Positions 1 to 64,000 of a DNA stretch of 64,000 nucleotides are shown here, in pieces. The first letter of the stretch is position 1; every line of letters starts with the position of its first letter. The notes below the pieces were generated by a model. It was given only the letters and a program-made list of their open reading frames with translations, was not told where the DNA came from and did no database searches. Origin of the DNA: an uncultured Lacinutrix sp. (GTDB lineage Bacteria; Bacteroidota; Bacteroidia; Flavobacteriales; Flavobacteriaceae); NCBI RefSeq assembly GCF_947500325.1, contig NZ_CANMRQ010000016.1, positions 1 to 64,000 on the forward strand, in the 5' to 3' direction. The position numbers were made by a program, and so were the translations under genes.

Positions 1-19
1 GTAGGTCGTCGCCTTTTTT

Positions 20-52
20 AATCCTCAACATGTATTTGTTGAGGATTTTTTT
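20..52 (+). terminator. Rho-independent terminator of a gene left of the window
   Basis: An 11-bp stem (20-30 with 37-47) closes a 6-nt loop and runs into a T tract. The bases before it read as an open frame ending VGRRLF-stop at 19-21, so a plus-strand gene may end there, but six codons are too few to identify it. Confidence 0.8.
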
Positions 53-186
53 TGTTTAATACTTTTATAATCATAATGGGTGTTTTTAATTTAAAATCTA
101 CTTAAAATCTGTAAGGCATTTTTAATAATTAGACTAATAGAATGTTTAATTTTAATATTCAATTAATTCTATTTAAATTCGTTTAC

Positions 187-690
187 ATGAACGACATTAT
201 ACAATCAACCCTACAGACACTTCAAAAGTCAAATACACTATTAATTAAGCTTTCTGATGAAGAGTTAAGTAATGCTACAATATCTCCCTATTATTCTAGT
301 ATAGGTTCACACATTAGACATATATATGATTTTTATGATTGCTCTCTAGATATGGATAATGATGGCATAGTAGATTTAACTGCACGTAAAAGGAATCTTG
401 ATGTTGAAAGTTGTTGTGATTCAGCTATAGAATATTTAAATAGGATTGTAACCAAAATAAAGACTATTGATATAGAGAAGAAGAAAGAGGTTGTTGTGAT
501 AGATGATTTAGGTTCAGGTAAGATAAGAATCGATTATACTTTTGCTGCTTTATTAGCTCAAGCTAATAGTCATACAATTCACCACTATGCTATTATTAAC
601 TATATATTGGATAGATTAGGTATATCTATTGAAGATTCAAATTTTGGATATAACCCAACAACACCAAAGGGCGTTACTAATTTGAATTAG
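187..690 (+). CDS. DinB-like family protein
   Basis: A 167-residue protein. I chose the ATG at 187 (MNDIIQSTLQ) because the upstream in-frame ATG at 142 adds a hydrophobic stretch that does not belong to the fold. It shows the features of the DinB/YfiT four-helix bundle: a first helix of about 25 residues, a GSHIRHIYDF histidine motif near residue 42, and a second histidine cluster (SHTIHHYAI) near residue 130. In this superfamily three histidines usually hold a divalent metal. Members include thiol-dependent transferases, but most are uncharacterised, so no substrate can be given. The gene stands alone on the plus strand and overlaps the 3' end of the opposite gene by 14 bases. Confidence 0.8.
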   Translation: MNDIIQSTLQTLQKSNTLLIKLSDEELSNATISPYYSSIGSHIRHIYDFYDCSLDMDNDGIVDLTARKRNLDVESCCDSAIEYLNRIVTKIKTIDIEKKKEVVVIDDLGSGKIRIDYTFAALLAQANSHTIHHYAIINYILDRLGISIEDSNFGYNPTTPKGVTNLN

Positions 691-931
691 TTCGTGTACT
701 TTTAAACATACTATCTAGAATTGTATTTATTCCTTTAAAAGCGAAAAATATAGCAGCAGAGCAAGCTAATATACCAAGTATTAATAATGGTATATATAAT
801 ACTTTTTTTTGATTACTAAAAGCAATGTAGATTAGTGTTGGACCAGTAAACATTAAAGCTAAAGAAACTCCCATTTTTTTCAATCCTTTTACTAAGACTT
901 CTTTATCTGTTCTTTTAGTTTCTGTTTTCAT
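677..931 (-). CDS. DUF6095-type small membrane protein
   Basis: An 84-residue protein with a charged N-terminus followed by two hydrophobic segments (about residues 20-40 and 45-67), giving a two-helix membrane hairpin. It resembles the flavobacterial family DUF6095, which I recall as commonly encoded next to murQ. Its start overlaps the murQ 3' end by 17 bases on the same strand, so the two are translationally coupled. The pairing suggests a link to cell-wall amino-sugar recovery, but this is inference; no catalytic residues are visible. Confidence 0.75.
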   Translation of the reverse strand: MKTETKRTDKEVLVKGLKKMGVSLALMFTGPTLIYIAFSNQKKVLYIPLLILGILACSAAIFFAFKGINTILDSMFKSTRTNSN

Positions 932-1736
932 TATATGCTATTATTGATGCTCTAACATTATCGTGTTTTTCTAATAATGTTTTTGCAGAAATTTTATCAA
1001 TTTTTAATTCAGACATTATCATTTTAACACCTCTATCTACTAATTTATTATTACTTAATTGCATATCTACCATTTTATTTCCTTTAACTCTATCAAGTTT
1101 TATCATAGTAGATGTGGTTAACATATTAAGAACTAATTTCTGAGCTGTTCCAGCCTTCATTCTCGAGCTTCCTGTAACAAATTCTGGACCAACAACAACT
1201 TCAATAGGAAATCTAGCAGTATTAGATAATGGGCTATTTTTATTGCAAGTAATACATCCTGTAATTATAGATTTTTTATTGCAGTTTTCTAAAGCATGAA
1301 TTACATATGGAGTAGTACCAGATGCAGCTATACCTATAACAATATCATTGCTAGTAATATTATTTTTTAATAAATCATTCCAACCTTGAGTTTTAGAATC
1401 TTCAGCAAACTCTACAGCTTTTCTTATAGCTTTATCTCCACCAGCTATTAAACCAATAACCATATCATAAGGTACTCCAAATGTTGGAGGGCATTCTGAA
1501 GCATCAACGATGCCTAAACGGCCACTTGTTCCTGCTCCAATATAGAATAATCTCCCGCCAGATTTTAATTTAGAAACTATTTGCTGAACTAATTTTTCAA
1601 TTTGAGGTAATGCTTTCTCAACTGCGCTGGGAACCGTTTTATCTTCTTTATTTATATTAATTAAAAGTTCATTTATAGTCATTTTTTCTAAATGATTATA
1701 ATTAGAATCTTTCTCTGTAGTTTTAATAAATGTCAT
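915..1736 (-). CDS. murQ: N-acetylmuramic acid 6-phosphate etherase
   Basis: MurQ cleaves the lactyl ether of MurNAc-6-phosphate to GlcNAc-6-phosphate and D-lactate during peptidoglycan recycling in the cytoplasm. The protein (273 residues, slightly shorter than the roughly 300 of E. coli) has a SIS sugar-isomerase fold over about residues 45-215. The family motifs are GAGTSGRLG near 68 followed by DASECPPTFG, GIAASGTTPYV near 137 and SSRMKAGTAQK near 193. The glutamate in DASECPP matches the family's catalytic region. It is the first gene of a two-gene unit with the DUF6095 gene. No PTS transporter or MurNAc kinase is visible nearby. Confidence 0.95.
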   Translation of the reverse strand: MTFIKTTEKDSNYNHLEKMTINELLININKEDKTVPSAVEKALPQIEKLVQQIVSKLKSGGRLFYIGAGTSGRLGIVDASECPPTFGVPYDMVIGLIAGGDKAIRKAVEFAEDSKTQGWNDLLKNNITSNDIVIGIAASGTTPYVIHALENCNKKSIITGCITCNKNSPLSNTARFPIEVVVGPEFVTGSSRMKAGTAQKLVLNMLTTSTMIKLDRVKGNKMVDMQLSNNKLVDRGVKMIMSELKIDKISAKTLLEKHDNVRASIIAYNENRN

Positions 1737-1837
1737 AATTCAAAAATACAATAATTGTGTCGAATTCTAACGGTATATTTTGTTAGCTATTGAATGATAT
1801 TTTGAGCTTCTCCTGCAGAGAGAGTATGAAATCTCGT

Positions 1838-2650
1838 TTACATTGTATACATTAATTCGGTTGCTTGTGAAGCTCTAAAATAACCAAACGGATAATTATC
1901 TGGATTGGTTTGATTTATGCAATTACCTCGAACAGTAGCTGGTTGTACTTCGAATGGGCCACCGCCACCATCAGAAGTTTGTTGTAATAAAATGAACATA
2001 AATTCGTAAAATTGTTTAGATACGCCATAATTTTTTATGACGATGCCGTTTCCAATTTCGCTATCTGGATTGCTATAGAAAGCAAATATTTGATTACCGT
2101 CTGTAAATTTATCTTCATAGACTTGAAAGAATGGGCTAATTTCGTTTTCTTCTTGATATTCAAATAAATAATAATTTTCTTGATTAGCAGGATCTGTATA
2201 AAATATTTTTAATTCTATAATATCACCAGTGAAACCACCTTCGTTATTTTGCTCTACAAACTCCATTGGAGCTACGCTGGTCATAGTTTCAGAGCCAACA
2301 TATACTTCGTTATTGTAGGTTATATTTAGAGTGTAGGTTTGATCTAGTTGAGGATTGAAATCGAAACATTCGTACAAACCATCATCATTACTGTCTGTAA
2401 AGTTATAAACAGTATCGTTTTGATCGGTTACAAATACAATAGCCCCAATTGCAGGCGGTACTTGATTATCAAAAAATGGAGCTGTACGCGTTAAACGAAT
2501 GGTTTGATAACTACCATCTGTTCCATCAAACCAGTTTAATGAAGCATCTATTACCAATCTTTCTTGACCATTAGGCACATTAACTTCTATAACATCTTCA
2601 CATGAAAAGTATAATAAAGTTAGTATTAATATATAGGTGATTTTTTTCAT
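1838..2650 (-). CDS. DUF4249 outer-membrane-associated lipoprotein
   Basis: A 270-residue lipoprotein with an N-terminal signal and lipobox (LYFSC, Cys17) followed by a beta-rich domain starting EDVIEVNVPNGQERLVIDAS, typical of DUF4249. In Bacteroidetes these proteins are encoded directly downstream of a TonB-dependent receptor, as here, where only 4 bases separate the genes. They are thought to act as surface partners of the receptor, by analogy with SusD. The substrate is unknown. The C-terminus (TELMYTM) is short compared with some family members but nothing shows truncation. Confidence 0.85.
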   Translation of the reverse strand: MKKITYILILTLLYFSCEDVIEVNVPNGQERLVIDASLNWFDGTDGSYQTIRLTRTAPFFDNQVPPAIGAIVFVTDQNDTVYNFTDSNDDGLYECFDFNPQLDQTYTLNITYNNEVYVGSETMTSVAPMEFVEQNNEGGFTGDIIELKIFYTDPANQENYYLFEYQEENEISPFFQVYEDKFTDGNQIFAFYSNPDSEIGNGIVIKNYGVSKQFYEFMFILLQQTSDGGGGPFEVQPATVRGNCINQTNPDNYPFGYFRASQATELMYTM

Positions 2651-2654
2651 TTTA

Positions 2655-5030
2655 TTAGAATTTAAAGTTATAAGAAATAGATGGGACTATGCCAAAGATG
2701 GCTAATCTAGTAGCTTCATTTTGTCCTGTATCACTATTTTCTGAAAAGGATATTGAAGCAGCATTTCTTCTGTTATAAAGATTGTAAATACCAAAAACCC
2801 AAGAGCTTTGCCATCCTTTTGTTTTTTCAGGTTTTGGTGTATAAGTAGCTGAAATATCCAAGCGATTATAACTTGGTAAACGAGTTGAATTTCTTTGACT
2901 ATAATTCGGTACTACTATACCATTGTATATATATTGACTTTCTGGGTAGGTTGTTGGTTGCCCAGTTTGAAATATAAAATTAGCATTAAAGTCCCATTTT
3001 TTGCTTAGGTCATAACTTGCAGTTATAGATAAATCATGGGTCTTGTCGTAAGCTGTATTATACCAGTTGCCATTATTAATTCCTATTTCGTTTGGCGTGC
3101 GACCCTCAGTTTTTTGTTCCGATTTTGAAAGTGTGTATGCTATCCAGCCTTTAAGTTTACCTTCATTTTTCTTAAATAGTACTTCTAAACCATAAGCTCT
3201 AGCTTTTCCATTTAATATTACTCTTTCAATGGCATCATTGGCAATTAAATTAGCGCCGTCTATGTAATCAATTCTATTTCTTACATCTTTATAATAACTT
3301 TCTATTTCTAAAGAATAATCTCCATCTTTTATATTTTTAAAATAACCTATTGCATATTGATCTAATAATTGTGGTTTAACATACTTTCCACTTGGTGTCC
3401 AAACATCTAAAGGCGTTGGTGAACTTGTATTGGATAGTAAATGTAAATATTGAGACATGCGATTATAACTAGCTTTTATAGAAGCATTATTGTTAAGTTG
3501 GTACGCTAATGAAAATCTTGGCTCTAGATTTAAAAATGATTTTATGACTTTATTCCGGCTAAAAGATTCTGTACCAATTGCATCTTGACTTTCATATATT
3601 TGAAAATCGTCATTAAATGATACAGCTTGATTATTATCGTATATGTTTAATTCATTTTGACCTAAACGTAGAAATGAACTTAGTCTTAAACCATAGGAAA
3701 GTGTTAATTTATCTAGTAACTTATGTTCGGTATCAATATAAATAGCATTTTCAAAAGCATATTTATCTATAAGTTTATCTGCATTAACACCAGAAGTTGG
3801 AGTAGAAGGCCTTATTTCTCCAGGATTAAATTTATAATAAATACTATTTAAACCGTATTGTAATTTAAATTTGTCATTTATATAATGCTTTAAATCATAT
3901 TTATAATTGAAATTTTGAATTCCAGAATCCCATTCAAATTCTACAAAATCTAGATTTAAACCATAATAATAATCAGAATAAATTAAAGACATGTTTGAGA
4001 ATAATTTATTTGAAAATAAATGATTCCATCTAAAATTTAAAATGGTATTACCGTAAATGTTTTCAAAACTATCTGCTAAACTAAAAACATCTCTACCAAA
4101 ATAACCAGACAAATAAATATTGTTATTATCATTAAGTTTGTAGCTTAACTTTGTATTTAAATCGTAAAAATAAGCGATATTATCAATATCAAAAAGTGGT
4201 AAAAATAAATGAGCATAAGAACTTCTTCCACCTAATAGGAATGAGCCTTTTTCTTTTTTAATTGGTCCTTCGGCTAGTAGTCTACTAGAAACAATACCAA
4301 TTCCTCCATTGACATGAAATTTTTTACTGTTACCTTCTTTTTGGTATATATCTAAAACAGATGAAACCCTACCTCCATAACGTGCAGGAATACCACCTTT
4401 GTATAGTTTTAAATCTTTTATTGCATCTGGATTAAATACAGAAAATAGGCCAAATAGGTGAGAAGAATTAAAAACGGTGGCTTCGTCTAATAAAATTAAA
4501 TTTTGATCCGCAGCACCACCACGAACATTAAAACCAGAAGATCCTTCTCCTGCATTAGTAACACCAGGTAATAATGTTATTGCTTTTAAGACGTCTGCTT
4601 CTCCAAGTACAACAGGAATTTGTTTTATCGTTTTTGAGGAGAGCACATTTACACTCATCTGAGGTTTTTTTATACTAAGTTTTTCTACATTTTCATTTAA
4701 AATAACTTCTTCTAAATTTTCGGCAGATTCAATTAAAGTGAAATTCTTTTTTGTGTTTTTATTAAGGATAATTGTTTCTATTTTTTCTGTATATCCAACA
4801 TAACTTAAAACTAATCTATAGGTGCCTTCTGGTAAAGTAATGGAATAAAACCCATATTCATTAGTTATGGTTCCTGTGTTTTGGTCTGGAAATAAGATAT
4901 TGACACCTATTAATGTTTCATTACTTTTCTCTTCATTTATGGTACCACTTAAGGTGAATTTTTCTTGTCCTAAAAGAAGTAATGGACATAATAAAATGAA
5001 ATTAAAAACTCTTTTAAAAAATAATAGCAT
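2655..5030 (-). CDS. TonB-dependent receptor with carboxypeptidase-like N-terminal domain
   Basis: A 791-residue outer-membrane receptor. Order of parts: signal peptide (1-22), carboxypeptidase-regulatory-like beta-sandwich (about 24-110, with GVNILFPDQNTGTITNEYG), plug domain (about 120-235, with GFNVRGGAADQNLILLD and a PARYGGRVSSVLDI motif), then a 22-strand-type barrel ending in an aromatic residue (SYNFKF). Such receptors import large or scarce substrates using TonB-ExbBD energy. It is co-transcribed with the DUF4249 lipoprotein downstream. This subclass is not a classical SusC (no SusD neighbour), and its ligand cannot be read from the sequence. Confidence 0.92.
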   Translation of the reverse strand: MLLFFKRVFNFILLCPLLLLGQEKFTLSGTINEEKSNETLIGVNILFPDQNTGTITNEYGFYSITLPEGTYRLVLSYVGYTEKIETIILNKNTKKNFTLIESAENLEEVILNENVEKLSIKKPQMSVNVLSSKTIKQIPVVLGEADVLKAITLLPGVTNAGEGSSGFNVRGGAADQNLILLDEATVFNSSHLFGLFSVFNPDAIKDLKLYKGGIPARYGGRVSSVLDIYQKEGNSKKFHVNGGIGIVSSRLLAEGPIKKEKGSFLLGGRSSYAHLFLPLFDIDNIAYFYDLNTKLSYKLNDNNNIYLSGYFGRDVFSLADSFENIYGNTILNFRWNHLFSNKLFSNMSLIYSDYYYGLNLDFVEFEWDSGIQNFNYKYDLKHYINDKFKLQYGLNSIYYKFNPGEIRPSTPTSGVNADKLIDKYAFENAIYIDTEHKLLDKLTLSYGLRLSSFLRLGQNELNIYDNNQAVSFNDDFQIYESQDAIGTESFSRNKVIKSFLNLEPRFSLAYQLNNNASIKASYNRMSQYLHLLSNTSSPTPLDVWTPSGKYVKPQLLDQYAIGYFKNIKDGDYSLEIESYYKDVRNRIDYIDGANLIANDAIERVILNGKARAYGLEVLFKKNEGKLKGWIAYTLSKSEQKTEGRTPNEIGINNGNWYNTAYDKTHDLSITASYDLSKKWDFNANFIFQTGQPTTYPESQYIYNGIVVPNYSQRNSTRLPSYNRLDISATYTPKPEKTKGWQSSWVFGIYNLYNRRNAASISFSENSDTGQNEATRLAIFGIVPSISYNFKF

Positions 5031-5114
5031 AAATTTTAAAATTTTTTGATGATGGTTTATTATTTAGACGATTAATTTTATAAAATGTTACCTAAATATA
5101 TATATTAAAAATAT

Positions 5115-5143
5115 AAAAAAAGCCCCCTAATTGGGAGCTTTTA
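5115..5143 (-). terminator. Terminator of isocitrate dehydrogenase gene
   Basis: On the minus strand AAAGCTCCC and GGGGGCTTT pair around a short AATTA loop, followed by seven T. It lies 24 bases after the idh stop and before the TonB receptor gene, so it separates the two units. Confidence 0.8.
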
Positions 5144-5166
5144 ACATAACCTTAATTTATAAAGGT

Positions 5167-7413
<2,247 letters not shown>

Positions 7414-7427
7414 TTAAATTCGTGCTG

Positions 7428-7442
7428 CGAATATACGAAATT
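7428..7442. promoter_or_regulatory. Possible operator upstream of icd (weak)
   Basis: An inverted repeat of ATTCG and CGAAT with a 5-base spacer sits at the -10 zone of the idh promoter (minus-strand TATATTCG preceded by TTTG at a fitting distance). Its half-site resembles the GCGAA palindromes between aceB and its putative regulator. The match is short and could be chance. Confidence 0.25.
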
Positions 7443-7544
7443 CAAACAGTATTTTAAAGCGCAAAAAAATGAGGCTTTTTGTTTTGAGATGCCTTTAAAA
7501 TTCAATGTTATAAATTATCAAATTGATAAAAATTTATATAAAAA

Positions 7545-8117
7545 TTATTCGATATGGATATTATAGTGAGATAATAAACCTAGAATACCATCTTTAGAGA
7601 ATTTTGCACCTCTAACTCTATTGTTTTCTGCAGAAAAAGAATAGTTAAATGCATTACGGAAATCTGTATTTTCTAAAATTGTATTTTCAAAAACAGCTAA
7701 ATTTAAATCACAATTGTTGAATTGTACCTGTGATAAATCTGCTTGAGCAAAATCTGTTTTTTCAAGTTTACAATCTTTAAATTGTGTGCTTTTAAGTTTT
7801 AAATTATAGAAAGAAGCTAAATTTAATTGGCATTTAATAAAAGACATAGCTAGTAAAAAAGTATTACATTCATTAAACGGAACGCCTAATAATTTACATT
7901 CATTAAAAACGACATCTTTAAAAGTAGTTGCTTTTAATTTTACAGAGCTAAAATTACAATTTATAAACTCACATTCTAAAAAAGAAATTGTAGATAAGTA
8001 AGATTTGCTAAAATCACAATCAATAAAAGTACAATTATCGTATTCGGCCTTAGGTAAGTGATTTGATGTATAATCAATACCTTTAAACGTTTTATCGGCT
8101 ATAAATGATAAATTCAT
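7545..8117 (-). CDS. Pentapeptide-repeat protein (Qnr/McbG-like architecture)
   Basis: A 190-residue protein (start at ATG 8117, MNLSFIADKTF; the longer frame adds an unrelated hydrophobic stretch). It is built almost wholly of pentapeptide repeats, with Phe or Leu at every fifth position (CDFSKS, CEFINCNFSS, CKLEKTDFAQADLSQ), predicted to form a right-handed square beta-helix. The C-terminal GAKFSKDGILGLLSHYNIHIE resembles the dimerisation tail of Qnr-type proteins, which mimic DNA and protect gyrase from quinolones. Whether this protein does so is unknown; family membership alone does not prove resistance. It stands alone between terminators. Confidence 0.8.
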   Translation of the reverse strand: MNLSFIADKTFKGIDYTSNHLPKAEYDNCTFIDCDFSKSYLSTISFLECEFINCNFSSVKLKATTFKDVVFNECKLLGVPFNECNTFLLAMSFIKCQLNLASFYNLKLKSTQFKDCKLEKTDFAQADLSQVQFNNCDLNLAVFENTILENTDFRNAFNYSFSAENNRVRGAKFSKDGILGLLSHYNIHIE

Positions 8118-8167
8118 TATATATATTTGAGATAAATATATGAAAAACAAGAAAAGGTTTTAAAATA

Positions 8168-8199
8168 AAAAGATCATCTAAAATTTTAGATGATCTTTT
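8168..8199 (-). terminator. Perfect palindromic terminator of the beta-propeller gene
   Basis: A 32-bp perfect palindrome (AAAAGATCATCTAAAA and its complement) lies 34 bases after the stop of the minus-strand gene at 8233. The T-rich 3' arm acts as the U tract. Confidence 0.75.
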
Positions 8200-8232
8200 A
8201 TATTTAAGAATAAAAGCTATTTTAAAGTATTT

Positions 8233-9306
8233 TTAATATTCTAAAACCCCAAAAGGGTTTAATCCTGAATCATAATCAGACAATTTAATTAACGTTCCAT
8301 TTCGTTTTATTTTATAGAATGCCACTTTAGTAGATGTACTACCAGAGAATGATACAAATAAAACATTACCTCTTCTATTTACTTCTACGTTATGTGGGAT
8401 ATTAAACTCGGTAGTAGTCTCTGAAACTACTTGGTTTGTAAACCTATTAATAACGCCTAGTTTATTTTCAGTAATTCCAGTTGTAAAGACATATTTTCCT
8501 TTTCTTGTTATTCCATGTGTTGCTTGAAATGGGATGGTTGTTTGTGGGTTTAGATTAAATCTATTAAGAACACTTATTTCATTTGCATTTTGAGTAGGTA
8601 CATATAATTTTGTGCCTACTGGTAATATATGGGCGTCTCCGCCTACAACTTCATGCCTAATGTATTGTAATGTTTGTGTATTATACATTACTACATAACT
8701 AGTATTATTTCCATCTAAAATAGTAACATAGGCAGCATAACCACTAGGCGATATAGTTACATCGTGTTGCACAGCATTAGCTGTTAATTCTGGAATTTCA
8801 TTAGTAGGTAATGGTAAATTTTGAATTAAAGTATTTGTAGATAAGTCAATAACAGATGTTGTTTTAGATACTATATTATTTACCCATAATTGACCAGCAT
8901 AATCATTTATCCACATATGAAATGCTCCTTGTTCTATTGTTATTTCTCCTTGATAATCAAAGGTGTCTGCATCATAATATAAAACCTTACTATTTGCAAA
9001 GTCTCCAACATAAAAACTATTGTTCCATCTACTATATGCTAAGTAAGTTGGTTGTGCACCAGGATCTGGTAATGTAATGTCTTGAATAAAAGTTGTTGTT
9101 TTTGCATTAAAAATGCTAACAGTAGAGGCACCTCTATTTGCAACTAAGAAATAGTTTTTTCTATAATAATGACCATATCCTTTTTCTTGAATTTGATCTT
9201 CATTTTTCTCAATGTTTTCAATCTCTTTGTCTAATGTTTCTGTTTCGCAAGATGTAAAATAGAACGTTAGAGAGATTAGTGCTAAAAATAAAAATTGTTT
9301 TTTCAT
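8233..9306 (-). CDS. YncE-like beta-propeller lipoprotein
   Basis: A 357-residue exported protein with a lipoprotein signal (FYFTSC, Cys20). A charged linker (residues 25-45) leads into repeated blades of the form V-X-N-R-G-A-S-T-V-S-I-F-N, matching the YVTN/YncE family of seven-bladed propellers. Such proteins are usually surface or periplasmic binding scaffolds; no catalytic motif is visible. The gene is monocistronic with a strong terminator. The substrate or partner is unknown. Confidence 0.75.
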   Translation of the reverse strand: MKKQFLFLALISLTFYFTSCETETLDKEIENIEKNEDQIQEKGYGHYYRKNYFLVANRGASTVSIFNAKTTTFIQDITLPDPGAQPTYLAYSRWNNSFYVGDFANSKVLYYDADTFDYQGEITIEQGAFHMWINDYAGQLWVNNIVSKTTSVIDLSTNTLIQNLPLPTNEIPELTANAVQHDVTISPSGYAAYVTILDGNNTSYVVMYNTQTLQYIRHEVVGGDAHILPVGTKLYVPTQNANEISVLNRFNLNPQTTIPFQATHGITRKGKYVFTTGITENKLGVINRFTNQVVSETTTEFNIPHNVEVNRRGNVLFVSFSGSTSTKVAFYKIKRNGTLIKLSDYDSGLNPFGVLEY

Positions 9307-9469
9307 TTGTTTTACTTTTAAATTGGATTAGTAATTTTAAAAACAAATGTAGGTGCACTGGTATTTTAGGGACTTAAAATAAAATAGCTCTACTCTTTTT
9401 TAGGTTTGCGGAAAATAAACAAAAACGTTACATTTTTAGATGCTTGTTTTTTGGTAGGTTAAAAAGATA

Positions 9470-9512
9470 AAAGCCATAACACTATAGATTAAACTATTAT
9501 TGTTATGGCTTT
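9470..9512 (-). terminator. Hairpin, probable old terminator
   Basis: AAAGCCATAAC (9470-9480) pairs with GTTATGGCTTT (9502-9512) around a 21-nt loop. On the minus strand it is followed by TTTTATCTTTTT. It lies just downstream of the decayed frame at 9554-9779, as if it once ended that gene. Confidence 0.55.
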
Positions 9513-9553
9513 CTTTGAAATAACATCAACTGACCTATTTAGCTCTCACTAAA

Positions 9554-9779
9554 TCAATCTAAAACTTTCGTTTTACATCTTTTAAATTCAAAATCTGTTA
9601 AATCAATGATACATTTGGGTAACTTTCAAAATGTATTGACTTGTTACTCCTTATGTATCTCTCAATTGTTTTTCTTGAAACTTAAAGCGTGTACTTCATT
9701 TTCATGTTGTATTTACTTTAAAGTCTTGTTTCTTTTTTTTCGTGCGCACTTTCGATTCTACTACTTCTTCTGAAACTTT
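9554..9779 (-). pseudogene. Possible decayed gene relic
   Basis: Reading the minus strand gives protein-like pieces broken by stops and frame changes: KVSEEVVESKVRTKKKKQ, then SRKTIERYIRSNKSIHFES and YPNVSLI, then (after a one-base shift) DLTDFEFKRCKTKVLD and a stop. The pieces have the charged, low-GC codon texture of genes here, and a terminator-like hairpin follows. SRKTIERYI recalls a DNA-binding helix-turn-helix, but I do not recognise a family. It may also be chance. Confidence 0.3.
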
Positions 9780-10139
9780 CAATTTATTTAATTATAACCT
9801 GCCTAAACATACTATAATTAATAAACATCATGATTTTTAAATAATCATATCTACATATGGTATTTTCAAAACCTCAAAAAACAATTGATACTTAAAAATT
9901 TAACTAATTAAGTATATATTTTAAAGAATAAATCTTTAAAATCAATTAACACAAATTCGGATTTTACCTCGTAACCAACTAAAGTTGTTATTAATTGTTT
10001 TATAAAGTTACATTATAAGTTTTATAAAAACAATTTTTTTAACATCTTATTTATCAACTAGTTATAAACTTACTTTATTAACAATTGTTGATATCGTTCT
10101 ATGTTTTTTTGAATTATATTTAATAAAGAGAAGTCTATA

Positions 10140-10187
10140 AATATTTAAAAGGCGAATATTAGTTCGCCTTTTAAATATTATTTTTTT
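10140..10187. terminator. Strong hairpin after lanthipeptide-like gene
   Basis: A 17-bp perfect stem (10140-10156 with 10163-10179) with a 6-nt loop. The T7 run at 10181-10187 makes it strongest for plus-strand transcripts, but it directly abuts the stop codon of the minus-strand gene at 10186 and probably ends that transcript as well. Confidence 0.75.
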
Positions 10188-10398
10188 AACAAATAATAGT
10201 AGCACATGGATGGCAACTACCCCAAGAATCAACATTAATAGGTTCTAATGGTTCGCATTCGCTTGAAAGTGGATCAATAGGACATATTTGTACAGTATAA
10301 CATCCAGCGGTGCGAAAAACACCTCCTTTAAGCTGGTTGTTAATTTTTGAAATCACCTTTTTGTTTAAGGCTAACGATTTTAGATTTTTTTTCTTCAT
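10186..10398 (-). CDS. Class I lanthipeptide-like precursor peptide (orphan)
   Basis: A 70-residue peptide. The basic leader (MKKKNLKSLALNKKVISKI) followed by QLKGG matches the Bacteroidetes class I lanthipeptide leader type (L-x-LNKKxISKL then a Gly-Gly). Cleavage after GG (residue 26) would give a 44-residue core with six cysteines (33, 39, 48, 62, 65, 70) and several Ser/Thr, suitable for thioether or disulfide rings. No LanB, LanC or peptidase-ABC transporter lies within the window, so it is an orphan served, if functional, by enzymes elsewhere. Two inverted repeats lie upstream. The family call is from the leader; the product is unknown. Confidence 0.75.
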   Translation of the reverse strand: MKKKNLKSLALNKKVISKINNQLKGGVFRTAGCYTVQICPIDPLSSECEPLEPINVDSWGSCHPCATIIC

Positions 10399-10401
10399 GA
10401 T

Positions 10402-10425
10402 ATACTATTTTATGATTTATAGTAT
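10402..10425. promoter_or_regulatory. Inverted repeat upstream of lanthipeptide-like gene, copy 1
   Basis: ATACTAT, 10 bases, ATAGTAT, lying immediately before the start codon of the precursor gene. The same half-sites recur at 10467-10485. It may be an operator or a -10 region (the minus strand reads TATAATACTAT here). Confidence 0.4.
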
Positions 10426-10466
10426 TATATCAATAGCGTAAGGAAAATGTTACCCTAAAAAATAAA

Positions 10467-10485
10467 ATACTATTAATTATAGTAT
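10467..10485. promoter_or_regulatory. Inverted repeat upstream of lanthipeptide-like gene, copy 2
   Basis: ATACTAT, 5 bases (TAATT), ATAGTAT: a perfect palindrome using the same 7-bp half-sites as 10402-10425 but with a shorter spacer. A GGGTAAC element lies between the two copies on the minus strand. Confidence 0.4.
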
Positions 10486-10512
10486 ATTATCTATCTCTTA
10501 ATTGAGGTATAC

Positions 10513-10546
10513 AAAAAAGCCTAACTTAAATAAGTTAGGCTTTTTT
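10513..10546 (-). terminator. Terminator of rplS
   Basis: A perfect stem AAAAAAGCCTAACTTA with its complement and a 2-nt loop, ending in T6, 21 bases after the rplS stop. The flanking A tract makes it usable in both directions. Confidence 0.85.
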
Positions 10547-10567
10547 AATATTATAAAAGAAAAGAAA

Positions 10568-10921
10568 TTATTTTCTTCTTGCTTCTTTAATTCTAGCTTT
10601 CTTACCAGTAAGACCTCTAAAGTAAAAGATTCTTGCTCTACGAACTTTACCTCTTTTATTTACTTCAACTTTCTGTAATGCAGGTAAATTAACTGGGAAG
10701 ATACGCTCTACACCAACTGTTCCAGACATTTTTCTAATTGTAAAAGTCTCTGATGATCCAGATCCTCTTCTTTGTAGTACTACACCTCTAAAAAACTGTG
10801 TTCTACTTTTTTCACCTTCACGAATTTCGTAGTATACAGTAATTGTATCACCAGCAGAAAATTCTGGAAAGTCTTTTCTTGTTACAAACTCGTCTTGTAC
10901 AAATTTTACTAAAGATTCCAT
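10568..10921 (-). CDS. rplS: 50S ribosomal protein L19
   Basis: L19 (117 residues, usual length) lies at the interface of the 30S and 50S subunits. Family motifs are FSAGDTITVYYEIREG near 21, FRGVVLQRRGSGSSETFTIRKMS near 43, and the basic tail GKVRRARIFYFRGLTGKKARIKE. trmD lies upstream on the same strand, the usual bacterial partner, but a GyrI-like gene, a repeat and a structured leader are inserted between them. The GC-richer block at 10944-11002 is a likely autoregulatory leader. Confidence 0.98.
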   Translation of the reverse strand: MESLVKFVQDEFVTRKDFPEFSAGDTITVYYEIREGEKSRTQFFRGVVLQRRGSGSSETFTIRKMSGTVGVERIFPVNLPALQKVEVNKRGKVRRARIFYFRGLTGKKARIKEARRK

Positions 10922-10943
10922 CTTTATATTTTTTTAGTTTTTA

Positions 10944-11002
10944 ATCCAGAACAACATTCACGTACTTCGCCAGAGGTTAACCCGAAATTGGCTGCAAAAA
11001 TA
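10944..11002 (-). ncRNA. Candidate L19 leader RNA upstream of rplS
   Basis: A block richer in GC than its AT-rich flanks lies about 25 bases before rplS. On the minus strand GCCA pairs with TGGC around an inner GGTTAACC self-complementary element, followed by the compact segment GAAGTACGTGAATGTTGTTC. Ribosomal-protein leader RNAs for L19 have been described in flavobacteria as I recall, so an autoregulatory leader is plausible. I could not fold or align it. Confidence 0.45.
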
Positions 11003-11050
11003 AGTATTAATTACTAATCTGCAATAGATTATTTGTTTTTTTTAGGTGTT

Positions 11051-11146
11051 GCTTTTCACGCTTTAAAATGGCGTAAAAAGCCAGGCTTTCGCTAGTCGCT
11101 ATCAAAGATGAGCTCCAACAATTGCTCAATCCTTAACACAGGCTTT
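11051..11146. repeat. REP-like dispersed element (candidate)
   Basis: A hairpin (GCTTTTCACGC at 11051-11061 with GCGTAAAAAGC at 11071-11081, one mismatch that is a G-U pair on one strand) is joined to a non-coding block containing GGCTTTCGCTAGTCGCT and GCTCAATCCTTAACAC. Its base use is unlike its neighbours. The block resembles, from memory, intergenic elements scattered in flavobacterial genomes. Only one copy is in this window, so its repetitive nature is not proved here. Confidence 0.4.
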
Positions 11147-11153
11147 TAAGGGT

Positions 11154-11639
11154 TTATTGTTTTTTTATAGGAATCCAAACCTCTTCTTCAGAGTCTGGAG
11201 AGCCTTTTGCATATTTTTCACCTAGAATATTAAAATGCGGTCTATTATCTAGTTTATAGTTTGAACTTGGTATCCATTGAGTTATTATATATGTCATAAG
11301 AGCTCCAAAACCTTGAGGTAAACCTTTGTAATGGAATACAGCATATAATCCAGTTTCTAGATTAAAGGTTCTCATATTATCTGGAATTGTTTCATTATTT
11401 GAAACTTCTAAAGCTGCCCATTTTTCGAATGTATGCGTTGGATTAAAATTTTTAAAATGTAAATCACTATAAATCATGACTTCATATATGTCCTTACTTA
11501 TGGTATTTTTAATTGTTTTTCTATTAGGCATAAAACTAGAAAACAATTCGAATGTTTTATTATCTACTAGAGACATTGCTATACATTGACCTACAAGTTT
11601 TTTTTCTTTAAGTGTTTCTATTCTGGGTTCTTTATACAT
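11154..11639 (-). CDS. GyrI-like / effector-binding domain protein
   Basis: A 161-residue single-domain protein of the GyrI-like (AraC effector-binding, SOUL-related) fold. Support: the N-terminal PRIETLKEKKLVGQCIAMSL, central FEKWAALEVSNNETIPDNM, and FHYKGLPQGFGALMTYIITQWIP, where a conserved aromatic and a glutamate line the ligand pocket in this family. It lacks a DNA-binding domain, so it is probably a stand-alone small-molecule binder or hydrolase. It starts 4 bases after the trmD stop and is likely co-transcribed with trmD and perhaps rplS. Confidence 0.75.
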   Translation of the reverse strand: MYKEPRIETLKEKKLVGQCIAMSLVDNKTFELFSSFMPNRKTIKNTISKDIYEVMIYSDLHFKNFNPTHTFEKWAALEVSNNETIPDNMRTFNLETGLYAVFHYKGLPQGFGALMTYIITQWIPSSNYKLDNRPHFNILGEKYAKGSPDSEEEVWIPIKKQ

Positions 11640-11642
11640 TAC

Positions 11643-12320
11643 TCAATCTTCTAATAAATCTGGTCTACGCTTTTTTGTTCTTTGGTAAGCTTGTTCTTCA
11701 CGCCATTTTTCAATATTTGCTGCATGTCCACTTAATAGTACTTCTGGAACATGATGCCCTTTATAATCTCTTGGTTTGGTATAAATTGGTGGAGCTAGTA
11801 AATTATCTTGAAACGAATCGGTTAGGGCAGAAGTTTCATTACCTAAAACACCAGGTATTAATCTAATAATTGAATCACATAGTACTGCAGCTCCTAATTC
11901 TCCTCCAGATAATACATAATCGCCTATAGATATTTCTTTAGTAATAAACATATCTCTTATACGTTGATCTACACCTTTGTAATGACCGCAAAGAATAATA
12001 ATATTTTCTTTTAAAGATAATTTGTTAGCAATACCTTGATTTAAGGTGTTGCCATCTGGAGTCATATAAATAACCTCATCATAATTACGTTCTGCTTTTA
12101 ATGCAGAAATACATTTATCTATAGGTTCGCACATCATTACCATGCCAGCGCCACCACCAAATTGTGTGTCGTCTATAGATTTATAATTGTCTGTTGTGTA
12201 GTCTCGTAAATTATGAAAGTGTACAGAAACCAATTTTGCTTCTATTGCTCTTTTTAAAATAGAAGCTTCAAAAGGGCTTTTTAATAATTCTGGTAAAACA
12301 GTAATAATATCAATTCTCAT
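11643..12320 (-). CDS. trmD: tRNA (guanine-37 N1)-methyltransferase
   Basis: TrmD methylates N1 of G37 next to the anticodon with S-adenosylmethionine, preventing +1 frameshifts. I start at ATG 12320 ([13 protein letters not shown]), where the family begins; an ATG 24 bases upstream adds residues not found in the family. The trefoil-knot SPOUT motifs are present: [17 protein letters not shown] near 51, [13 protein letters not shown] near 104, and the [15 protein letters not shown] signature near 128. Its 225 residues match the usual length. It is the first gene of the trmD - GyrI-like - rplS strand group. Confidence 0.97.
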
Positions 12321-12547
12321 CAAACTCTCTTTATAAGAACGCAAAGATAATTGAAATGAAGATAAGATTTATGATTAGATTTATGTAACTAATTTAGTGA
12401 AGAATCAATAACAATATACAGTTATGTGTTTAGCAATTAAACAGACACTTTTGGCAAACGAATTTGTTGTTTCGGAAACTGATGTATATGTATAATTTGT
12501 TTTTTCTTTTACTTGTAATGGATTATTAATCTTTCAATATATAAACC

Positions 12548-12760
12548 ATGAAGAAAAAAAAGATCACGCATTTGTCTTTAAAAAAAACAATTATCTCTAA
12601 AATAGGAATGACTAATATTTTAGGAGGTTCACCTACTACAGATCAATCTCAGTATTGTCCTAGCGATTTACCTATTAAATGGCCAACACCAGTTCCTCAT
12701 ACAGATGATGGTGCAATTTGTGTTACCCGTTCTTGTAATAGTATATGTGATATATGTTAA
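12548..12760 (+). CDS. Second lanthipeptide-like precursor peptide (orphan)
   Basis: A 70-residue peptide whose basic leader (MKKKKITHLSLKKTIISKI) and ILGG (residues 24-27) match the same Bacteroidetes leader type as the gene at 10186. The predicted 43-residue core is quite different: Pro- and Asp-rich, with cysteines at 37, 58, 63, 67 and 70 and a C-terminal CNSICDIC cluster. It has its own upstream region and a strong terminator, so it is an independent gene. The methyltransferase downstream could modify it, but that is speculation. No LanB/LanC is in view. Confidence 0.75.
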   Translation: MKKKKITHLSLKKTIISKIGMTNILGGSPTTDQSQYCPSDLPIKWPTPVPHTDDGAICVTRSCNSICDIC

Positions 12761-12780
12761 TATTGCTAGCTTAATTTATA

Positions 12781-12809
12781 AAAAACGAGCAATTTTTGCT
12801 CGTTTTTTT
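12781..12809 (+). terminator. Terminator of the second precursor gene
   Basis: AAAAACGAGCA pairs with TGCTCGTTTTT around a 5-nt loop and runs on in T, 20 bases after the precursor stop. Confidence 0.85.
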
Positions 12810-12899
12810 CATGATATCACATTATTAGGCAATTTTTAATATTACATTTATGCACACATAGTTTTTGTTTTAGACTATAAGTGTAATAACTTAGTGTTA

Positions 12900-13577
12900 A
12901 TGAAGAAGAATAGTAGTACAGCTCAAAAAATAAAGAAGCCATGGCCAACTAAAGATGCTATGGAACAGGTTTATAAAATGAAACTTTGGGGAGATAATGC
13001 ATCTAGTTTTTATTCAGGTGATGGATCTCATGATCCAGAGATAATAAATCCATATATAAATATTGTAATTTCATTTTTAAGTTCTTTTAAAACGCCGCTT
13101 ACAGTATGCGATTTAGGTTGTGGAGATTTTAATGTAGGAAAAACATTGGTAAAGCATACTAAGAAATATATTGCGGTAGATATAGTAAATGATCTTATAG
13201 AAGATAATAAAGAAAAGTTTAAAGCAGACAATTTAGAATTTCATTGTTTGGATATCGCGAAAAATGATTTACCTTCTGGAGATTGTGTTTTATTAAGACA
13301 AGTGTTACAGCATTTATCTAACGCAGAAGTGAAAAGTATAGTTAGAAAATTAACAGATTTTAAATACGTTATTTTAACTGAGCATTTACCTGAAGGCCAT
13401 TTTTTACCTAATAAAGATATTATTTCTGGACAAGGTATTAGACTTAAAAAACAAAGTGGTATAAATTTATTAGAGTCTCCATTTAATTTTAAGGTAAAAG
13501 AAGAAAAAAAATTATTGTCTATTGTTTTAAATGATAGCAAAGGTATTATAGTTACTAAGCTTTATACTGTTTTTTAG
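12900..13577 (+). CDS. Class I SAM-dependent methyltransferase
   Basis: A 225-residue protein (ATG at 12900; a GTG two codons earlier is less likely). The Rossmann-fold motif I reads VCDLGCGDFNVGKTL near residue 67, motif II YIAVDIVNDLI near 90, a post-I FHCLDIAKND segment near 115, and LLRQVLQHLSN near 130, a common form in small-molecule or peptide methyltransferases. The substrate is unknown. It follows the precursor peptide gene but is separated by a terminator, so co-expression is not shown. It overlaps the opposite HAD gene by 4 bases at the stops. Confidence 0.75.
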   Translation: MKKNSSTAQKIKKPWPTKDAMEQVYKMKLWGDNASSFYSGDGSHDPEIINPYINIVISFLSSFKTPLTVCDLGCGDFNVGKTLVKHTKKYIAVDIVNDLIEDNKEKFKADNLEFHCLDIAKNDLPSGDCVLLRQVLQHLSNAEVKSIVRKLTDFKYVILTEHLPEGHFLPNKDIISGQGIRLKKQSGINLLESPFNFKVKEEKKLLSIVLNDSKGIIVTKLYTVF

Positions 13578-14209
13578 CTTAATAATTTGTATAGCTTATT
13601 CATTTCAAAAAACACTTTAGCACCTTCTTTTGTAAATTCACTTTTATTGTTTTCGTTTGTAAATCCAAAGACATCAAATCCGCCTTTTCGTCCAGCTCTA
13701 ATACCAGCTAAACTATCCTCAATTACAACGCATTCGCTAGGTTTAAATCCCATTTTTTTTGCTGCGTATTCAAATATTTCGGGATTGGGTTTCCAGCTGC
13801 CTATTTCATAAGAGCTAAACATTCTGTTTTCAAACTTATCAATTAGTTTAGTTGTAGTTAAGTTTAGCTTTATTTTTCCAATTGGTCCACTTGAGGCTAC
13901 ACAGAATGGTATTGAAATTTTATCGAGTAATTCGTGTATGCCTTTAATTGGTTTTAAGTCTTTTTTAAATGCTGCAAAAGTTCTATTTCTGTAATCTTTT
14001 TCAAAGCTATTAGGTAGCTCTTTTTCAATTAGTTTCTCAATATGTTTAAAACAACTTTGTAGCGATCTGCCTAAGAAGTTTTTGAAAGCATATTCCATGG
14101 TTATTTCTGCGCCAACTTCATTTGCCATTTGTATAAGCACAGCATTAGAAATTTCTTCACTATCGACGAGAACGCCATCACAATCAAAAATTATACATTT
14201 ATATTTCAC
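13574..14209 (-). CDS. HAD-superfamily hydrolase (subfamily IA)
   Basis: A 211-residue phosphatase or phosphoglucomutase-like enzyme. HAD motif I is IIFDCDGVLVDSE near residue 6 (nucleophile Asp), a cap domain follows (about 16-85), motif II is CVASSG near 103, motif III the lysine in SWKPNPEIF near 140, and motif IV VVIEDSLAGIRAG near 160. The ED-SxxGxxA motif is common in beta-phosphoglucomutase-like members. The substrate cannot be set from sequence. It is followed by a DinB gene on the same strand (4-base gap upstream). Confidence 0.85.
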   Translation of the reverse strand: MKYKCIIFDCDGVLVDSEEISNAVLIQMANEVGAEITMEYAFKNFLGRSLQSCFKHIEKLIEKELPNSFEKDYRNRTFAAFKKDLKPIKGIHELLDKISIPFCVASSGPIGKIKLNLTTTKLIDKFENRMFSSYEIGSWKPNPEIFEYAAKKMGFKPSECVVIEDSLAGIRAGRKGGFDVFGFTNENNKSEFTKEGAKVFFEMNKLYKLLS

Positions 14210-14213
14210 GAGA

Positions 14214-14711
14214 CTATAACTGTTTATTGGAGTTTATTATAAGTTTGGCTTTTTCAATTTGTCTACGATGTCTTAGTGTATGTACTATGGCATGTTCAAA
14301 TAATTGTTCTACATCGTATTTTTGTCCCCAACGTGTATTTATTTTTTTGTTAGAATCATATTCACAGAGTATTAAATTAGGGTAATCTTGAAATAACTGT
14401 TCATTGAATTTAAACATTTTTTTTAAGGCATTAATATATTCATCTGTAGAACTTAATAGTGCTTTATCTTTATACTCAATGTCTTCACCTAGCCATTTTC
14501 TAACTTCAACCACATAAGTATAGCCACTTTGAACAATGTGAGTTAAAATTGCTTGAATAGATGTACAGTCTTTGTCCTTTGTTTTGTTGTCAATAATTTT
14601 AATCAATTGACTGGAAGAAATGTTTTTGATTGTATTAATGAGTTCATTTAGAGATTTTTCATATTCATCTAGTAAAGCTCCAATTGCTCCGTTATTTCTA
14701 TATCCTTTCAT
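14214..14711 (-). CDS. DinB-family protein
   Basis: A 165-residue four-helix-bundle protein. The metal-ligand histidines fit the family: ILTHIVQSGYTYVVEVRKWLG near residue 55 and the C-terminal helix LFEHAIVHTLRHRRQIEK near 137. It is only distantly similar to the DinB-like protein at 187-690. Function is unknown; members of this fold are often thiol-transferases or metal-dependent hydrolases. It lies 4 bases upstream of the HAD gene and is probably co-transcribed with it. Confidence 0.8.
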   Translation of the reverse strand: MKGYRNNGAIGALLDEYEKSLNELINTIKNISSSQLIKIIDNKTKDKDCTSIQAILTHIVQSGYTYVVEVRKWLGEDIEYKDKALLSSTDEYINALKKMFKFNEQLFQDYPNLILCEYDSNKKINTRWGQKYDVEQLFEHAIVHTLRHRRQIEKAKLIINSNKQL

Positions 14712-14722
14712 GCGCTATGATT

Positions 14723-15325
14723 CTATGAATTATTATTTAGTCTATATTCTACAGTAGCCTTTATTTCTGAGTTTCCATTTTGAGAACTTAAAGTAATTCC
14801 AGCTTTTTTGATTCTTTCATTTTTTTGAGGATCAAATTTAATTTTGGTATAAATTTCATTCTCTAGTTCTATTTCGGAATTTCCTATTAGTTTTTTTGAT
14901 ATAATATCTATTGGAGTAAAAGTATATTCTTTATCTCTTTTTAATTTTAGATTTTCTGTATATGCTTTAAAAGTTACTTTTTTGAATAAAAATGCTGATA
15001 GTAAAATTTGCTTTGTGAGTAGTAGTAATAGTATTTGAGCATTAATTCCAAAAGAAAGTGAACCAAATGTAATCGATAGATGAATATTTAAAAATTGTGA
15101 AAGGTCTAAAGTAAAGTTGTTAGTTACTAGATATGGAATTTGAACAATGATCCAAATAACAGCTAAAAAGTAGAAATTAGATTTTCTTGTAAAAAATGAT
15201 ATAGAAGATATGATTCCAATTAAACTAACAATAACTGTTAGGTTTAACAAGTTGTTCAAATTGTTGAAAATTGTGATGAGACTTGCAATTAAAACATAAA
15301 TGTAAAAACCTTTTAATAATTTCAT
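14723..15325 (-). CDS. Unknown membrane protein
   Basis: A 200-residue protein I do not recognise. Four hydrophobic segments occupy about residues 5-22, 27-45, 52-70 and 92-115, followed by a soluble, charged C-terminal part (about 120-200) with a repeated strand-like pattern (EIELENEIYTKIKFDP, GNSEIKATVEYRLNNNS). It lies 11 bases upstream of the DinB gene, so it may form one unit with DinB and the HAD gene. Confidence 0.6.
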   Translation of the reverse strand: MKLLKGFYIYVLIASLITIFNNLNNLLNLTVIVSLIGIISSISFFTRKSNFYFLAVIWIIVQIPYLVTNNFTLDLSQFLNIHLSITFGSLSFGINAQILLLLLTKQILLSAFLFKKVTFKAYTENLKLKRDKEYTFTPIDIISKKLIGNSEIELENEIYTKIKFDPQKNERIKKAGITLSSQNGNSEIKATVEYRLNNNS

Positions 15326-15638
15326 AGCTTTTGTTTAGTTAAAATATTATGGTATATGTGTTTGTTTAGTTGAGAGGATTTTACATAATAGTCAAGAATG
15401 TAAACCTAATGTATATGTGTTATGTTTTCATAATTATGCGAGTTATAAATAATATGTGTCTTATGATATATAAATGTTACATAATCTATTGTTTTTTACG
15501 ATTGATAACTAGATAATGATTTAAAATTAGAGTGAAAACTAGTAATGGAGAATCCTAAACTCCTTAAGTTATATTAAAATATAAAAGACGATACTGCTAG
15601 GTATCGCCTTTATATAAATATTAACTAAAGATTCTTTT
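15326..15638. other. Intergenic region upstream of membrane-protein gene and after aceA
   Basis: About 310 bases without a gene. It holds the promoter side of the membrane-protein gene and the aceA terminator (15584-15611). I see no other structure in the AT-rich middle. Confidence 0.6.
15584..15611 (-). terminator. Terminator of the aceBA operon
   Basis: On the minus strand AAAGGCGATAC pairs with GTATCGTCTTT (one G-U pair) around a 6-nt loop, followed by a T-rich run. It lies 27 bases after the aceA stop. Confidence 0.8.
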
Positions 15639-17249
15639 TTATTTACTTAAAACAGCTTCAAGTTCAACATTACTGTTTTTTACTTCAAATTGATTGCTAG
15701 TATTCTTTTCTCCGCTAGCTTTTAGCGCTTTATCGCCTGCAAAAAAAGTTTTATGGTCATCACCCAAGTCTGAACCAGCCATACGTTGGTGTTTTACACA
15801 AGATACACCTTTACGAATTTCTTGCCTTTGTACATCTCTTACATAAGCCAACATACCTTCTTTTCCAAAATAGCCTTCTGTTAAATTATTCATATGTAGT
15901 GCCGTAGTATGATATGTTGGTAAAGTTATTAAATGATGAAAAATACCAGCTTCTCTTGCTCCATCTACCTGAAAGGTTTTAATCTTTTCATCTGCACGAT
16001 AACTTAATTCTGTAGAGTCGTATTCTACATTCATTAAATTATTCCTATCGTAAGCCGTCATGTTTTCTCCTTCCATGAGCATTTCTTCATATGCTTGATT
16101 ACGAAAGTTTAATGTCCAATTAAAAGATGGTGAGTTATTATACACTAATTTTGCATTGGGAACGGTCTCTTTAATTCTGTTTACCATGTGTGCAATTTGG
16201 CCAACATGAGGTGTTGGTGTTTCTATCCAAAGTAAATCTGCTCCGTTTTGTAAGCTTGTTATACAATCTAGAACAACACGATCAATATTAGAACCTTCTT
16301 TAAATTTATATAAACCATTAGGCATGCGTACTGGACGTACTAATTTACCATTACGTTTAAATAATACATCATTATCTTTTACACTTTCTACAGTAACTTC
16401 TTCGGCTTCTATAAAGTCTATATATTGAGATGCTAAATCTCCTTTTTCTTGAGATACTGGAAGTTTTTGTGTTAAACCAGCTCCTTCAGAGTCTGTTCTA
16501 GCTACGATAATACCATCTTCTATACCAAGTTCTAAAAATGCATAACGAAGCGCATTAAGTTTGGCAATGAAATCTTCATGAGGTACTGTTACTTTTCCAT
16601 CTTGATGACCACATTGTTTAGCATCAGATACTTGGTTCTCTATTTGTAATGCGCAAGCACCAGCTTCTATCATTTTTTTTGCAAGTAAAAAAGTAGCTTC
16701 TTCATTACCAAAACCAGCATCAATATCTGCAATAATAGGAACCACATGTGTTTCGAAATTATCAATATCTGCTTGTACATCTTCTCCTGCATCAAGACGT
16801 CGAAAAAGGTCATTTAATTCTACAGCATCTGCTTGACGTAAAAAAGTATATATTTCTTCAATTAGTTTAGGAACTGCTGTTTTTTCATGCATAGATTGAT
16901 CTGGTAAAGGACCAAGTTCTGAACGTAATGCTGCTACCATCCAACCAGAAAGATATAAGTATTTTTTATTTGTAGTACCATGATGTTTTTTTACAGCAAT
17001 CATTTTTTGTTGTGCTACAAAGCCATGCCAGCAACCTAATGATTGTGTATAGTTCATTGGATTTGCATCATACGCAGCCATATCTTTTCTCATAATTGCA
17101 GCGGTGTATTTAGCAATGTCTAATCCTGTTTTAAATCTATTTTGAACAGCAATTCGGGCTGCGTTTTCTGGTTTTATAGTAGCCCAATTGTTTCCGTGTT
17201 TAGCTTTTAATTTACGAACAATTTCGATAGCGGAATTATAATTTTTCAT
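15639..17249 (-). CDS. aceA: Isocitrate lyase
   Basis: Splits isocitrate into glyoxylate and succinate, the first step of the glyoxylate shunt used for growth on acetate or fatty acids. At 536 residues it belongs to the long isocitrate-lyase subgroup. The active-site loop reads KQCGHQDGKVTVPHED near residue 216, the form found in this subgroup in place of KKCGH. The metal-binding IADIDAGFGNEEATF is near 173, and WIETPTPHVGQIA near 343. It lies 72 bases downstream of aceB on the same strand, forming an aceB-aceA operon. Confidence 0.97.
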   Translation of the reverse strand: MKNYNSAIEIVRKLKAKHGNNWATIKPENAARIAVQNRFKTGLDIAKYTAAIMRKDMAAYDANPMNYTQSLGCWHGFVAQQKMIAVKKHHGTTNKKYLYLSGWMVAALRSELGPLPDQSMHEKTAVPKLIEEIYTFLRQADAVELNDLFRRLDAGEDVQADIDNFETHVVPIIADIDAGFGNEEATFLLAKKMIEAGACALQIENQVSDAKQCGHQDGKVTVPHEDFIAKLNALRYAFLELGIEDGIIVARTDSEGAGLTQKLPVSQEKGDLASQYIDFIEAEEVTVESVKDNDVLFKRNGKLVRPVRMPNGLYKFKEGSNIDRVVLDCITSLQNGADLLWIETPTPHVGQIAHMVNRIKETVPNAKLVYNNSPSFNWTLNFRNQAYEEMLMEGENMTAYDRNNLMNVEYDSTELSYRADEKIKTFQVDGAREAGIFHHLITLPTYHTTALHMNNLTEGYFGKEGMLAYVRDVQRQEIRKGVSCVKHQRMAGSDLGDDHKTFFAGDKALKASGEKNTSNQFEVKNSNVELEAVLSK

Positions 17250-17321
17250 AATTTTGTAATACGTTATTTATTATTAATAATTAGATCCTGTTGATTGTTG
17301 CCGCAATCGCAGGATTGTTTT

Positions 17322-18920
17322 TTATAGGTATTGGTATGCCGGAAGCGTTAGAAATTCAATGAATTCTTCAGATAGCACTAGTTTGTCGAATAACTCAATA
17401 GCTAATTTAAACTTGCTATTTTTTAAGTGGTCTTCTCCAAATTCTGTAATAATTTTTTCTACTTCGCTATCTAATAAATCAATATATAGTTCAATGTTGA
17501 ATGTTCTTCCATCTTCTAGTTTTACTTCGTTTTTTAACCATTGCCATACTTGTGTTCTAGAGATTTCTGCTGTCGCAGCATCTTCCATTAAATTATAAAG
17601 TGCAACGGCACCATGACCACGAAGCCAAGCTTCAGTATATAAAATGCCTACATTTATATTTTTTCTAATACCAGATTCGGTAACTGTGCCAAGGGGAAGT
17701 TCAACTAAATCAGCTTCGGTAATTTGTACATCATCTCTTGTAATGTGTAATTGATTTGCTTGTGGCATATGTATGTTAAACTCTGTCATAGCAATATCTA
17801 CTAATGCCGGATGTGCAACCCAAGTGCCGTCATGTCCATTTTTAACTTCACGTTCTTTATCTTTTCTTACTTTTTCTAAAGCAATTTTATTGGCGACATC
17901 ATTATTTTTAATTGGGATTTGTGCGGCCATTCCGCCAATAGCAAGAATACCACGTTTATGGCAACGTTGAATAACTAATTTTGAGTAAGCATCCATAAAC
18001 GGTGTTGTCATGGTAACTTGATCACGATTTGGAACAATAAAGTTTGGATGGTTTCTAAATTTTTTAATATATGAGAATATATAATCCCAACGACCACAAT
18101 TTAAACCTACAATATGATCTTTAAGTTCATAAATAATTTCATCTAATTGAAAACTCGCAGTAATAGTTTCTATTAAAACCGTTGCTTTAAATGTACCTAC
18201 AGAAACATTTAAATAGTTTTCTGCAAATTCGAAAATTTCATTCCACCAACGTGCTTCTAAATAATGTTCTAATTTTGGTAAGTAGAAATAAGGAGCAGAA
18301 CCATTTTCTATTAGTGTCTTGGCATTGTGAAATACATATAAACCAAAATCTACTAAGCTACCAGAGGTTTCTTCATTATTAATTATTATATGTCGTTCGT
18401 TTAAATGTAGACCTCTAGGTCTAACTAATAAAACTGCAGTATTTTCATTTAGTTTGTATGTCTTATTACGTTTAAGATCTACTAATGAGATGGTTTTTTT
18501 ATTTGCATCTATAAGGTTTGCTTGGCCATCAATTGTATTTTTCCAACTAGGAGCATTGCTGTCTTCTAAATCGGCCATAAAGGTTTTGGCACCTGAATTT
18601 AAAGCATTAATTATCATCTTTCTATTTACAGGTCCAGTTATTTCTACACGTCTGTCTTGTAGGTCTTTAGGGATGTAATTCACTTTCCAATCGCTATTTC
18701 TAATAGCTTTAGTCTCTCTGGGGAACTCAGGGAATTTACCGCTATCAAAAATAGTTTGTTGTTCTTCTCTTCTTTTTAATAGTAATAATCGTTGATTATT
18801 AAATTTTTCATGAAGGGCAGTAATAAAGGCTAAAGCCTTATCTGTTAAAATTTCTGGATAGTAATTTTTAACATCTTTTGAGAACTGCATTTTTGGCAAT
18901 TTTAATACTGTGTTTTCCAT
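17322..18920 (-). CDS. aceB: Malate synthase A
   Basis: Condenses glyoxylate with acetyl-CoA to malate, completing the glyoxylate shunt. The 532-residue length fits isoform A. Visible motifs: KTFMADLEDSNAPSWKN near 94, RPRGLHLNE near 167 (the Arg is catalytic in the family), ATVLIETITASFQLDEI near 246, GLNCGRWDYIFSYIKK near 274, and the GHDGTWVAHPALVDIA segment near 355. It is the first gene of the aceBA operon, divergent from the XRE regulator, with a palindromic operator in front. Confidence 0.97.
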   Translation of the reverse strand: MENTVLKLPKMQFSKDVKNYYPEILTDKALAFITALHEKFNNQRLLLLKRREEQQTIFDSGKFPEFPRETKAIRNSDWKVNYIPKDLQDRRVEITGPVNRKMIINALNSGAKTFMADLEDSNAPSWKNTIDGQANLIDANKKTISLVDLKRNKTYKLNENTAVLLVRPRGLHLNERHIIINNEETSGSLVDFGLYVFHNAKTLIENGSAPYFYLPKLEHYLEARWWNEIFEFAENYLNVSVGTFKATVLIETITASFQLDEIIYELKDHIVGLNCGRWDYIFSYIKKFRNHPNFIVPNRDQVTMTTPFMDAYSKLVIQRCHKRGILAIGGMAAQIPIKNNDVANKIALEKVRKDKEREVKNGHDGTWVAHPALVDIAMTEFNIHMPQANQLHITRDDVQITEADLVELPLGTVTESGIRKNINVGILYTEAWLRGHGAVALYNLMEDAATAEISRTQVWQWLKNEVKLEDGRTFNIELYIDLLDSEVEKIITEFGEDHLKNSKFKLAIELFDKLVLSEEFIEFLTLPAYQYL

Positions 18921-18969
18921 TGTTAAATATTTTATGACACAATATTAAATAAAACAATTATAAAAAACA

Positions 18970-18983
18970 AGCGAACGTTCGCT
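18970..18983. promoter_or_regulatory. Palindromic operator at the aceB promoter
   Basis: AGCGAACGTTCGCT is a perfect 14-bp palindrome in an AT-rich intergenic region. On the minus strand it lies immediately before a TTG (N20) TAATATTG promoter for aceB, in the -33 zone. It shares the GCGAA half-site with the palindrome at 19014-19021. The likely binder is the divergently encoded XRE regulator. Confidence 0.6.
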
Positions 18984-19003
18984 AAAAATGAATAATTCGT
19001 TTT

Positions 19004-19035
19004 TTTGATTGAATTCGCGAAAAAGTGTATTTTTG
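19004..19035 (+). promoter_or_regulatory. Promoter of the XRE regulator with internal TTCGCGAA palindrome
   Basis: A Bacteroidetes-type promoter: TTTG at 19004-19007, 20 bases, TATTTTTG at 19028-19035, only 9 bases before the start codon. The palindrome TTCGCGAA (19014-19021) lies between the two elements, placed for autorepression. TTCGCGAA fits the pattern TTYGCRAA, close to the TTTGCAAA core known for the RamB regulator of glyoxylate genes in Corynebacterium. Confidence 0.6.
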
Positions 19036-19044
19036 TTTTTAATT

Positions 19045-20520
19045 ATGGAAGAAGAATATATTAAACTCATATTTGGGTTAAAATTGAAACAGATTAGAAC
19101 AGATAAAAGTCTATCTCTTTTTGGCTTGTCTAAACTTACTGGATTATCAAAATCGTATTTAAACGAAATAGAAAAAGGGAAGAAGTACCCTAAACCAGAT
19201 AAAATTGCAATACTTTCTGATAAGTTGGATGTACCATACGACCAAATGGTGTCTTTAAAACTAGATAAGAATTTAGCGCCAATTGGGGATTTATTACAGT
19301 CTAAAATTTTAAAAGAAATACCTTTAGATCTTTTTGGCATTAAAGAAAGTAATTTAATAGACATTGTTGCTAACGCACCAGCAAAAGTAAATGCTTTTAT
19401 TAGTACTATTATTAAAATAGCACAGCATTATAATTTTAGTAGAGAGAGCTTTTTCTTGGCTTCGGTACGTTCTTTTCAAGAAGCAAATAATAATTATTTT
19501 GATGATTTAGAAAAAAGTGTTTTAAAGTTTGTAAAAGCGTATCAAATTGATTTAAGTCAACCTTTTTCCTTTAAAGAATTAGAAGATATCTTAATTGAAG
19601 AATATGGCTATGTTATTAAAGACAATGAATTAAGTAAGCATGAAGCTTTAGATAATTTGCGTTCTGTTTTTGTGCCAAAAACGAAAACATTATTGTTGGC
19701 AAATGAAATAGATGAGGCGCAGCGTACTTTTATTTATGCAAAAGAGTTAGCGTATAATTTTCTAGAGATTAAAGATCGATTATATACCTTTCCATGGATT
19801 AAATTTGATGCTTTTGATCAAGTGCTTAATAATTTTTATGCTTCTTATTTTGCTGGTGCTTTAATTTTGCCAAATGCAAAAATAACAACACAATTAAATG
19901 ATGTGTTTGCAAAAGAGACTTTTGATAAAACGCTATTTTTAAAAGTATTAGGTAATTTTAATGCGTCTCCAGAATCTTTCTACCAGCGTTTAACTAACAT
20001 TTTACCAAAATCTTTCAATATTCAAAATTTATTCTTTTTGAGGTTTACTCACAAAGCAGATACTAATAAGTTTTATTTAAAAAAAGAACTGCATCTATCG
20101 CATCAACACTCACCACATGCTAATGAAACCGATGAGCATTATTGTAGGCGTTGGGTGTCTTTAAAGGTCTTAAACGATATTAGTAAAAGTAAAAAAGAGC
20201 ATGAATTTGATATTCAAATTTCTAATTATCAGCAAGATGGTATGCGGTATTTAATATTGTCTTCTGCAACAAAAGACCCCTTTAAAGAGAATCATTATCG
20301 TAGTATAAGTGTTGGTTTACTTATTAATAAGCAATTAAAACGTAAAATTAATTTTATAGAAGATGCTAATATTAAAACTGAAACTGTTGGTGTTACCTGC
20401 GAGCGCTGTACTATAAAAGATTGTAAAGTAAGACAAGCTCCTGCGGTTACTTTGGATAAGGCAGAAAAAAACAAAAAGATAGAAATGATAGTTGAAGAGT
20501 TAAATGATAAGTTTGCTTAG
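19045..20520 (+). CDS. XRE-family regulator of ScfR/RamB type, likely controlling the glyoxylate shunt
   Basis: A 491-residue transcription factor (ATG at 19045, MEEEYIKLIFG; the upstream in-frame ATG overlaps the promoter). An N-terminal XRE helix-turn-helix (about 5-65, LSLFGLSKLTGLSKSYLNEI) is followed by an IrrE/ImmA-like middle domain that lacks the HExxH zinc motif (DEAQRTFIYAKELAYN in its place) and a C-terminal domain with a CERCTIKDCKVRQAP cysteine cluster. This is the layout of short-chain-fatty-acyl regulators such as RamB, which represses aceA and aceB in actinobacteria. Divergence from aceBA supports the same role; direction of control is inferred. Confidence 0.85.
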   Translation: MEEEYIKLIFGLKLKQIRTDKSLSLFGLSKLTGLSKSYLNEIEKGKKYPKPDKIAILSDKLDVPYDQMVSLKLDKNLAPIGDLLQSKILKEIPLDLFGIKESNLIDIVANAPAKVNAFISTIIKIAQHYNFSRESFFLASVRSFQEANNNYFDDLEKSVLKFVKAYQIDLSQPFSFKELEDILIEEYGYVIKDNELSKHEALDNLRSVFVPKTKTLLLANEIDEAQRTFIYAKELAYNFLEIKDRLYTFPWIKFDAFDQVLNNFYASYFAGALILPNAKITTQLNDVFAKETFDKTLFLKVLGNFNASPESFYQRLTNILPKSFNIQNLFFLRFTHKADTNKFYLKKELHLSHQHSPHANETDEHYCRRWVSLKVLNDISKSKKEHEFDIQISNYQQDGMRYLILSSATKDPFKENHYRSISVGLLINKQLKRKINFIEDANIKTETVGVTCERCTIKDCKVRQAPAVTLDKAEKNKKIEMIVEELNDKFA

Positions 20521-20527
20521 AAACATA

Positions 20528-20554
20528 ATTAAATAAATAGTGAATTTATTTAAT
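20528..20554. terminator. AT-only hairpin between convergent genes
   Basis: ATTAAATAAAT pairs perfectly with ATTTATTTAAT around a 5-nt loop, overlapping the stop of the minus-strand GNAT gene. It is weak (A-T pairs only) but suitably placed to serve both convergent genes. Confidence 0.35.
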
Positions 20555-20990
20555 GTTCATTAGTCCAAAAATATTGTAAATCAGAATCTTTTTTCCAGCC
20601 TAAGCTTTCGTATAAATGTTGTGCAGGATTTGTTGTTTCTGTTTGTAAACCAATACCTTTATATTCTAATTCTTTACACAATATTTTTGCCTTGTTCATT
20701 AAGGCAACACCAACGCCTTTTTTGCGATAATTACTATCTACAAATAAATCGTTTAATATAAAAATTGGTTTCATTGCAACAGAAGAGAAACTATGAAATA
20801 ACTGTGTGTAACCAACGGCTTTATCACCTATGTAAGCGATAAAAATAATAGTATCTCGCTTTTCTAATCGTTCTTTTAAAAAGGCTTTTACAGCGTCATT
20901 ATTTGAGATTTGTCTATAGAAAATACGATATCCATCAAATAGTGGTACTAAATCGTTGAGGTGTTGTATTTCTGCTTTTATAATTAGCAT
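20550..20990 (-). CDS. GNAT-family N-acetyltransferase
   Basis: A 146-residue acetyltransferase. The acetyl-CoA loop reads YRKKGVGVALMNKAKIL near residue 89 (R/Q-x-x-G-x-G/A form), preceded by ILNDLFVDSNYR and followed by GLQTETTNPAQHLYESLGWK, the typical C-terminal strands. The substrate is unknown. It is 10 bases downstream of the putative anti-sigma gene and on the same strand, so it may be read through from the sigma operon, although it may be unrelated to it in function. Confidence 0.85.
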   Translation of the reverse strand: MLIIKAEIQHLNDLVPLFDGYRIFYRQISNNDAVKAFLKERLEKRDTIIFIAYIGDKAVGYTQLFHSFSSVAMKPIFILNDLFVDSNYRKKGVGVALMNKAKILCKELEYKGIGLQTETTNPAQHLYESLGWKKDSDLQYFWTNEH

Positions 20991-21000
20991 TATATTGTTT

Positions 21001-21810
21001 TTACTTTATCTTATTAGATAATTCTTTTGCTTCTTCATACTTATAATTATTTTTATCTTGTAAAATAATATTTAATTGCTCTATCGCTTTTTCTTTATCT
21101 TCTATTTTTAAATAGACTAATAATTTATACCAATAACCTTTAGAGCTAGAAAGTTTTTTAGTAGCAATTAATTTATCAAATACTTCTATTGCTTTTTCTG
21201 TGAACCCAAGTTCTATATATATATGGCCAATTTTAATTAAGCTATAGTTGTTATAGTTATTAGTGTTGTTGGCTTCGTAAAGCTTTATTAAACTATTGTA
21301 ATCTTTAGAAGTATATAATTCTTCTATTTTTTGAGATTCATTTTGCGACCCTTTTTCTATTAAAGAAGGTATGGTATCCCAATTTTGATAGTCGTTATAA
21401 TAATCGTTTAGAGAATTAGTATTAAAAATAAAAGGTAAACCAATAGCTAGGAATAATATAATTGTAGCTGCTATACCTAATTTATAAAAAATTGAATTAG
21501 ATTTTTTTTTGTTTTTATTACAATATAGGCTTTCTACGCTTTTAATGTTTTTAGAAATATCTTGATATTCTTTAGTCTTAAAACGGTTTTTAATGGATTT
21601 AAAATCTTCAATATTACTATTCTTATCTAGAGTGTGCCAATCATTTTCATTAAAAGACTCTTGTAAAGCTTTATAGATGAGTAACTCTTCTTTTAATGCT
21701 TGATCTGTATTTATTTGCTTTTCAAAAACTGCTTTCTGTTCTAATGATAGGGAGCCATTTAAATAGCCATCTATCATTTTTTGCATGTTGTCGTTGTGGT
21801 TAGAGTTCAT
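21001..21810 (-). CDS. Membrane-bound putative anti-sigma factor with extracytoplasmic TPRs
   Basis: A 269-residue protein starting directly at the stop of the sigma gene. Residues 1-60 form a short helical region (MIDGYLNGSLSLEQKAVFEKQINTDQALKEEL, cited in part) of the type found at the N-terminus of Bacteroidetes anti-sigma factors. One transmembrane helix spans about 109-129. The outer part (about 150-269) has TPR-like helix pairs (GHIYIELGFTEKAIEVFDKL). It would bind the sigma factor inside and sense a signal outside. The role is inferred from position and topology; there is no zinc HxxxCxxC motif. Confidence 0.7.
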   Translation of the reverse strand: MNSNHNDNMQKMIDGYLNGSLSLEQKAVFEKQINTDQALKEELLIYKALQESFNENDWHTLDKNSNIEDFKSIKNRFKTKEYQDISKNIKSVESLYCNKNKKKSNSIFYKLGIAATIILFLAIGLPFIFNTNSLNDYYNDYQNWDTIPSLIEKGSQNESQKIEELYTSKDYNSLIKLYEANNTNNYNNYSLIKIGHIYIELGFTEKAIEVFDKLIATKKLSSSKGYWYKLLVYLKIEDKEKAIEQLNIILQDKNNYKYEEAKELSNKIK

Positions 21811-22365
21811 CTATGCTAATGTTTTATAACGGGTATCCGCCTTTATTAATTGTACAATTTTGGCTCTACACTTAAAAACGCGTTGTCTCACTACATTAAT
21901 AGAATTGTATGCTAGGTCAGTCATAATATCTTCATAACTCATACCATTAAAATAGTTACTTAATATTTCCTTACAATTATCAGATAATAACTGGAATTTT
22001 TCTTGGTAAAATTCTAAATGTTTTTGTTCTAAAGTAAAGTTCGCCAAATGATCTTCTTTTTCTACTAGTGGCAAAACTCCATCTTTCATTACCCATTCTT
22101 TTTTGTTTTTTATTGTACTTCTCCAGATATTTTTACAAATAGTAAACAAATAACCTTCAAAAGAGGCAAGAACTAAGTTTTTTTCTTTGTGCTTAGCTAT
22201 TAAATACATAAGCGCATCATGAAACACGTCTTTAGCATCGTCTTCTTTTCCATTATTACGCATAATAAAAGAATTAATCTTAGGGAAGAATTTGTTATAT
22301 ATTTCTAGTATTGTCTTATTGTTTCCTTTAATAAGAGCTTGTAAATACTTTTCACTTTCTTGCAT
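21811..22365 (-). CDS. ECF-type RNA polymerase sigma factor
   Basis: A 184-residue sigma-70-family factor of the extracytoplasmic-function group. I start at ATG 22365 (MQESEKYLQAL). Region 2 covers about 10-80 (KEDDAKDVFHDALMYLIAK, FEGYLFTICKNIWRSTIKNKK) and region 4 about 115-175 (LLSDNCKEILSNYFNGMSYEDI and a helix-turn-helix with NSINVVRQRVFKCRAKI). Regions 1.1 and 3 are absent. Its stop abuts the anti-sigma-like gene. I propose that it reads the three GGGTAATG promoters of the divergent genes. Its own start has no such motif; a housekeeping TATTTTTG lies about 21 bases upstream of the ATG. Confidence 0.9.
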   Translation of the reverse strand: MQESEKYLQALIKGNNKTILEIYNKFFPKINSFIMRNNGKEDDAKDVFHDALMYLIAKHKEKNLVLASFEGYLFTICKNIWRSTIKNKKEWVMKDGVLPLVEKEDHLANFTLEQKHLEFYQEKFQLLSDNCKEILSNYFNGMSYEDIMTDLAYNSINVVRQRVFKCRAKIVQLIKADTRYKTLA

Positions 22366-22451
22366 AGTTAATAACGTATGTCTCAAAAATAAATTAAAAT
22401 AATTTAATTAGTAACTAATGTTTTAATATAATTAACAAATATATATTGTAA

Positions 22452-22482
22452 TAAAAAAGCTACCATAATTTAAGGTAGCTTT
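22452..22482 (-). terminator. Terminator of the small leader-peptide gene
   Basis: On the minus strand AAAGCTACC pairs with GGTAGCTTT around a 9-nt loop, followed by T6. It lies 24 bases after the stop at 22506 and before the sigma gene, so the small gene is a separate transcription unit. Confidence 0.8.
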
Positions 22483-22505
22483 ATAATTATTGTAATAGAT
22501 ATTTA

Positions 22506-22630
22506 CTAATCAAGATCGTCGTCATCTAAATCATTGTCAATGGATCCTTTTTTATGACACCAATAATCATTTTTGTGTTTTCAATTTTAAAAGATTCAAA
22601 TTGTTCTAGTTGTGATGTTAAGTCTTTCAT
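22506..22630 (-). pseudogene. Frameshifted small leader-type peptide gene with acidic tail
   Basis: From ATG 22628-22630 the frame reads MKDLTSQLEQFESFKIENTK then MIIGVIKK, a leader like those of Bacteroidetes natural-product precursors, and stops after 34 codons (22526). Adding one base to the run of six A near 22547-22552 restores a 41-residue peptide ending KKGSIDNDLDDDDLD with a stop at 22506. It has its own terminator. The acidic tail nearly repeats residues 127-140 of the neighbouring subtilase. The break may be a real mutation, a homopolymer sequencing error, or recoding. Type is set to pseudogene because the frame as given is broken. Confidence 0.5.
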
Positions 22631-22715
22631 TTATTTTATATGATTTTAATATTTATAGTAATTAACGAAAATATTAAGAAGAAATTATAACTCATCGTTT
22701 TATAAAAAAAATATT

Positions 22716-22744
22716 GGGTAATGTTTTTTTGTTTTTTAATACTA
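22716..22744 (+). promoter_or_regulatory. Putative ECF promoter P1 (subtilase and CHAT genes)
   Basis: GGGTAATG at 22716-22723, 14 bases, AATACTA at 22738-22744. The same two elements recur at 27114 and 29214 with 13-base spacing. It is 138 bases upstream of the subtilase start. Not seen before other genes in the window. Confidence 0.6.
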
Positions 22745-22882
22745 TAATAAAAATGAATTTAGTTGAAACGATAATTAAAACTAAAGTAGGGAATTCTTTA
22801 CATTAATTGTTTAATTAAAAATGCTAGCACTTGTTTTAAAACTAAATTTTATCAATTAAAAAGTAATTAAAAAAATAAAATT

Positions 22883-24220
22883 ATGAAAAAAGTATTTTTC
22901 CTTATTGTGTGTAGTTTATTAGTTTTATCTTCTTGTTCCAGAGATGAATTGTATGAAGAGAATAGTGACGAGATTGCTAATAACGTAGAATCTAGTTTTA
23001 ATAAAGCTAATGTTAGAAATAACGTGAGAAATAATAAGCCTATATATTCTAGAAAAGAAATTATTATTCAGTATGAAAAAAGTGCAACAGACATTCAAAA
23101 AAATGCCTTTAGAAGTGCTCATGGTATTTATAATAGTAGTTATGGTAACAATAATGCGTTTACAATATTAGGGACCTATATACCTTGTGATCTATGTCCA
23201 GGTAGAACAATAGAAAAATGGACTTATTACCCAAACTCTAATATTAATATAGAGCATAAATTAGGTTCTATTAAAGATGATTTAGATGATGATGATTTAG
23301 ACGGCGTAGTTTTAAATGTTGATCTTGAATTTGTTATTAATACAGATGCCTTGTCTAACACCTTTAGTGCAAATACTAATACCAGTTATTATTCAAATAT
23401 AAAGTCTTCAAACTCTGGAGTTACTGTAGGTGTTTTCGATACAGGATTAAATGCTAATTTCCCAGATTTTTCTGGAACTTCATTTATGTATAATGCAACA
23501 GTAGAATCAGACCATATTTATGGTGTTAATTCTGGTTGGAACTTTGTAGAAAATAACCATAATACTTTTGATGATAATTTAGATGCTCATGGTTCTATTG
23601 TAACCTCTATAATAGTTAGAAAGCTAAATGCTTTAAATATCCCTTTTCAAATTATGCCATTAAAAGTTGCAGATAGTTATGGTCAGGTATCTTACTTTAA
23701 ATTGGTATGTGCTCTTAATTATGGTTTACCAAGAATGGATATCGCTAATTTAAGTATAGGATGGAGTGAAGATTTAACAGTAGAATTAAGTAACTCTATT
23801 TTATCATATATAATAGCAGCAAATCCAAATACTTTAATTGTTGCTTCCGCAGGTAATAGTTATAATACAATAAATGATAATGATATTAACAATCATATTC
23901 CTTCTGGTTTACCATTCTCAAATATATTGTCTATAGGTTCTTCTAATTCTTCTAATCAGCTATCATATTTTTCTAATAAAGGCGCTACTACTGTAGATTT
24001 TTTAGCTCGTGGAGAAAACATTCCTTTTCAATACATTCCAATGACTGCCGTACCAGTATCTGGTACTTCTTTTTCTACACCATATGTTGCAGCTATAGCT
24101 TCAAAAATATTATATGAAAGTAATATGACCGCTACACCTAGTAATATTTTAGATGCTTTAATTGCTTCTGGAGTTGATTATCCTTATCCTATAATAAAAC
24201 ATCAGAAAATAATTAATTAA
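22883..24220 (+). CDS. S8-family (subtilisin-like) serine protease, lipoprotein
   Basis: A 445-residue subtilase anchored by a lipobox (LVLSSC, Cys18). Residues 40-125 form an I9-like prodomain region; an acidic GSIKDDLDDDDLDG segment spans 128-141; the catalytic domain covers about 178-430. The triad is complete: Asp186 (GVFDTG), His236 (DAHGSIV), Ser396 (SGTSFSTP), with oxyanion Asn325 (SAGN). It would act in the periplasm or on the cell surface. The gene follows promoter P1 and is followed by the CHAT protease gene. The acidic segment is nearly repeated in the tail of the small peptide gene upstream, hinting at recognition, inhibition or processing of that peptide. Confidence 0.92.
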   Translation: MKKVFFLIVCSLLVLSSCSRDELYEENSDEIANNVESSFNKANVRNNVRNNKPIYSRKEIIIQYEKSATDIQKNAFRSAHGIYNSSYGNNNAFTILGTYIPCDLCPGRTIEKWTYYPNSNINIEHKLGSIKDDLDDDDLDGVVLNVDLEFVINTDALSNTFSANTNTSYYSNIKSSNSGVTVGVFDTGLNANFPDFSGTSFMYNATVESDHIYGVNSGWNFVENNHNTFDDNLDAHGSIVTSIIVRKLNALNIPFQIMPLKVADSYGQVSYFKLVCALNYGLPRMDIANLSIGWSEDLTVELSNSILSYIIAANPNTLIVASAGNSYNTINDNDINNHIPSGLPFSNILSIGSSNSSNQLSYFSNKGATTVDFLARGENIPFQYIPMTAVPVSGTSFSTPYVAAIASKILYESNMTATPSNILDALIASGVDYPYPIIKHQKIIN

Positions 24221-24245
24221 TTAATTAATTAATTAATTTCTGATG
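24200..24245 (+). repeat. Hairpin with seven AATT repeats at the subtilase 3' end
   Basis: CATCAGAAA (24200-24208) pairs with TTTCTGATG (24237-24245); between them lie seven tandem AATT units (24211-24238) that are themselves self-complementary. The subtilase stop codon is inside the repeat. There is no T run after it, so it is more likely an RNA-stability or attenuation element than a full terminator. Confidence 0.55.
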
Positions 24246-24297
24246 ATAATTTAGTACTTAGGTTTTCTATATCTTTATGTTATAACAATTGTTATTT

Positions 24298-27051
24298 ATG
24301 AGATGTAATTTAAAACGCTTTTTTGTCTACGTATCGTTACTGTTGCCTGTTTTGTCCTTGGCTCAAAATGAGGAGTACATAAAGAAAAATGTGAATGCTA
24401 TATATAAAAACAAAACAAAAGATGTAAAACAGAGAATTAATGCATTAAATAGTTTATTAAATACTCTAGATACTAAAAATATTAATGAAGGTCACGCTCT
24501 TATTTATCATAAAATAGGAGCGCTTTATTTTAAAAATAAAAACTACATATTAGCTATAGAAAGTACTAATAAAGCATTGTCTATTCGTGAGTCTTTAAAC
24601 CCACAAAATTTCCATAATATAAATCATTCCCTTTATAATTTATCTAGGCTTTATAAGAAAACAGGAAACTGGTCTAAACGCTTTAAAGTATTAAAAGCTA
24701 TTGAGGTAAATAGGATTGAAGATAATAAGTATTATAAAGCGCTAAATGCTTTAGGAGAAATCTATGGAGAAAAACACGATTATTATAAAGCTTTACAGTA
24801 TTTTGAAGAAGTTATTATAGCGTTAGATATAAATGATGAAAATATTGATATAGCGACTTTATTAGATGCTCATGTACAATCTATTTGGGTATATAGTATA
24901 CAGAAAAAAAATATAGATTTAACTAGATTAAATAGTCATATAACTAATATAGATTTAATATTAAATATAAAACCTAAGTTAAGAAAAAAAGTAAAAGGCT
25001 TAGACAATAATCTAGCTGTAATATATCAGTCTTTGGGTTTATATGATAAAGTAATAGCTCTTTATAAGAAAGCTCTTATTAATTCGAAAAAAGAAAAAGA
25101 TTCTATTAGTTCAGGTATTCTATTATATAATTTAGGCGCTTTATATTCAAAAATGAATAAAAAAGGAGAAGGTGAGAAATATTTTAATGAATCTTTAAGA
25201 GCAACCAATAATATAAAAAACACTGCTGATGTCTATGATAATTTAGGATATTACTCCGATAATATCGTAGAAAAAATATCTTTTTTTGAGAAAGCGTTAC
25301 ATGTTATTACTCATAAAAATATTGCTTTGGAAGGGGAATTTGTACTTCCTACACTAAGTGAAATTAAAAACACTGAATATAAGTCTGACATATTACAATA
25401 TTTAACAGATCTGGCTAGTGCTTTAGTTTTAAATTATGAGCAAACTAAAAATTTAGATAATTTAAAACGAGCAAAAAAAACATTAATTCTAATAGATGAA
25501 TTGGTTTCAATAATACGTAATGACAGTTCTAACGAGAATTCTAAGTTGTTTTGGATTAGCAAAGGTGTAAACTCATATATATTAGCCGTTAAAGTATGTC
25601 ACCTTTTAAATGACCCAGAAAGTGCATTTTATTTTATGGAAAAAAATAAAGCACTTTTATTACTAGAAAACATAAAACGAACGCAAGATAATATCAAGCT
25701 AAATATACCAGACAGCTTGTTAATAAAAGAAAACAGTTTACGGAATGCAGTTTCTGAAATTAAGCGCTTGTATAATGATAATCTAGAAGATAAGACTATA
25801 AAAAATGATTATGTTAAAAGAAAAAAAGAATATGATAATTTTTTAATAACTATAAAAGAAACGTACCCTAAATTTTTTAATACAAGTAAGGAGATAGAGA
25901 TTTTAAATTTAAAAGAAGCTATAAATAAAAATGTTACTAAAGACACTAATTTTGTTGAGTATATATTAAATGATCAAGAAGGTTATGGTATTTTTTGTAG
26001 TCAAGGAAAGCGTCCAATTCTATTTGAAATAGAAGATGTACCAGCGCTAATAAATAATCTATACAAAATTAAAAAACAATTAAGTAAACCCTTTGAATTA
26101 GAAGAAGACTTTTCAAACTATAGAAAAAATTCCTATTCTATATTTAAAAAAATATTTCCATTTAATAATGCTAAAGCATTAATGGCTAACAAGAAATTGT
26201 CTGTAATACCAGATTATAAACTGCATAACTTACCATTTGAAGCTTTAGTAGATAATGATACATTAATTAATGATTATTTAATTAATAACGTTGAGGTTTC
26301 ATATTATCAATCTGCATCTGTATACAATCAAATAGAAAAACAAGAACAAACAACAAAACATCAATTTGTTGGTTATGCACCTATATATTTTAATACATTC
26401 TCTTTACCTAGTTTATTAAAAAGTGAAGGCGATATGAATGCCATATCTAAGTTGTTTTCTTCTCCTAATGTATTATTTAAGGAAAAGGCTTCTAAAAAAG
26501 GCTTTATGTCTAATTTAAATAAGTTTAAGATTATACATATTAATTCTCATGCTGAAGTAGATGAGAATAATGAGCCATGGATAGCTTTTGCAGAAGAGAA
26601 ACTTAAATTAGAAGAGTTATATGGTCTTAATAATCAAGCCGATTTAGTGGTTTTGGATGCTTGTAAAACAGATATAGGAAGTATAGAAAGAGGAGAAGGA
26701 GTCATGAGTTTGTCTAGAGGGTTTTTCTATAGTGGTACTAAAAGTATCATTGCTTCTCAATGGAATGTAAACGAGCAGTCCAATAATAAAATATTACAAG
26801 CATTTTATAAGAATATTAAATTAGGTCAAACAAAATCTAATGCCTTACATAATGCTAAATTAGACTATTTAAAAAATCATCAATTAGAGCTTAGTTCTCC
26901 TTATTATTGGGCCTCTTTAACACTTATGGGTAATTCTGAAGCTATAGAAATAACATCAAACACTTCAATTTGGGTAATCTCTTTGGTAATTATTTTTGGT
27001 TTAATTTTTCTCTTTTTAATTTTAAAAAAGAGAAAAACCTTTTCTCAATAA
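24298..27051 (+). CDS. Exported TPR-CHAT cysteine protease with C-terminal membrane anchor
   Basis: A 917-residue protein (ATG at 24298; the longer frame uses TTG). Signal peptide (about 1-23, ending SLAQN), then TPR repeats (about 45-465, e.g. IGALYFKNKNYILAIESTNKAL, cited in part), a coiled linker (470-530), and a CHAT (caspase-like) domain (about 550-880). The dyad is present: His751 in HINSHAEVDENNEPW and Cys789 in VVLDACKTDIG. A transmembrane helix (891-910) and basic tail close it. CHAT proteases cut specific partners, often recognised by the TPRs. Export to the periplasm with a C-terminal anchor sets it apart from cytosolic defence-type TPR-CHAT proteins. It shares promoter P1 with the subtilase. 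Confidence 0.9.
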   Translation: MRCNLKRFFVYVSLLLPVLSLAQNEEYIKKNVNAIYKNKTKDVKQRINALNSLLNTLDTKNINEGHALIYHKIGALYFKNKNYILAIESTNKALSIRESLNPQNFHNINHSLYNLSRLYKKTGNWSKRFKVLKAIEVNRIEDNKYYKALNALGEIYGEKHDYYKALQYFEEVIIALDINDENIDIATLLDAHVQSIWVYSIQKKNIDLTRLNSHITNIDLILNIKPKLRKKVKGLDNNLAVIYQSLGLYDKVIALYKKALINSKKEKDSISSGILLYNLGALYSKMNKKGEGEKYFNESLRATNNIKNTADVYDNLGYYSDNIVEKISFFEKALHVITHKNIALEGEFVLPTLSEIKNTEYKSDILQYLTDLASALVLNYEQTKNLDNLKRAKKTLILIDELVSIIRNDSSNENSKLFWISKGVNSYILAVKVCHLLNDPESAFYFMEKNKALLLLENIKRTQDNIKLNIPDSLLIKENSLRNAVSEIKRLYNDNLEDKTIKNDYVKRKKEYDNFLITIKETYPKFFNTSKEIEILNLKEAINKNVTKDTNFVEYILNDQEGYGIFCSQGKRPILFEIEDVPALINNLYKIKKQLSKPFELEEDFSNYRKNSYSIFKKIFPFNNAKALMANKKLSVIPDYKLHNLPFEALVDNDTLINDYLINNVEVSYYQSASVYNQIEKQEQTTKHQFVGYAPIYFNTFSLPSLLKSEGDMNAISKLFSSPNVLFKEKASKKGFMSNLNKFKIIHINSHAEVDENNEPWIAFAEEKLKLEELYGLNNQADLVVLDACKTDIGSIERGEGVMSLSRGFFYSGTKSIIASQWNVNEQSNNKILQAFYKNIKLGQTKSNALHNAKLDYLKNHQLELSSPYYWASLTLMGNSEAIEITSNTSIWVISLVIIFGLIFLFLILKKRKTFSQ

Positions 27052-27113
27052 TATCATTTTTTTGTTAACCTGTATAACATTTTTATTTGTTTTAGATTTT
27101 TCTTGATTTTTGT

Positions 27114-27141
27114 GGGTAATGAATTTTTCATTTGAATACTA
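27114..27141 (+). promoter_or_regulatory. Putative ECF promoter P2 (T9SS protein gene)
   Basis: GGGTAATG at 27114-27121, 13 bases, AATACTA at 27135-27141, 45 bases before the start codon. The first ten bases (GGGTAATGAA) and the following T5 are identical to promoter P3 at 29214. Confidence 0.65.
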
Positions 27142-27186
27142 GTTAGTAATTAATTCAAAAACATAATTAAAAACTAAAACGGTATT

Positions 27187-29103
27187 ATGAAAAAATTACT
27201 CAATTCTAAAAAAAATTACTTTATTCTTTTTGTCGCTTTAATGTTGTTAACTTCATTTAACAATAAATCATTTGCGCAAAATAAATCAAAAACTATTGAT
27301 CCAGCCGATGGCATAGAGGTATCAGAAACACTATTTAAAAAAATACAATCCTGGCAAGCTCTTGGAGAAAACCAAACAATACCATTAGATCAATATTTGT
27401 CTCAATCTGGCAATGTAGAAAAAGGTATGGAACCAAAAATATCTAAACTTATTAGTGAATTAAGAGGGAATACTAATAGTGCAGCTAGAGGGACAGAATG
27501 TAATTGTACTGTATTAACTGTAAACTCAACTTATGATGTTGCTCCAAGCTACTCAGACTTGTCACATCCAGGTGCTGACACGCAGCCTGGGCTTACAACT
27601 TGGTATAAAGAACAAATTTATGGAACCGCTACACGTCAACATTTAAAATTAAATTCACCTACAAAAAATAATGAATATGAATATGAGAAGTCAATTACAG
27701 GAGATGAAGTGTCTTCTAATAGTTATTCTCGCTTATCATTTAACTATATCTGTACAAACGGTTCATTATTACCAGAAGATTGCGGCTGTTCAAAAAACAT
27801 GTATTTAAGAGCTTCTTATTATAATAAATCTAGTGTGAGTACATCTGCAACTGGAGGTTGGGGAACGCATTCATGTTTTGCAGCAGTAGAGGATGATGTT
27901 GTACTGTTTTCTATAGATCAATATGGGACAGATACAGATGTTACCGTATTAAAAGGAGGTCAATATCAATTATCTAGAGCTCAAGACGATACTTGGAATC
28001 CGGAGTTCTGGATGAATATTGTAGACTTAGCATCAGCTGTTGCTGGAGTTGTAGAAGATTTCGACGCCGGAATAGATTGGAGTGATACCATTGCAGATGT
28101 TGGTGGACAGATAGTAACTGTTTTCGATACGCCTGTAGATATTCATTTTCAAGAAGAGGAAGATGGTGAAGAACCTGGTAATTATACTATGAGTTATGAT
28201 GGTGGCGTAACATTGCACCCAAATCATATTCTATCTGTTATTATGATTTCTAAAGGATATATTTATGGTAAAGGAAAAGGTAAATTTGTTAGTGAGTCAT
28301 GGCATAAAAGCGATTATTTTATTTCTGCTGTATTACCTTTGGATAACTCTACACCAGAATGTTGTATGGAGAATTATGGGAAATGGGTTTCAGGATCTAT
28401 GGGAGCTCAAGGATATACTGGTCTAAAAAATTCAATAGCTTCTCATGTAGGTTTATGGACGCCGTGGGATAATCTTTCAGACCCAGATGGAGATGGTAAT
28501 GTTAATATAACAAACCATATTGGTTATGCTTATAGATCAGGTGATTGTGAAAGTTGTGGTCAAGATCCAATCACTGGATTAGGTATTAGCGCTAGTGGTA
28601 TTAATATTGGTTCTGGTACTAGGCCAGTGCATTTTTCATGGGATGGACAGGCTTTAGTTGATAATTATATCATTAAAATATATAATTCTGATGGGGTTCT
28701 TATACATACTTTAAACACAAACGATACGACTATTATCGTTTCTTTAGTTCCGGGAGACTACAGTTTTACAGTACAAGGTTTATGCGAAAATGGAGAGTCT
28801 TCTGTATCTAGTTCTTATGGCTTTATTGTTAATTCTCTTTATGCAGATGCAGACACTAATAATCCTTTTGAAGTAGTATTGCATCCAAATCCTGCTCATG
28901 ATGATTTTACAATAGCTTTAAACAGAAGAGATTTTAGATCGTTTACAGTACAAATAACAAATAGTCAAGGTCAAACTTTTCATGAGGCCTCGTTAAATAC
29001 TAATACTCATACGGTGAATATTTCTAGATGGCCATTAGGACTTTATTTTTGTAAAGTTACAGTAGATAATCAAGTACAAATAAAAAAGTTAATTAAACAA
29101 TAA
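27187..29103 (+). CDS. Secreted protein with type IX secretion C-terminal sorting domain
   Basis: A 638-residue protein: signal peptide (about 1-31), an unrecognised cysteine-containing N-terminal and central region (CNCTV, CGCSKN, CCMENYG), a fibronectin-III-like domain (about 480-550), and a Por-type sorting domain (about 563-638: FEVVLHPNPAHDDFTIAL, ending VQIKKLIKQ). Such proteins are exported by the T9SS and fixed to or released from the cell surface. Its function is unknown. Promoter P2 places it in the same regulon as the two proteases, making it a possible substrate or effector. A terminator follows. Confidence 0.85.
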   Translation: MKKLLNSKKNYFILFVALMLLTSFNNKSFAQNKSKTIDPADGIEVSETLFKKIQSWQALGENQTIPLDQYLSQSGNVEKGMEPKISKLISELRGNTNSAARGTECNCTVLTVNSTYDVAPSYSDLSHPGADTQPGLTTWYKEQIYGTATRQHLKLNSPTKNNEYEYEKSITGDEVSSNSYSRLSFNYICTNGSLLPEDCGCSKNMYLRASYYNKSSVSTSATGGWGTHSCFAAVEDDVVLFSIDQYGTDTDVTVLKGGQYQLSRAQDDTWNPEFWMNIVDLASAVAGVVEDFDAGIDWSDTIADVGGQIVTVFDTPVDIHFQEEEDGEEPGNYTMSYDGGVTLHPNHILSVIMISKGYIYGKGKGKFVSESWHKSDYFISAVLPLDNSTPECCMENYGKWVSGSMGAQGYTGLKNSIASHVGLWTPWDNLSDPDGDGNVNITNHIGYAYRSGDCESCGQDPITGLGISASGINIGSGTRPVHFSWDGQALVDNYIIKIYNSDGVLIHTLNTNDTTIIVSLVPGDYSFTVQGLCENGESSVSSSYGFIVNSLYADADTNNPFEVVLHPNPAHDDFTIALNRRDFRSFTVQITNSQGQTFHEASLNTNTHTVNISRWPLGLYFCKVTVDNQVQIKKLIKQ

Positions 29104-29124
29104 ATAAAATATAGTTTAAATAAG

Positions 29125-29152
29125 AAAGACTGCTTAAAGAGCAGTCTTTTTT
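29125..29152 (+). terminator. Terminator after the T9SS protein gene
   Basis: AAAGACTGCT pairs with AGCAGTCTTT around a 5-nt loop, followed by T. It lies 22 bases after the stop and ends the P2 unit. Confidence 0.85.
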
Positions 29153-29213
29153 GTTTAAAAACAGATGGTGTTATATATATAAAGATAAATAGTAATATTT
29201 TTTTAAAATTTAT

Positions 29214-29241
29214 GGGTAATGAATTTTTAGTTTTAATACTA
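29214..29241 (+). promoter_or_regulatory. Putative ECF promoter P3 (small secreted protein gene)
   Basis: GGGTAATG at 29214-29221, 13 bases, AATACTA at 29235-29241. It is followed by an unusually long leader of about 270 bases before the start at 29515. Confidence 0.65.
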
Positions 29242-29514
29242 ATAGATATAAACAATAAAAAAACATCAAAAAATCAATTAGAAACGACGGTTAGAAAAAA
29301 AGAGAAAGCCTCTACTAGGTAGAAGCTCTCGCAGTTTGTGAAAACGAAATAAACATGGTGAAATGCTTAAATCATCTTAAAGGCTAAGATACAAAATTTT
29401 AAATTTAAGATATAAGTAGTGTTTATTTTAAGAGTGTGATGCTTAATACACTTAAAATAAGACGCGGTTACCGAAAAGCGAATGAGTAGGTATTTATTAT
29501 TAAAATTTAAAATT
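29242..29514 (+). other. Long structured 5' leader
   Basis: About 270 bases without an ORF between promoter P3 and the gene at 29515. Two hairpins are visible: TCTAC/GTAGA nested in GAGA/TCTC (29301-29332), and a long stem of TTATTTTAAG...TGT with ACACTTAAAATAA (29423-29460, two-base bulge). It may be a regulatory leader or a small RNA; it matches no riboswitch I know. Confidence 0.45.
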
Positions 29515-30135
29515 ATGAGTTTAATAAAGAATTTAAAAAAAGTAAGTTTATTATTAATGTTATTCACAATGTTTACTACAAATGCAATGGCTAGTAGTAA
29601 AGTAAGTGATAAACCGATGGCTATTGAAATTGAACATTTAAATGCAGAGTTTGATAGTACAGATTATATTTTAGAGCATACATGTTCTGTTTTTTGTAAG
29701 GATGAACATTATGGACCTGGTTGGGATAAATTTAAAAAAGCTGTTAAAGATTTTTGGGAAGGCTTTTTGGATGGATTGGAAGACGGATTAGGTGGACAAA
29801 TGAATAATAATGGTGGAAACATTACTAATCAAGATATGAATTATATAAAAAACTTTGCGACTAATTCAGTTGGTAATAAAGAAAACGCTATGGAAATGGT
29901 TTATCAAATGAATAAATTAATATTAGACACATCATCTAATGTTATTACTAAGCAGCAGTTGTTGAGAGTTTTTAAAAATGACGCACGAATATTAAGTATT
30001 GCTTTAGGAAATAATGATAGTATTTACCCTTTAGACAAAGGAGATGAAAGTCCGCAAATGAGAATAAACTGGAATAAGGTGGGGAGAATAGTAGGCCTTA
30101 TACTTGGGAAAATAATTTCATCGAACATACCATAA
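29515..30135 (+). CDS. Unknown small secreted protein of the ECF cluster
   Basis: A 206-residue protein (ATG at 29515, MSLIKNLKKVSLLLM; the longer frame adds an unlikely N-terminus). A signal peptide ends near residue 27 (TTNAMA). Two close cysteines (HTCSVFCKDEHYGPG) precede an aromatic-glycine helix (FWEGFLDGLEDGLGGQ), a helical middle, and a C-terminal basic hydrophobic helix (WNKVGRIVGLILGKII). The last segment could insert in membranes. I do not recognise the family. It follows promoter P3 and the long leader, and ends in a strong terminator. Confidence 0.7.
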   Translation: MSLIKNLKKVSLLLMLFTMFTTNAMASSKVSDKPMAIEIEHLNAEFDSTDYILEHTCSVFCKDEHYGPGWDKFKKAVKDFWEGFLDGLEDGLGGQMNNNGGNITNQDMNYIKNFATNSVGNKENAMEMVYQMNKLILDTSSNVITKQQLLRVFKNDARILSIALGNNDSIYPLDKGDESPQMRINWNKVGRIVGLILGKIISSNIP

Positions 30136-30143
30136 TTATAAAT

Positions 30144-30188
30144 TGGTTAAGATTAGAGGTGTAATTACCTCTAATCTTAACCATTTTT
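30144..30188 (+). terminator. Strong terminator after the small secreted protein gene
   Basis: A 17-bp perfect stem (30144-30160 with 30167-30183) and 6-nt loop followed by T. It ends the P3 unit and isolates it from the next gene pair. Confidence 0.9.
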
Positions 30189-30214
30189 TACATTAATCTA
30201 AAACCTTAATTAAA

Positions 30215-30658
30215 ATGAAAATAATAAATTTTTTATTTCTATTCTATTCATTTTTTGCTTTCTCCCAAGGAGAAAAACTCACAGACAGTATTTCAGTTGT
30301 GACCTCTTTTAATGGTAGGCACTGTGATGGTAAACATGGTTTGTGTGATATAACTATTTCAGAGGAAGGGAAAAAAGAATCAGGAAATGCTTCATTATAT
30401 AATAATAATGGGAAATTAAAGCTAGTAATTCATAGAAATAAGTTATCAAATACTGAAGAATATAAAGTGATGGGTAAGAGGATAAGCAAGTTTGTTCAGG
30501 AAAAGGAATCTATTTATACAATTGATTACGATTTTGAATTAGATAGTAATATCTCTAATCGCTTAAAATTAAAAAATAAAACATATACAATACTAAGAGG
30601 AAGATATCCATTAATAATTACTAATGATGCATTTATTATCACCTTTAAATTAGAATAA
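30215..30658 (+). CDS. Unknown small exported protein
   Basis: A 147-residue protein with a signal peptide (about 1-18, FFAFSQG) and a beta-strand-rich body (SISVVTSFNGRHCDGKHGLCDITISEEG, cited in part, with two cysteines likely forming a disulfide). I do not recognise it. It is the first gene of a two-gene unit; only 2 bases separate its stop from the next start. No GGGTAATG promoter precedes it, so it may not belong to the ECF regulon. Confidence 0.65.
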   Translation: MKIINFLFLFYSFFAFSQGEKLTDSISVVTSFNGRHCDGKHGLCDITISEEGKKESGNASLYNNNGKLKLVIHRNKLSNTEEYKVMGKRISKFVQEKESIYTIDYDFELDSNISNRLKLKNKTYTILRGRYPLIITNDAFIITFKLE

Positions 30659-30660
30659 CT

Positions 30661-31815
30661 ATGGAACAAATTATAAAATATATAACAGTCTTAATTCTAT
30701 TTTTCGTTAGCAATTATAACTATGCAAATACTACTAATGATATTAATGTAATAATAAATGAATTAACAATAGAAACAAAAACAATTGTTGATTTATATAC
30801 TAAAGCTAATTTGAGTTTATATAAAGAATTAAATATTGTTAAAAAAGAATTATCAAAACCATTAAAAACTGAAGACCTAGTATCTTTTCTTATAAAAAAG
30901 GATGAAATAGAAGAACGTATTAAAGATAATATGTTATCTCAGGCTTCAGATGTAAGTAAGGTTCGTTATTTAAAAGGTTTAGAAATTATAAGAATATTAT
31001 ATGAAAAAGTATTGTCTTTAGATCATCATTTTGCTTCAGTAGCTACATTTAATGAGATTAACAATCTAAGCAATCCTAATCATTATCCTGAATTTCTTAA
31101 AATGAAGGATATAATCAATGATAAAAAAGATAGAAAAAAAGGATTTAATCTTTCAGGAATTTTAGGGGACAATATTTATACATCTGTATTATATTCTTTT
31201 GTGTCTTTATTTAATAATGAGAATGCTAGTAAGAAAGAGAAAGAGATGAATTTAAAAGAGGTAGAATGTATCTTGGATTTTACTTTAAGAATGCATAACG
31301 AATTAAATACTATTTATTTTGAAACAGCTTTTTTAAGAAAAAGTAACGACAATATTATGATTGAATTAGAGCAATTATTTGTTGATTTTACAAAGCCTAT
31401 ACAATATAAGGTGGCTTTAAAAGAGTGTAGAAATAGTGATGACTGGGATGCGGTAAGGCAAAACTTATCTAATTACTTAAAAGAGTTAGATAAGATAATA
31501 AATGATAATTCTCAACGCTTTAAAGCTCATAAAATGCAAGTTAATTTAGCATTTCCTATAGATAGATTAGTACAATATATAGCACAGTATAATTCACACA
31601 TTGATCAAGGGGCTAAGTTTTATGAAAAATTTGGAATTATGTTAGATAGCTATGAAAATGAACAGCAGTGCTCTTCAAAAATACCAATTGAATACAATAA
31701 GTTAAAAACGAATATAAAAACCAGTATTGAAAAATTTAATACAGCATATAAACCAGTAGAAATTAATGGCAGTAAAATGAAACAAGTACTTTATGGTATG
31801 AATGAATATGATTGA
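30661..31815 (+). CDS. Unknown helical exported protein
   Basis: A 384-residue protein with an N-terminal signal (about 1-22, SNYNYANTT) and an almost wholly helical, coiled-coil-prone body with many Lys, Glu, Asn and Leu. No catalytic motif or known domain is visible. It is coupled to the small exported protein upstream and ends 6 bases before the stop of the opposite gene. Its role is unknown. Confidence 0.65.
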   Translation: MEQIIKYITVLILFFVSNYNYANTTNDINVIINELTIETKTIVDLYTKANLSLYKELNIVKKELSKPLKTEDLVSFLIKKDEIEERIKDNMLSQASDVSKVRYLKGLEIIRILYEKVLSLDHHFASVATFNEINNLSNPNHYPEFLKMKDIINDKKDRKKGFNLSGILGDNIYTSVLYSFVSLFNNENASKKEKEMNLKEVECILDFTLRMHNELNTIYFETAFLRKSNDNIMIELEQLFVDFTKPIQYKVALKECRNSDDWDAVRQNLSNYLKELDKIINDNSQRFKAHKMQVNLAFPIDRLVQYIAQYNSHIDQGAKFYEKFGIMLDSYENEQQCSSKIPIEYNKLKTNIKTSIEKFNTAYKPVEINGSKMKQVLYGMNEYD

Positions 31816-31821
31816 TTAAGA

Positions 31822-32451
31822 CTAACTATTTTTATGTTTATTAATTTCGTCTTGCAATTGTCTACGTACTTTCTGTTCGCGTTCTAAGGCTACACGTCTG
31901 TGTTCTTCAAATTCATTTTCTGTCTCAGCTAAAGCTAGTTTGGCTTGTTTGGTTACAGAGTTACTATTTTTAAAACGATACATAAAAAATAAGGCTATAG
32001 CCAGTAAACCACCAATAATACTCCACATCAAACCATTATAACCACCTTTACTCATTTGGATGCCAAATAAAGCCATACTATCTTTTTCAGTATTAGTTTT
32101 ATCTAGTGTACCTTGAGTTGTTGTTAAGCTAGTTTTTAATTTAGATATTTCTTGCTCTTGTTGTGTAACTACAGCTTTAGTTTCATTAAGTGTTTTGCGT
32201 ACAGCTTTTAAAGAGTCTAAAGTATTACCCCTAAGTTTGGCTATCCAATTAATTCTAACGACTTCATAGTTTTGTCCGCGTTCATCTCTCCAATTTGTAG
32301 ATTTTTTTGTAATATATTCAAATTGACTACTTATAGAACCGCTATCTAATGAGAGTTTGTCTTCTACTTCTGTTTTAGTGTTTGTTTGCGCTTGTAATTC
32401 AAACGAGAAAATGGTTAATAATAAAAGTAGAGTAGCTTTAGTAATTTTCAT
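31822..32451 (-). CDS. Signal peptide - coiled coil - membrane protein of unknown function
   Basis: A 209-residue protein: signal peptide (1-21, ELQAQ), a conserved-looking WRDERGQNYEVVRINWIAKLRG segment near 55, a coiled coil (about 78-125), one transmembrane helix (about 140-160) and a second charged coiled coil to the C-terminus. Homologues in flavobacteria are sometimes labelled tRNA methyltransferase, which this sequence does not support. It may be an envelope scaffold. It is monocistronic. Confidence 0.6.
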   Translation of the reverse strand: MKITKATLLLLLTIFSFELQAQTNTKTEVEDKLSLDSGSISSQFEYITKKSTNWRDERGQNYEVVRINWIAKLRGNTLDSLKAVRKTLNETKAVVTQQEQEISKLKTSLTTTQGTLDKTNTEKDSMALFGIQMSKGGYNGLMWSIIGGLLAIALFFMYRFKNSNSVTKQAKLALAETENEFEEHRRVALEREQKVRRQLQDEINKHKNS

Positions 32452-32523
32452 TTTTAAAAAATGGTTTGGTAAGTTAATTGCGAAAGTAAAAAATAATGTT
32501 CAGTTTAAGTAATTATATATAAT

Positions 32524-32550
32524 AAAAGCCTCACGTATTGTAAGGCTTTT
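32524..32550 (-). terminator. Terminator of GAPDH gene
   Basis: On the minus strand AAAAGCCT pairs with AGGCTTTT across an 11-nt loop, followed by a T-rich stretch, 32 bases after the GAPDH stop. Confidence 0.7.
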
Positions 32551-32582
32551 ATATATACGTAATGTATTATGTGTTTGGATTA

Positions 32583-34031
32583 CTAGTAATAAGTAAAACG
32601 TCTTACTTTAGCAATGTATTTAGCTAATCGTATTACTTGGTGACTATAACCATATTCATTGTCATACCATACATAAAGCACAGCATTTTTGCCATCTTTA
32701 CGTACTATAGTTGCTTTGCTATCATAAATAGAAGGCGCAGAACTACCAACAATGTCACTAGATACTAGCTCATCACTCATTTCATATTTAATTTGCTCTA
32801 CTAAATCTCCTTCTAAAGCGTATTTCTTTAATGTAGCGTTCATACTATCTACACTAGCTTCAGATTCTAATTCTAAATTTAAAATAGCTAAAGAACCATT
32901 TGGTACAGGAACACGAATAGCATTAGATGTTAATTTACCTTCAAAACTTGGTAAGGCTTTAGAAACGGCTTTTCCAGCTCCAGTTTCTGTAATAACCATG
33001 TTTAATGCTGCTGCACGACCGCGGCGGTATTTTTTATGGAAGTTATCTACTAAATTTTGATCGTTAGTATAAGCATGAATAGTTTCTAAATGACCACTTT
33101 TAACACCATAAGTGTCTTCTAAAGCTTTTAATACAGGAGTAATAGCATTTGTAGTACAAGACGCTGCAGAGAAAATATCTATTTCATCTGGATTGTTTTC
33201 TAAATGGTTTACACCATAAACAATATTAGGAATACCTTTTCCTGGAGCTGTTAATAAAACTTTATCTGCACCTTTAGACGATCTTAAACGTTCTAAAGCT
33301 TCTTTGTCTCTAAATGCTCCTGTATTGTCAATAATTAAAGCATCATTGATATCATATTTTGTATAATCTATATCTTCAGGTTGACTTGCAGAAATCATTC
33401 TAACAGTGGTGCCATTAATTAGCAATGCTTCATTTTCTATGTCTACACCAACAGTTCCAGAAAAATCACCATGTACAGAATCGTTACGTAATAAAGATGC
33501 TCTTTTTTCTAATACTACAGCATCATTTTTTCCACGTGTTACAATAGCACGTAAACGTAATTGACTTCCTTTACCTGTTCTTGTCATTAATTCACGAGCT
33601 ACTAAACGCCCAATACGACCAAAACCATATAAAACAACGTCTTTAGGTTTTATTTCTTCGGTAGCACTAGCACCTTTTAATTTACTAGCAACAAAAGCCA
33701 TAGCATTACTATGTTTTTGTTCTTCTAAATGATATTCGTAAGTTAATTTACCTATGTCTAATTTTGCAGGTGGAATATCTAACGTTTTAATGGCTTGAGC
33801 AATCTCTACAGAATCGAAAACAGAAATTGGTTTTTGTACAAACTCTCCAGCATATTCGTGAAGGTTTAAAATTTCACTAACATTTCTGTCTATTAATTGA
33901 TTTCTAAAAATCACAAGTTCAATAGATTTGTCGTACCAAAGGTCACTAACAATTTTAATGAATTCTACTGTAGCACGACGTCTGTCTGCTTGAAATGCTA
34001 ATTCGTTTTCGTAAGTTTCGTTAACTGGCAT
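32583..34031 (-). CDS. Glyceraldehyde-3-phosphate dehydrogenase with N-terminal extension
   Basis: A 482-residue protein made of an extra helical region (about 1-128) and a complete GAPDH (about 130-475). The NAD(P)-binding motif GFGRIGR is at 136-142 and the catalytic SAASCTTNAI has Cys292, with His and Arg motifs after it. It interconverts glyceraldehyde-3-phosphate and 1,3-bisphosphoglycerate. The extension is seen in a Bacteroidetes GAPDH type; its purpose is unknown. Whether it works in glycolysis or gluconeogenesis cannot be told here, though the nearby glyoxylate genes make the latter reasonable. Confidence 0.93.
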   Translation of the reverse strand: MPVNETYENELAFQADRRRATVEFIKIVSDLWYDKSIELVIFRNQLIDRNVSEILNLHEYAGEFVQKPISVFDSVEIAQAIKTLDIPPAKLDIGKLTYEYHLEEQKHSNAMAFVASKLKGASATEEIKPKDVVLYGFGRIGRLVARELMTRTGKGSQLRLRAIVTRGKNDAVVLEKRASLLRNDSVHGDFSGTVGVDIENEALLINGTTVRMISASQPEDIDYTKYDINDALIIDNTGAFRDKEALERLRSSKGADKVLLTAPGKGIPNIVYGVNHLENNPDEIDIFSAASCTTNAITPVLKALEDTYGVKSGHLETIHAYTNDQNLVDNFHKKYRRGRAAALNMVITETGAGKAVSKALPSFEGKLTSNAIRVPVPNGSLAILNLELESEASVDSMNATLKKYALEGDLVEQIKYEMSDELVSSDIVGSSAPSIYDSKATIVRKDGKNAVLYVWYDNEYGYSHQVIRLAKYIAKVRRFTYY

Positions 34032-34149
34032 TTAATTAAGTATTTAGTGTGTTGTTAAATTATTATAACAATACAATTTAGTATCGTTAAATTTTTTGCA
34101 AAAGTAATTATTTCAAACGTTTTCGTGAAAGAATTTTTACTAAAAAGAG

Positions 34150-34181
34150 AAAAGCACCTTAGATTGCTCTAAAATGCTTTT
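34150..34181 (-). terminator. Terminator of small exported protein gene
   Basis: On the minus strand AAAAGCATTTTAGA pairs with TCTAAGGTGCTTTT (two G-U pairs), with a 4-nt loop and trailing T. It lies 24 bases after the stop at 34205. Confidence 0.75.
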
Positions 34182-34204
34182 TAGTAATGTTAATTAAAAA
34201 GAAC

Positions 34205-34480
34205 TTAAGCTTCTTGAAAACCTTGATTTCCAGAGCAATCTGTGTAAGTAATACTGGCACCATAGCCTTGATTTATGGCGTTCATTGCAAAATTATTAGC
34301 ATTTTGCATAGAATTAAATCCATAGCTATAATTATGTTTAGTTCCATCAGCCTCAATTACAGTAAATTCAACATGATAAGGCTCACATTTTAAAATGTTA
34401 TAATCAATAGTTTTGTTTTCTATACTATTATAGTTTGAGAAGCTAAATAATAAAGATGTAAATAGAATTAAAATTTTCAT
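34205..34480 (-). CDS. Small exported protein of unknown function
   Basis: A 91-residue protein with a signal peptide (about 1-15) and a short mature domain with two cysteines (KCEPYHVEF near 31, YTDCSGNQG near 81), probably disulfide-bonded. The pattern VEFTVIEADGTKHNYSYGF suggests beta strands. I do not recognise the family. It has its own terminator and lies downstream of the Deg protease gene on the same strand. Confidence 0.6.
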   Translation of the reverse strand: MKILILFTSLLFSFSNYNSIENKTIDYNILKCEPYHVEFTVIEADGTKHNYSYGFNSMQNANNFAMNAINQGYGASITYTDCSGNQGFQEA

Positions 34481-34526
34481 TTGTATAAATTTGATTGTTA
34501 TTATGTGGTATACACGTATAATGAAA

Positions 34527-35936
34527 TTATCTTAACCCGTATCTATTAGTTTTTCCTTTTGAATTAACTAATTCAATACTAATTGGTTCATATTTATCTC
34601 TATTTTTTATTATTTCTTGAACATCTTCAACAGAATTTACTTTGATATTATTAATAGCAGTAATTATGTTACCTTCTTCTACACCTTCACGAGAAAAGTA
34701 GTCATAATATATACCTTTTAATTCAACAATTTTTACTCCATTTTTCACATTATACTTTTTTAAGTCTTTAGGCTTAGCATTTTTTAATATTCCTAAAATA
34801 GGAACTGTCAAAGTATTATTTTTTAATAGAGTAACAGAGGTTTCTTTTTGTACACCATTTCTAAAATAATAAACTGTAATAACATCATTAGGTCTCTTGG
34901 TGTCTAAATAGCCACGTAAATCTGAAAACTTATTAATTTCAATATTATCTATCTTTTTAATAATGTCTCCACTTTTTAAACCTGCTTTATCAGCACCAGT
35001 ATCTTCCTCTACTTCATCAATATAAAAACCTTCAGTTTCTACAACACCAAGCTTTTCAGCTGCGGCACTATTTAAAGAACCACCACGAACTCCTAAAATT
35101 CCATTTTGAACATTACCAAATTCCATAATGTCTTCAATCACTTTTCTAGCAATGTTACTTGGTACTGCAAAAGAGTAACCAATGTATGATCCAGTCTGAG
35201 AGGTAATGGCTGTATTAATACCAATTAAATCACCATTAGTATTCACTAAAGCACCTCCAGAATTCCCAGGATTTACTGCGGCGTCAGTTTGTATAAACGA
35301 TTGACTACTTTGCCCAGATAAATCTCTAGATTTAGCACTAATAATGCCTGCTGTTACAGTAGAGGTTAAGTTAAATGGATTTCCAACAGCTAATACCCAT
35401 TCACCAATTTTTGCTTCATCACTATTTCCAAAAGTAGTGTAAGGTAAAGATTCATTACTTTCTATTTTTAATAAGGCAATATCTGTTTTTTCATCAGTAC
35501 CAATAATTTCAGCATTATACGTCTTATTATCATTTAAAGTGACACTTAAATCTTGAGAGCCTTTAATTACATGATAATTTGTTACTATATAACCATCTGG
35601 TGAAATTATTACACCACTACCAGTACCTAATTGTGGGCGTTGTTGTACACGTCCCATAAATAAATCTTGTAATGTAGGTTGCGAAGAGCCAAGCGTTACA
35701 TTTTTTACATGCACTACGGCATCTAATGTTTTTTCTGCAGCGTTTGTAAAATCAATACCTTCTACAGCTGCCATTGCAGTGTTAGTAGTTTTTAAATTTA
35801 CTGGTGTAAAAACAGGTTGTGTTTCTTGTTCTGTGTAAACAATTTTTTCGTCTTTTTCTAAAAAGGTTTTATAAGTTCCTAAGGTAATTGCTCCTCCTAA
35901 AACTGAAACTAAAACCAGCGTTGCTATCTTTTTCAT
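34527..35936 (-). CDS. Deg/HtrA-family periplasmic serine protease
   Basis: A 469-residue quality-control protease and chaperone of the envelope. Signal anchor (about 1-22), trypsin-like domain (about 60-270) with triad His122 (VTNYHV), Asp152 (TDIALL) and Ser226 (NPGNSGGAL), then two PDZ domains (about 280-370 and 380-469). The Q-linker region near residues 82-100 (SSQPTLQDLFMGRVQQRPQ) is shorter than the loop of E. coli DegP. It is divergent from dapF. Confidence 0.95.
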   Translation of the reverse strand: MKKIATLVLVSVLGGAITLGTYKTFLEKDEKIVYTEQETQPVFTPVNLKTTNTAMAAVEGIDFTNAAEKTLDAVVHVKNVTLGSSQPTLQDLFMGRVQQRPQLGTGSGVIISPDGYIVTNYHVIKGSQDLSVTLNDNKTYNAEIIGTDEKTDIALLKIESNESLPYTTFGNSDEAKIGEWVLAVGNPFNLTSTVTAGIISAKSRDLSGQSSQSFIQTDAAVNPGNSGGALVNTNGDLIGINTAITSQTGSYIGYSFAVPSNIARKVIEDIMEFGNVQNGILGVRGGSLNSAAAEKLGVVETEGFYIDEVEEDTGADKAGLKSGDIIKKIDNIEINKFSDLRGYLDTKRPNDVITVYYFRNGVQKETSVTLLKNNTLTVPILGILKNAKPKDLKKYNVKNGVKIVELKGIYYDYFSREGVEEGNIITAINNIKVNSVEDVQEIIKNRDKYEPISIELVNSKGKTNRYGLR

Positions 35937-36044
35937 GTTATATTAGTTTAGAATTAATTGAATAACTATAAAATTAATTTTTTTATTGCTTTCAGAATTC
36001 AACTTTAACGACGATTTAACAACTAAATTAAATTGTGAAAACAC

Positions 36045-36052
36045 TATATTTG
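36045..36052 (+). promoter_or_regulatory. -10 element of dapF promoter
   Basis: TATATTTG matches the Bacteroidetes -10 consensus TAnnTTTG and lies 19 bases before the dapF ATG. The -33 element is not obvious. Confidence 0.5.
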
Positions 36053-36071
36053 TCGAAGTAATATTAAGTAA

Positions 36072-36851
36072 ATGACACATACCTTTTACAAGTATCAAGG
36101 CACAGGAAATGACTTCGTTTTTATAGACAATCGTCAAGAAATATTCAACAAAAAAGATGCCAATTTAATTGCACATTTGTGCGATAGACGTTTTGGCATT
36201 GGAGCAGATGGATTGATTCTATTAGAAAATGATAAAGTTACAGATTTTAGAATGGTTTATTTTAATGCAGATGGAAAGGAAAGTAGCATGTGTGGTAATG
36301 GTGGTCGTTGTATAGTTGCCTTTGCTAAAATGCTAAACATTATAAAAGATAAAACAACTTTTGTCGCTATTGATGGTTTACATGAAGCAACTATAGAAGA
36401 CGAGTTTGTGAAATTAAAAATGCAAGATGTTAACAGCATAGAGTTGTTTAGTGAGCATGTTTTTTTAAATACAGGATCGCCTCACCATGTAGCAATGGTT
36501 ACTGATTTAAAAAACTATAATGTTAAGGATAATGGAGCTAGTATTCGCTATGGAGCATTATATGACGATGCGGGAAGTAATATAAATTTTGTTGAGCAAA
36601 TAAGTGATGGTACTTTTGCTGTAAGAACCTATGAACGTGGAGTAGAAGATGAGACATTATCTTGCGGTACTGGAGTTACAGCCGTAGCTTTGGCTATGCA
36701 TAAACTTAAAAAAGTGGATGTTAAAGAAGTTAGTTTAAATGTAGAAGGCGGACAGCTTAAAGTGTCGTTTGAAACTAATGCAGATAGTTATGACAATATT
36801 TGGCTTCAAGGACCAGCAAAGTTAGTTTTTAAAGGCGAAATAAAATGCTAA
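36072..36851 (+). CDS. dapF: Diaminopimelate epimerase
   Basis: Converts LL- to meso-diaminopimelate for lysine and peptidoglycan synthesis. The two catalytic cysteines are visible: SSMCGNGGRC near residue 73 and LSCGTGVTAVA near 195. N-terminal FYKYQGTGNDFVFID is a family hallmark. At 259 residues it is normal in length. It heads an overlapping run of four plus-strand genes (dapF, GNAT, mltG, DUF2279), overlapping the GNAT gene by 7 bases. Confidence 0.97.
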   Translation: MTHTFYKYQGTGNDFVFIDNRQEIFNKKDANLIAHLCDRRFGIGADGLILLENDKVTDFRMVYFNADGKESSMCGNGGRCIVAFAKMLNIIKDKTTFVAIDGLHEATIEDEFVKLKMQDVNSIELFSEHVFLNTGSPHHVAMVTDLKNYNVKDNGASIRYGALYDDAGSNINFVEQISDGTFAVRTYERGVEDETLSCGTGVTAVALAMHKLKKVDVKEVSLNVEGGQLKVSFETNADSYDNIWLQGPAKLVFKGEIKC

Positions 36852-37375
36852 CTTTAAAAGGAGAACATATATATTTACGCGCACTTGAACCTGAAGATAT
36901 TGAGTTTATTTATGCTATAGAAAATGATGAGTCTATATGGGAATTAAGTAGTACAATAACGCCATATTCTAAATTTTTAATAAAGCAATATTTAGAAAAC
37001 GCTCATGCCGATATATATGAAGTAAAACAATTACGATTGGTAATAAGTAATTATAATGACGATACATTAGGTTTGATTGATATTTTTGACTTTGATGTTA
37101 AAAATAAAAGAGCTGGTATTGGAATCTTAATTAAAGATAATGAAAACAGAAATAAAGGTATTGGTAAAGAGGCTTTACAACTATTAATCAATTATTGTTT
37201 TACACATTTAGATTTACATCAATTATATTGTAATATATCTGAAGAGAATACATCGAGTATAAAATTATTTTCTAGTCAGGGTTTTAAACAAATCGGGTTA
37301 AAAAAAGACTGGAATTTCAATAAAGGAAATTATAAAAACGAATATTTATTTCAACTAATTAATAATGTACATTAA
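36845..37375 (+). CDS. GNAT-family N-acetyltransferase (RimJ/RimL-like)
   Basis: A 176-residue acetyltransferase. LRALEPEDIEFIYAIEND at the N-terminus and the acetyl-CoA loop NRNKGIGKEALQLLINYC near 98, then EENTSSIKLFSSQGFKQIG, are typical of the RimJ/RimL-like branch that acetylates amino groups of proteins or amino acids. The substrate is unknown. It overlaps dapF by 7 bases and mltG by 11. Confidence 0.85.
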   Translation: MLTLKGEHIYLRALEPEDIEFIYAIENDESIWELSSTITPYSKFLIKQYLENAHADIYEVKQLRLVISNYNDDTLGLIDIFDFDVKNKRAGIGILIKDNENRNKGIGKEALQLLINYCFTHLDLHQLYCNISEENTSSIKLFSSQGFKQIGLKKDWNFNKGNYKNEYLFQLINNVH

Positions 37376-38408
37376 AAAAATACTTTTTGCTATAGCAATT
37401 GTTGGATTAGCTATTGCTGCTTACTTTGCTTATTTTATATATGGAGCAATGTTAAAACCTAATACGGCTTTTAATAATGAAGAAGCTTATATTTTAGTAC
37501 CTACAAATGCAAAATATGCTGAGGTACGTGAGCAGTTAGAACCTTTACTTATAGATATAGATAATTTTGATGCTTTAGCAGAGCAGAAAAAATACACCAC
37601 TAATATTAAAGCTGGTCGTTTTGTGATTAAAAAAGGGATGAGCAATAATGATATTATTAATTCAATACGTAGTAATAACACGCCAATAAAAATTGCTTTC
37701 AATAATCAAGAACGTATAGAAGATTTAGCGGGGAGAATAGCTTTTCAAATTGAGGCAGATAGTTTAACGCTTTTAAATGCTATGAAAGATGAAGCGTTTT
37801 TGGGTAAGAATGGTTTTAACGAAAACTCTGCATTATCTATGTATATACCTAATAGCTATGAACTGTATTGGAATACATCTGCTGAAGGCTTTAGGTCTAA
37901 AATGCTAAAGGAGTATAAGAAATTTTGGAATACATCTCGCGAAACCAAAAGAAAAGCACTTAATTTATCTATTAACGAGGTAATGTCTATAGCTGCTATA
38001 GTTCATAAAGAAACAGCAAAAGTGGATGAGCGCCCTAGAGTAGCAGGAGTCTATTTAAACAGAATAAGAAAAGGAATGCCTTTACAAGCAGATCCTACAG
38101 TTATATACGCTCTTAAAAAAAGTACTGGAGACTTTAATCAAGTTATAAAAAGAGTACTGTATAAAGATTTAGAAATAAACTCTCCTTATAATACTTATAA
38201 AAATGCTGGTATACCGCCAGGGCCAATTTTTATGCCAGATGTCTCTGCTATTGATGCTGTATTAAATGCAGAAAAGCACAACTACTTATATTTTGTAGCT
38301 AATGTTAAGAATTTTGGTTATCACAAATTTGCAAAAACATTATCGCAACATAATGCTAATAAGCAGGAATATGTACGTTGGATTAATAGCCAAGGAGTAA
38401 ATAGGTAA
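37365..38408 (+). CDS. mltG: Endolytic murein transglycosylase
   Basis: MltG cuts nascent glycan strands and sets their length. The 347-residue protein has an N-terminal membrane helix (about 4-26), a LysM-like region (about 40-105) and the YceG-like catalytic domain (about 110-345). The catalytic glutamate is in IAAIVHKETAKVDERP near residue 212; YLNRIRKGMPLQADPTVIYA follows. It overlaps the preceding GNAT gene by 11 bases and ends at the next start, suggesting translational coupling with dapF-group genes for wall synthesis. Confidence 0.93.
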   Translation: MYIKKILFAIAIVGLAIAAYFAYFIYGAMLKPNTAFNNEEAYILVPTNAKYAEVREQLEPLLIDIDNFDALAEQKKYTTNIKAGRFVIKKGMSNNDIINSIRSNNTPIKIAFNNQERIEDLAGRIAFQIEADSLTLLNAMKDEAFLGKNGFNENSALSMYIPNSYELYWNTSAEGFRSKMLKEYKKFWNTSRETKRKALNLSINEVMSIAAIVHKETAKVDERPRVAGVYLNRIRKGMPLQADPTVIYALKKSTGDFNQVIKRVLYKDLEINSPYNTYKNAGIPPGPIFMPDVSAIDAVLNAEKHNYLYFVANVKNFGYHKFAKTLSQHNANKQEYVRWINSQGVNR

Positions 38409-39319
38409 TGTTAAAAAAGCAGCTTATATTTCTTTTCGTATTTGTATACTCAGTAAATGCAATAGCTCAACAACAAATTAATTTTTTTAAAAAAAGCGAC
38501 ACACTAAATCATAAAAGGCGAAATGCAGTAGTTATAACCGAGGTTGCTCTTGGAGGTCTTACACTTTTAGCTTTAAATCAATTGTGGTATGCAGATTATG
38601 AACGCTCTAAATTCCATACCATTAATGATAATAGCGAATGGTTACAAATGGATAAACTTGGGCACACGTTCTCTTCATATCAGTTAGGAAAAATAGGAGC
38701 ACAAACATTAAGATGGAGTGGAGTAAGTGAAAAGAGTCAATTATTATATGGTGCTACTTTAGGTTTTTCTTTTTTAACTGCTGTTGAAATTTTAGATGGT
38801 TTTTCTCAAGAATGGGGTTTTAGCTGGGGAGATTTTGGTGCAAATGTAGCTGGAACAGGTCTCTATGTTGGACAAGAATTGCTTTGGAAAGAACAACGTG
38901 TGACAATGAAATACTCTTTTCATCGTACTCAATATGCAGCACAACGTCCAGAAAAACTAGGCAATGGATTTAGTGAAGAATTCTTAAAAGACTATAATGG
39001 GCAAACCTATTGGTTGTCTGCTAACATTCATTCATTCTTTAAAGATAGTAAAGTACCTAAATGGCTAAATGTTGCTTTTGGTTATGGTGTTGATGGTCTT
39101 TTGTCTGGTAATGAGGGACTTATTGTTAATAACGCGTTGATAAAACAAAATCGGGTACGTCAATTTTATTTAAGTTTAGATGTAGATTTGACAAAGATTA
39201 GAACAAATTCTAATGTATTGAAATCAATTTTTAGCGTTTTTAACACAATAAAAGTACCTTTTCCAACCGTGGAGTTCAACGGTAAAAACGGCATAAAGCT
39301 ACACGCTATCTACTTTTAA
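38408..39319 (+). CDS. DUF2279 (YfiM-like) envelope protein
   Basis: A 303-residue exported protein with signal peptide (about 1-21, NAIAQQQ). The DUF2279 core covers about 60-170 (WLQMDKLGHTFSSYQLGKIG, VEILDGFSQEWGFSWGDFGANVAGT), with small hydrophobic helices likely inside or against the membrane. Function is unknown; family members are annotated as outer-membrane or periplasmic lipoproteins. Its start overlaps the mltG stop by one base. Confidence 0.75.
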   Translation: MLKKQLIFLFVFVYSVNAIAQQQINFFKKSDTLNHKRRNAVVITEVALGGLTLLALNQLWYADYERSKFHTINDNSEWLQMDKLGHTFSSYQLGKIGAQTLRWSGVSEKSQLLYGATLGFSFLTAVEILDGFSQEWGFSWGDFGANVAGTGLYVGQELLWKEQRVTMKYSFHRTQYAAQRPEKLGNGFSEEFLKDYNGQTYWLSANIHSFFKDSKVPKWLNVAFGYGVDGLLSGNEGLIVNNALIKQNRVRQFYLSLDVDLTKIRTNSNVLKSIFSVFNTIKVPFPTVEFNGKNGIKLHAIYF

Positions 39320-39361
39320 GTGCAGTTAATCTATTGATTTTCAAGTTTTCAAAATAAGTTG

Positions 39362-39369
39362 TATATTTG
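39362..39369 (+). promoter_or_regulatory. -10 element, lysozyme-like gene
   Basis: TATATTTG followed by CACC, a consensus Bacteroidetes -10, 57 bases before the start at 39427. Confidence 0.55.
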
Positions 39370-39426
39370 CACCGCAAAATTTGAGGCATGCTTTTTGTTT
39401 TAAAAGCAGTTTTAAAAATCAATGTT

Positions 39427-40098
39427 ATGAACAAAAAAAATATTGCAAAGTTAATTACGTTAGCGCTTACAATATGTATTTTAGTTTTTGTATCGCTATC
39501 TACAAAAAAGACTGAGAATAGCTACGCTTTTTTAAGTGAGTATTCTACTGAAGGATTAGATTTAGATTATTCTGTTTCTAACGACAACAATGATTTCACG
39601 TTTGAAAAAACTGAAAACATGTTTACACCTAAATTAGGTAAAACATTCACAGGTTTTAAGGAAGAATTAGGGTTTAAAGAATCTCAAAACAATTACTTTA
39701 GTGTGAATACCTTAGGATATTTAGGAAAGTACCAATTTGGAAAGAGTACTTTGTCTGTTATTGGTATTACTGATATAAAAAAGTTTTTAAATACACCTGA
39801 ATTACAAGAAAAAGCATTTATAGCTAATGCAGAACGTAACAAATGGGTATTAAGAAGAGATATTAAACGTTTTTCTGGAAAATATATTAATGGTATTAAA
39901 ATCACAGAATCTGGTATTTTGGCAGCTGCACATTTGGCTGGACCTGGAAGTGTGAAAAAATATTTAAGAAGTTATGGAGCCGTTGGATTCTCTGATGCTT
40001 ACGGAACTTCAATTCGTTCTTATATGAAACGTTTTTCAGGTTATGATGTATCTCACATTAAACCTAATAAAAAACCTAAAGTATCTTTAGACGCATAA
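39427..40098 (+). CDS. Membrane-anchored lysozyme-like protein
   Basis: A 223-residue protein (ATG at 39427, MNKKNIAKLITL). It has one N-terminal signal anchor (about 6-25), a low-complexity stretch, then a goose-lysozyme or phage-transglycosylase-like region (about 75-205): KEELGFKESQNNYFSVNTLG with a candidate catalytic Glu, GYLGKYQFGKSTL, and ESGILAAAHLAGPGSVKKYL. It probably acts on peptidoglycan in the periplasm. The terminator for this gene lies inside the convergent gene's coding end (40122-40162). Confidence 0.65.
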   Translation: MNKKNIAKLITLALTICILVFVSLSTKKTENSYAFLSEYSTEGLDLDYSVSNDNNDFTFEKTENMFTPKLGKTFTGFKEELGFKESQNNYFSVNTLGYLGKYQFGKSTLSVIGITDIKKFLNTPELQEKAFIANAERNKWVLRRDIKRFSGKYINGIKITESGILAAAHLAGPGSVKKYLRSYGAVGFSDAYGTSIRSYMKRFSGYDVSHIKPNKKPKVSLDA

Positions 40099-40102
40099 CA
40101 AG

Positions 40103-40819
40103 TTAGCGTTTATGAATGATAAATAACGTTGGTCTTTTGTGAAGATCAACGTTATTTTTTTTCCATTCATTTACTGTCATCGTTTTTATATATTCCGTAG
40201 GAAGCGTAATATCACAAGCTACACAAATATTTGTATTGGCATTTAAAATATTACATAAGTCTTCTAATATTTTATTGTTTCTATATGGAGTTTCAATAAA
40301 CAATTGCGATTGGTTGTGTTCGAACGATAATTTCTCTAAACGTTTTAATTCTTGTTTGCGTTCGTTTTTATCAATAGGTAAGTAGCCATTAAAAGCAAAA
40401 CTTTGACCATTCATACCACTACTCATCATAGCCATTAATATTGATGAAGGACCAACCAATGGTACCACCTTAATGTTGTTTTCATGTGCTAATTTTACAA
40501 CATCTGCACCAGGATCTGCTACACCAGGACAACCAGCTTCTGAAATTAAACCTACATCTATTCCTTTTTTACAAGGTTCTATATAGCTAGGTAATTCTAA
40601 AGCATTTGTAAATTTATTTAAAGGAAAAAGAGTTAAACTAGATTGTTGTTTCCCAGAGCTTATTTTTTTTATAAATCGTCTAGCTGTCTTTTCATTTTCA
40701 ACAATATAAGTATCTATATTTTCTATTGCCTTTTTTACAGTTAATGGTAATACATTTAGCGGTTCTGTATCACCTAAAGTTGTTGGTATTAGGTATAGTT
40801 TCCCTGTTAGGTTTTCCAT
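40103..40819 (-). CDS. RsmI-like SAM-dependent tetrapyrrole-fold methyltransferase
   Basis: A 238-residue enzyme of the tetrapyrrole-methylase fold, resembling the RsmI family that methylates C1402 of 16S rRNA. Motifs: LYLIPTTLGDTEPLNVLP at the N-terminus, GLISEAGCPGVADPGADVVKLAH near 88 and VPLVGPSSILMAMMSSGMNGQSFAFNGYLP near 118. The GxP-DPG loop binds SAM. It is shorter than E. coli RsmI (286), lacking part of the C-terminal domain, so it may be a variant group. Its start abuts the stop of the sugar dehydrogenase gene. Confidence 0.85.
   Translation of the reverse strand: MENLTGKLYLIPTTLGDTEPLNVLPLTVKKAIENIDTYIVENEKTARRFIKKISSGKQQSSLTLFPLNKFTNALELPSYIEPCKKGIDVGLISEAGCPGVADPGADVVKLAHENNIKVVPLVGPSSILMAMMSSGMNGQSFAFNGYLPIDKNERKQELKRLEKLSFEHNQSQLFIETPYRNNKILEDLCNILNANTNICVACDITLPTEYIKTMTVNEWKKNNVDLHKRPTLFIIHKR
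40122..40162 (+). terminator. Terminator of the lysozyme-like gene, embedded in the opposite gene
   Basis: AATAACGTTG (40122-40131) pairs with CAACGTTATT (40147-40156) and is followed by T6. It lies within the last 20 codons of the minus-strand RsmI-like gene while acting on plus-strand transcripts. Confidence 0.7.
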
Positions 40820-42208
40820 TTAGTTTACTATGAGTTTCTTTATCGTTTTTGACCCTTCATTATTATTAATTTCAACAAAATATAACCCATTTGATAGTGA
40901 GTTAGTTGAGAAATTAATACTTTCAGACTCTAGATTGTTTATGTTTTTTACAGCCTGTCCAAGGCTATTTATAATAGTTATAGATTTGGTACCTGTAAAA
41001 TTTGATCCAAAATTAATGGTGACTTCACCGTTAGACGGGTTTGGATACATTTGAAAGTTTGTAAATTGCTCTTCTATAACGCTTAAGTTTGCATCTGCAA
41101 TTTTATAAACCGTACTTCCTCCTAAAATATATAATTCACCATTTATATCTTCACCAAAACTTGTCCATGAAGATGTAATGTTAGGTAGCTGCCATGCAGT
41201 AGTCCAATTACTTCCTGTATTAGTTAATATGCCAATTTCTTGAGTACAATAATCTGCAAAAAAGTATTTTCCAGAAAAAGCAGGGAACATCGTTCCTCGG
41301 TAAACATATCCACCAGTTATTGAACATCTAAAACCATTAGCGGTATTTTGATGAACATATTCTGCTACAGGTAAAGTTGTATTGCTCATTGTTGGACAAG
41401 AGGCTTCATTATTATAATCGTTTGCTCCTTCAAAGCATCTCCATCCATAATTGTCTCCTGGTGTGCCCGAGCCATCAACTCTATTTATTTCTTCAAAAGC
41501 ATTTTGGCCTACATCTGCAATCCATAAATCGTTATTCATTCTATCAAATGAAAATTTCCAAGCATTTCTAAGCCCAATAGCATAAATTTCTGGAGCACCA
41601 CCACTAGTAGCGTATGGATTTGTAGCTGGAATTGTATAGGTGCTACCACTAACATCTATACGTAATAATTTACCTAGTAAATCGTTTGGGTTTTGAGAGC
41701 GATTATCTGGGTCTCCTCCAGCACCACCATCACCGGCAGATATGTATAAAAAACCATCAGTACCAAAAGCCATTTTACCACCATTATGATTTGTATAAGG
41801 TTGTGTTATAGTTAATAAAATTGTGCCACTAGGATTGGCGACATCTGGATTTGCACTTACTGTATAGCGAGAAATAACAGTATTTCCACTATTATTTATA
41901 TAATTAACATAAAATCGACCAGTTGTAGAGTAGTCAGGAGCAAAAGCTAGGCCTAATAAACCACGTTCACCACCAGAAGTAACAATGCTATCTATATCAA
42001 GAAATGGTGTAGAGTTAACAGTGCCGTCGTCATTTAAAATTTTAATAACACCACCTTGCTCAACAACAAATAAACGACTGTCTCCAGCATGAGCCATTTC
42101 TATAGGGCTACTAAAACTGCCAGCAAAAGCTGTAAGTTCGACGGTTTGAGAATAAGATAAATAAGTGAAAATAAAGAATGAGAATAATAAAGAGTAAATT
42201 GTTTTCAT
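40820..42208 (-). CDS. PQQ-type glucose/sorbosone dehydrogenase with T9SS sorting domain
   Basis: A 462-residue secreted protein: signal peptide (about 1-20), a six-bladed Glc/sorbosone-dehydrogenase propeller (about 25-370; SPIEMAHAGDSRLFVVEQGG, NHNGGKMAFGTDGFLYISAGDGG, GWRCFEGAND), and a Por-type sorting domain (about 385-462, FQMYPNPSNGEVTINFGS, LYFVEINNNEGSKTIKKLIVN). The family oxidises sugars with PQQ, but many members have lost or changed activity. It would be exported through the T9SS. It directly precedes the RsmI-like gene. Confidence 0.9.
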   Translation of the reverse strand: MKTIYSLLFSFFIFTYLSYSQTVELTAFAGSFSSPIEMAHAGDSRLFVVEQGGVIKILNDDGTVNSTPFLDIDSIVTSGGERGLLGLAFAPDYSTTGRFYVNYINNSGNTVISRYTVSANPDVANPSGTILLTITQPYTNHNGGKMAFGTDGFLYISAGDGGAGGDPDNRSQNPNDLLGKLLRIDVSGSTYTIPATNPYATSGGAPEIYAIGLRNAWKFSFDRMNNDLWIADVGQNAFEEINRVDGSGTPGDNYGWRCFEGANDYNNEASCPTMSNTTLPVAEYVHQNTANGFRCSITGGYVYRGTMFPAFSGKYFFADYCTQEIGILTNTGSNWTTAWQLPNITSSWTSFGEDINGELYILGGSTVYKIADANLSVIEEQFTNFQMYPNPSNGEVTINFGSNFTGTKSITIINSLGQAVKNINNLESESINFSTNSLSNGLYFVEINNNEGSKTIKKLIVN

Positions 42209-42263
42209 GAGTTCTTTTTTAGTAAAGTTAATGAAAAATTGAATACTCTAGATACGATAGTAA

Positions 42264-42719
42264 TTAGGTGTTTAGTTTTTTTGCTATAATTTCGCAAGCT
42301 TCTTCCAGCATTTTATATACATTATCAAAACCAGAATTCCCTCTATAATATGGGTCAGGGACTTCTAAGTTTTTATTTGGATGGCTTTCATTTAAAATGA
42401 GCTTTACCTTGGTGATATCTTCTGCATTTCTTGCTAGTTTTACAATATTTTGAAGATTTGATTCATCCATAACGTAGATAAGGTCAAAATAGTCAAAATC
42501 CTCTATTTGAAATTGTCTTCCACGTTGGTTCGTTATATTCAAGCCATTTTTTCTAGCAACTTCTATAGAACGTTTATCTGGTAAATCTCCTACATGATAG
42601 TTGCTAGTTCCTGCTGAATCTACTTGATGTTCTTTAGAAGTTAATTTTGAAGCTAAGATACCATGCGCCAATGGAGAGCGACAGATGTTTCCGAGGCAAA
42701 CCATAAGTATTTTAGTCAT
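42264..42719 (-). CDS. Low-molecular-weight protein-tyrosine phosphatase
   Basis: A 151-residue phosphatase. The P-loop CLGNICRS (residues 8-15) carries the catalytic Cys and Arg, and the general acid Asp is in VPDPYYRG near residue 120. It removes phosphate from protein tyrosines, or possibly from small aromatic phosphates. It lies 11 bases downstream of dnaA on the same strand, a neighbourhood kept in flavobacteria as I recall. Confidence 0.93.
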   Translation of the reverse strand: MTKILMVCLGNICRSPLAHGILASKLTSKEHQVDSAGTSNYHVGDLPDKRSIEVARKNGLNITNQRGRQFQIEDFDYFDLIYVMDESNLQNIVKLARNAEDITKVKLILNESHPNKNLEVPDPYYRGNSGFDNVYKMLEEACEIIAKKLNT

Positions 42720-42730
42720 TTTAAATGAAT

Positions 42731-44158
42731 TTAAACTGAGAGTTTCTTTGTTAAATCTTCTACATATTTTCTAAACTGCTTATCTGTTGAAGATAAGTTG
42801 TCTACAGTTTTGCATGCATGTAAGACAGTTGCATGATCACGTTTACCAATTTGAGATCCAATACTTGCTAAAGAAGCTTTTGTGAATTTTTTAGCAAAGA
42901 ACATGGCTAGTTGTCTAGCTTGAACGATATGACGTTTTCTTGTTTTAGATTGTAATGTATCTACATCCATTTGGAAATAATCTGATACAACTTTTTGTAT
43001 ATAATCTATAGAAACTTCACGTTTAGTGTTCTTGACAAATTTCTCAACAACCTGTTTAGCTAATTCAATATTGATTTCTTTTTTATTAAAAGAAGATTGG
43101 GCAATTAAAGAAATAATAGCGCCTTCAAGTTCTCTAATATTAGTTTTAATATTCTTAGCTACATATTCTACAATATCATTAGGCATTTCAACACCATCAC
43201 GATATAATTTGTTTTTTAATATAGAAACACGTGTTTCAAAATCTGGTGTTTGTAATTCTGCGCTAAGTCCCCATTTAAAGCGAGATAGTAAACGCTGCTC
43301 AATATCTTGCATATCTACAGGGGCTTTATCACTTGTTAATATAACCTGTTTACCATTTTGATGCAAATGGTTAAATATATGAAAGAATACATCTTGAGTT
43401 CCAGATTTTCCTGATAAAAATTGTACATCATCAATAACTAAAACATCAATTAATTGATAAAAATGTATAAAATCATTTCTGTTGTTTTTCTTTACCGAGT
43501 CTATATATTGCTGCGTGAATTTTTCAGCAGAAATGTATAAAACTGTTTTTTCTGGATATTTATCTTTTATGTCAACACCAATAGCATGAGCTAAATGTGT
43601 TTTACCTAAACCAACACCACCAAAAATTAGTAATGGATTAAAAGAAGTACCTCCTGGTTTTGCAGATACAGCTAAACCTGCGCTACGTGCTAAACGGTTA
43701 GAGTCTCCTTCTAAGAAATTATCGAAATTATAGTTTGGATTAAGCTGAGATTCTATTTTTACATTACGAATTCCAGGAATAACAAATGGGTTACGTAATT
43801 CTCTATCCTTATTTTTTAATGGTACATCTACATCCTGAGCTTTAACAGCAGATCTATTAGAACTTGGAATTTTCTCAGTAAAAGGTTGTTTGTTACCATA
43901 AGTGTTTTCCATTTTTATAATGTAAACAAGTTTGGCAGTTTCTCCTAACTCTTTTGTAAGTGCAACCTTAAGGATCTTAACATAATGCTCTTCAAGCCAC
44001 TCGTAGAAAAATTTACTAGGCACTTGTACACTTAAAGCATTATCAGTTAGCTTCACTGCTATAATTGGCTCAAACCATGTTTTATAAGCTTGAGGTTGGA
44101 TGTTATCTTTTATAAAATTAAGACAGTTATTCCAGACCGATTGCGCAGTTATACTCAT
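42731..44158 (-). CDS. dnaA: Chromosomal replication initiator protein DnaA
   Basis: DnaA binds DnaA boxes and melts the origin. The 475-residue protein has domain I (about 1-85, VWNNCLNFIKDNIQPQAYKTWF), a linker (85-125), an AAA+ domain (about 130-350) with Walker A GGVGLGKTH and Walker B VLVIDDVQFL, and the C-terminal DNA-binding domain with the signature GKRDHATVLHACKTV near 445. The upstream region (44159-44350) has at best one imperfect DnaA box (TTGTTCACA), so I see no origin here. An LMW phosphatase gene follows. Confidence 0.98.
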   Translation of the reverse strand: MSITAQSVWNNCLNFIKDNIQPQAYKTWFEPIIAVKLTDNALSVQVPSKFFYEWLEEHYVKILKVALTKELGETAKLVYIIKMENTYGNKQPFTEKIPSSNRSAVKAQDVDVPLKNKDRELRNPFVIPGIRNVKIESQLNPNYNFDNFLEGDSNRLARSAGLAVSAKPGGTSFNPLLIFGGVGLGKTHLAHAIGVDIKDKYPEKTVLYISAEKFTQQYIDSVKKNNRNDFIHFYQLIDVLVIDDVQFLSGKSGTQDVFFHIFNHLHQNGKQVILTSDKAPVDMQDIEQRLLSRFKWGLSAELQTPDFETRVSILKNKLYRDGVEMPNDIVEYVAKNIKTNIRELEGAIISLIAQSSFNKKEINIELAKQVVEKFVKNTKREVSIDYIQKVVSDYFQMDVDTLQSKTRKRHIVQARQLAMFFAKKFTKASLASIGSQIGKRDHATVLHACKTVDNLSSTDKQFRKYVEDLTKKLSV

Positions 44159-44350
44159 TGTTTAATTAAAGTGTTTCTTTATAGTTAGTTATAACAGTCA
44201 TTTTTATAGTAATAGCAGGACTGTTTTAAAGCGAGACAAATATGTGAACAAAAAACTTAAAAAAAAAATCATTTGCTATTGAATATTTAGTTTTTTTTTC
44301 TCATACTTTACAACAAAACGAAACTACAAAAAAAAAATTATAATCTAGAT

Positions 44351-44749
44351 ATGAAAAGTGATAAAATTGAAATAAGAATTCGATATGCCGAAACTGACCA
44401 AATGGGAGTCGTTCATCACGGAAATTATGCATTATATCTGGAAATGGCACGTATTGAATGGTTGAGAAAACTCGGGATTTCTTACAAAAAAATGGAGGAA
44501 GAAGGAGTTGCCTTACCTGTTACGTCATTAAGTGTAAAATATAAGAAAACGATACATTATGATGATGTAATTACAGTGAAAACAACACTTAAAAAAAGAC
44601 CTACTGCAAGCATAGAATTTGACTATGAAATATTGAATGATTCGTCAGAGGTTCTATCAACTGCAAATACAGTTTTAGTATTTGTAGATTTAAAGACAAA
44701 TAGACCTACTAGGCCTCCAAAATATATTTTAGATGCTCTAGAAATTTAA
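44351..44749 (+). CDS. Acyl-CoA thioesterase (YbgC/FadM, hotdog fold)
   Basis: A 132-residue 4-hydroxybenzoyl-CoA-thioesterase-like protein. The RIRYAETDQMGVVHHGNYALYLEMARIEWLRKLG region (cited in part: YAETDQMGVVHHGNY) contains the catalytic Asp of the family near residue 17. It hydrolyses acyl-CoA of uncertain chain length in the cytoplasm. It is divergent from dnaA and overlaps the YigZ gene by 4 bases at the stops. Confidence 0.9.
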   Translation: MKSDKIEIRIRYAETDQMGVVHHGNYALYLEMARIEWLRKLGISYKKMEEEGVALPVTSLSVKYKKTIHYDDVITVKTTLKKRPTASIEFDYEILNDSSEVLSTANTVLVFVDLKTNRPTRPPKYILDALEI

Positions 44750-45360
44750 TTTCCAATCTTTTTTATAGCTACTTTATATATAGATTCAAATATTTCCTGA
44801 ATTGTTTTTGCATCTTTTTTTCTTACCGAAATAGTAATTTGACAGTTTAACTCTAATTTTTGATTTATGATATTTAGATTTTTTTCTTTAATGACACGCA
44901 TTACTTTATTCATTAAATCATATTCACATGTAACTAAAAAATCAATATTTATAGTTCGTTCTTCAATAATAGAAGTTTCTAAAGCCAATTGGGCTCCAGT
45001 TCTGTAGGCATTAATTAATCCTCCAACGCCTAATTTTACACCTCCAAAATAACGTACAACAACTATTAAAATATTTGTTAAACCAAAAGACTGTATTTGA
45101 CCATATATTGGTGCACCAGCACTATTACTAGGTTCACCATCATCATTTGCTCTGTATTTTATTGTTTCGGTACCAATTTGATATGCATAACACCAATGAC
45201 GCGCTTGGTGATGTTGTTTTTTTAATGTTTCAATATGAGATTTTATCTCTTCTTCTGAGATTACAGGGAAGGCATAGCCAAAAAATTTCGAATTTTTATC
45301 TTTAAAGAGAGCTTCTTCAGATGGTTTTGTAATTGTTTTATATGTGTCGTCTATTTCCAA
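44746..45360 (-). CDS. YigZ/IMPACT-family protein
   Basis: A 204-residue protein with an N-terminal UPF0029 domain (about 15-125: KNSKFFGYAFPV, HHQARHWCYAYQIG, DDGEPSNSAGAPIYGQIQ, VVRYFGGVKLGVGGLINAYR) and a C-terminal DUF1949 domain (about 140-200). The family relates to eukaryotic IMPACT/YIH1, which affects translation control; the bacterial role is unclear. It is the last gene of the minus-strand ribD group, one base after the EamA transporter gene. Confidence 0.9.
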   Translation of the reverse strand: MEIDDTYKTITKPSEEALFKDKNSKFFGYAFPVISEEEIKSHIETLKKQHHQARHWCYAYQIGTETIKYRANDDGEPSNSAGAPIYGQIQSFGLTNILIVVVRYFGGVKLGVGGLINAYRTGAQLALETSIIEERTINIDFLVTCEYDLMNKVMRVIKEKNLNIINQKLELNCQITISVRKKDAKTIQEIFESIYKVAIKKIGN

Positions 45361-45361
45361 A

Positions 45362-46219
45362 TTATGTGCTTGCTACTAATATTATACTAAGAATTGCTAA
45401 TCCAATACCTAGCCAGTTTTTTCTAATTAATCGTTCGTTAAATATAATTATTCCCAGTACAGTTGATATCATTACTATAGCTACATTATTAATTGTAAAG
45501 ACTGTAGAACTGTTTAGGTCTTCATTTTGTAATGCTTTGAGTAGGTATACAATTGAAAAATAATTTGGAACACCTAAAAGAATACCACCTAAAACGTTTT
45601 TCCATTTAAAACTAAAATCTTTTTTTATTATTAAGGTCACAAAACCTATTAAGCCAGCGCAGCTAAATACAACAGCTGAAAAATAAGGAATCTCTTGTGT
45701 CGATACATAATTAGTTTCCATATACTTTATAAAAGTATCTATAATTCCAGACCCAATAAATAATAAAAGAGGGTAAATTAATGCTTTTTTGTTGAGGGCT
45801 GTTTTAGATTTTTCTTTAACTGAGGTGAAGTATACAGCTAAAAGTGCTATGATAATTCCTAATATTTTAAAAAGACTTAGTTGTTCTTTGTAAACACATA
45901 CTGCAAATATTATAGGTACAACTACAGACATTTTTCCAGCGACTGAAGCGACTGATAATCCATTTTTTTGAGAAGTTAAAGCCATTAAGTTGAAAATAAA
46001 TATAAATAGAAAACCTAATATAATAGCACCAACAAACCACTGTTTACTTGGGATTAGACTTAGGTTTACTTGGCCGTTGTACAGTAAAAAACCACAAGTA
46101 CCAGCTACTATGTAATTAACAATTATAGCGTGAAGTGTATTGATGTCGTACTTCTCGAAATACTTAAAGAATACATATAATGAGCTGGAAAATAATATAC
46201 TTAATACTAGGTTAATCAA
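45362..46219 (-). CDS. EamA/DMT-family transporter
   Basis: A 285-residue inner-membrane protein with ten predicted helices in two EamA repeats of five (about 1-135 and 145-285). The ALTSQKNGLSVASVAGKMSVVVP and TVFTINNVAIVMISTVLGIIIFNERL segments are typical, the latter with the glutamate common near the end of EamA repeats. Substrates of this family range from amino acids to metabolites and cannot be told here. It overlaps the HAD phosphatase gene by 4 bases (ATGA), so they are coupled. Confidence 0.85.
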   Translation of the reverse strand: MINLVLSILFSSSLYVFFKYFEKYDINTLHAIIVNYIVAGTCGFLLYNGQVNLSLIPSKQWFVGAIILGFLFIFIFNLMALTSQKNGLSVASVAGKMSVVVPIIFAVCVYKEQLSLFKILGIIIALLAVYFTSVKEKSKTALNKKALIYPLLLFIGSGIIDTFIKYMETNYVSTQEIPYFSAVVFSCAGLIGFVTLIIKKDFSFKWKNVLGGILLGVPNYFSIVYLLKALQNEDLNSSTVFTINNVAIVMISTVLGIIIFNERLIRKNWLGIGLAILSIILVAST

Positions 46220-46827
46220 AATAGGTTATTTTTAATTTTAAATAAATCTATAATATCTTCAGTTTTTGGGTTGTTGTTCCAAACGTTAATACCTAATAAT
46301 GAAGCAGCATCTGTATTCTCTTTGGTATCATCAATAAACAAACACTCATTAGCTTTTAGTTTGTTTTCTTTTAAAACAAATTCAAAAATATTGGCATTGG
46401 GTTTTCTTAAATTGATTTCATGAGACAAATAGAACTTATCAAAAGCATTTTTGAAATCACTGTAAAATGGAATGTGCTTTATTATGCAATCTATATGTAA
46501 TTCGTTTGTATTGCTTAACAAAATTAATGTATACTTTTTTTCTTTTGCTAATTGTTCAATAAAAGCTAGTCGTTTTGGAGGAAAGTCACATATTATATAA
46601 TTCCAAGCCTCAATAATATTATCTTTTGAGAGTTTAGGGAAGTTATCACAATAAAACTCTAAAAACTCATCGGTTGAAAGTAGTCCTTGTTCATATAGTG
46701 TATTAATAGCTGTTAATTCTTCAGATAACTCGTCTATTTCAAATAACTCTAAAGCATTTTTCATTGCGCCTTCTTTATCTAAATTGATGAATACGTCACC
46801 GAAATCGAAAATTATTGTTTTAATCAT
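46216..46827 (-). CDS. HAD-family phosphatase
   Basis: A 203-residue HAD-IA phosphatase: motif I IIFDFGDVFINLDKEGA near residue 5, cap (about 16-85), motif II LILLSNTNELH near 100, the motif III lysine in NLRKPNANIFEF near 146, and motif IV CLFIDDTKENTDAA near 162. It is close in pattern to YihX-like phosphatases. Lying 32 bases downstream of ribD, it is a candidate for the loosely assigned dephosphorylation step of riboflavin synthesis, but that rests on position only. Confidence 0.85.
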   Translation of the reverse strand: MIKTIIFDFGDVFINLDKEGAMKNALELFEIDELSEELTAINTLYEQGLLSTDEFLEFYCDNFPKLSKDNIIEAWNYIICDFPPKRLAFIEQLAKEKKYTLILLSNTNELHIDCIIKHIPFYSDFKNAFDKFYLSHEINLRKPNANIFEFVLKENKLKANECLFIDDTKENTDAASLLGINVWNNNPKTEDIIDLFKIKNNLF

Positions 46828-46859
46828 GTATTTGTCTAAATTTTTACCAAGTCTATTCT

Positions 46860-47843
46860 TTAGCTATTCTTGTATATTCTTAGGGTGTCGTCTAATATTT
46901 TTTCTTCAGAAATTAAGGCTCCAAAAAAACGCGGTGCTTTTACTCCTTCTTTAAATTGAGTTGCTCCGGTAAAAACCCGTGCTTCATCCCAAAGATCTTC
47001 ATCTATAAATAATTGTAATGTTTTTGTGCCGCCTTCAATAATAATAGAGTTGATATTCTGTTTGTATAGAATATTACATATCGCTTTAGCCGAATTATCT
47101 TTTAGGGTCAACGTTTCTGCTTCGGGATTAAAAACGGTATACTCATTAGATAATAAGTTGTTTTTATCTAAAACTATTCTAACAGGGTTTTCGCCAATCC
47201 AATCTCTAACGGTTAAACTGGGATTGTCTTTTATTACAGTATTGGTACCAACTAATATAGCTTGTTCTTCGGCTCTCCATTTATGTACTAATTGCCTTGA
47301 AAGTGTATTAGTAATCCAAACAGGTTTATGTTCTTCTTTTGTTTTGGGAGCTATAAAGCCATTATTGGTTTCTGCCCATTTTAGTATAATATACGGGCGT
47401 TTTTTATTATGAAAAGTAAAAAAACGTTTATGGTGTGCTTTACATTCATTTTCTAAAACCCCAATTGTAACTTTTATGCCATTATCCATGAGTTTTTTTA
47501 TGCCTTTTCCAGCAACTTCTGGGTTGTCATCTACACAGCCAATAACAACATTTGGTATATTATGATGAATAATTAAATCGCTACACGGTGGTGTTTTTCC
47601 ATAATGTGAGCATGGTTCTAAAGTAACATATAAAGTAGAAGCTTTTAAAATAGACTTATCCTTTACAGAGTTTATAGCATTAACTTCTGCATGACTACCA
47701 CCATATTTACTAGTAAAACCTTCTCCTATAATTTCATTATTATGTACAATAATTGCACCTACCATAGGATTAGGTCTTGTAGTTCCTAAACCGCTTTTTG
47801 CAATTTGTATGCAACGCTTTATATAAGTTTCGTTTTTGGTCAA
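46860..47843 (-). CDS. ribD: Bifunctional diaminohydroxyphosphoribosylaminopyrimidine deaminase/reductase
   Basis: RibD carries out the second and third steps of riboflavin synthesis. The N-terminal deaminase (about 1-145) has the zinc motif GGSHAEVNAI near 45 and PCSHYGKTPPCSD near 77; the C-terminal reductase (about 150-327) includes RPYILKWAETNNGFIAP, AILVGTNTVIKDNPSLTVR and SIIIEGGTKTLQLF. Its 327 residues are slightly short but complete. It follows the LEA-like lipoprotein gene by 2 bases and leads into HAD, EamA and YigZ genes. Confidence 0.97.
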   Translation of the reverse strand: MTKNETYIKRCIQIAKSGLGTTRPNPMVGAIIVHNNEIIGEGFTSKYGGSHAEVNAINSVKDKSILKASTLYVTLEPCSHYGKTPPCSDLIIHHNIPNVVIGCVDDNPEVAGKGIKKLMDNGIKVTIGVLENECKAHHKRFFTFHNKKRPYIILKWAETNNGFIAPKTKEEHKPVWITNTLSRQLVHKWRAEEQAILVGTNTVIKDNPSLTVRDWIGENPVRIVLDKNNLLSNEYTVFNPEAETLTLKDNSAKAICNILYKQNINSIIIEGGTKTLQLFIDEDLWDEARVFTGATQFKEGVKAPRFFGALISEEKILDDTLRIYKNS

Positions 47844-47845
47844 TG

Positions 47846-48301
47846 CTAAAGTTTAATTTTTACATCTTCAGTTTTATCTATAGTGTAAGTATGAGAAAAA
47901 CCAAGAACTTTATATTTTATATCTCCTATATACTGGACTTTCATCTTCTTATTTAAAATGCTATTTAAAATACCACTAAGGTTATTTATGTTTAAAATTT
48001 TCTTGGCAGGGATATTCGCAGTTAAGGGAATCGAAAATTCTTTTTTTGCTGGTACTTTAAAACTCTCAGAAGAAATAATGGCCATTTCAACATCATTAAT
48101 AACAACGCGAATGCCTTCAGATTTTAATTCACCTCCAACATCATTAGGGTTGTTAAAAAAAGCATCTGCACTTAAACTTACAAATTCAGAATTAGAGTCT
48201 ACAACCTTAATATTTTCTACTCTTAAAAACTCTGGTTTTTCGTTTACTTTACAGCTTAATATTGTGAGTATAATTGTTGATAAGATTATAAGCTTCTTCA
48301 T
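47846..48301 (-). CDS. LEA type 2-like lipoprotein
   Basis: A 151-residue lipoprotein (lipobox ILSC, Cys17). The mature part has the beta-sandwich pattern of LEA14/WHy proteins: FVSLSADAFFNNPNDVGGELKS, VNDVEMAIISSES-like strand, VPAKKEFSIPLTANIP. These domains are linked to desiccation in plants but their bacterial role is unclear. It is the first gene of the ribD group and is divergent from a GNAT gene. Confidence 0.75.
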   Translation of the reverse strand: MKKLIILSTIILTILSCKVNEKPEFLRVENIKVVDSNSEFVSLSADAFFNNPNDVGGELKSEGIRVVINDVEMAIISSESFKVPAKKEFSIPLTANIPAKKILNINNLSGILNSILNKKMKVQYIGDIKYKVLGFSHTYTIDKTEDVKIKL

Positions 48302-48366
48302 CTTTGTTTTTTTAGAATTAATGTATCTTCATACCTTTAAATATGGCGTAAAAATACTATAATAAA

Positions 48367-48858
48367 GTGAGTAATAATAATATCATTATAAGGGAAATTG
48401 AACTGGGAGATAATGCACAAATAGAACAAGTAATACGTGGTTGTTTTCCAGAGTTTAAAATACCATTAGAAGGTACTGCATATACAGATCCTGAAACAAA
48501 ACGTATGTTTGAGTCTTATCAAAATAATAATGATGTTTATTATGTGGTTGATTTAAAAGGTGAGATTTTAGGTGGTGGAGGTTTAAAGCCATTAAAAGGG
48601 TATGAAGCTACTGTTTGTGAGATTCAAAAAATGTATTTTTCCCCAAAAGTGAGAGGAAAAGGATATGGTAAGTTAATGTTTGAAAAATGTATGGAATCTG
48701 CCAAGGTATTAGGCTATAAACAGTGTTATTTAGAGTCTGCTCCACAATTAAAAGCCGCTATACATATTTACGAGCAATTTGGTTTTAAACATCTAGACGC
48801 TCCATTAGGAAGTACTGGGCATACAGCTTGTGCCGTGTGGATGATTAAAGATTTATAA
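48367..48858 (+). CDS. GNAT-family N-acetyltransferase
   Basis: A 163-residue acetyltransferase, starting with GTG at 48367. The acetyl-CoA motif is KMYFSPKVRGKGYGKLMFEKCMESA near 89 (R-G-K-G-Y-G), followed by CYLESAPQLKAAIHIYEQFGFK. The substrate is unknown. It lies 17 bases upstream of prmC and is probably co-transcribed with it. Confidence 0.88.
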   Translation: MSNNNIIIREIELGDNAQIEQVIRGCFPEFKIPLEGTAYTDPETKRMFESYQNNNDVYYVVDLKGEILGGGGLKPLKGYEATVCEIQKMYFSPKVRGKGYGKLMFEKCMESAKVLGYKQCYLESAPQLKAAIHIYEQFGFKHLDAPLGSTGHTACAVWMIKDL

Positions 48859-48875
48859 TTTTAGAGTAATAAAAA

Positions 48876-49735
48876 GTGCTGTTAAAAGATTTACAAAATA
48901 TATTCCACAAGGAATTAGATGTTATATATGCTAAAGAAGAGGTTGCTAGTTTCTTTTATATGTTGGTTGAATCGTTTTATAATATTTCACGCTTGCAGTT
49001 AGCTCTTGATACAGGAATTACTATAACAAAAGTGGAGCAAGATATTGTTTTTCAGGCTTTAGATGAATTAAAAAGAGAAATCCCAATACAATATATTATT
49101 GGGGAAACTGAATTTTATGGATTACCCTTTAAAGTGAACACGCACACTTTAATACCTAGGCCTGAAACTGAAGAGTTAGTTGCTTTAATTGTTGGAAATT
49201 ATAAAAATATAGAAAAACTAAATGTAATAGATATAGGTACAGGAAGTGGCTGTATAGCTGTTTCATTAGCTAAAAATATAGAGAATGCTAAGGTTTATGC
49301 GTTAGACATTTCTGAAGAAGCATTAAAAATTGCAAAGCAAAATGCAGAGTTAAATGCTGTTGATATTACTTTTATTGAGAATAGTATTTTAGATAGTCAT
49401 GATTTTGAAATTGATCTTGTACATAAGTTTGATGTAATAGTCTCTAATCCACCATACGTTAGAAATCTTGAAAAAGAAGAGATTAAAAATAATGTGCTTA
49501 ATAATGAACCACATTTAGCTTTATTTGTAGATGATAACAATCCATTAATTTTTTATAAAGCGATTACTGAATTTGCTATTGAAAAATTAAAACCAAGAGG
49601 GGAATTGTATTTTGAAATAAACGAATATCTAGGAAATGAAACTAAAACATTGGTAGAAAGCTATGGTTTTAATAATGTGAAAGTGATAAAAGATATGTTT
49701 GGAAGAGATAGAATGTTAATAGCAACGAAACCTAA

Positions 49736-49739
<4 letters not shown>
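48876..49739 (+). CDS. prmC: Peptide-chain-release-factor N5-glutamine methyltransferase
   Basis: PrmC methylates the GGQ glutamine of release factors RF1 and RF2. The 287-residue protein has an N-terminal helical domain (about 1-85) and a Rossmann methyltransferase domain with VIDIGTGSGCIAVSLA near 117 and the catalytic VSNPPYVRNLE near 189. It starts with GTG (48876), the only sensible start. The downstream lipoprotein gene overlaps its stop by 4 bases. Confidence 0.95.
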
Positions 49740-52947
<3,208 letters not shown>

Positions 52948-53008
52948 AAATGATTATTTAATATTTTTTTTTATTTTAGTAAAATCTACCATTTTCATTT
53001 AATTAAAA

Positions 53009-53710
53009 ATGTATAATCTAAATAGTTACAAAAAGCCTATTGTTGTTTTACTTTTAATTTCTGGATTAACTTTTTTAATAGGAGCGAGTTTTTATATGGG
53101 TTTTATTACTCGTATAGCTAGGTCTGGGATAATAATGTTTACTTATATTTTATACTTATTGTATAAAAAACCAGGAGATATGTTTTTTGGTATATTTCTA
53201 TTAAGCACTTTGTTGTTAGAGATACTGTTTTATTTTAGTTATTATTTTGATTTTTTTAGAAGTGAATCTTTAAATGGTATACTATGTTTGATTTCTTATA
53301 TAAGTTTATTTAATCATTTAGCATTAGGAACTAAAATTTTAGTAGTTGCGAAAAAGTACTTTTATCATTTAATTATTTCCTTATTAATAGGTGTATTAGC
53401 ATTTTTAAAGCTTAATGCTTTTCTGTCTTATCATTATACAGGATTTGCTAATTCTATACTTCACTTATCCTATAATATATTTGTTGTTCTTGCTTTGTTG
53501 TTTTCCTTTTTTAATTACCTAAGTAAAAAAGATAATAAAGCTATAATGTTATTTGTGGCATCTATTAGTTTGGTACTTTTAGAGTTTTTAGACTTAGCTT
53601 CATATTATAATAATGGCAATTCTATTCTTCGCTTTTTTAGAGCATCTTTCTTTTTGTTAGGTTTTTATTTTTTATATAGATATATAACAAATATTAAGGT
53701 TTCTGTCTAA
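53009..53710 (+). CDS. Multi-pass membrane protein, tandem paralogue A
   Basis: A 233-residue protein with about seven or eight hydrophobic helices and almost no loops. Together with three genes downstream it forms a family: same length, the same helix pattern, a conserved central YN-(I/L)-(F/C)-V-x-L-x-x-x-F-S-(F/L)-x-x-Y segment (here YNIFVVLALLFSFFNYL near 157), a short K/D-rich loop, then LLFVAS...E and a final Y-(I/V)-Y-I-T. I do not recognise the family; the topology recalls YhhN-type enzymes but no motif proves it. Confidence 0.65.
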   Translation: MYNLNSYKKPIVVLLLISGLTFLIGASFYMGFITRIARSGIIMFTYILYLLYKKPGDMFFGIFLLSTLLLEILFYFSYYFDFFRSESLNGILCLISYISLFNHLALGTKILVVAKKYFYHLIISLLIGVLAFLKLNAFLSYHYTGFANSILHLSYNIFVVLALLFSFFNYLSKKDNKAIMLFVASISLVLLEFLDLASYYNNGNSILRFFRASFFLLGFYFLYRYITNIKVSV

Positions 53711-53775
53711 AATTATAATCTACTGTTTCTTAGTTGGTTATAATTAAATAAAGGTTTTTCTTACATGTATTTTGA

Positions 53776-53797
53776 CGATTAAATGCATATTTTATCG
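53776..53797. promoter_or_regulatory. 22-bp inverted repeat at paralogue B promoter
   Basis: Arms CGATTAAAT and ATTTTATCG with a 4-base GCAT centre (one mismatch). It ends exactly 19 bases before the -10 TATATTTA at 53817-53824, so it covers the -33 position. The same element in the same place precedes paralogue C. Confidence 0.6.
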
Positions 53798-53844
53798 ATT
53801 ATTCGTGTGATAGTTATATATTTACCCCAGATTTAGATTTAATA

Positions 53845-54543
53845 ATGAGTAGAAAAAGATATTTAGATATTGTTTTTTTAGCGTTTTCGCTAATGTTTTT
53901 AGTTACAATATTTTCAGATTATAATTTTGCTTATAAAATTTTAAGGGTTGCAATAGTACCATTAATCATGTTGTTTTGCTTTATGAGTTTGATTAATAAG
54001 AAGAATATTTTTTTTGTTCTTTTTTTAATCACTTTTTTTATTGCAGAGTTTGTCTATGTTTTTCGTTTTAATAATCATAGTTTAAGTTATTATTTGTCTA
54101 ATATAAATTATGCTTTGTCTTATATTTTTTTGTTTGTTCATATTGTACTAAATATTAATTTTAGGACGCTTTTGAAACAATTTGTATTTCATTTAATAAT
54201 TTTAATAGCTTTAGGAGGTTATATTTTTTATGCACTAGATAATATGATGAGTTATCATGAGCATAATGTTATACCTACATCGTATTATGTTATAGAGTCT
54301 GTCTATAATCTGTTTGTGATTTTAGTTTTTGTATTTTCGTTTTTACAATACATCCATGATATGAATAAGAGATCTCTTTTGTTATTTCTAGCGTCTTTAT
54401 TCTTGTGTTTTTCTGAACTTACTCAGGTTGCTTATTTTTACATTAAAGCAGAAAAAATGATTAACATTGTATATTCAGTATTTTTAATTATTGGATTTTG
54501 TTTTGCTTATTGCTATATCAATAGCGAGAAATCTTATAATTAA
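53845..54543 (+). CDS. Multi-pass membrane protein, tandem paralogue B
   Basis: A 232-residue protein with about eight hydrophobic helices. It shares with A, C and D the central YNLFVILVFVFSFLQYIHD segment near 153, the KRSLLLFLASLFLCFSELTQVAYF helix near 172, and the C-terminal IIGFCFAYCYIN. It is closest to paralogue C. The gene has its own promoter with a 22-bp inverted repeat at -33. Function unknown. Confidence 0.65.
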   Translation: MSRKRYLDIVFLAFSLMFLVTIFSDYNFAYKILRVAIVPLIMLFCFMSLINKKNIFFVLFLITFFIAEFVYVFRFNNHSLSYYLSNINYALSYIFLFVHIVLNINFRTLLKQFVFHLIILIALGGYIFYALDNMMSYHEHNVIPTSYYVIESVYNLFVILVFVFSFLQYIHDMNKRSLLLFLASLFLCFSELTQVAYFYIKAEKMINIVYSVFLIIGFCFAYCYINSEKSYN

Positions 54544-54604
54544 AATCTTGTTTTTTAAGGGGGATATTCACCAGTTTTTTACTTTCTTTTTGAAAACCTT
54601 TAAA

Positions 54605-54653
54605 CGATTAAATACGCTTTTTATCGTTAAATAGCATTTTTATTGTATATTTG
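54605..54653 (+). promoter_or_regulatory. 22-bp inverted repeat and -10 of paralogue C
   Basis: Arms CGATTAAAT (54605-54613) and TTTTTATCG (54618-54626) around ACGC, then 19 bases, then TATATTTG (54646-54653), a consensus Bacteroidetes -10. Spacing and sequence match the element before paralogue B. Confidence 0.6.
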
Positions 54654-54677
54654 CAGTCCCAATGTCTATTACTAAAA

Positions 54678-55394
54678 ATGAAAATTAACAAACTACAAGT
54701 TGTAAGTGGTTGTATTATTGTGCTTGCCTGTGTGTTTTTAACAGGTGTGCTTTTTAATATAGAAATACTTTCAAATTATTCACGAGCAGTTATATTGCCC
54801 TTTTTTGTGTACCTCTATTTCTTAGAATCTGAAACAAAAAGTCCTTATTTTGCTACTTTTTTAATAGCATGCTCAGTAGCTGAACTTTCTAAAATGTTTT
54901 GGAATTTTGATTATGTTTTATTCTCTAAAGTAAGTAACCTGTGTTATGTAGTTGCTTATATTAATTTATTGATATATATAACAAGGAGTATAAATTTTGA
55001 AATTCTATTTAAAAAGTTTAAAACACATATTACTGTGCTGCTTGTTTTTAACACGTACATTATATTCACATTAAATAATATGATAGCCGCCGATAGTGGT
55101 ATAGAAGTATATACATTTAATTTTTTAATTGAATGCATCTACAATGTCTGCGTATTATTAATTCTTTCATTTTCATTGTTAAACTATTTATATCATGATT
55201 CTAAAAGAGGACTGCTACTTTTTCTAGCAAGTGTTTGTATTGTTTTTTCAGAAATGATGCAGGTAGCTTATCTTTTTGTTTCAGCAAAATACGCTCTAAA
55301 CTTGGCTTATTCTATTTTATTAATAGCAGGTTTTTATTTAGTGTATGTATATATTACTTCAAAAATTAACAAATATTACGACGTGTTACTTTAA
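54678..55394 (+). CDS. Multi-pass membrane protein, tandem paralogue C
   Basis: A 238-residue protein (ATG at 54678, MKINKLQVVSG; the longer frame would begin inside the promoter). About eight helices; the family signature reads YNVCVLLILSFSLLNYLYHDSKRGLLLFLAS near 150 (cited in part), then SEMMQVAYLF and FYLVYVYITSK. It shares the charged pair after the fourth helix with B. The 3' end overlaps the convergent DoxX gene by 9 bases. Function unknown. Confidence 0.65.
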   Translation: MKINKLQVVSGCIIVLACVFLTGVLFNIEILSNYSRAVILPFFVYLYFLESETKSPYFATFLIACSVAELSKMFWNFDYVLFSKVSNLCYVVAYINLLIYITRSINFEILFKKFKTHITVLLVFNTYIIFTLNNMIAADSGIEVYTFNFLIECIYNVCVLLILSFSLLNYLYHDSKRGLLLFLASVCIVFSEMMQVAYLFVSAKYALNLAYSILLIAGFYLVYVYITSKINKYYDVLL

Positions 55395-55760
55395 AAAGGG
55401 GATTTGTTTTTTGTATAGAAAAAGCACTATAGCTGCTAATATAAAAGTTACTATAGCTGTAGTAAAAAGTACGCCGCTATCTCCATTTATTTCTATACCT
55501 AACTTGGTTAAATGCATAAAAATAGCGCCTCCAATAACTCCAATTGTTAATGAAGCACCAATCCATATTGTTTTTGGAATTAAAATAAGAATACCAGCAA
55601 TTAGTTCTAAAACACCAATACCTATTCTTCCGTATGGTTCTAGTCCAACTTGTTGAAAAATATAAACACTATCTGGATGTGCAGTAAATTTGAATCTTAA
55701 TGTTTGTATTAAAATAATAGCTATTATTAATCTAATAGTAAAAAGGATTTTAGTCTTCAT
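55386..55760 (-). CDS. DoxX-like membrane protein
   Basis: A 124-residue protein with four transmembrane helices. The pattern of DoxX-like proteins is clear: IRLIIAIILIQTLRFKF, a PYGRIGIGVLELIAGILILIP helix near 43, and GGAIFMHLTKLGIEINGDSG near 76. Members include quinol-oxidase-associated and sulfur-metabolism subunits, but many are unassigned. It lies inside the paralogue group in opposite orientation. Confidence 0.82.
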   Translation of the reverse strand: MKTKILFTIRLIIAIILIQTLRFKFTAHPDSVYIFQQVGLEPYGRIGIGVLELIAGILILIPKTIWIGASLTIGVIGGAIFMHLTKLGIEINGDSGVLFTTAIVTFILAAIVLFLYKKQIPFLK

Positions 55761-55915
55761 GATTTGTTTGGTTTTTAATTTTGTTGAATAATAGGAGGAT
55801 TCCTTACATAGTAATTTACTAATATCAAAATAGTATTTAATTGATTAAAAGTAAGTAAAACAGCTATAAAACCTGTTTTTGGTATATTTAGCAGACTTTA
55901 TTTGAGAGTACTATT

Positions 55916-56626
55916 ATGATTGAAAGGTATAAAACAGTTAAAGACTGGTTCTTTTTATACGCATTGATAGGTTTATTGTTACTTGGATGTTTTATTCAAC
56001 TTAATAATTACACACAAATTGCTCAATTAATATTGGCAGCCTGTATTCCTCTTTTTGTGCTCCATTATTTAGTGTTGAAAGTAGATTTCTCTCTTTTGTA
56101 TATAGCTATTATTGTGTTACTTTTTATTGCTATTGTTATTGGGGCTTGCAGAAATAAACATTATGTTTTTGATAAAATATCTCCGATAATTACACAATTA
56201 GGGTATCTGTGTTTTGTTTTTTTGTCTTTAAAAAGTTATAAAAGCCTAGATGTTAAAGGTTTTACTGGGTTTTATTTTTTGTTTGTTTTTCTAGTGAACT
56301 TAATATTAACCTTATTGTTTTTCACGTATTTAAGTGCAAATATGTCTAAAGTGTATGATATTGTAGTATTAGGATCTGGCTGTGTTATTTTTATCTTATT
56401 AGGTTTTTTGTCTTATTCTAATTATTTAAAAGATGGAGAAAAAAAATCTCTTTTATTTGTTTTTATGGTGCTAAGTTTTGCTGCTGCTGAGATTAATTTT
56501 CATATAGATAGGCATTATTTATCTAATATTATGTTTAAATGTCTTGACTATCTTTTTTATATATCCGGTATCTATTTTATGTTTGCTTATATGAAAGAGA
56601 CTAGTGATATTAATAAAAAAATCTAA
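55916..56626 (+). CDS. Multi-pass membrane protein, tandem paralogue D (divergent)
   Basis: A 236-residue protein with about eight hydrophobic helices, more divergent than A-C. Shared signs: the late loop YLKDGEKKSLLFVFMVLSFAAAEINFH near 170 (matching the D/K-rich loop plus LLF...E of the others) and the C-terminal ISGIYFMFAYMKE. A -10 (TATATTTA, 55883-55890) precedes it, with an AAAACAG/CTGTTTT inverted repeat at 55857-55879 in place of the 22-bp element. Function unknown. Confidence 0.6.
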   Translation: MIERYKTVKDWFFLYALIGLLLLGCFIQLNNYTQIAQLILAACIPLFVLHYLVLKVDFSLLYIAIIVLLFIAIVIGACRNKHYVFDKISPIITQLGYLCFVFLSLKSYKSLDVKGFTGFYFLFVFLVNLILTLLFFTYLSANMSKVYDIVVLGSGCVIFILLGFLSYSNYLKDGEKKSLLFVFMVLSFAAAEINFHIDRHYLSNIMFKCLDYLFYISGIYFMFAYMKETSDINKKI

Positions 56627-56636
56627 TTATAGAATA

Positions 56637-57554
56637 TTAAACTATTATAGAGGTGCCATTAGCAGTCTTGTTTTTGTTTGAATCAAGATAAAAATCTATT
56701 CTCCCTAGGTTTATTCCGTAACATCCAACTTGATTTACTAGTACATTTTTACCTTCATTGTTTTTTGCAACAGTTGGTTTTGGTAAAAAAGTATGTGTAT
56801 GTCCTCCAATAATCAAGTCAATATCTTTTGTTGATTTTGCTAATTCTAAATCACAAATTTTTTCAGGCTTTTTTGAGTAGTGATAACCTAAATGCGATAA
56901 GCAAATTATTAGATCGCATTGTTCTTCTTCTTTAAGTATTCTGGTGATGTCTTGTGTTATTTCAATTGGATCTAAATATTCTGTTTCCTTGTACATGTCT
57001 TTGTTTACTAAACCTTTTAGTTTTATTCCAATACCAAAAACGCCAATTTTTATATTGTCCTTAATAAATACATGGTATGGTTTTACATGGGTATCCATAA
57101 CAGTGTTTTTAAAATTGTAATTAGCAGATAAAAACTTAAACTTAGCATAAGGTAATTGAGCATAAAGCCCATCAATACCATTGTCAAAATCATGATTTCC
57201 TATTGTGGCAGCATCATATTTCATTTTGGACATTAGTTTGAATTCTAACTCTCCACCGTAATAGTTGAAGTACGGTGTACCTTGAAAAATATCACCAGCA
57301 TCTAAAAGTAATGTATTAGGATTTTCATTTCTTATAGACTCAACTAATGAAGCACGTCTAGCTACGCCACCTTTATTAGCATTATGGCCATCATTTGGTC
57401 CAAAAGGATCAATATGACTATGTACGTCGTTAGTATGCAGAATTGTTATTTTTTTAGTTTTTGATGTTGCTTCGCAAGATTGAAAACCAAAGCCACCCAA
57501 AGTTACTAATGCTGTTGCAGCACTAGACTGTTGTATAAATTGTCTTCTCTTCAT
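56637..57554 (-). CDS. 5'-nucleotidase metallophosphatase domain protein, TAT-type signal
   Basis: A 305-residue exported phosphoesterase. The N-terminus MKRRQFIQQSS looks like a twin-arginine signal. Metal-binding motifs are HTNDVHSH near residue 39, DAGDIFQG near 85, GNHDFDNG near 118, CLSHLGYH near 218 and GGHTHTF near 249. It is the catalytic half of a 5'-nucleotidase/UshA-type enzyme; the substrate-binding C-terminal half is a separate gene directly upstream (57560), leaving 5 bases between. The pair probably works together in the periplasm to release phosphate from nucleotides. Confidence 0.9.
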   Translation of the reverse strand: MKRRQFIQQSSAATALVTLGGFGFQSCEATSKTKKITILHTNDVHSHIDPFGPNDGHNANKGGVARRASLVESIRNENPNTLLLDAGDIFQGTPYFNYYGGELEFKLMSKMKYDAATIGNHDFDNGIDGLYAQLPYAKFKFLSANYNFKNTVMDTHVKPYHVFIKDNIKIGVFGIGIKLKGLVNKDMYKETEYLDPIEITQDITRILKEEEQCDLIICLSHLGYHYSKKPEKICDLELAKSTKDIDLIIGGHTHTFLPKPTVAKNNEGKNVLVNQVGCYGINLGRIDFYLDSNKNKTANGTSIIV

Positions 57555-57559
57555 TAATC

Positions 57560-58318
57560 TTATTTTGTTTGAGTAAATCGGTTATCGATTTTAGGTCTAA
57601 TAGTATCAGTTTTTTTAAAATAGTCAATCATAGCGTTTCTTATTTTGTAATTTAAGTAATACACGCTATCGTTAGGTTTAAAAAAACGCATACGATCACC
57701 ACCATCATATAAATAGTCATTGGTAGCTAAATAGTATGTTTTATTTTTGTCTATTGTTTTACCTTGAACTAAAGCTTTTGTTATGTTATAGTTTTTATCT
57801 AGCTTTAATTCCATGCCACTAACTGGATGGGCTCTTTTTGCATGACGTAAATAATCCATCATACTATCTAATTGCTTACCTTTTAGAGCAACAACGACTA
57901 TGCTATTTTCAAAAGGCATGACTTGAAAGGCAGTTTCTGTAGTAATGTTTCCTTTGGAAATAATTGAGCGAATACCGCCATGATTAAGTAATACAGCATC
58001 TATATTTTTATTAGTACGTTTATTAAATACAATATTGCCTTGATCATAAACTATGTCCGCCATTAAATTACCTATTGCAGTATTAAGCTCACCATCAGTT
58101 TTAGAGTAGGTTTGTGGTGCAAATGATAAAACAGCATTCATATCCTTTGTAAGGTTATCTCTATAGGGTTTTATTATAGAATCAAAACTTTGATTTGTTT
58201 TTATGCTATCTGTAACTTCTATTTGCTTGCCTTCAATTTTAGAAAGTTGGTAGTTTTTATTTTTACAGTTAAAAATAATGAGTGTAAAAAAGCAAAGAAG
58301 GAGTGTTTTTATTTTCAT
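57560..58318 (-). CDS. 5'-nucleotidase C-terminal domain protein
   Basis: A 252-residue lipoprotein (IIFNCKNK, Cys18). It consists only of the C-terminal substrate domain of 5'-nucleotidases (about 60-245): FAPQTYSKTDGELNTAIGNLMAD, DAVLLNHGGIRSIISKGNIT, VVVALKGKQLDSMM and NDYLYDGGDRMRFF, whose aromatic residues stack on the base in the family. It precedes the metallophosphatase gene, giving an order reversed with respect to the usual single polypeptide. It has no catalytic metal site of its own. Confidence 0.88.
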   Translation of the reverse strand: MKIKTLLLCFFTLIIFNCKNKNYQLSKIEGKQIEVTDSIKTNQSFDSIIKPYRDNLTKDMNAVLSFAPQTYSKTDGELNTAIGNLMADIVYDQGNIVFNKRTNKNIDAVLLNHGGIRSIISKGNITTETAFQVMPFENSIVVVALKGKQLDSMMDYLRHAKRAHPVSGMELKLDKNYNITKALVQGKTIDKNKTYYLATNDYLYDGGDRMRFFKPNDSVYYLNYKIRNAMIDYFKKTDTIRPKIDNRFTQTK

Positions 58319-58362
58319 GTACTAAATTGTGATTTTAAGTAAGGTATTAAAGTCGGTTTTGC

Positions 58363-58370
58363 TACTTTTG
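58363..58370 (+). promoter_or_regulatory. -10 element before DUF6913/dapA
   Basis: TACTTTTG fits TAnnTTTG and lies 20 bases before the start at 58391. No clear -33 was found. Confidence 0.45.
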
Positions 58371-58390
58371 TATAAAAGGAATAAATATAA

Positions 58391-58909
58391 ATGATTTTAA
58401 AGGGATTTAAGGAAAAATCTAATGAAAAGTACATTAACAGAACGTTAAATAATCGGTTAGTATCTCAAGATAGCTCTAAAATAAAAAAAATAGGAGTTTT
58501 AGTTAACAAGGGTGAACTAATAGAATATAAATGGTTTGAAGCATTAGCAAAAACTTTAAAAGTAAAACCTAATGATTTTCAGTTAATAATATTTACTAAA
58601 GAAAAGAAGATTGAAGGTATTAATATAAATAAAACTTATAATGAAAATAATATAGGTTGGAATGGTGTTATAAAAGACCCAGATCTAAAACGTTTTCTGG
58701 ATACAGATTTCGATATTTTTATTAGTTATTATACTGAAGAATCTATTTCTCTAAAATTATTAACAGCTGCTTCAAAAGCTAAGTTTAAAGTTGGTGTTTT
58801 GCAAGATGATGAGCGCTTAAACGACCTTATAATAAAAACTAAAATAAAAGATTTGGATACTTTTAAATCTGAATTAATGAAATATCTCACTGTTTTAAAT
58901 AAAATATAA
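58391..58909 (+). CDS. DUF6913-type protein
   Basis: A 172-residue cytoplasmic protein without signal or membrane segment. It has an alternating strand-helix pattern (KIKKIGVLVNKGELIEYKWFEALAKTLKV, then FQLIIFTKEKK, and DIFISYYTEESISLKLLTAASKAKFKVGVL). It fits the DUF6913 family, found beside dapA in flavobacteria as I recall. It lies 14 bases upstream of dapA, so the two share a transcript. No function is known. Confidence 0.7.
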   Translation: MILKGFKEKSNEKYINRTLNNRLVSQDSSKIKKIGVLVNKGELIEYKWFEALAKTLKVKPNDFQLIIFTKEKKIEGININKTYNENNIGWNGVIKDPDLKRFLDTDFDIFISYYTEESISLKLLTAASKAKFKVGVLQDDERLNDLIIKTKIKDLDTFKSELMKYLTVLNKI

Positions 58910-58923
58910 AATATATCTAAAAA

Positions 58924-59811
58924 ATGAATAACCCTTTTAAAGGAACCGGAATTGCAATTGTTACTCCATTCAATTCAGATTTAACTATAGATCATAAAGC
59001 ACTTGCTGCAATTGTTGAATATAACATAGAAAAAGGTACTAATTACATAGTTATAAGCGGTACAACAGGAGAAAGTGTAACCGTAACTAAAGCAGAAAAA
59101 AAAGACATTATAAAAACAATAAGTGATACAAATAAAGGACGATTACCTCTAGTCTTAGGAATAGGAGGAAATAATACAGCAGCAGTTTTAGAAGAAATTA
59201 AAACAACAGATTTGTCTGGTTTTGCTGGTATTTTATCTGTATCTCCATATTATAGTAAACCTACCCAAGAAGGTATATATCAGCATTTTAAAGCTGTGTC
59301 GGAAGCGTCGCCCGTGCCAATTATATTATATAATGTTCCAGGAAGAACAGCTTCTAATATGACTCCAGAGACAACTTTACGACTGGCTAAAGATTTTGAT
59401 AATATTGTTGCAGTAAAAGAAGCTGGCAATAATATGTCACAATATTTACATCTATTAAGAGATAAACCAGAAGGGTTTGGTATTATTTCTGGTGATGATG
59501 ACCTCGTTTTGGGGGTGACTTTAGCAGGCGGAGATGGTGTGATTTCTGTTATAGGACAGGCTTTACCAGAAGATTTTTCAAAAATGATTAGCTTAGGAAT
59601 GAAAGGCCATGCAAAGGAAGCCTATAAAATTCATTTCAAATTAATGGAAATAACGAGTTTAATTTTCTCTGAAAACAATCCAGCAGGTATAAAGGCAGTA
59701 TTGGAAAATTTAAATTTGTGTAATGATAGTGTGCGTTTGCCACTTGTTCCTGCAACTAAAGTTTTAAAACAAAAAATTGATAATTTCTTAAAAGCATATA
59801 ATAAGCGTTAA
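58924..59811 (+). CDS. dapA: 4-hydroxy-tetrahydrodipicolinate synthase
   Basis: First committed step of the lysine/diaminopimelate branch: pyruvate plus aspartate semialdehyde. The (beta/alpha)8 barrel (295 residues) has the GTTGE motif (ISGTTGESVTV near 44), Tyr of YNVPGRTASNMTPE near 137, and the Schiff-base lysine in IVAVKEAGNN near 164. It partners dapF at 36 kb in the same pathway. It is co-transcribed with the DUF6913 gene. Confidence 0.97.
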   Translation: MNNPFKGTGIAIVTPFNSDLTIDHKALAAIVEYNIEKGTNYIVISGTTGESVTVTKAEKKDIIKTISDTNKGRLPLVLGIGGNNTAAVLEEIKTTDLSGFAGILSVSPYYSKPTQEGIYQHFKAVSEASPVPIILYNVPGRTASNMTPETTLRLAKDFDNIVAVKEAGNNMSQYLHLLRDKPEGFGIISGDDDLVLGVTLAGGDGVISVIGQALPEDFSKMISLGMKGHAKEAYKIHFKLMEITSLIFSENNPAGIKAVLENLNLCNDSVRLPLVPATKVLKQKIDNFLKAYNKR

Positions 59812-59894
59812 ATATTACTTAAACCTAGTGATAACTTGATTTCAAAAATTAATTTAGCATCAAAATTATATTTTTAAAATCCATATTAATAGCG

Positions 59895-59902
59895 TATTTT
59901 TG
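59895..59902 (+). promoter_or_regulatory. -10 element of the bamD operon
   Basis: TATTTTTG matches TAnnTTTG, 18 bases before the bamD ATG at 59921, and supports that start over the TTG at 59900 within the promoter. Confidence 0.5.
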
Positions 59903-59920
59903 CATCTTGTTAAAAAATTT

Positions 59921-60721
59921 ATGAAAAACTTACTTGTCATCCTTGTTATTGTACTTAGTATGAGTGCTTGTAGCGAATATCAAAAAGCTTTAAAATCTGA
60001 AGAAGTTGGTGTTAAGTACAAAATGGGAGAAAAAATGTATGATGCAGGGAAATATGCCAAAGCGAATAGACTTTTTGAGCAAATTATTCCATCATATAGA
60101 GGTAAGCCTCAAGCAGAAAAATTGATGTATTTAAATGCTGATGCCTCATACCAAATGGGAGACTATTATACATCAGGTTACCATTTTGAGCGTTTTGTTG
60201 CTGCTTATCCTAGAAGTGAAAAATTATCTGAAGCAAGTTTTAAAAGTGCTAGAAGCTACTATGAATTGTCTCCAGTTTATTCTAAAGATCAAACAGAAAC
60301 AATAACGGCTTTAGAAAAATTGCAACAATTTATTAATGAGTTCCCTGAATCTGAAAATGTAGCAAAAGCTAACGAATTTGTTAAAGAATTAGATTTTAAA
60401 TTAGAAAAGAAAGCTTTTGAAACAGCTAAACAATATAATCATATTTCAGATTATAAAGCATCAATAGCTGCTTTCGATAATTTTATAAGTGATTTTCCTG
60501 GAACATCATTGCGGGAAGAAGCTTTATATATAAGATATGATTCTGCGTATAAACTAGCACTTAATAGTGTTGAATATAAGAAAAAAGAGCGTTTAGAAAC
60601 AGCTAAAGGATATTACAATGCATTTAAAAAGCGTTATTCAGATTCTCAATTTATTGAAGAAGCAACAGATAAGCTTGGAGACATTGAAAAACAATTAGAA
60701 CAATACAGTACAAAAAGTTAA
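59921..60721 (+). CDS. bamD: Outer-membrane assembly lipoprotein BamD
   Basis: BamD is the essential lipoprotein of the beta-barrel assembly machine. The 266-residue protein (ATG at 59921) has a lipobox (VLSMSAC) near residue 17 followed by five TPR repeats (about 30-260: MYDAGKYAKANRLFEQIIPSYRG, ADASYQMGDYYTSGYHFERFV, FPESENVAKANEF). It is the first gene of a tight group with rpoZ, coaBC, DUF4835 and recN. Confidence 0.93.
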   Translation: MKNLLVILVIVLSMSACSEYQKALKSEEVGVKYKMGEKMYDAGKYAKANRLFEQIIPSYRGKPQAEKLMYLNADASYQMGDYYTSGYHFERFVAAYPRSEKLSEASFKSARSYYELSPVYSKDQTETITALEKLQQFINEFPESENVAKANEFVKELDFKLEKKAFETAKQYNHISDYKASIAAFDNFISDFPGTSLREEALYIRYDSAYKLALNSVEYKKKERLETAKGYYNAFKKRYSDSQFIEEATDKLGDIEKQLEQYSTKS

Positions 60722-60728
60722 TATAACT

Positions 60729-61058
60729 ATGGATTTAAAAAAGATTGATGCACCTTTAAGTACAACAACCTACAATAGAAATGAGGTTGATTCACCTACA
60801 GAGAATATCTACGAGGCAATTTCTATTATTGCTAGAAGAGCAGAGCAAATCAATTCTGAAATTAAAAAAGAATTGATCGAAAAACTTGAAGAGTTTGCAA
60901 CTTATAACGATTCTTTAGAAGAAATTTTTGAAAATAAAGAGCAAATAGAAGTTTCTAAATTTTATGAGAAATTACCTAAACCACATGCTTTAGCAGTTAA
61001 AGAGTGGTTAGATGCTAAAATCTATCATAGGAATACGGAGGAAGACAAAAAAGACTAA
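60729..61058 (+). CDS. rpoZ: RNA polymerase omega subunit
   Basis: A 109-residue Bacteroidetes-type omega subunit. ENIYEAISIIARRAEQINSEIKKEL (residues 26-50) corresponds to the omega core helices that fold over the beta-prime C-terminus; the C-terminal part is longer and acidic compared with E. coli omega. It stabilises RNA polymerase. It lies 7 bases after bamD and 5 before coaBC. Confidence 0.9.
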   Translation: MDLKKIDAPLSTTTYNRNEVDSPTENIYEAISIIARRAEQINSEIKKELIEKLEEFATYNDSLEEIFENKEQIEVSKFYEKLPKPHALAVKEWLDAKIYHRNTEEDKKD

Positions 61059-61063
61059 TCTCT

Positions 61064-62275
61064 ATGTCTATATTAAGTGGCAAAAATATACTATTAGGCA
61101 TAAGTGCTGGTATAGCCGCTTATAAAACAGCCTCATTAGTAAGAGTATTTATAAAAGCAGGTGCTAACGTAAAAGTAGTTATGACACCTGCTTCTAAAGA
61201 CTTCGTAACACCTCTTACTTTATCTACATTATCTAAAAACCCAGTGCATTCGTCATTTTACAATGAAGACGATGAAAATGCAGAATGGAATAATCACGTT
61301 GAATTAGGCCTTTGGGCAGATTATTTACTAGTTGCTCCTGCAACTGCAAATACTATGTCTAAAATGGCAAATGGTACTTGTGATAACTTGTTGTTAGCAA
61401 CATATCTTTCTGCAAAATGTCCTGTGTATTTTGCGCCAGCAATGGATTTAGATATGTACAAGCACCCTTCAACTTTAAATACATTTAAGAAACTAAAAAG
61501 TTTTGGTAATATCATGATTCCTGCTACTTCTGGAGAATTAGCTAGTGGATTAGTTGGTCAAGGCCGTTTAGCAGAACCAGAAGATATTGTTGCTTTTATG
61601 GAACAAGATGTTTTGAATAAACTACCTTTAAAAGGCAGGAAAATAATGATCACAGCTGGGCCTACATATGAAGCTTTAGACCCTGTACGTTTTATAGGTA
61701 ATCATTCTAGTGGGAAAATGGGGTTTGAAATAGCCAAAGCGTCTGCTAATTTTGGAGCAGAAGTTGTTTTAATAACTGGTCCAACGCATCAAAAAGTTAA
61801 CCATAGCTTAATACAAGTTGTACCAGTAGTAAGTGCACAAGATATGTATGAAGCGGCACATACTTATTATAAAACTGTAGATGTAGCAATACTGTCTGCT
61901 GCAGTTGCAGATTATAAACCTAAAGAAATATCAAATCAGAAAATAAAAAAGAAAGATTCTACGTTAGTATTGGAGTTAGAAAAAACTAAAGATATTTTAG
62001 CATCATTAGGAGAGATAAAATTAAAGCAGCTTTTAGTTGGGTTTGCTTTGGAAACTAACAACGAATTAGAATATGCAAAAGGAAAACTAAAAAAGAAGAA
62101 TTTAGATTTAATTGTATTAAATTCGTTAAATGATAAAGGTGCTGGTTTTAAAAGTGAAACAAATAAAGTAACTATTATTGATAAAGAGAATAATATAACA
62201 GCTTATAAGTTAAAGTCGAAAGCTGAGGTCGCTATTGATATTTTAAGTGAAATAATAAAGAAATTAAATGCGTAA
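61064..62275 (+). CDS. coaBC: Bifunctional phosphopantothenoylcysteine decarboxylase/synthetase
   Basis: Makes 4'-phosphopantetheine in coenzyme A synthesis: ligation of cysteine to phosphopantothenate (CoaB) and decarboxylation (CoaC). The N-terminal flavoprotein (about 1-185) shows GISAGIAAYKTASLVR, NHVELGLWADYLLVAPATANTMSKMANG with the active-site His, and FAPAMDLDMYKHPS. The C-terminal CoaB (about 190-403) begins MITAGPTYEALDPVRFIGNHSSGKMG and includes AAVADYKP and the KTKDIL loop. It overlaps the next gene by 8 bases. Confidence 0.97.
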   Translation: MSILSGKNILLGISAGIAAYKTASLVRVFIKAGANVKVVMTPASKDFVTPLTLSTLSKNPVHSSFYNEDDENAEWNNHVELGLWADYLLVAPATANTMSKMANGTCDNLLLATYLSAKCPVYFAPAMDLDMYKHPSTLNTFKKLKSFGNIMIPATSGELASGLVGQGRLAEPEDIVAFMEQDVLNKLPLKGRKIMITAGPTYEALDPVRFIGNHSSGKMGFEIAKASANFGAEVVLITGPTHQKVNHSLIQVVPVVSAQDMYEAAHTYYKTVDVAILSAAVADYKPKEISNQKIKKKDSTLVLELEKTKDILASLGEIKLKQLLVGFALETNNELEYAKGKLKKKNLDLIVLNSLNDKGAGFKSETNKVTIIDKENNITAYKLKSKAEVAIDILSEIIKKLNA

Positions 62276-63155
62276 ATTAATCTTACTACTTGTATTTTGT
62301 ATATGTGTTAATGGTTTTGCACAAGAACTTAATTGTAATGTTGTTGTTAATGCTCAATTAACTGGAAATGAGAATCAACAAATATTCCAGACATTAGAAA
62401 ATCAATTAAAAGAGTTTGTAAATAAAACACAGTGGACCAAAAAGGAGTTTAAACTACAAGAGCGTATAAGTTGTAATATTGTTATTAATATTACAGAGCG
62501 TAATGGTGATAATTTTAAAGGCGCAATTCAAATACAATCTTCACGTCCAGTATATGGTTCAACTTATACTACACCGGTATATAATATAAATGATAAAGAT
62601 TTTACATTTGAATATGTAGAGTTTCAAAATTTAATATATAATGAAAGTCAATATGAATCTAACCTTATATCTGTATTAGCTTTTCATATTCAAATGATTT
62701 TTGGTTTAGATGCAGAGAGTTTTGCTCTAGAAGGAGGTCAGCCTTATTTTAAACAAGCCCAACGTATTGTGAATTTTTCTCAGCAAGAAAATTTTAAAGG
62801 TTGGAAACTGGAAGATGGTTTACAAAGTCGTTTTGCATTAATAGATAATATTCTATCTCCTACATTTATAGAGTTTAGAGAAGTCATGTACAATTATCAT
62901 AGACGTGGTTTAGATGCTATGAGTAAAAGTAAGAAAGATGGAAAAAATGAAATAGCATTGGCGTTAGGTGCATTTAAAAAAATGAATAGTCGTAGACCTA
63001 ATTCTTATTTGTCTCGTGTGTTTTTTGATGCCAAAGCAGAAGAAATAGAGCAAATTTTTTCTTCAGGTCCTAATGTAGATATCTCAGGATTAATAGATGT
63101 TTTAAATCGTGTCGCTCCAATGCATGCCAGTAAATGGAGAAACATTAAGTTTTAA
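62268..63155 (+). CDS. DUF4835 exported protein
   Basis: A 295-residue periplasmic protein with signal peptide (about 1-18, NGFAQELNC). DUF4835 features: NVVVNAQLTGNENQQIFQTLENQLKEFVNKTQW at the start of the mature part, FTFEYVEFQNLIYNESQYESNLISVLAFH near 110, and the C-terminal VDISGLIDVLNRVAPMHASKWRNIKF. The function is unknown, but its place between coaBC and recN is conserved in Bacteroidetes as I recall. It overlaps coaBC by 8 bases. Confidence 0.88.
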   Translation: MRKLILLLVFCICVNGFAQELNCNVVVNAQLTGNENQQIFQTLENQLKEFVNKTQWTKKEFKLQERISCNIVINITERNGDNFKGAIQIQSSRPVYGSTYTTPVYNINDKDFTFEYVEFQNLIYNESQYESNLISVLAFHIQMIFGLDAESFALEGGQPYFKQAQRIVNFSQQENFKGWKLEDGLQSRFALIDNILSPTFIEFREVMYNYHRRGLDAMSKSKKDGKNEIALALGAFKKMNSRRPNSYLSRVFFDAKAEEIEQIFSSGPNVDISGLIDVLNRVAPMHASKWRNIKF

Positions 63156-63216
63156 ATAGTTTCCTTTTAAATTAGAAAGTGTAACCTTTCTACTAGTATA
63201 AATATATTTTATAAAA

Positions 63217-64000
63217 ATGCTAACGTCACTATCTATAAAAAATTATGCGTTAATTGATTCACTCCAAGTTGATTTTAATGACGGATTTACAATTATTACT
63301 GGCGAAACAGGTGCAGGGAAATCCATTCTACTTGGTGGCTTATCTTTAATTTTAGGAAAAAGAGCAGATTTAAGTAGCTTAAGAAACAAGGAACAAAAGT
63401 GTATTATTGAAGCTCAGTTTGATGTTTCAAATTATAATCTTAAAGAGTTATACGATATAAACGATTTAGATTATGAATCTCAAACTATTATTAGGCGAGA
63501 AATATTACCTTCAGGAAAATCAAGAGCATTTGTTAACGATTCACCTGTTAATTTAAGTAATCTACAATTATTAGGAGAGCGTTTAATAGATATCCATTCT
63601 CAACACGAAACACTTCAATTAGTAGATGATGCTTTCCAATTTCAGGTTATTGATGCATTATCTGAAAACAAAGAAGAACTTATAGATTATAGCACTAAAC
63701 TTTCAAAATATAAAAAGTTAACTAAAGAATTAGAACAGTTAGTTGCGTTTCAATCTGAAGCTATAAAAGAACATGATTATAACTCTTTTTTGTTAAATGA
63801 ATTAGTTGCAGCTAATCTAAAAGTGGATGAACTTGAAGGATTAGAAGAAGAATATGAGACATTAAATAATATAGAAACTATTCAAGAAAAATTAACAGCT
63901 TCTAATCAATTCTTTTCAGATGAGCAATTAGGATTAATTAATACGCTTACAGAATTAAAGGTTGTATTAAAACAGTTAGCAAGTCTTTCAAATAAATATG
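63217..64000 (+). CDS. recN: DNA repair protein RecN, N-terminal part (runs off window)
   Basis: The reading frame stays open from ATG 63217 to the window end (261 codons). It begins MLTSLSIKNYALIDSLQVDF and has Walker A TGETGAGKSILLGGL near residue 30, then IIRREILPSGKSRAFVNDSP and LIDIHSQHETLQLVD near 124, all RecN hallmarks of the SMC-like ABC ATPase that acts in double-strand break repair. The coiled coil begins near residue 150. The missing C-terminal part lies beyond the window. Confidence 0.95.
   Translation, partial: MLTSLSIKNYALIDSLQVDFNDGFTIITGETGAGKSILLGGLSLILGKRADLSSLRNKEQKCIIEAQFDVSNYNLKELYDINDLDYESQTIIRREILPSGKSRAFVNDSPVNLSNLQLLGERLIDIHSQHETLQLVDDAFQFQVIDALSENKEELIDYSTKLSKYKKLTKELEQLVAFQSEAIKEHDYNSFLLNELVAANLKVDELEGLEEEYETLNNIETIQEKLTASNQFFSDEQLGLINTLTELKVVLKQLASLSNKY

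Follow-up and report, generated by a model that had tools for sequence, protein, structure and literature searches.

Small exported peptides that go with strain types are known from the peptide pherotype systems ComC/CSP, Agr and RRNPP, ComC having a double-glycine leader. DegS is triggered by a C-terminal peptide, and stand-alone propeptide-like inhibitors of subtilisins are known as inhibitor family I9. According to passages of PMC10028731, the TPR-CHAT protease Csx29 of CASP (Craspase) cleaves the sigma inhibitor Csx30, and the DegS-RseA-sigmaE proteolytic cascade is named in the same source. Passages of PMC12881547 concern fungal allorecognition and cell death, where the S8 protease HET-Q2 occurs with the gasdermin HET-Q1 and a TPR-CHAT protease with a gasdermin. 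Here we describe a bacterial locus in which proteases of both families adjoin genes for a sigma factor and its probable inhibitor, and in which a small gene copies a segment of the S8 prodomain. The locus lies in the window, by which we mean the whole stretch of 64,000 nucleotides analysed, and its module comprises four genes:

21001..21810, minus strand: membrane protein with a TPR-like C-terminus (weak TPR-type NCBIfam matches; no Pfam match)
21811..22386, minus strand: ECF-type sigma factor (NCBIfam TIGR02985 1.4e-11 and sigma70-ECF 7.5e-10, both under the cut-off; no Pfam match)
22883..24220, plus strand: S8 (subtilase) protease with a lipoprotein-like N-terminus and an I9-like prodomain (Pfam PF00082 1.5e-25; AlphaFold2 pLDDT 88.6)
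24301..27051, plus strand: TPR-CHAT caspase-like protease with an N-terminal hydrophobic segment and a C-terminal membrane helix (Pfam CHAT PF12770 2.7e-49, TPR matches; AlphaFold2 pLDDT 86.3)

As in the passages on CASP/Craspase (PMC10028731), a TPR-CHAT protease is tied here to a sigma factor and a probable inhibitor, and Foldseek with the window CHAT returned chain 8eey_B of the Csx29 complex as its top match (8e-15). The window protein differs in having export and membrane-anchor segments and an S8 partner whose prodomain is copied by peptides. In a check of size alone, no open reading frame of more than 920 residues was found between 15 and 30 kb of the window or at three paralogue loci, and as Cas7-11 is presumably larger than this, nothing of Cas7-11 size is present there. 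With DegS-RseA-sigmaE the module has in common envelope proteases, a probable membrane anti-sigma factor, an ECF sigma factor and, as we propose, a peptide trigger, but its proteases belong to other families, TPR stands in place of PDZ, the recognition segments are variable and dedicated genes encode copies of them. The resemblance to pherotype systems lies in the small exported-type peptide, the double-glycine leader as in ComC and the existence of strain types; here, however, the peptide copies a protease prodomain segment and some copies are lipoprotein-like. Like the I9 inhibitors, the copies are separate genes resembling an S8 propeptide, yet each consists of 13-17 prodomain residues and not of an I9 fold. 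S8 and TPR-CHAT proteases also meet in the fungal cell-death and self/non-self systems, which differ in being eukaryotic and gasdermin-based; the passages of PMC12881547 drawn on here do not mention peptide copies.

The window genome encodes four S8 paralogues, each accompanied by an ECF sigma factor, a membrane TPR protein and a TPR-CHAT protease, and the window sigma factor is 38-47% identical to its three paralogues. With a profile built from these four S8 proteins, 37 of 397 family genomes gave matches at 1e-30, the window genome counted in; hits from G114, G261, G415 and G124 (G, genomes; L, loci) were counted without flanking DNA. At 1e-60 the profile matched 11 of 11 genomes of a Kordia-type genus, inferred to include Kordia sp. 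TARA_039, and at 1e-70 it matched 11 of 166 genomes in the genus of Tenacibaculum sp. MAR_2009_124. Among 12 genomes of the window's own genus no match was better than 5e-5. S8, CHAT and sigma genes are co-located at 87 of 93 loci, 85 of these 87 also having the TPR membrane protein. The catalytic residues are kept in 87/87 modules for S8 (D186/H236/S396) and in 85/87 for CHAT (His/Cys). CHAT has a hydrophobic N-terminus in 84/87 and a hydrophobic C-terminus in 83/87 modules, the anti-sigma-like protein has a hydrophobic segment in 84/85 relatives, and a Cys occurs within S8 residues 11-50 in 86/87. These features point to a lipoprotein in the case of S8 and, for CHAT and the TPR protein, to an orientation towards the periplasm. 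Adjacency to the sigma gene makes the TPR protein a probable anti-sigma factor. Conservation is much stronger in the sigma gene than in either protease: compared with L092 or L101, the window sigma factor is 84-85% identical, versus 37% for S8 and 43-46% for CHAT. PADLOC returned weak generic matches on the module (subtilase 5.6e-8, IetS 7e-4, TPR 2e-4) and none for the sigma factor or the anti-sigma-like protein.

A short tandem run of TTAA units lies at and after the S8 stop codon of the window (24209-24237). L079 and L227 each have two tandem S8-CHAT pairs with one sigma gene per stretch. An additional gene, encoding some 680-1210 residues, separates sigma and S8 in L039 (9588-11960), L079, L082, L086, L088, L095, L234, L237, L243 and L260, the 10 loci having been picked for inspection by their long gap; the one such protein examined, that of L039, has a type IX secretion tail.

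About 250 bases from the S8 gene, on the opposite strand, lies the small gene whose tail copies the S8 prodomain (mimic gene):

22526..22630, minus strand: mimic peptide gene, a frame-0 open reading frame of 34 codons with a double-glycine-type leader, then out of frame
22506..22556, minus strand: mimic tail HKKGSIDNDLDDDDLD with its stop codon, in the -1 frame, a copy of the S8 prodomain segment
22548..22553, minus strand: A6 run, forming with the next G the slippery heptamer A_AAA_AAG in frame 0, without a stimulatory fold (z 0.84)
22456..22482, minus strand: intrinsic-terminator hairpin followed by a T run, 3' of the mimic gene (-11.9 kcal/mol, z -4.09)
23255..23302, plus strand: the copied segment, termed here the word, S8 residues 125-140 (prodomain helix alpha-2 plus acidic loop)

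A preliminary description of this DNA had claimed a frameshifted leader-peptide gene with a protease-like tail, and such a gene is indeed present. Translation of minus-strand 22526-22630 in frame 0 gives MKDLTSQLEQFESFKIENTKMIIGVIKKDPLTMI and a stop, and the -1 frame, open over 22506-22580 of the minus strand, gives KHKNDYWCHKKGSIDNDLDDDDLD and a stop. The tail HKKGSIDNDLDDDDLD is identical to S8 residues 125-140, HKLGSIKDDLDDDDLD, at 13/16 residues and 36/48 nucleotides; the copied stretch is therefore real but longer than the residues 128-140 originally given. The synonymous differences reported earlier were seen again, 6 of the 13 shared residues being encoded by other codons, and the 12/48 nucleotides that differ rule out that the tail was copied from its protease very recently. 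The gene also has the terminator of its own that had been claimed; a consensus terminator scan missed this hairpin, its loop limit being 8 and the hairpin loop 9 bases. We compared the ends of short six-frame open reading frames from 44 loci with S8 segments by Smith-Waterman alignment, and the score of 69 for the window tail with its own S8 was equalled by no non-own comparison (1,501,335 comparisons, own included). Chance likeness is ruled out by this score, by 0/200,000 permutations and by the control windows given below.

The site of the frame change had been placed in the A6 run, and this is not compelled by the relatives. Gly-Gly stands directly before the tail in 10/10 intact leader-type copies, and the resemblance of the window tail to S8 starts one residue (His) ahead of the A6 run; the frame change therefore probably lies upstream of A6, at the leader-tail junction, where the window copy is interrupted. 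It is scarcely credible that the gene is intact and is decoded by programmed -1 frameshifting at A_AAA_AAG, a sequence we liken to the dnaX slippery heptamer. The heptamer is correctly framed and a slip there enters the tail frame, but the stimulatory fold is absent, the product would lack the Gly-Gly of the intact leader-type copies, intact relatives require no shift, and the copies of L233 and L252 are plainly broken too. The window gene is a broken, decayed member of its peptide class.

In the AlphaFold2 model of S8 the prodomain consists of two helices and a four-stranded sheet and is I9-like (strands 54-64, 97-101, 110-115 and 143-153; helices 70-79 and 123-134), although no Pfam I9 match was obtained for the window S8 at 0.001. 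Foldseek with S8 retrieved subtilases, some of them with their prodomain (8pol, 3whi, 3afg). The word corresponds to helix alpha-2 (123-134) and the acidic loop ahead of the last strand (143-153), and is thus inside the prodomain, not between prodomain and catalytic domain as first described. It is a variable prodomain segment of 13-17 residues across modules, and the copies are confined to it; they do not span the whole prodomain-like I9 fold. Judged by eye pair by pair, the copy ends exactly ahead of an S8 Gly in 11/17 cases (window, L038, L095, L149, L150, L233, L237, L241, both L243 copies and L257) and not cleanly there in L092, L101, L235, L236, L252 and L256; the S8 residue after the segment is Gly in just 52/87 aligned rows of this gappy region. 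The C-terminal residue of the copies is Glu in 14/17 and Asp in 1/17.

Altogether 17 copies were found in 16 of the 93 loci (96 S8 genes), and the same kind of tail occurs on two export-type N-termini. Twelve copies have a double-glycine leader (L038, L092, L095, L101, L233, L235, L236, L237, L241, two in L243, and the window), two of them broken by an early stop in L233 and by the frame change in the window. Five are carried by a small lipoprotein-like protein (L149, L150, L256, L257 and L252), of which that of L252 is broken by a frame change and that of L257 has a doubtful start. The copy gene is thus dispensable, since three of 17 copies are broken and others have decayed or diverged (L246, L292). 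Intact peptides with protease-like tails beside homologous proteases, proposed earlier as a check on the idea, therefore exist; relatives with the protease and no such peptide, which had been named as evidence against it, are nevertheless the majority, as no copy was found in 77/93 loci, some of which are cut by contig ends so that the count of copies is a lower bound. The main scans did not require a leader, and in one of them, from which 14 duplicate loci were dropped, a score of at least 35 gave 12 true copies and 2 unrelated open reading frames among 15,067. L043-L048 were outside the scans, as were, in one set of 78 loci, those from L172 on save L174 and L186 (mostly generic S8 proteins). 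The copies of the window, L233, L252, L256 and L257 came from separate scans, and one supplementary scan was limited to 1.5 kb around the module. For L250 and L244, to which the automatic rule gave no segment, segments were assigned by hand. With other parts of S8 as bait, a score of at least 35 was reached by 12 hits in 94 segment windows versus 2 in 891 other windows; the 12 exclude the window copy, the tail of which is not in the frame of the start codon.

Profile searches returned few further members. A profile of four copies matched those four strongly among 37 genomes, the next best having an E-value of 0.003, and in the 11 genomes of the Kordia-type genus a leader-type profile recovered the copies already known and added a single divergent one, L292. 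The L149 lipoprotein is full length in the two known genomes alone of 166, with weak matches in 12 more, and the L256 lipoprotein is confined to G451 and G598 apart from two weak matches.

The leader of the window gene resembles that of another peptide in the same genome (0/500 shuffles equal), which lies beside a C39-peptidase ABC exporter (PF03412 1.6e-38); the exporter is located in trans, outside the module. A likeness to natural-product leaders had been claimed, and of this the double-glycine type stands, whereas no curated precursor family was matched: the read-through window peptide has no NCBIfam match above the cut-off, and NCBIfam and Pfam gave none above cut-off for 8 of the 17 copies and two orphan peptides. 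Assignment to a named natural-product precursor or bacteriocin family is ruled out on these grounds, and the peptides appear, from the eight copies tested, to form a class without a name in either database. Other double-glycine peptides, from the window genome and one from G386, have tails that match no S8 well (best score 33). Intact homologues with tails unrelated to the protease, the second kind of evidence that had been expected to speak against a mimic, were not seen beside the module; the peptides of the window genome that share the leader but have tails unlike S8 lie elsewhere.

Several further peptide genes came to light in this connection. In the window genome a lantibiotic-type cluster (L041, 8097-15570; G000:C2:494000-510000) contains a double-glycine peptide, a C39 ABC exporter, HlyD and a split LanB-type dehydratase. 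The same MLE/MLD-type double-glycine leader is found on orphan peptides at L040 8038-8157, L316 1806-1913, L317 1707-1811 and L318 1641-1796; their tails fit no S8 well, and that of L318 (PRKKAIE) is faintly like S8 segments of the IEPKK type.

We then asked whose word the copies carry. Over 11 modules the pairing of copies with their own S8 scores 517, versus at most 503 in permutations (0/200,000 reach the own pairing). By the within-clade comparison, this excess reflects clades: the copies track the S8 clade. Inside the clade, 1/13 copies fits its own S8 best and another clade S8 fits better in 12/13, where, with about 10 clade mates each, losing to one is the expectation under no preference; L038, L101, L257 and the window are outside this count for want of a clade mate. 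On average 35% of the clade S8s fit worse than the own one, and 0/17 copies are identical to the own S8 segment. The copies thus give no sign of a preference for their own S8. It is unlikely, on this evidence, that the peptide serves self-regulation as an inhibitor, decoy or substrate of its own cell's protease that mimics the own prodomain segment. Such a role would agree with the position of the copy next to its own protease, with the resemblance at clade level and with the own S8 being the best of 81 for the window, L101 and L237 (the window and L101 without a clade mate), but it sits poorly with the 12/13 copies that another clade S8 fits better and with four copies that match a foreign S8 exactly. 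Of the original notion of a self-mimic, the double-glycine leader gene copying an S8 segment is borne out and the tuning to the own protease is not.

The four exact matches to the S8 segment of another genome form two reciprocal pairs, to which exact reciprocity is limited. One pair, L149 and L150, comes from Tenacibaculum sp. MAR_2009_124 and another Tenacibaculum, an uncultured isolate, and matches both ways over 15 residues; the other, from Kordia-type genomes, consists of L241 and one of the copies in L243, which has two, and matches over 13. The L038 copy matches the L228 S8 at 12/13. The four exact cross pairs together show 30 synonymous differences and 0 nonsynonymous ones, for which a random-site model gives 5e-21, a value that is overstated, since S8 segments may owe their conservation to other causes. 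The pS of the cross pairs is 0.51-1.03, half to all synonymous sites being different. Swapped exact copies in two genome pairs suggest a way to tell strains apart. General avoidance of self was not seen in the Kordia-type clade, where own differences (3, 4, 4, 4, 5, 5 and 5 of 13) are about those of random S8 pairs. Between the mimic genes of L149 and L150 the N-terminal part has a pS of 0.07, the tail 0.93 and the neighbouring genes 0.38-0.63. The final 27 CHAT codons are likewise similar (0.17), so a tract that the two genomes shared recently seems to stop at the tail; the tail itself looks to have been exchanged as a unit, like a cassette.

This exchange bears on two further explanations. 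The small gene might store an alternative segment that recombines with the S8 gene, the peptide itself being inactive; cassette-like tails on the nearly identical gene bodies of L149 and L150 and the words swapped between copy and S8 are in line with this, yet the cross-pair pS is unlike recent DNA exchange, and a silent store would have no use for the leaders and lipobox-like signals that are kept, and we regard such storage as very unlikely. Alternatively, a strain might be immune to a rival's protease that acts between cells because it carries the word from the prodomain of that protease, while its own prodomain guards against its own protease. Propeptides inhibit their proteases, and immunity of this kind would account for the reciprocal pairs and the exchange of tails. 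It is still quite unlikely, as helix alpha-2 and the loop are copied alone, without the last strand or the stretch that would fill the active site, and no part for intercellular delivery was noticed in S8, for which no dedicated search was made.

On the basis of these results, we tentatively propose, with a confidence that falls a little short of even, that the locus holds a decayed gene of a kind that encodes a recognition word, which is exported and acts on the protease cascades of other types. The exported copy would stand in, outside the cytoplasm, for the S8 prodomain segment of another type and engage the normal reader of that segment, which would be either S8 or, through its TPR domain, TPR-CHAT. 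The engaged reader would switch the S8/TPR-CHAT pair in neighbouring cells of a different type and, on the model of Csx29-Csx30 and DegS-RseA, cleavage of the anti-sigma-like protein would relay the signal to the sigma factor. Leader-type copies may be exported through a C39 exporter like the one elsewhere in the window genome. A tail that stops ahead of the S8 Gly, in some cases on a putatively lipidated protein, could mimic a lipid-anchored prodomain freed by a predicted cut at that position. The net effect would be a peptide-based means of acting on, or sensing, non-identical kin. A more specific version, possible though more doubtful, is a non-self code resembling mating types, in which a strain exports the word of its counterpart type's protease and so acts on the counterpart S8/TPR-CHAT/sigma cascade, the words staying constant as protein while codons turn over and cassettes are exchanged.

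As to the reader of the word, our guess is the TPR domain, with S8 itself as the alternative. The AlphaFold2 model of CHAT shows an N-terminal TPR solenoid, the CHAT domain and the C-terminal membrane helix. Between L149 and L150 the pN of CHAT is 0.42 in the first 200 codons versus 0.03 to 0.24 downstream; by this measure the TPR part is the fastest-changing region of the protein. TPR-word covariation over 11 modules is weakly positive, the best partial p being 0.0035 among 17 regions, uncorrected, and in 111 pairs the correlation of word and TPR is 0.52 (partial 0.28); it is null when modules are permuted within clades (109 pairs, rho 0.15, p 0.90). TPR proteins bind EEVD-type acidic C-terminal ends, and the acidic C-terminus of the copies might be read in a similar manner. 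As a separate observation, the CHAT proteins of L233 and L235 differ by 9% in the catalytic part and 58% in the TPR part, which looks like replacement of the latter.

Among the literature matches listed, in which subscription journals are thinly covered, no title or abstract opening describes the module or the copies. Small open reading frames of this kind readily escape annotation, and here they reveal an envelope module, not found in the searched literature, in which two protease families are combined with an ECF sigma factor. If the proposal is true, peptide signalling would be linked to TPR-CHAT and S8 proteases, which have been described in CRISPR defence and in allorecognition of fungi. 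If the reciprocal matches reflect function, they would represent a strain-recognition code in bacteria that can be read from sequence, with protease prodomains supplying the words.
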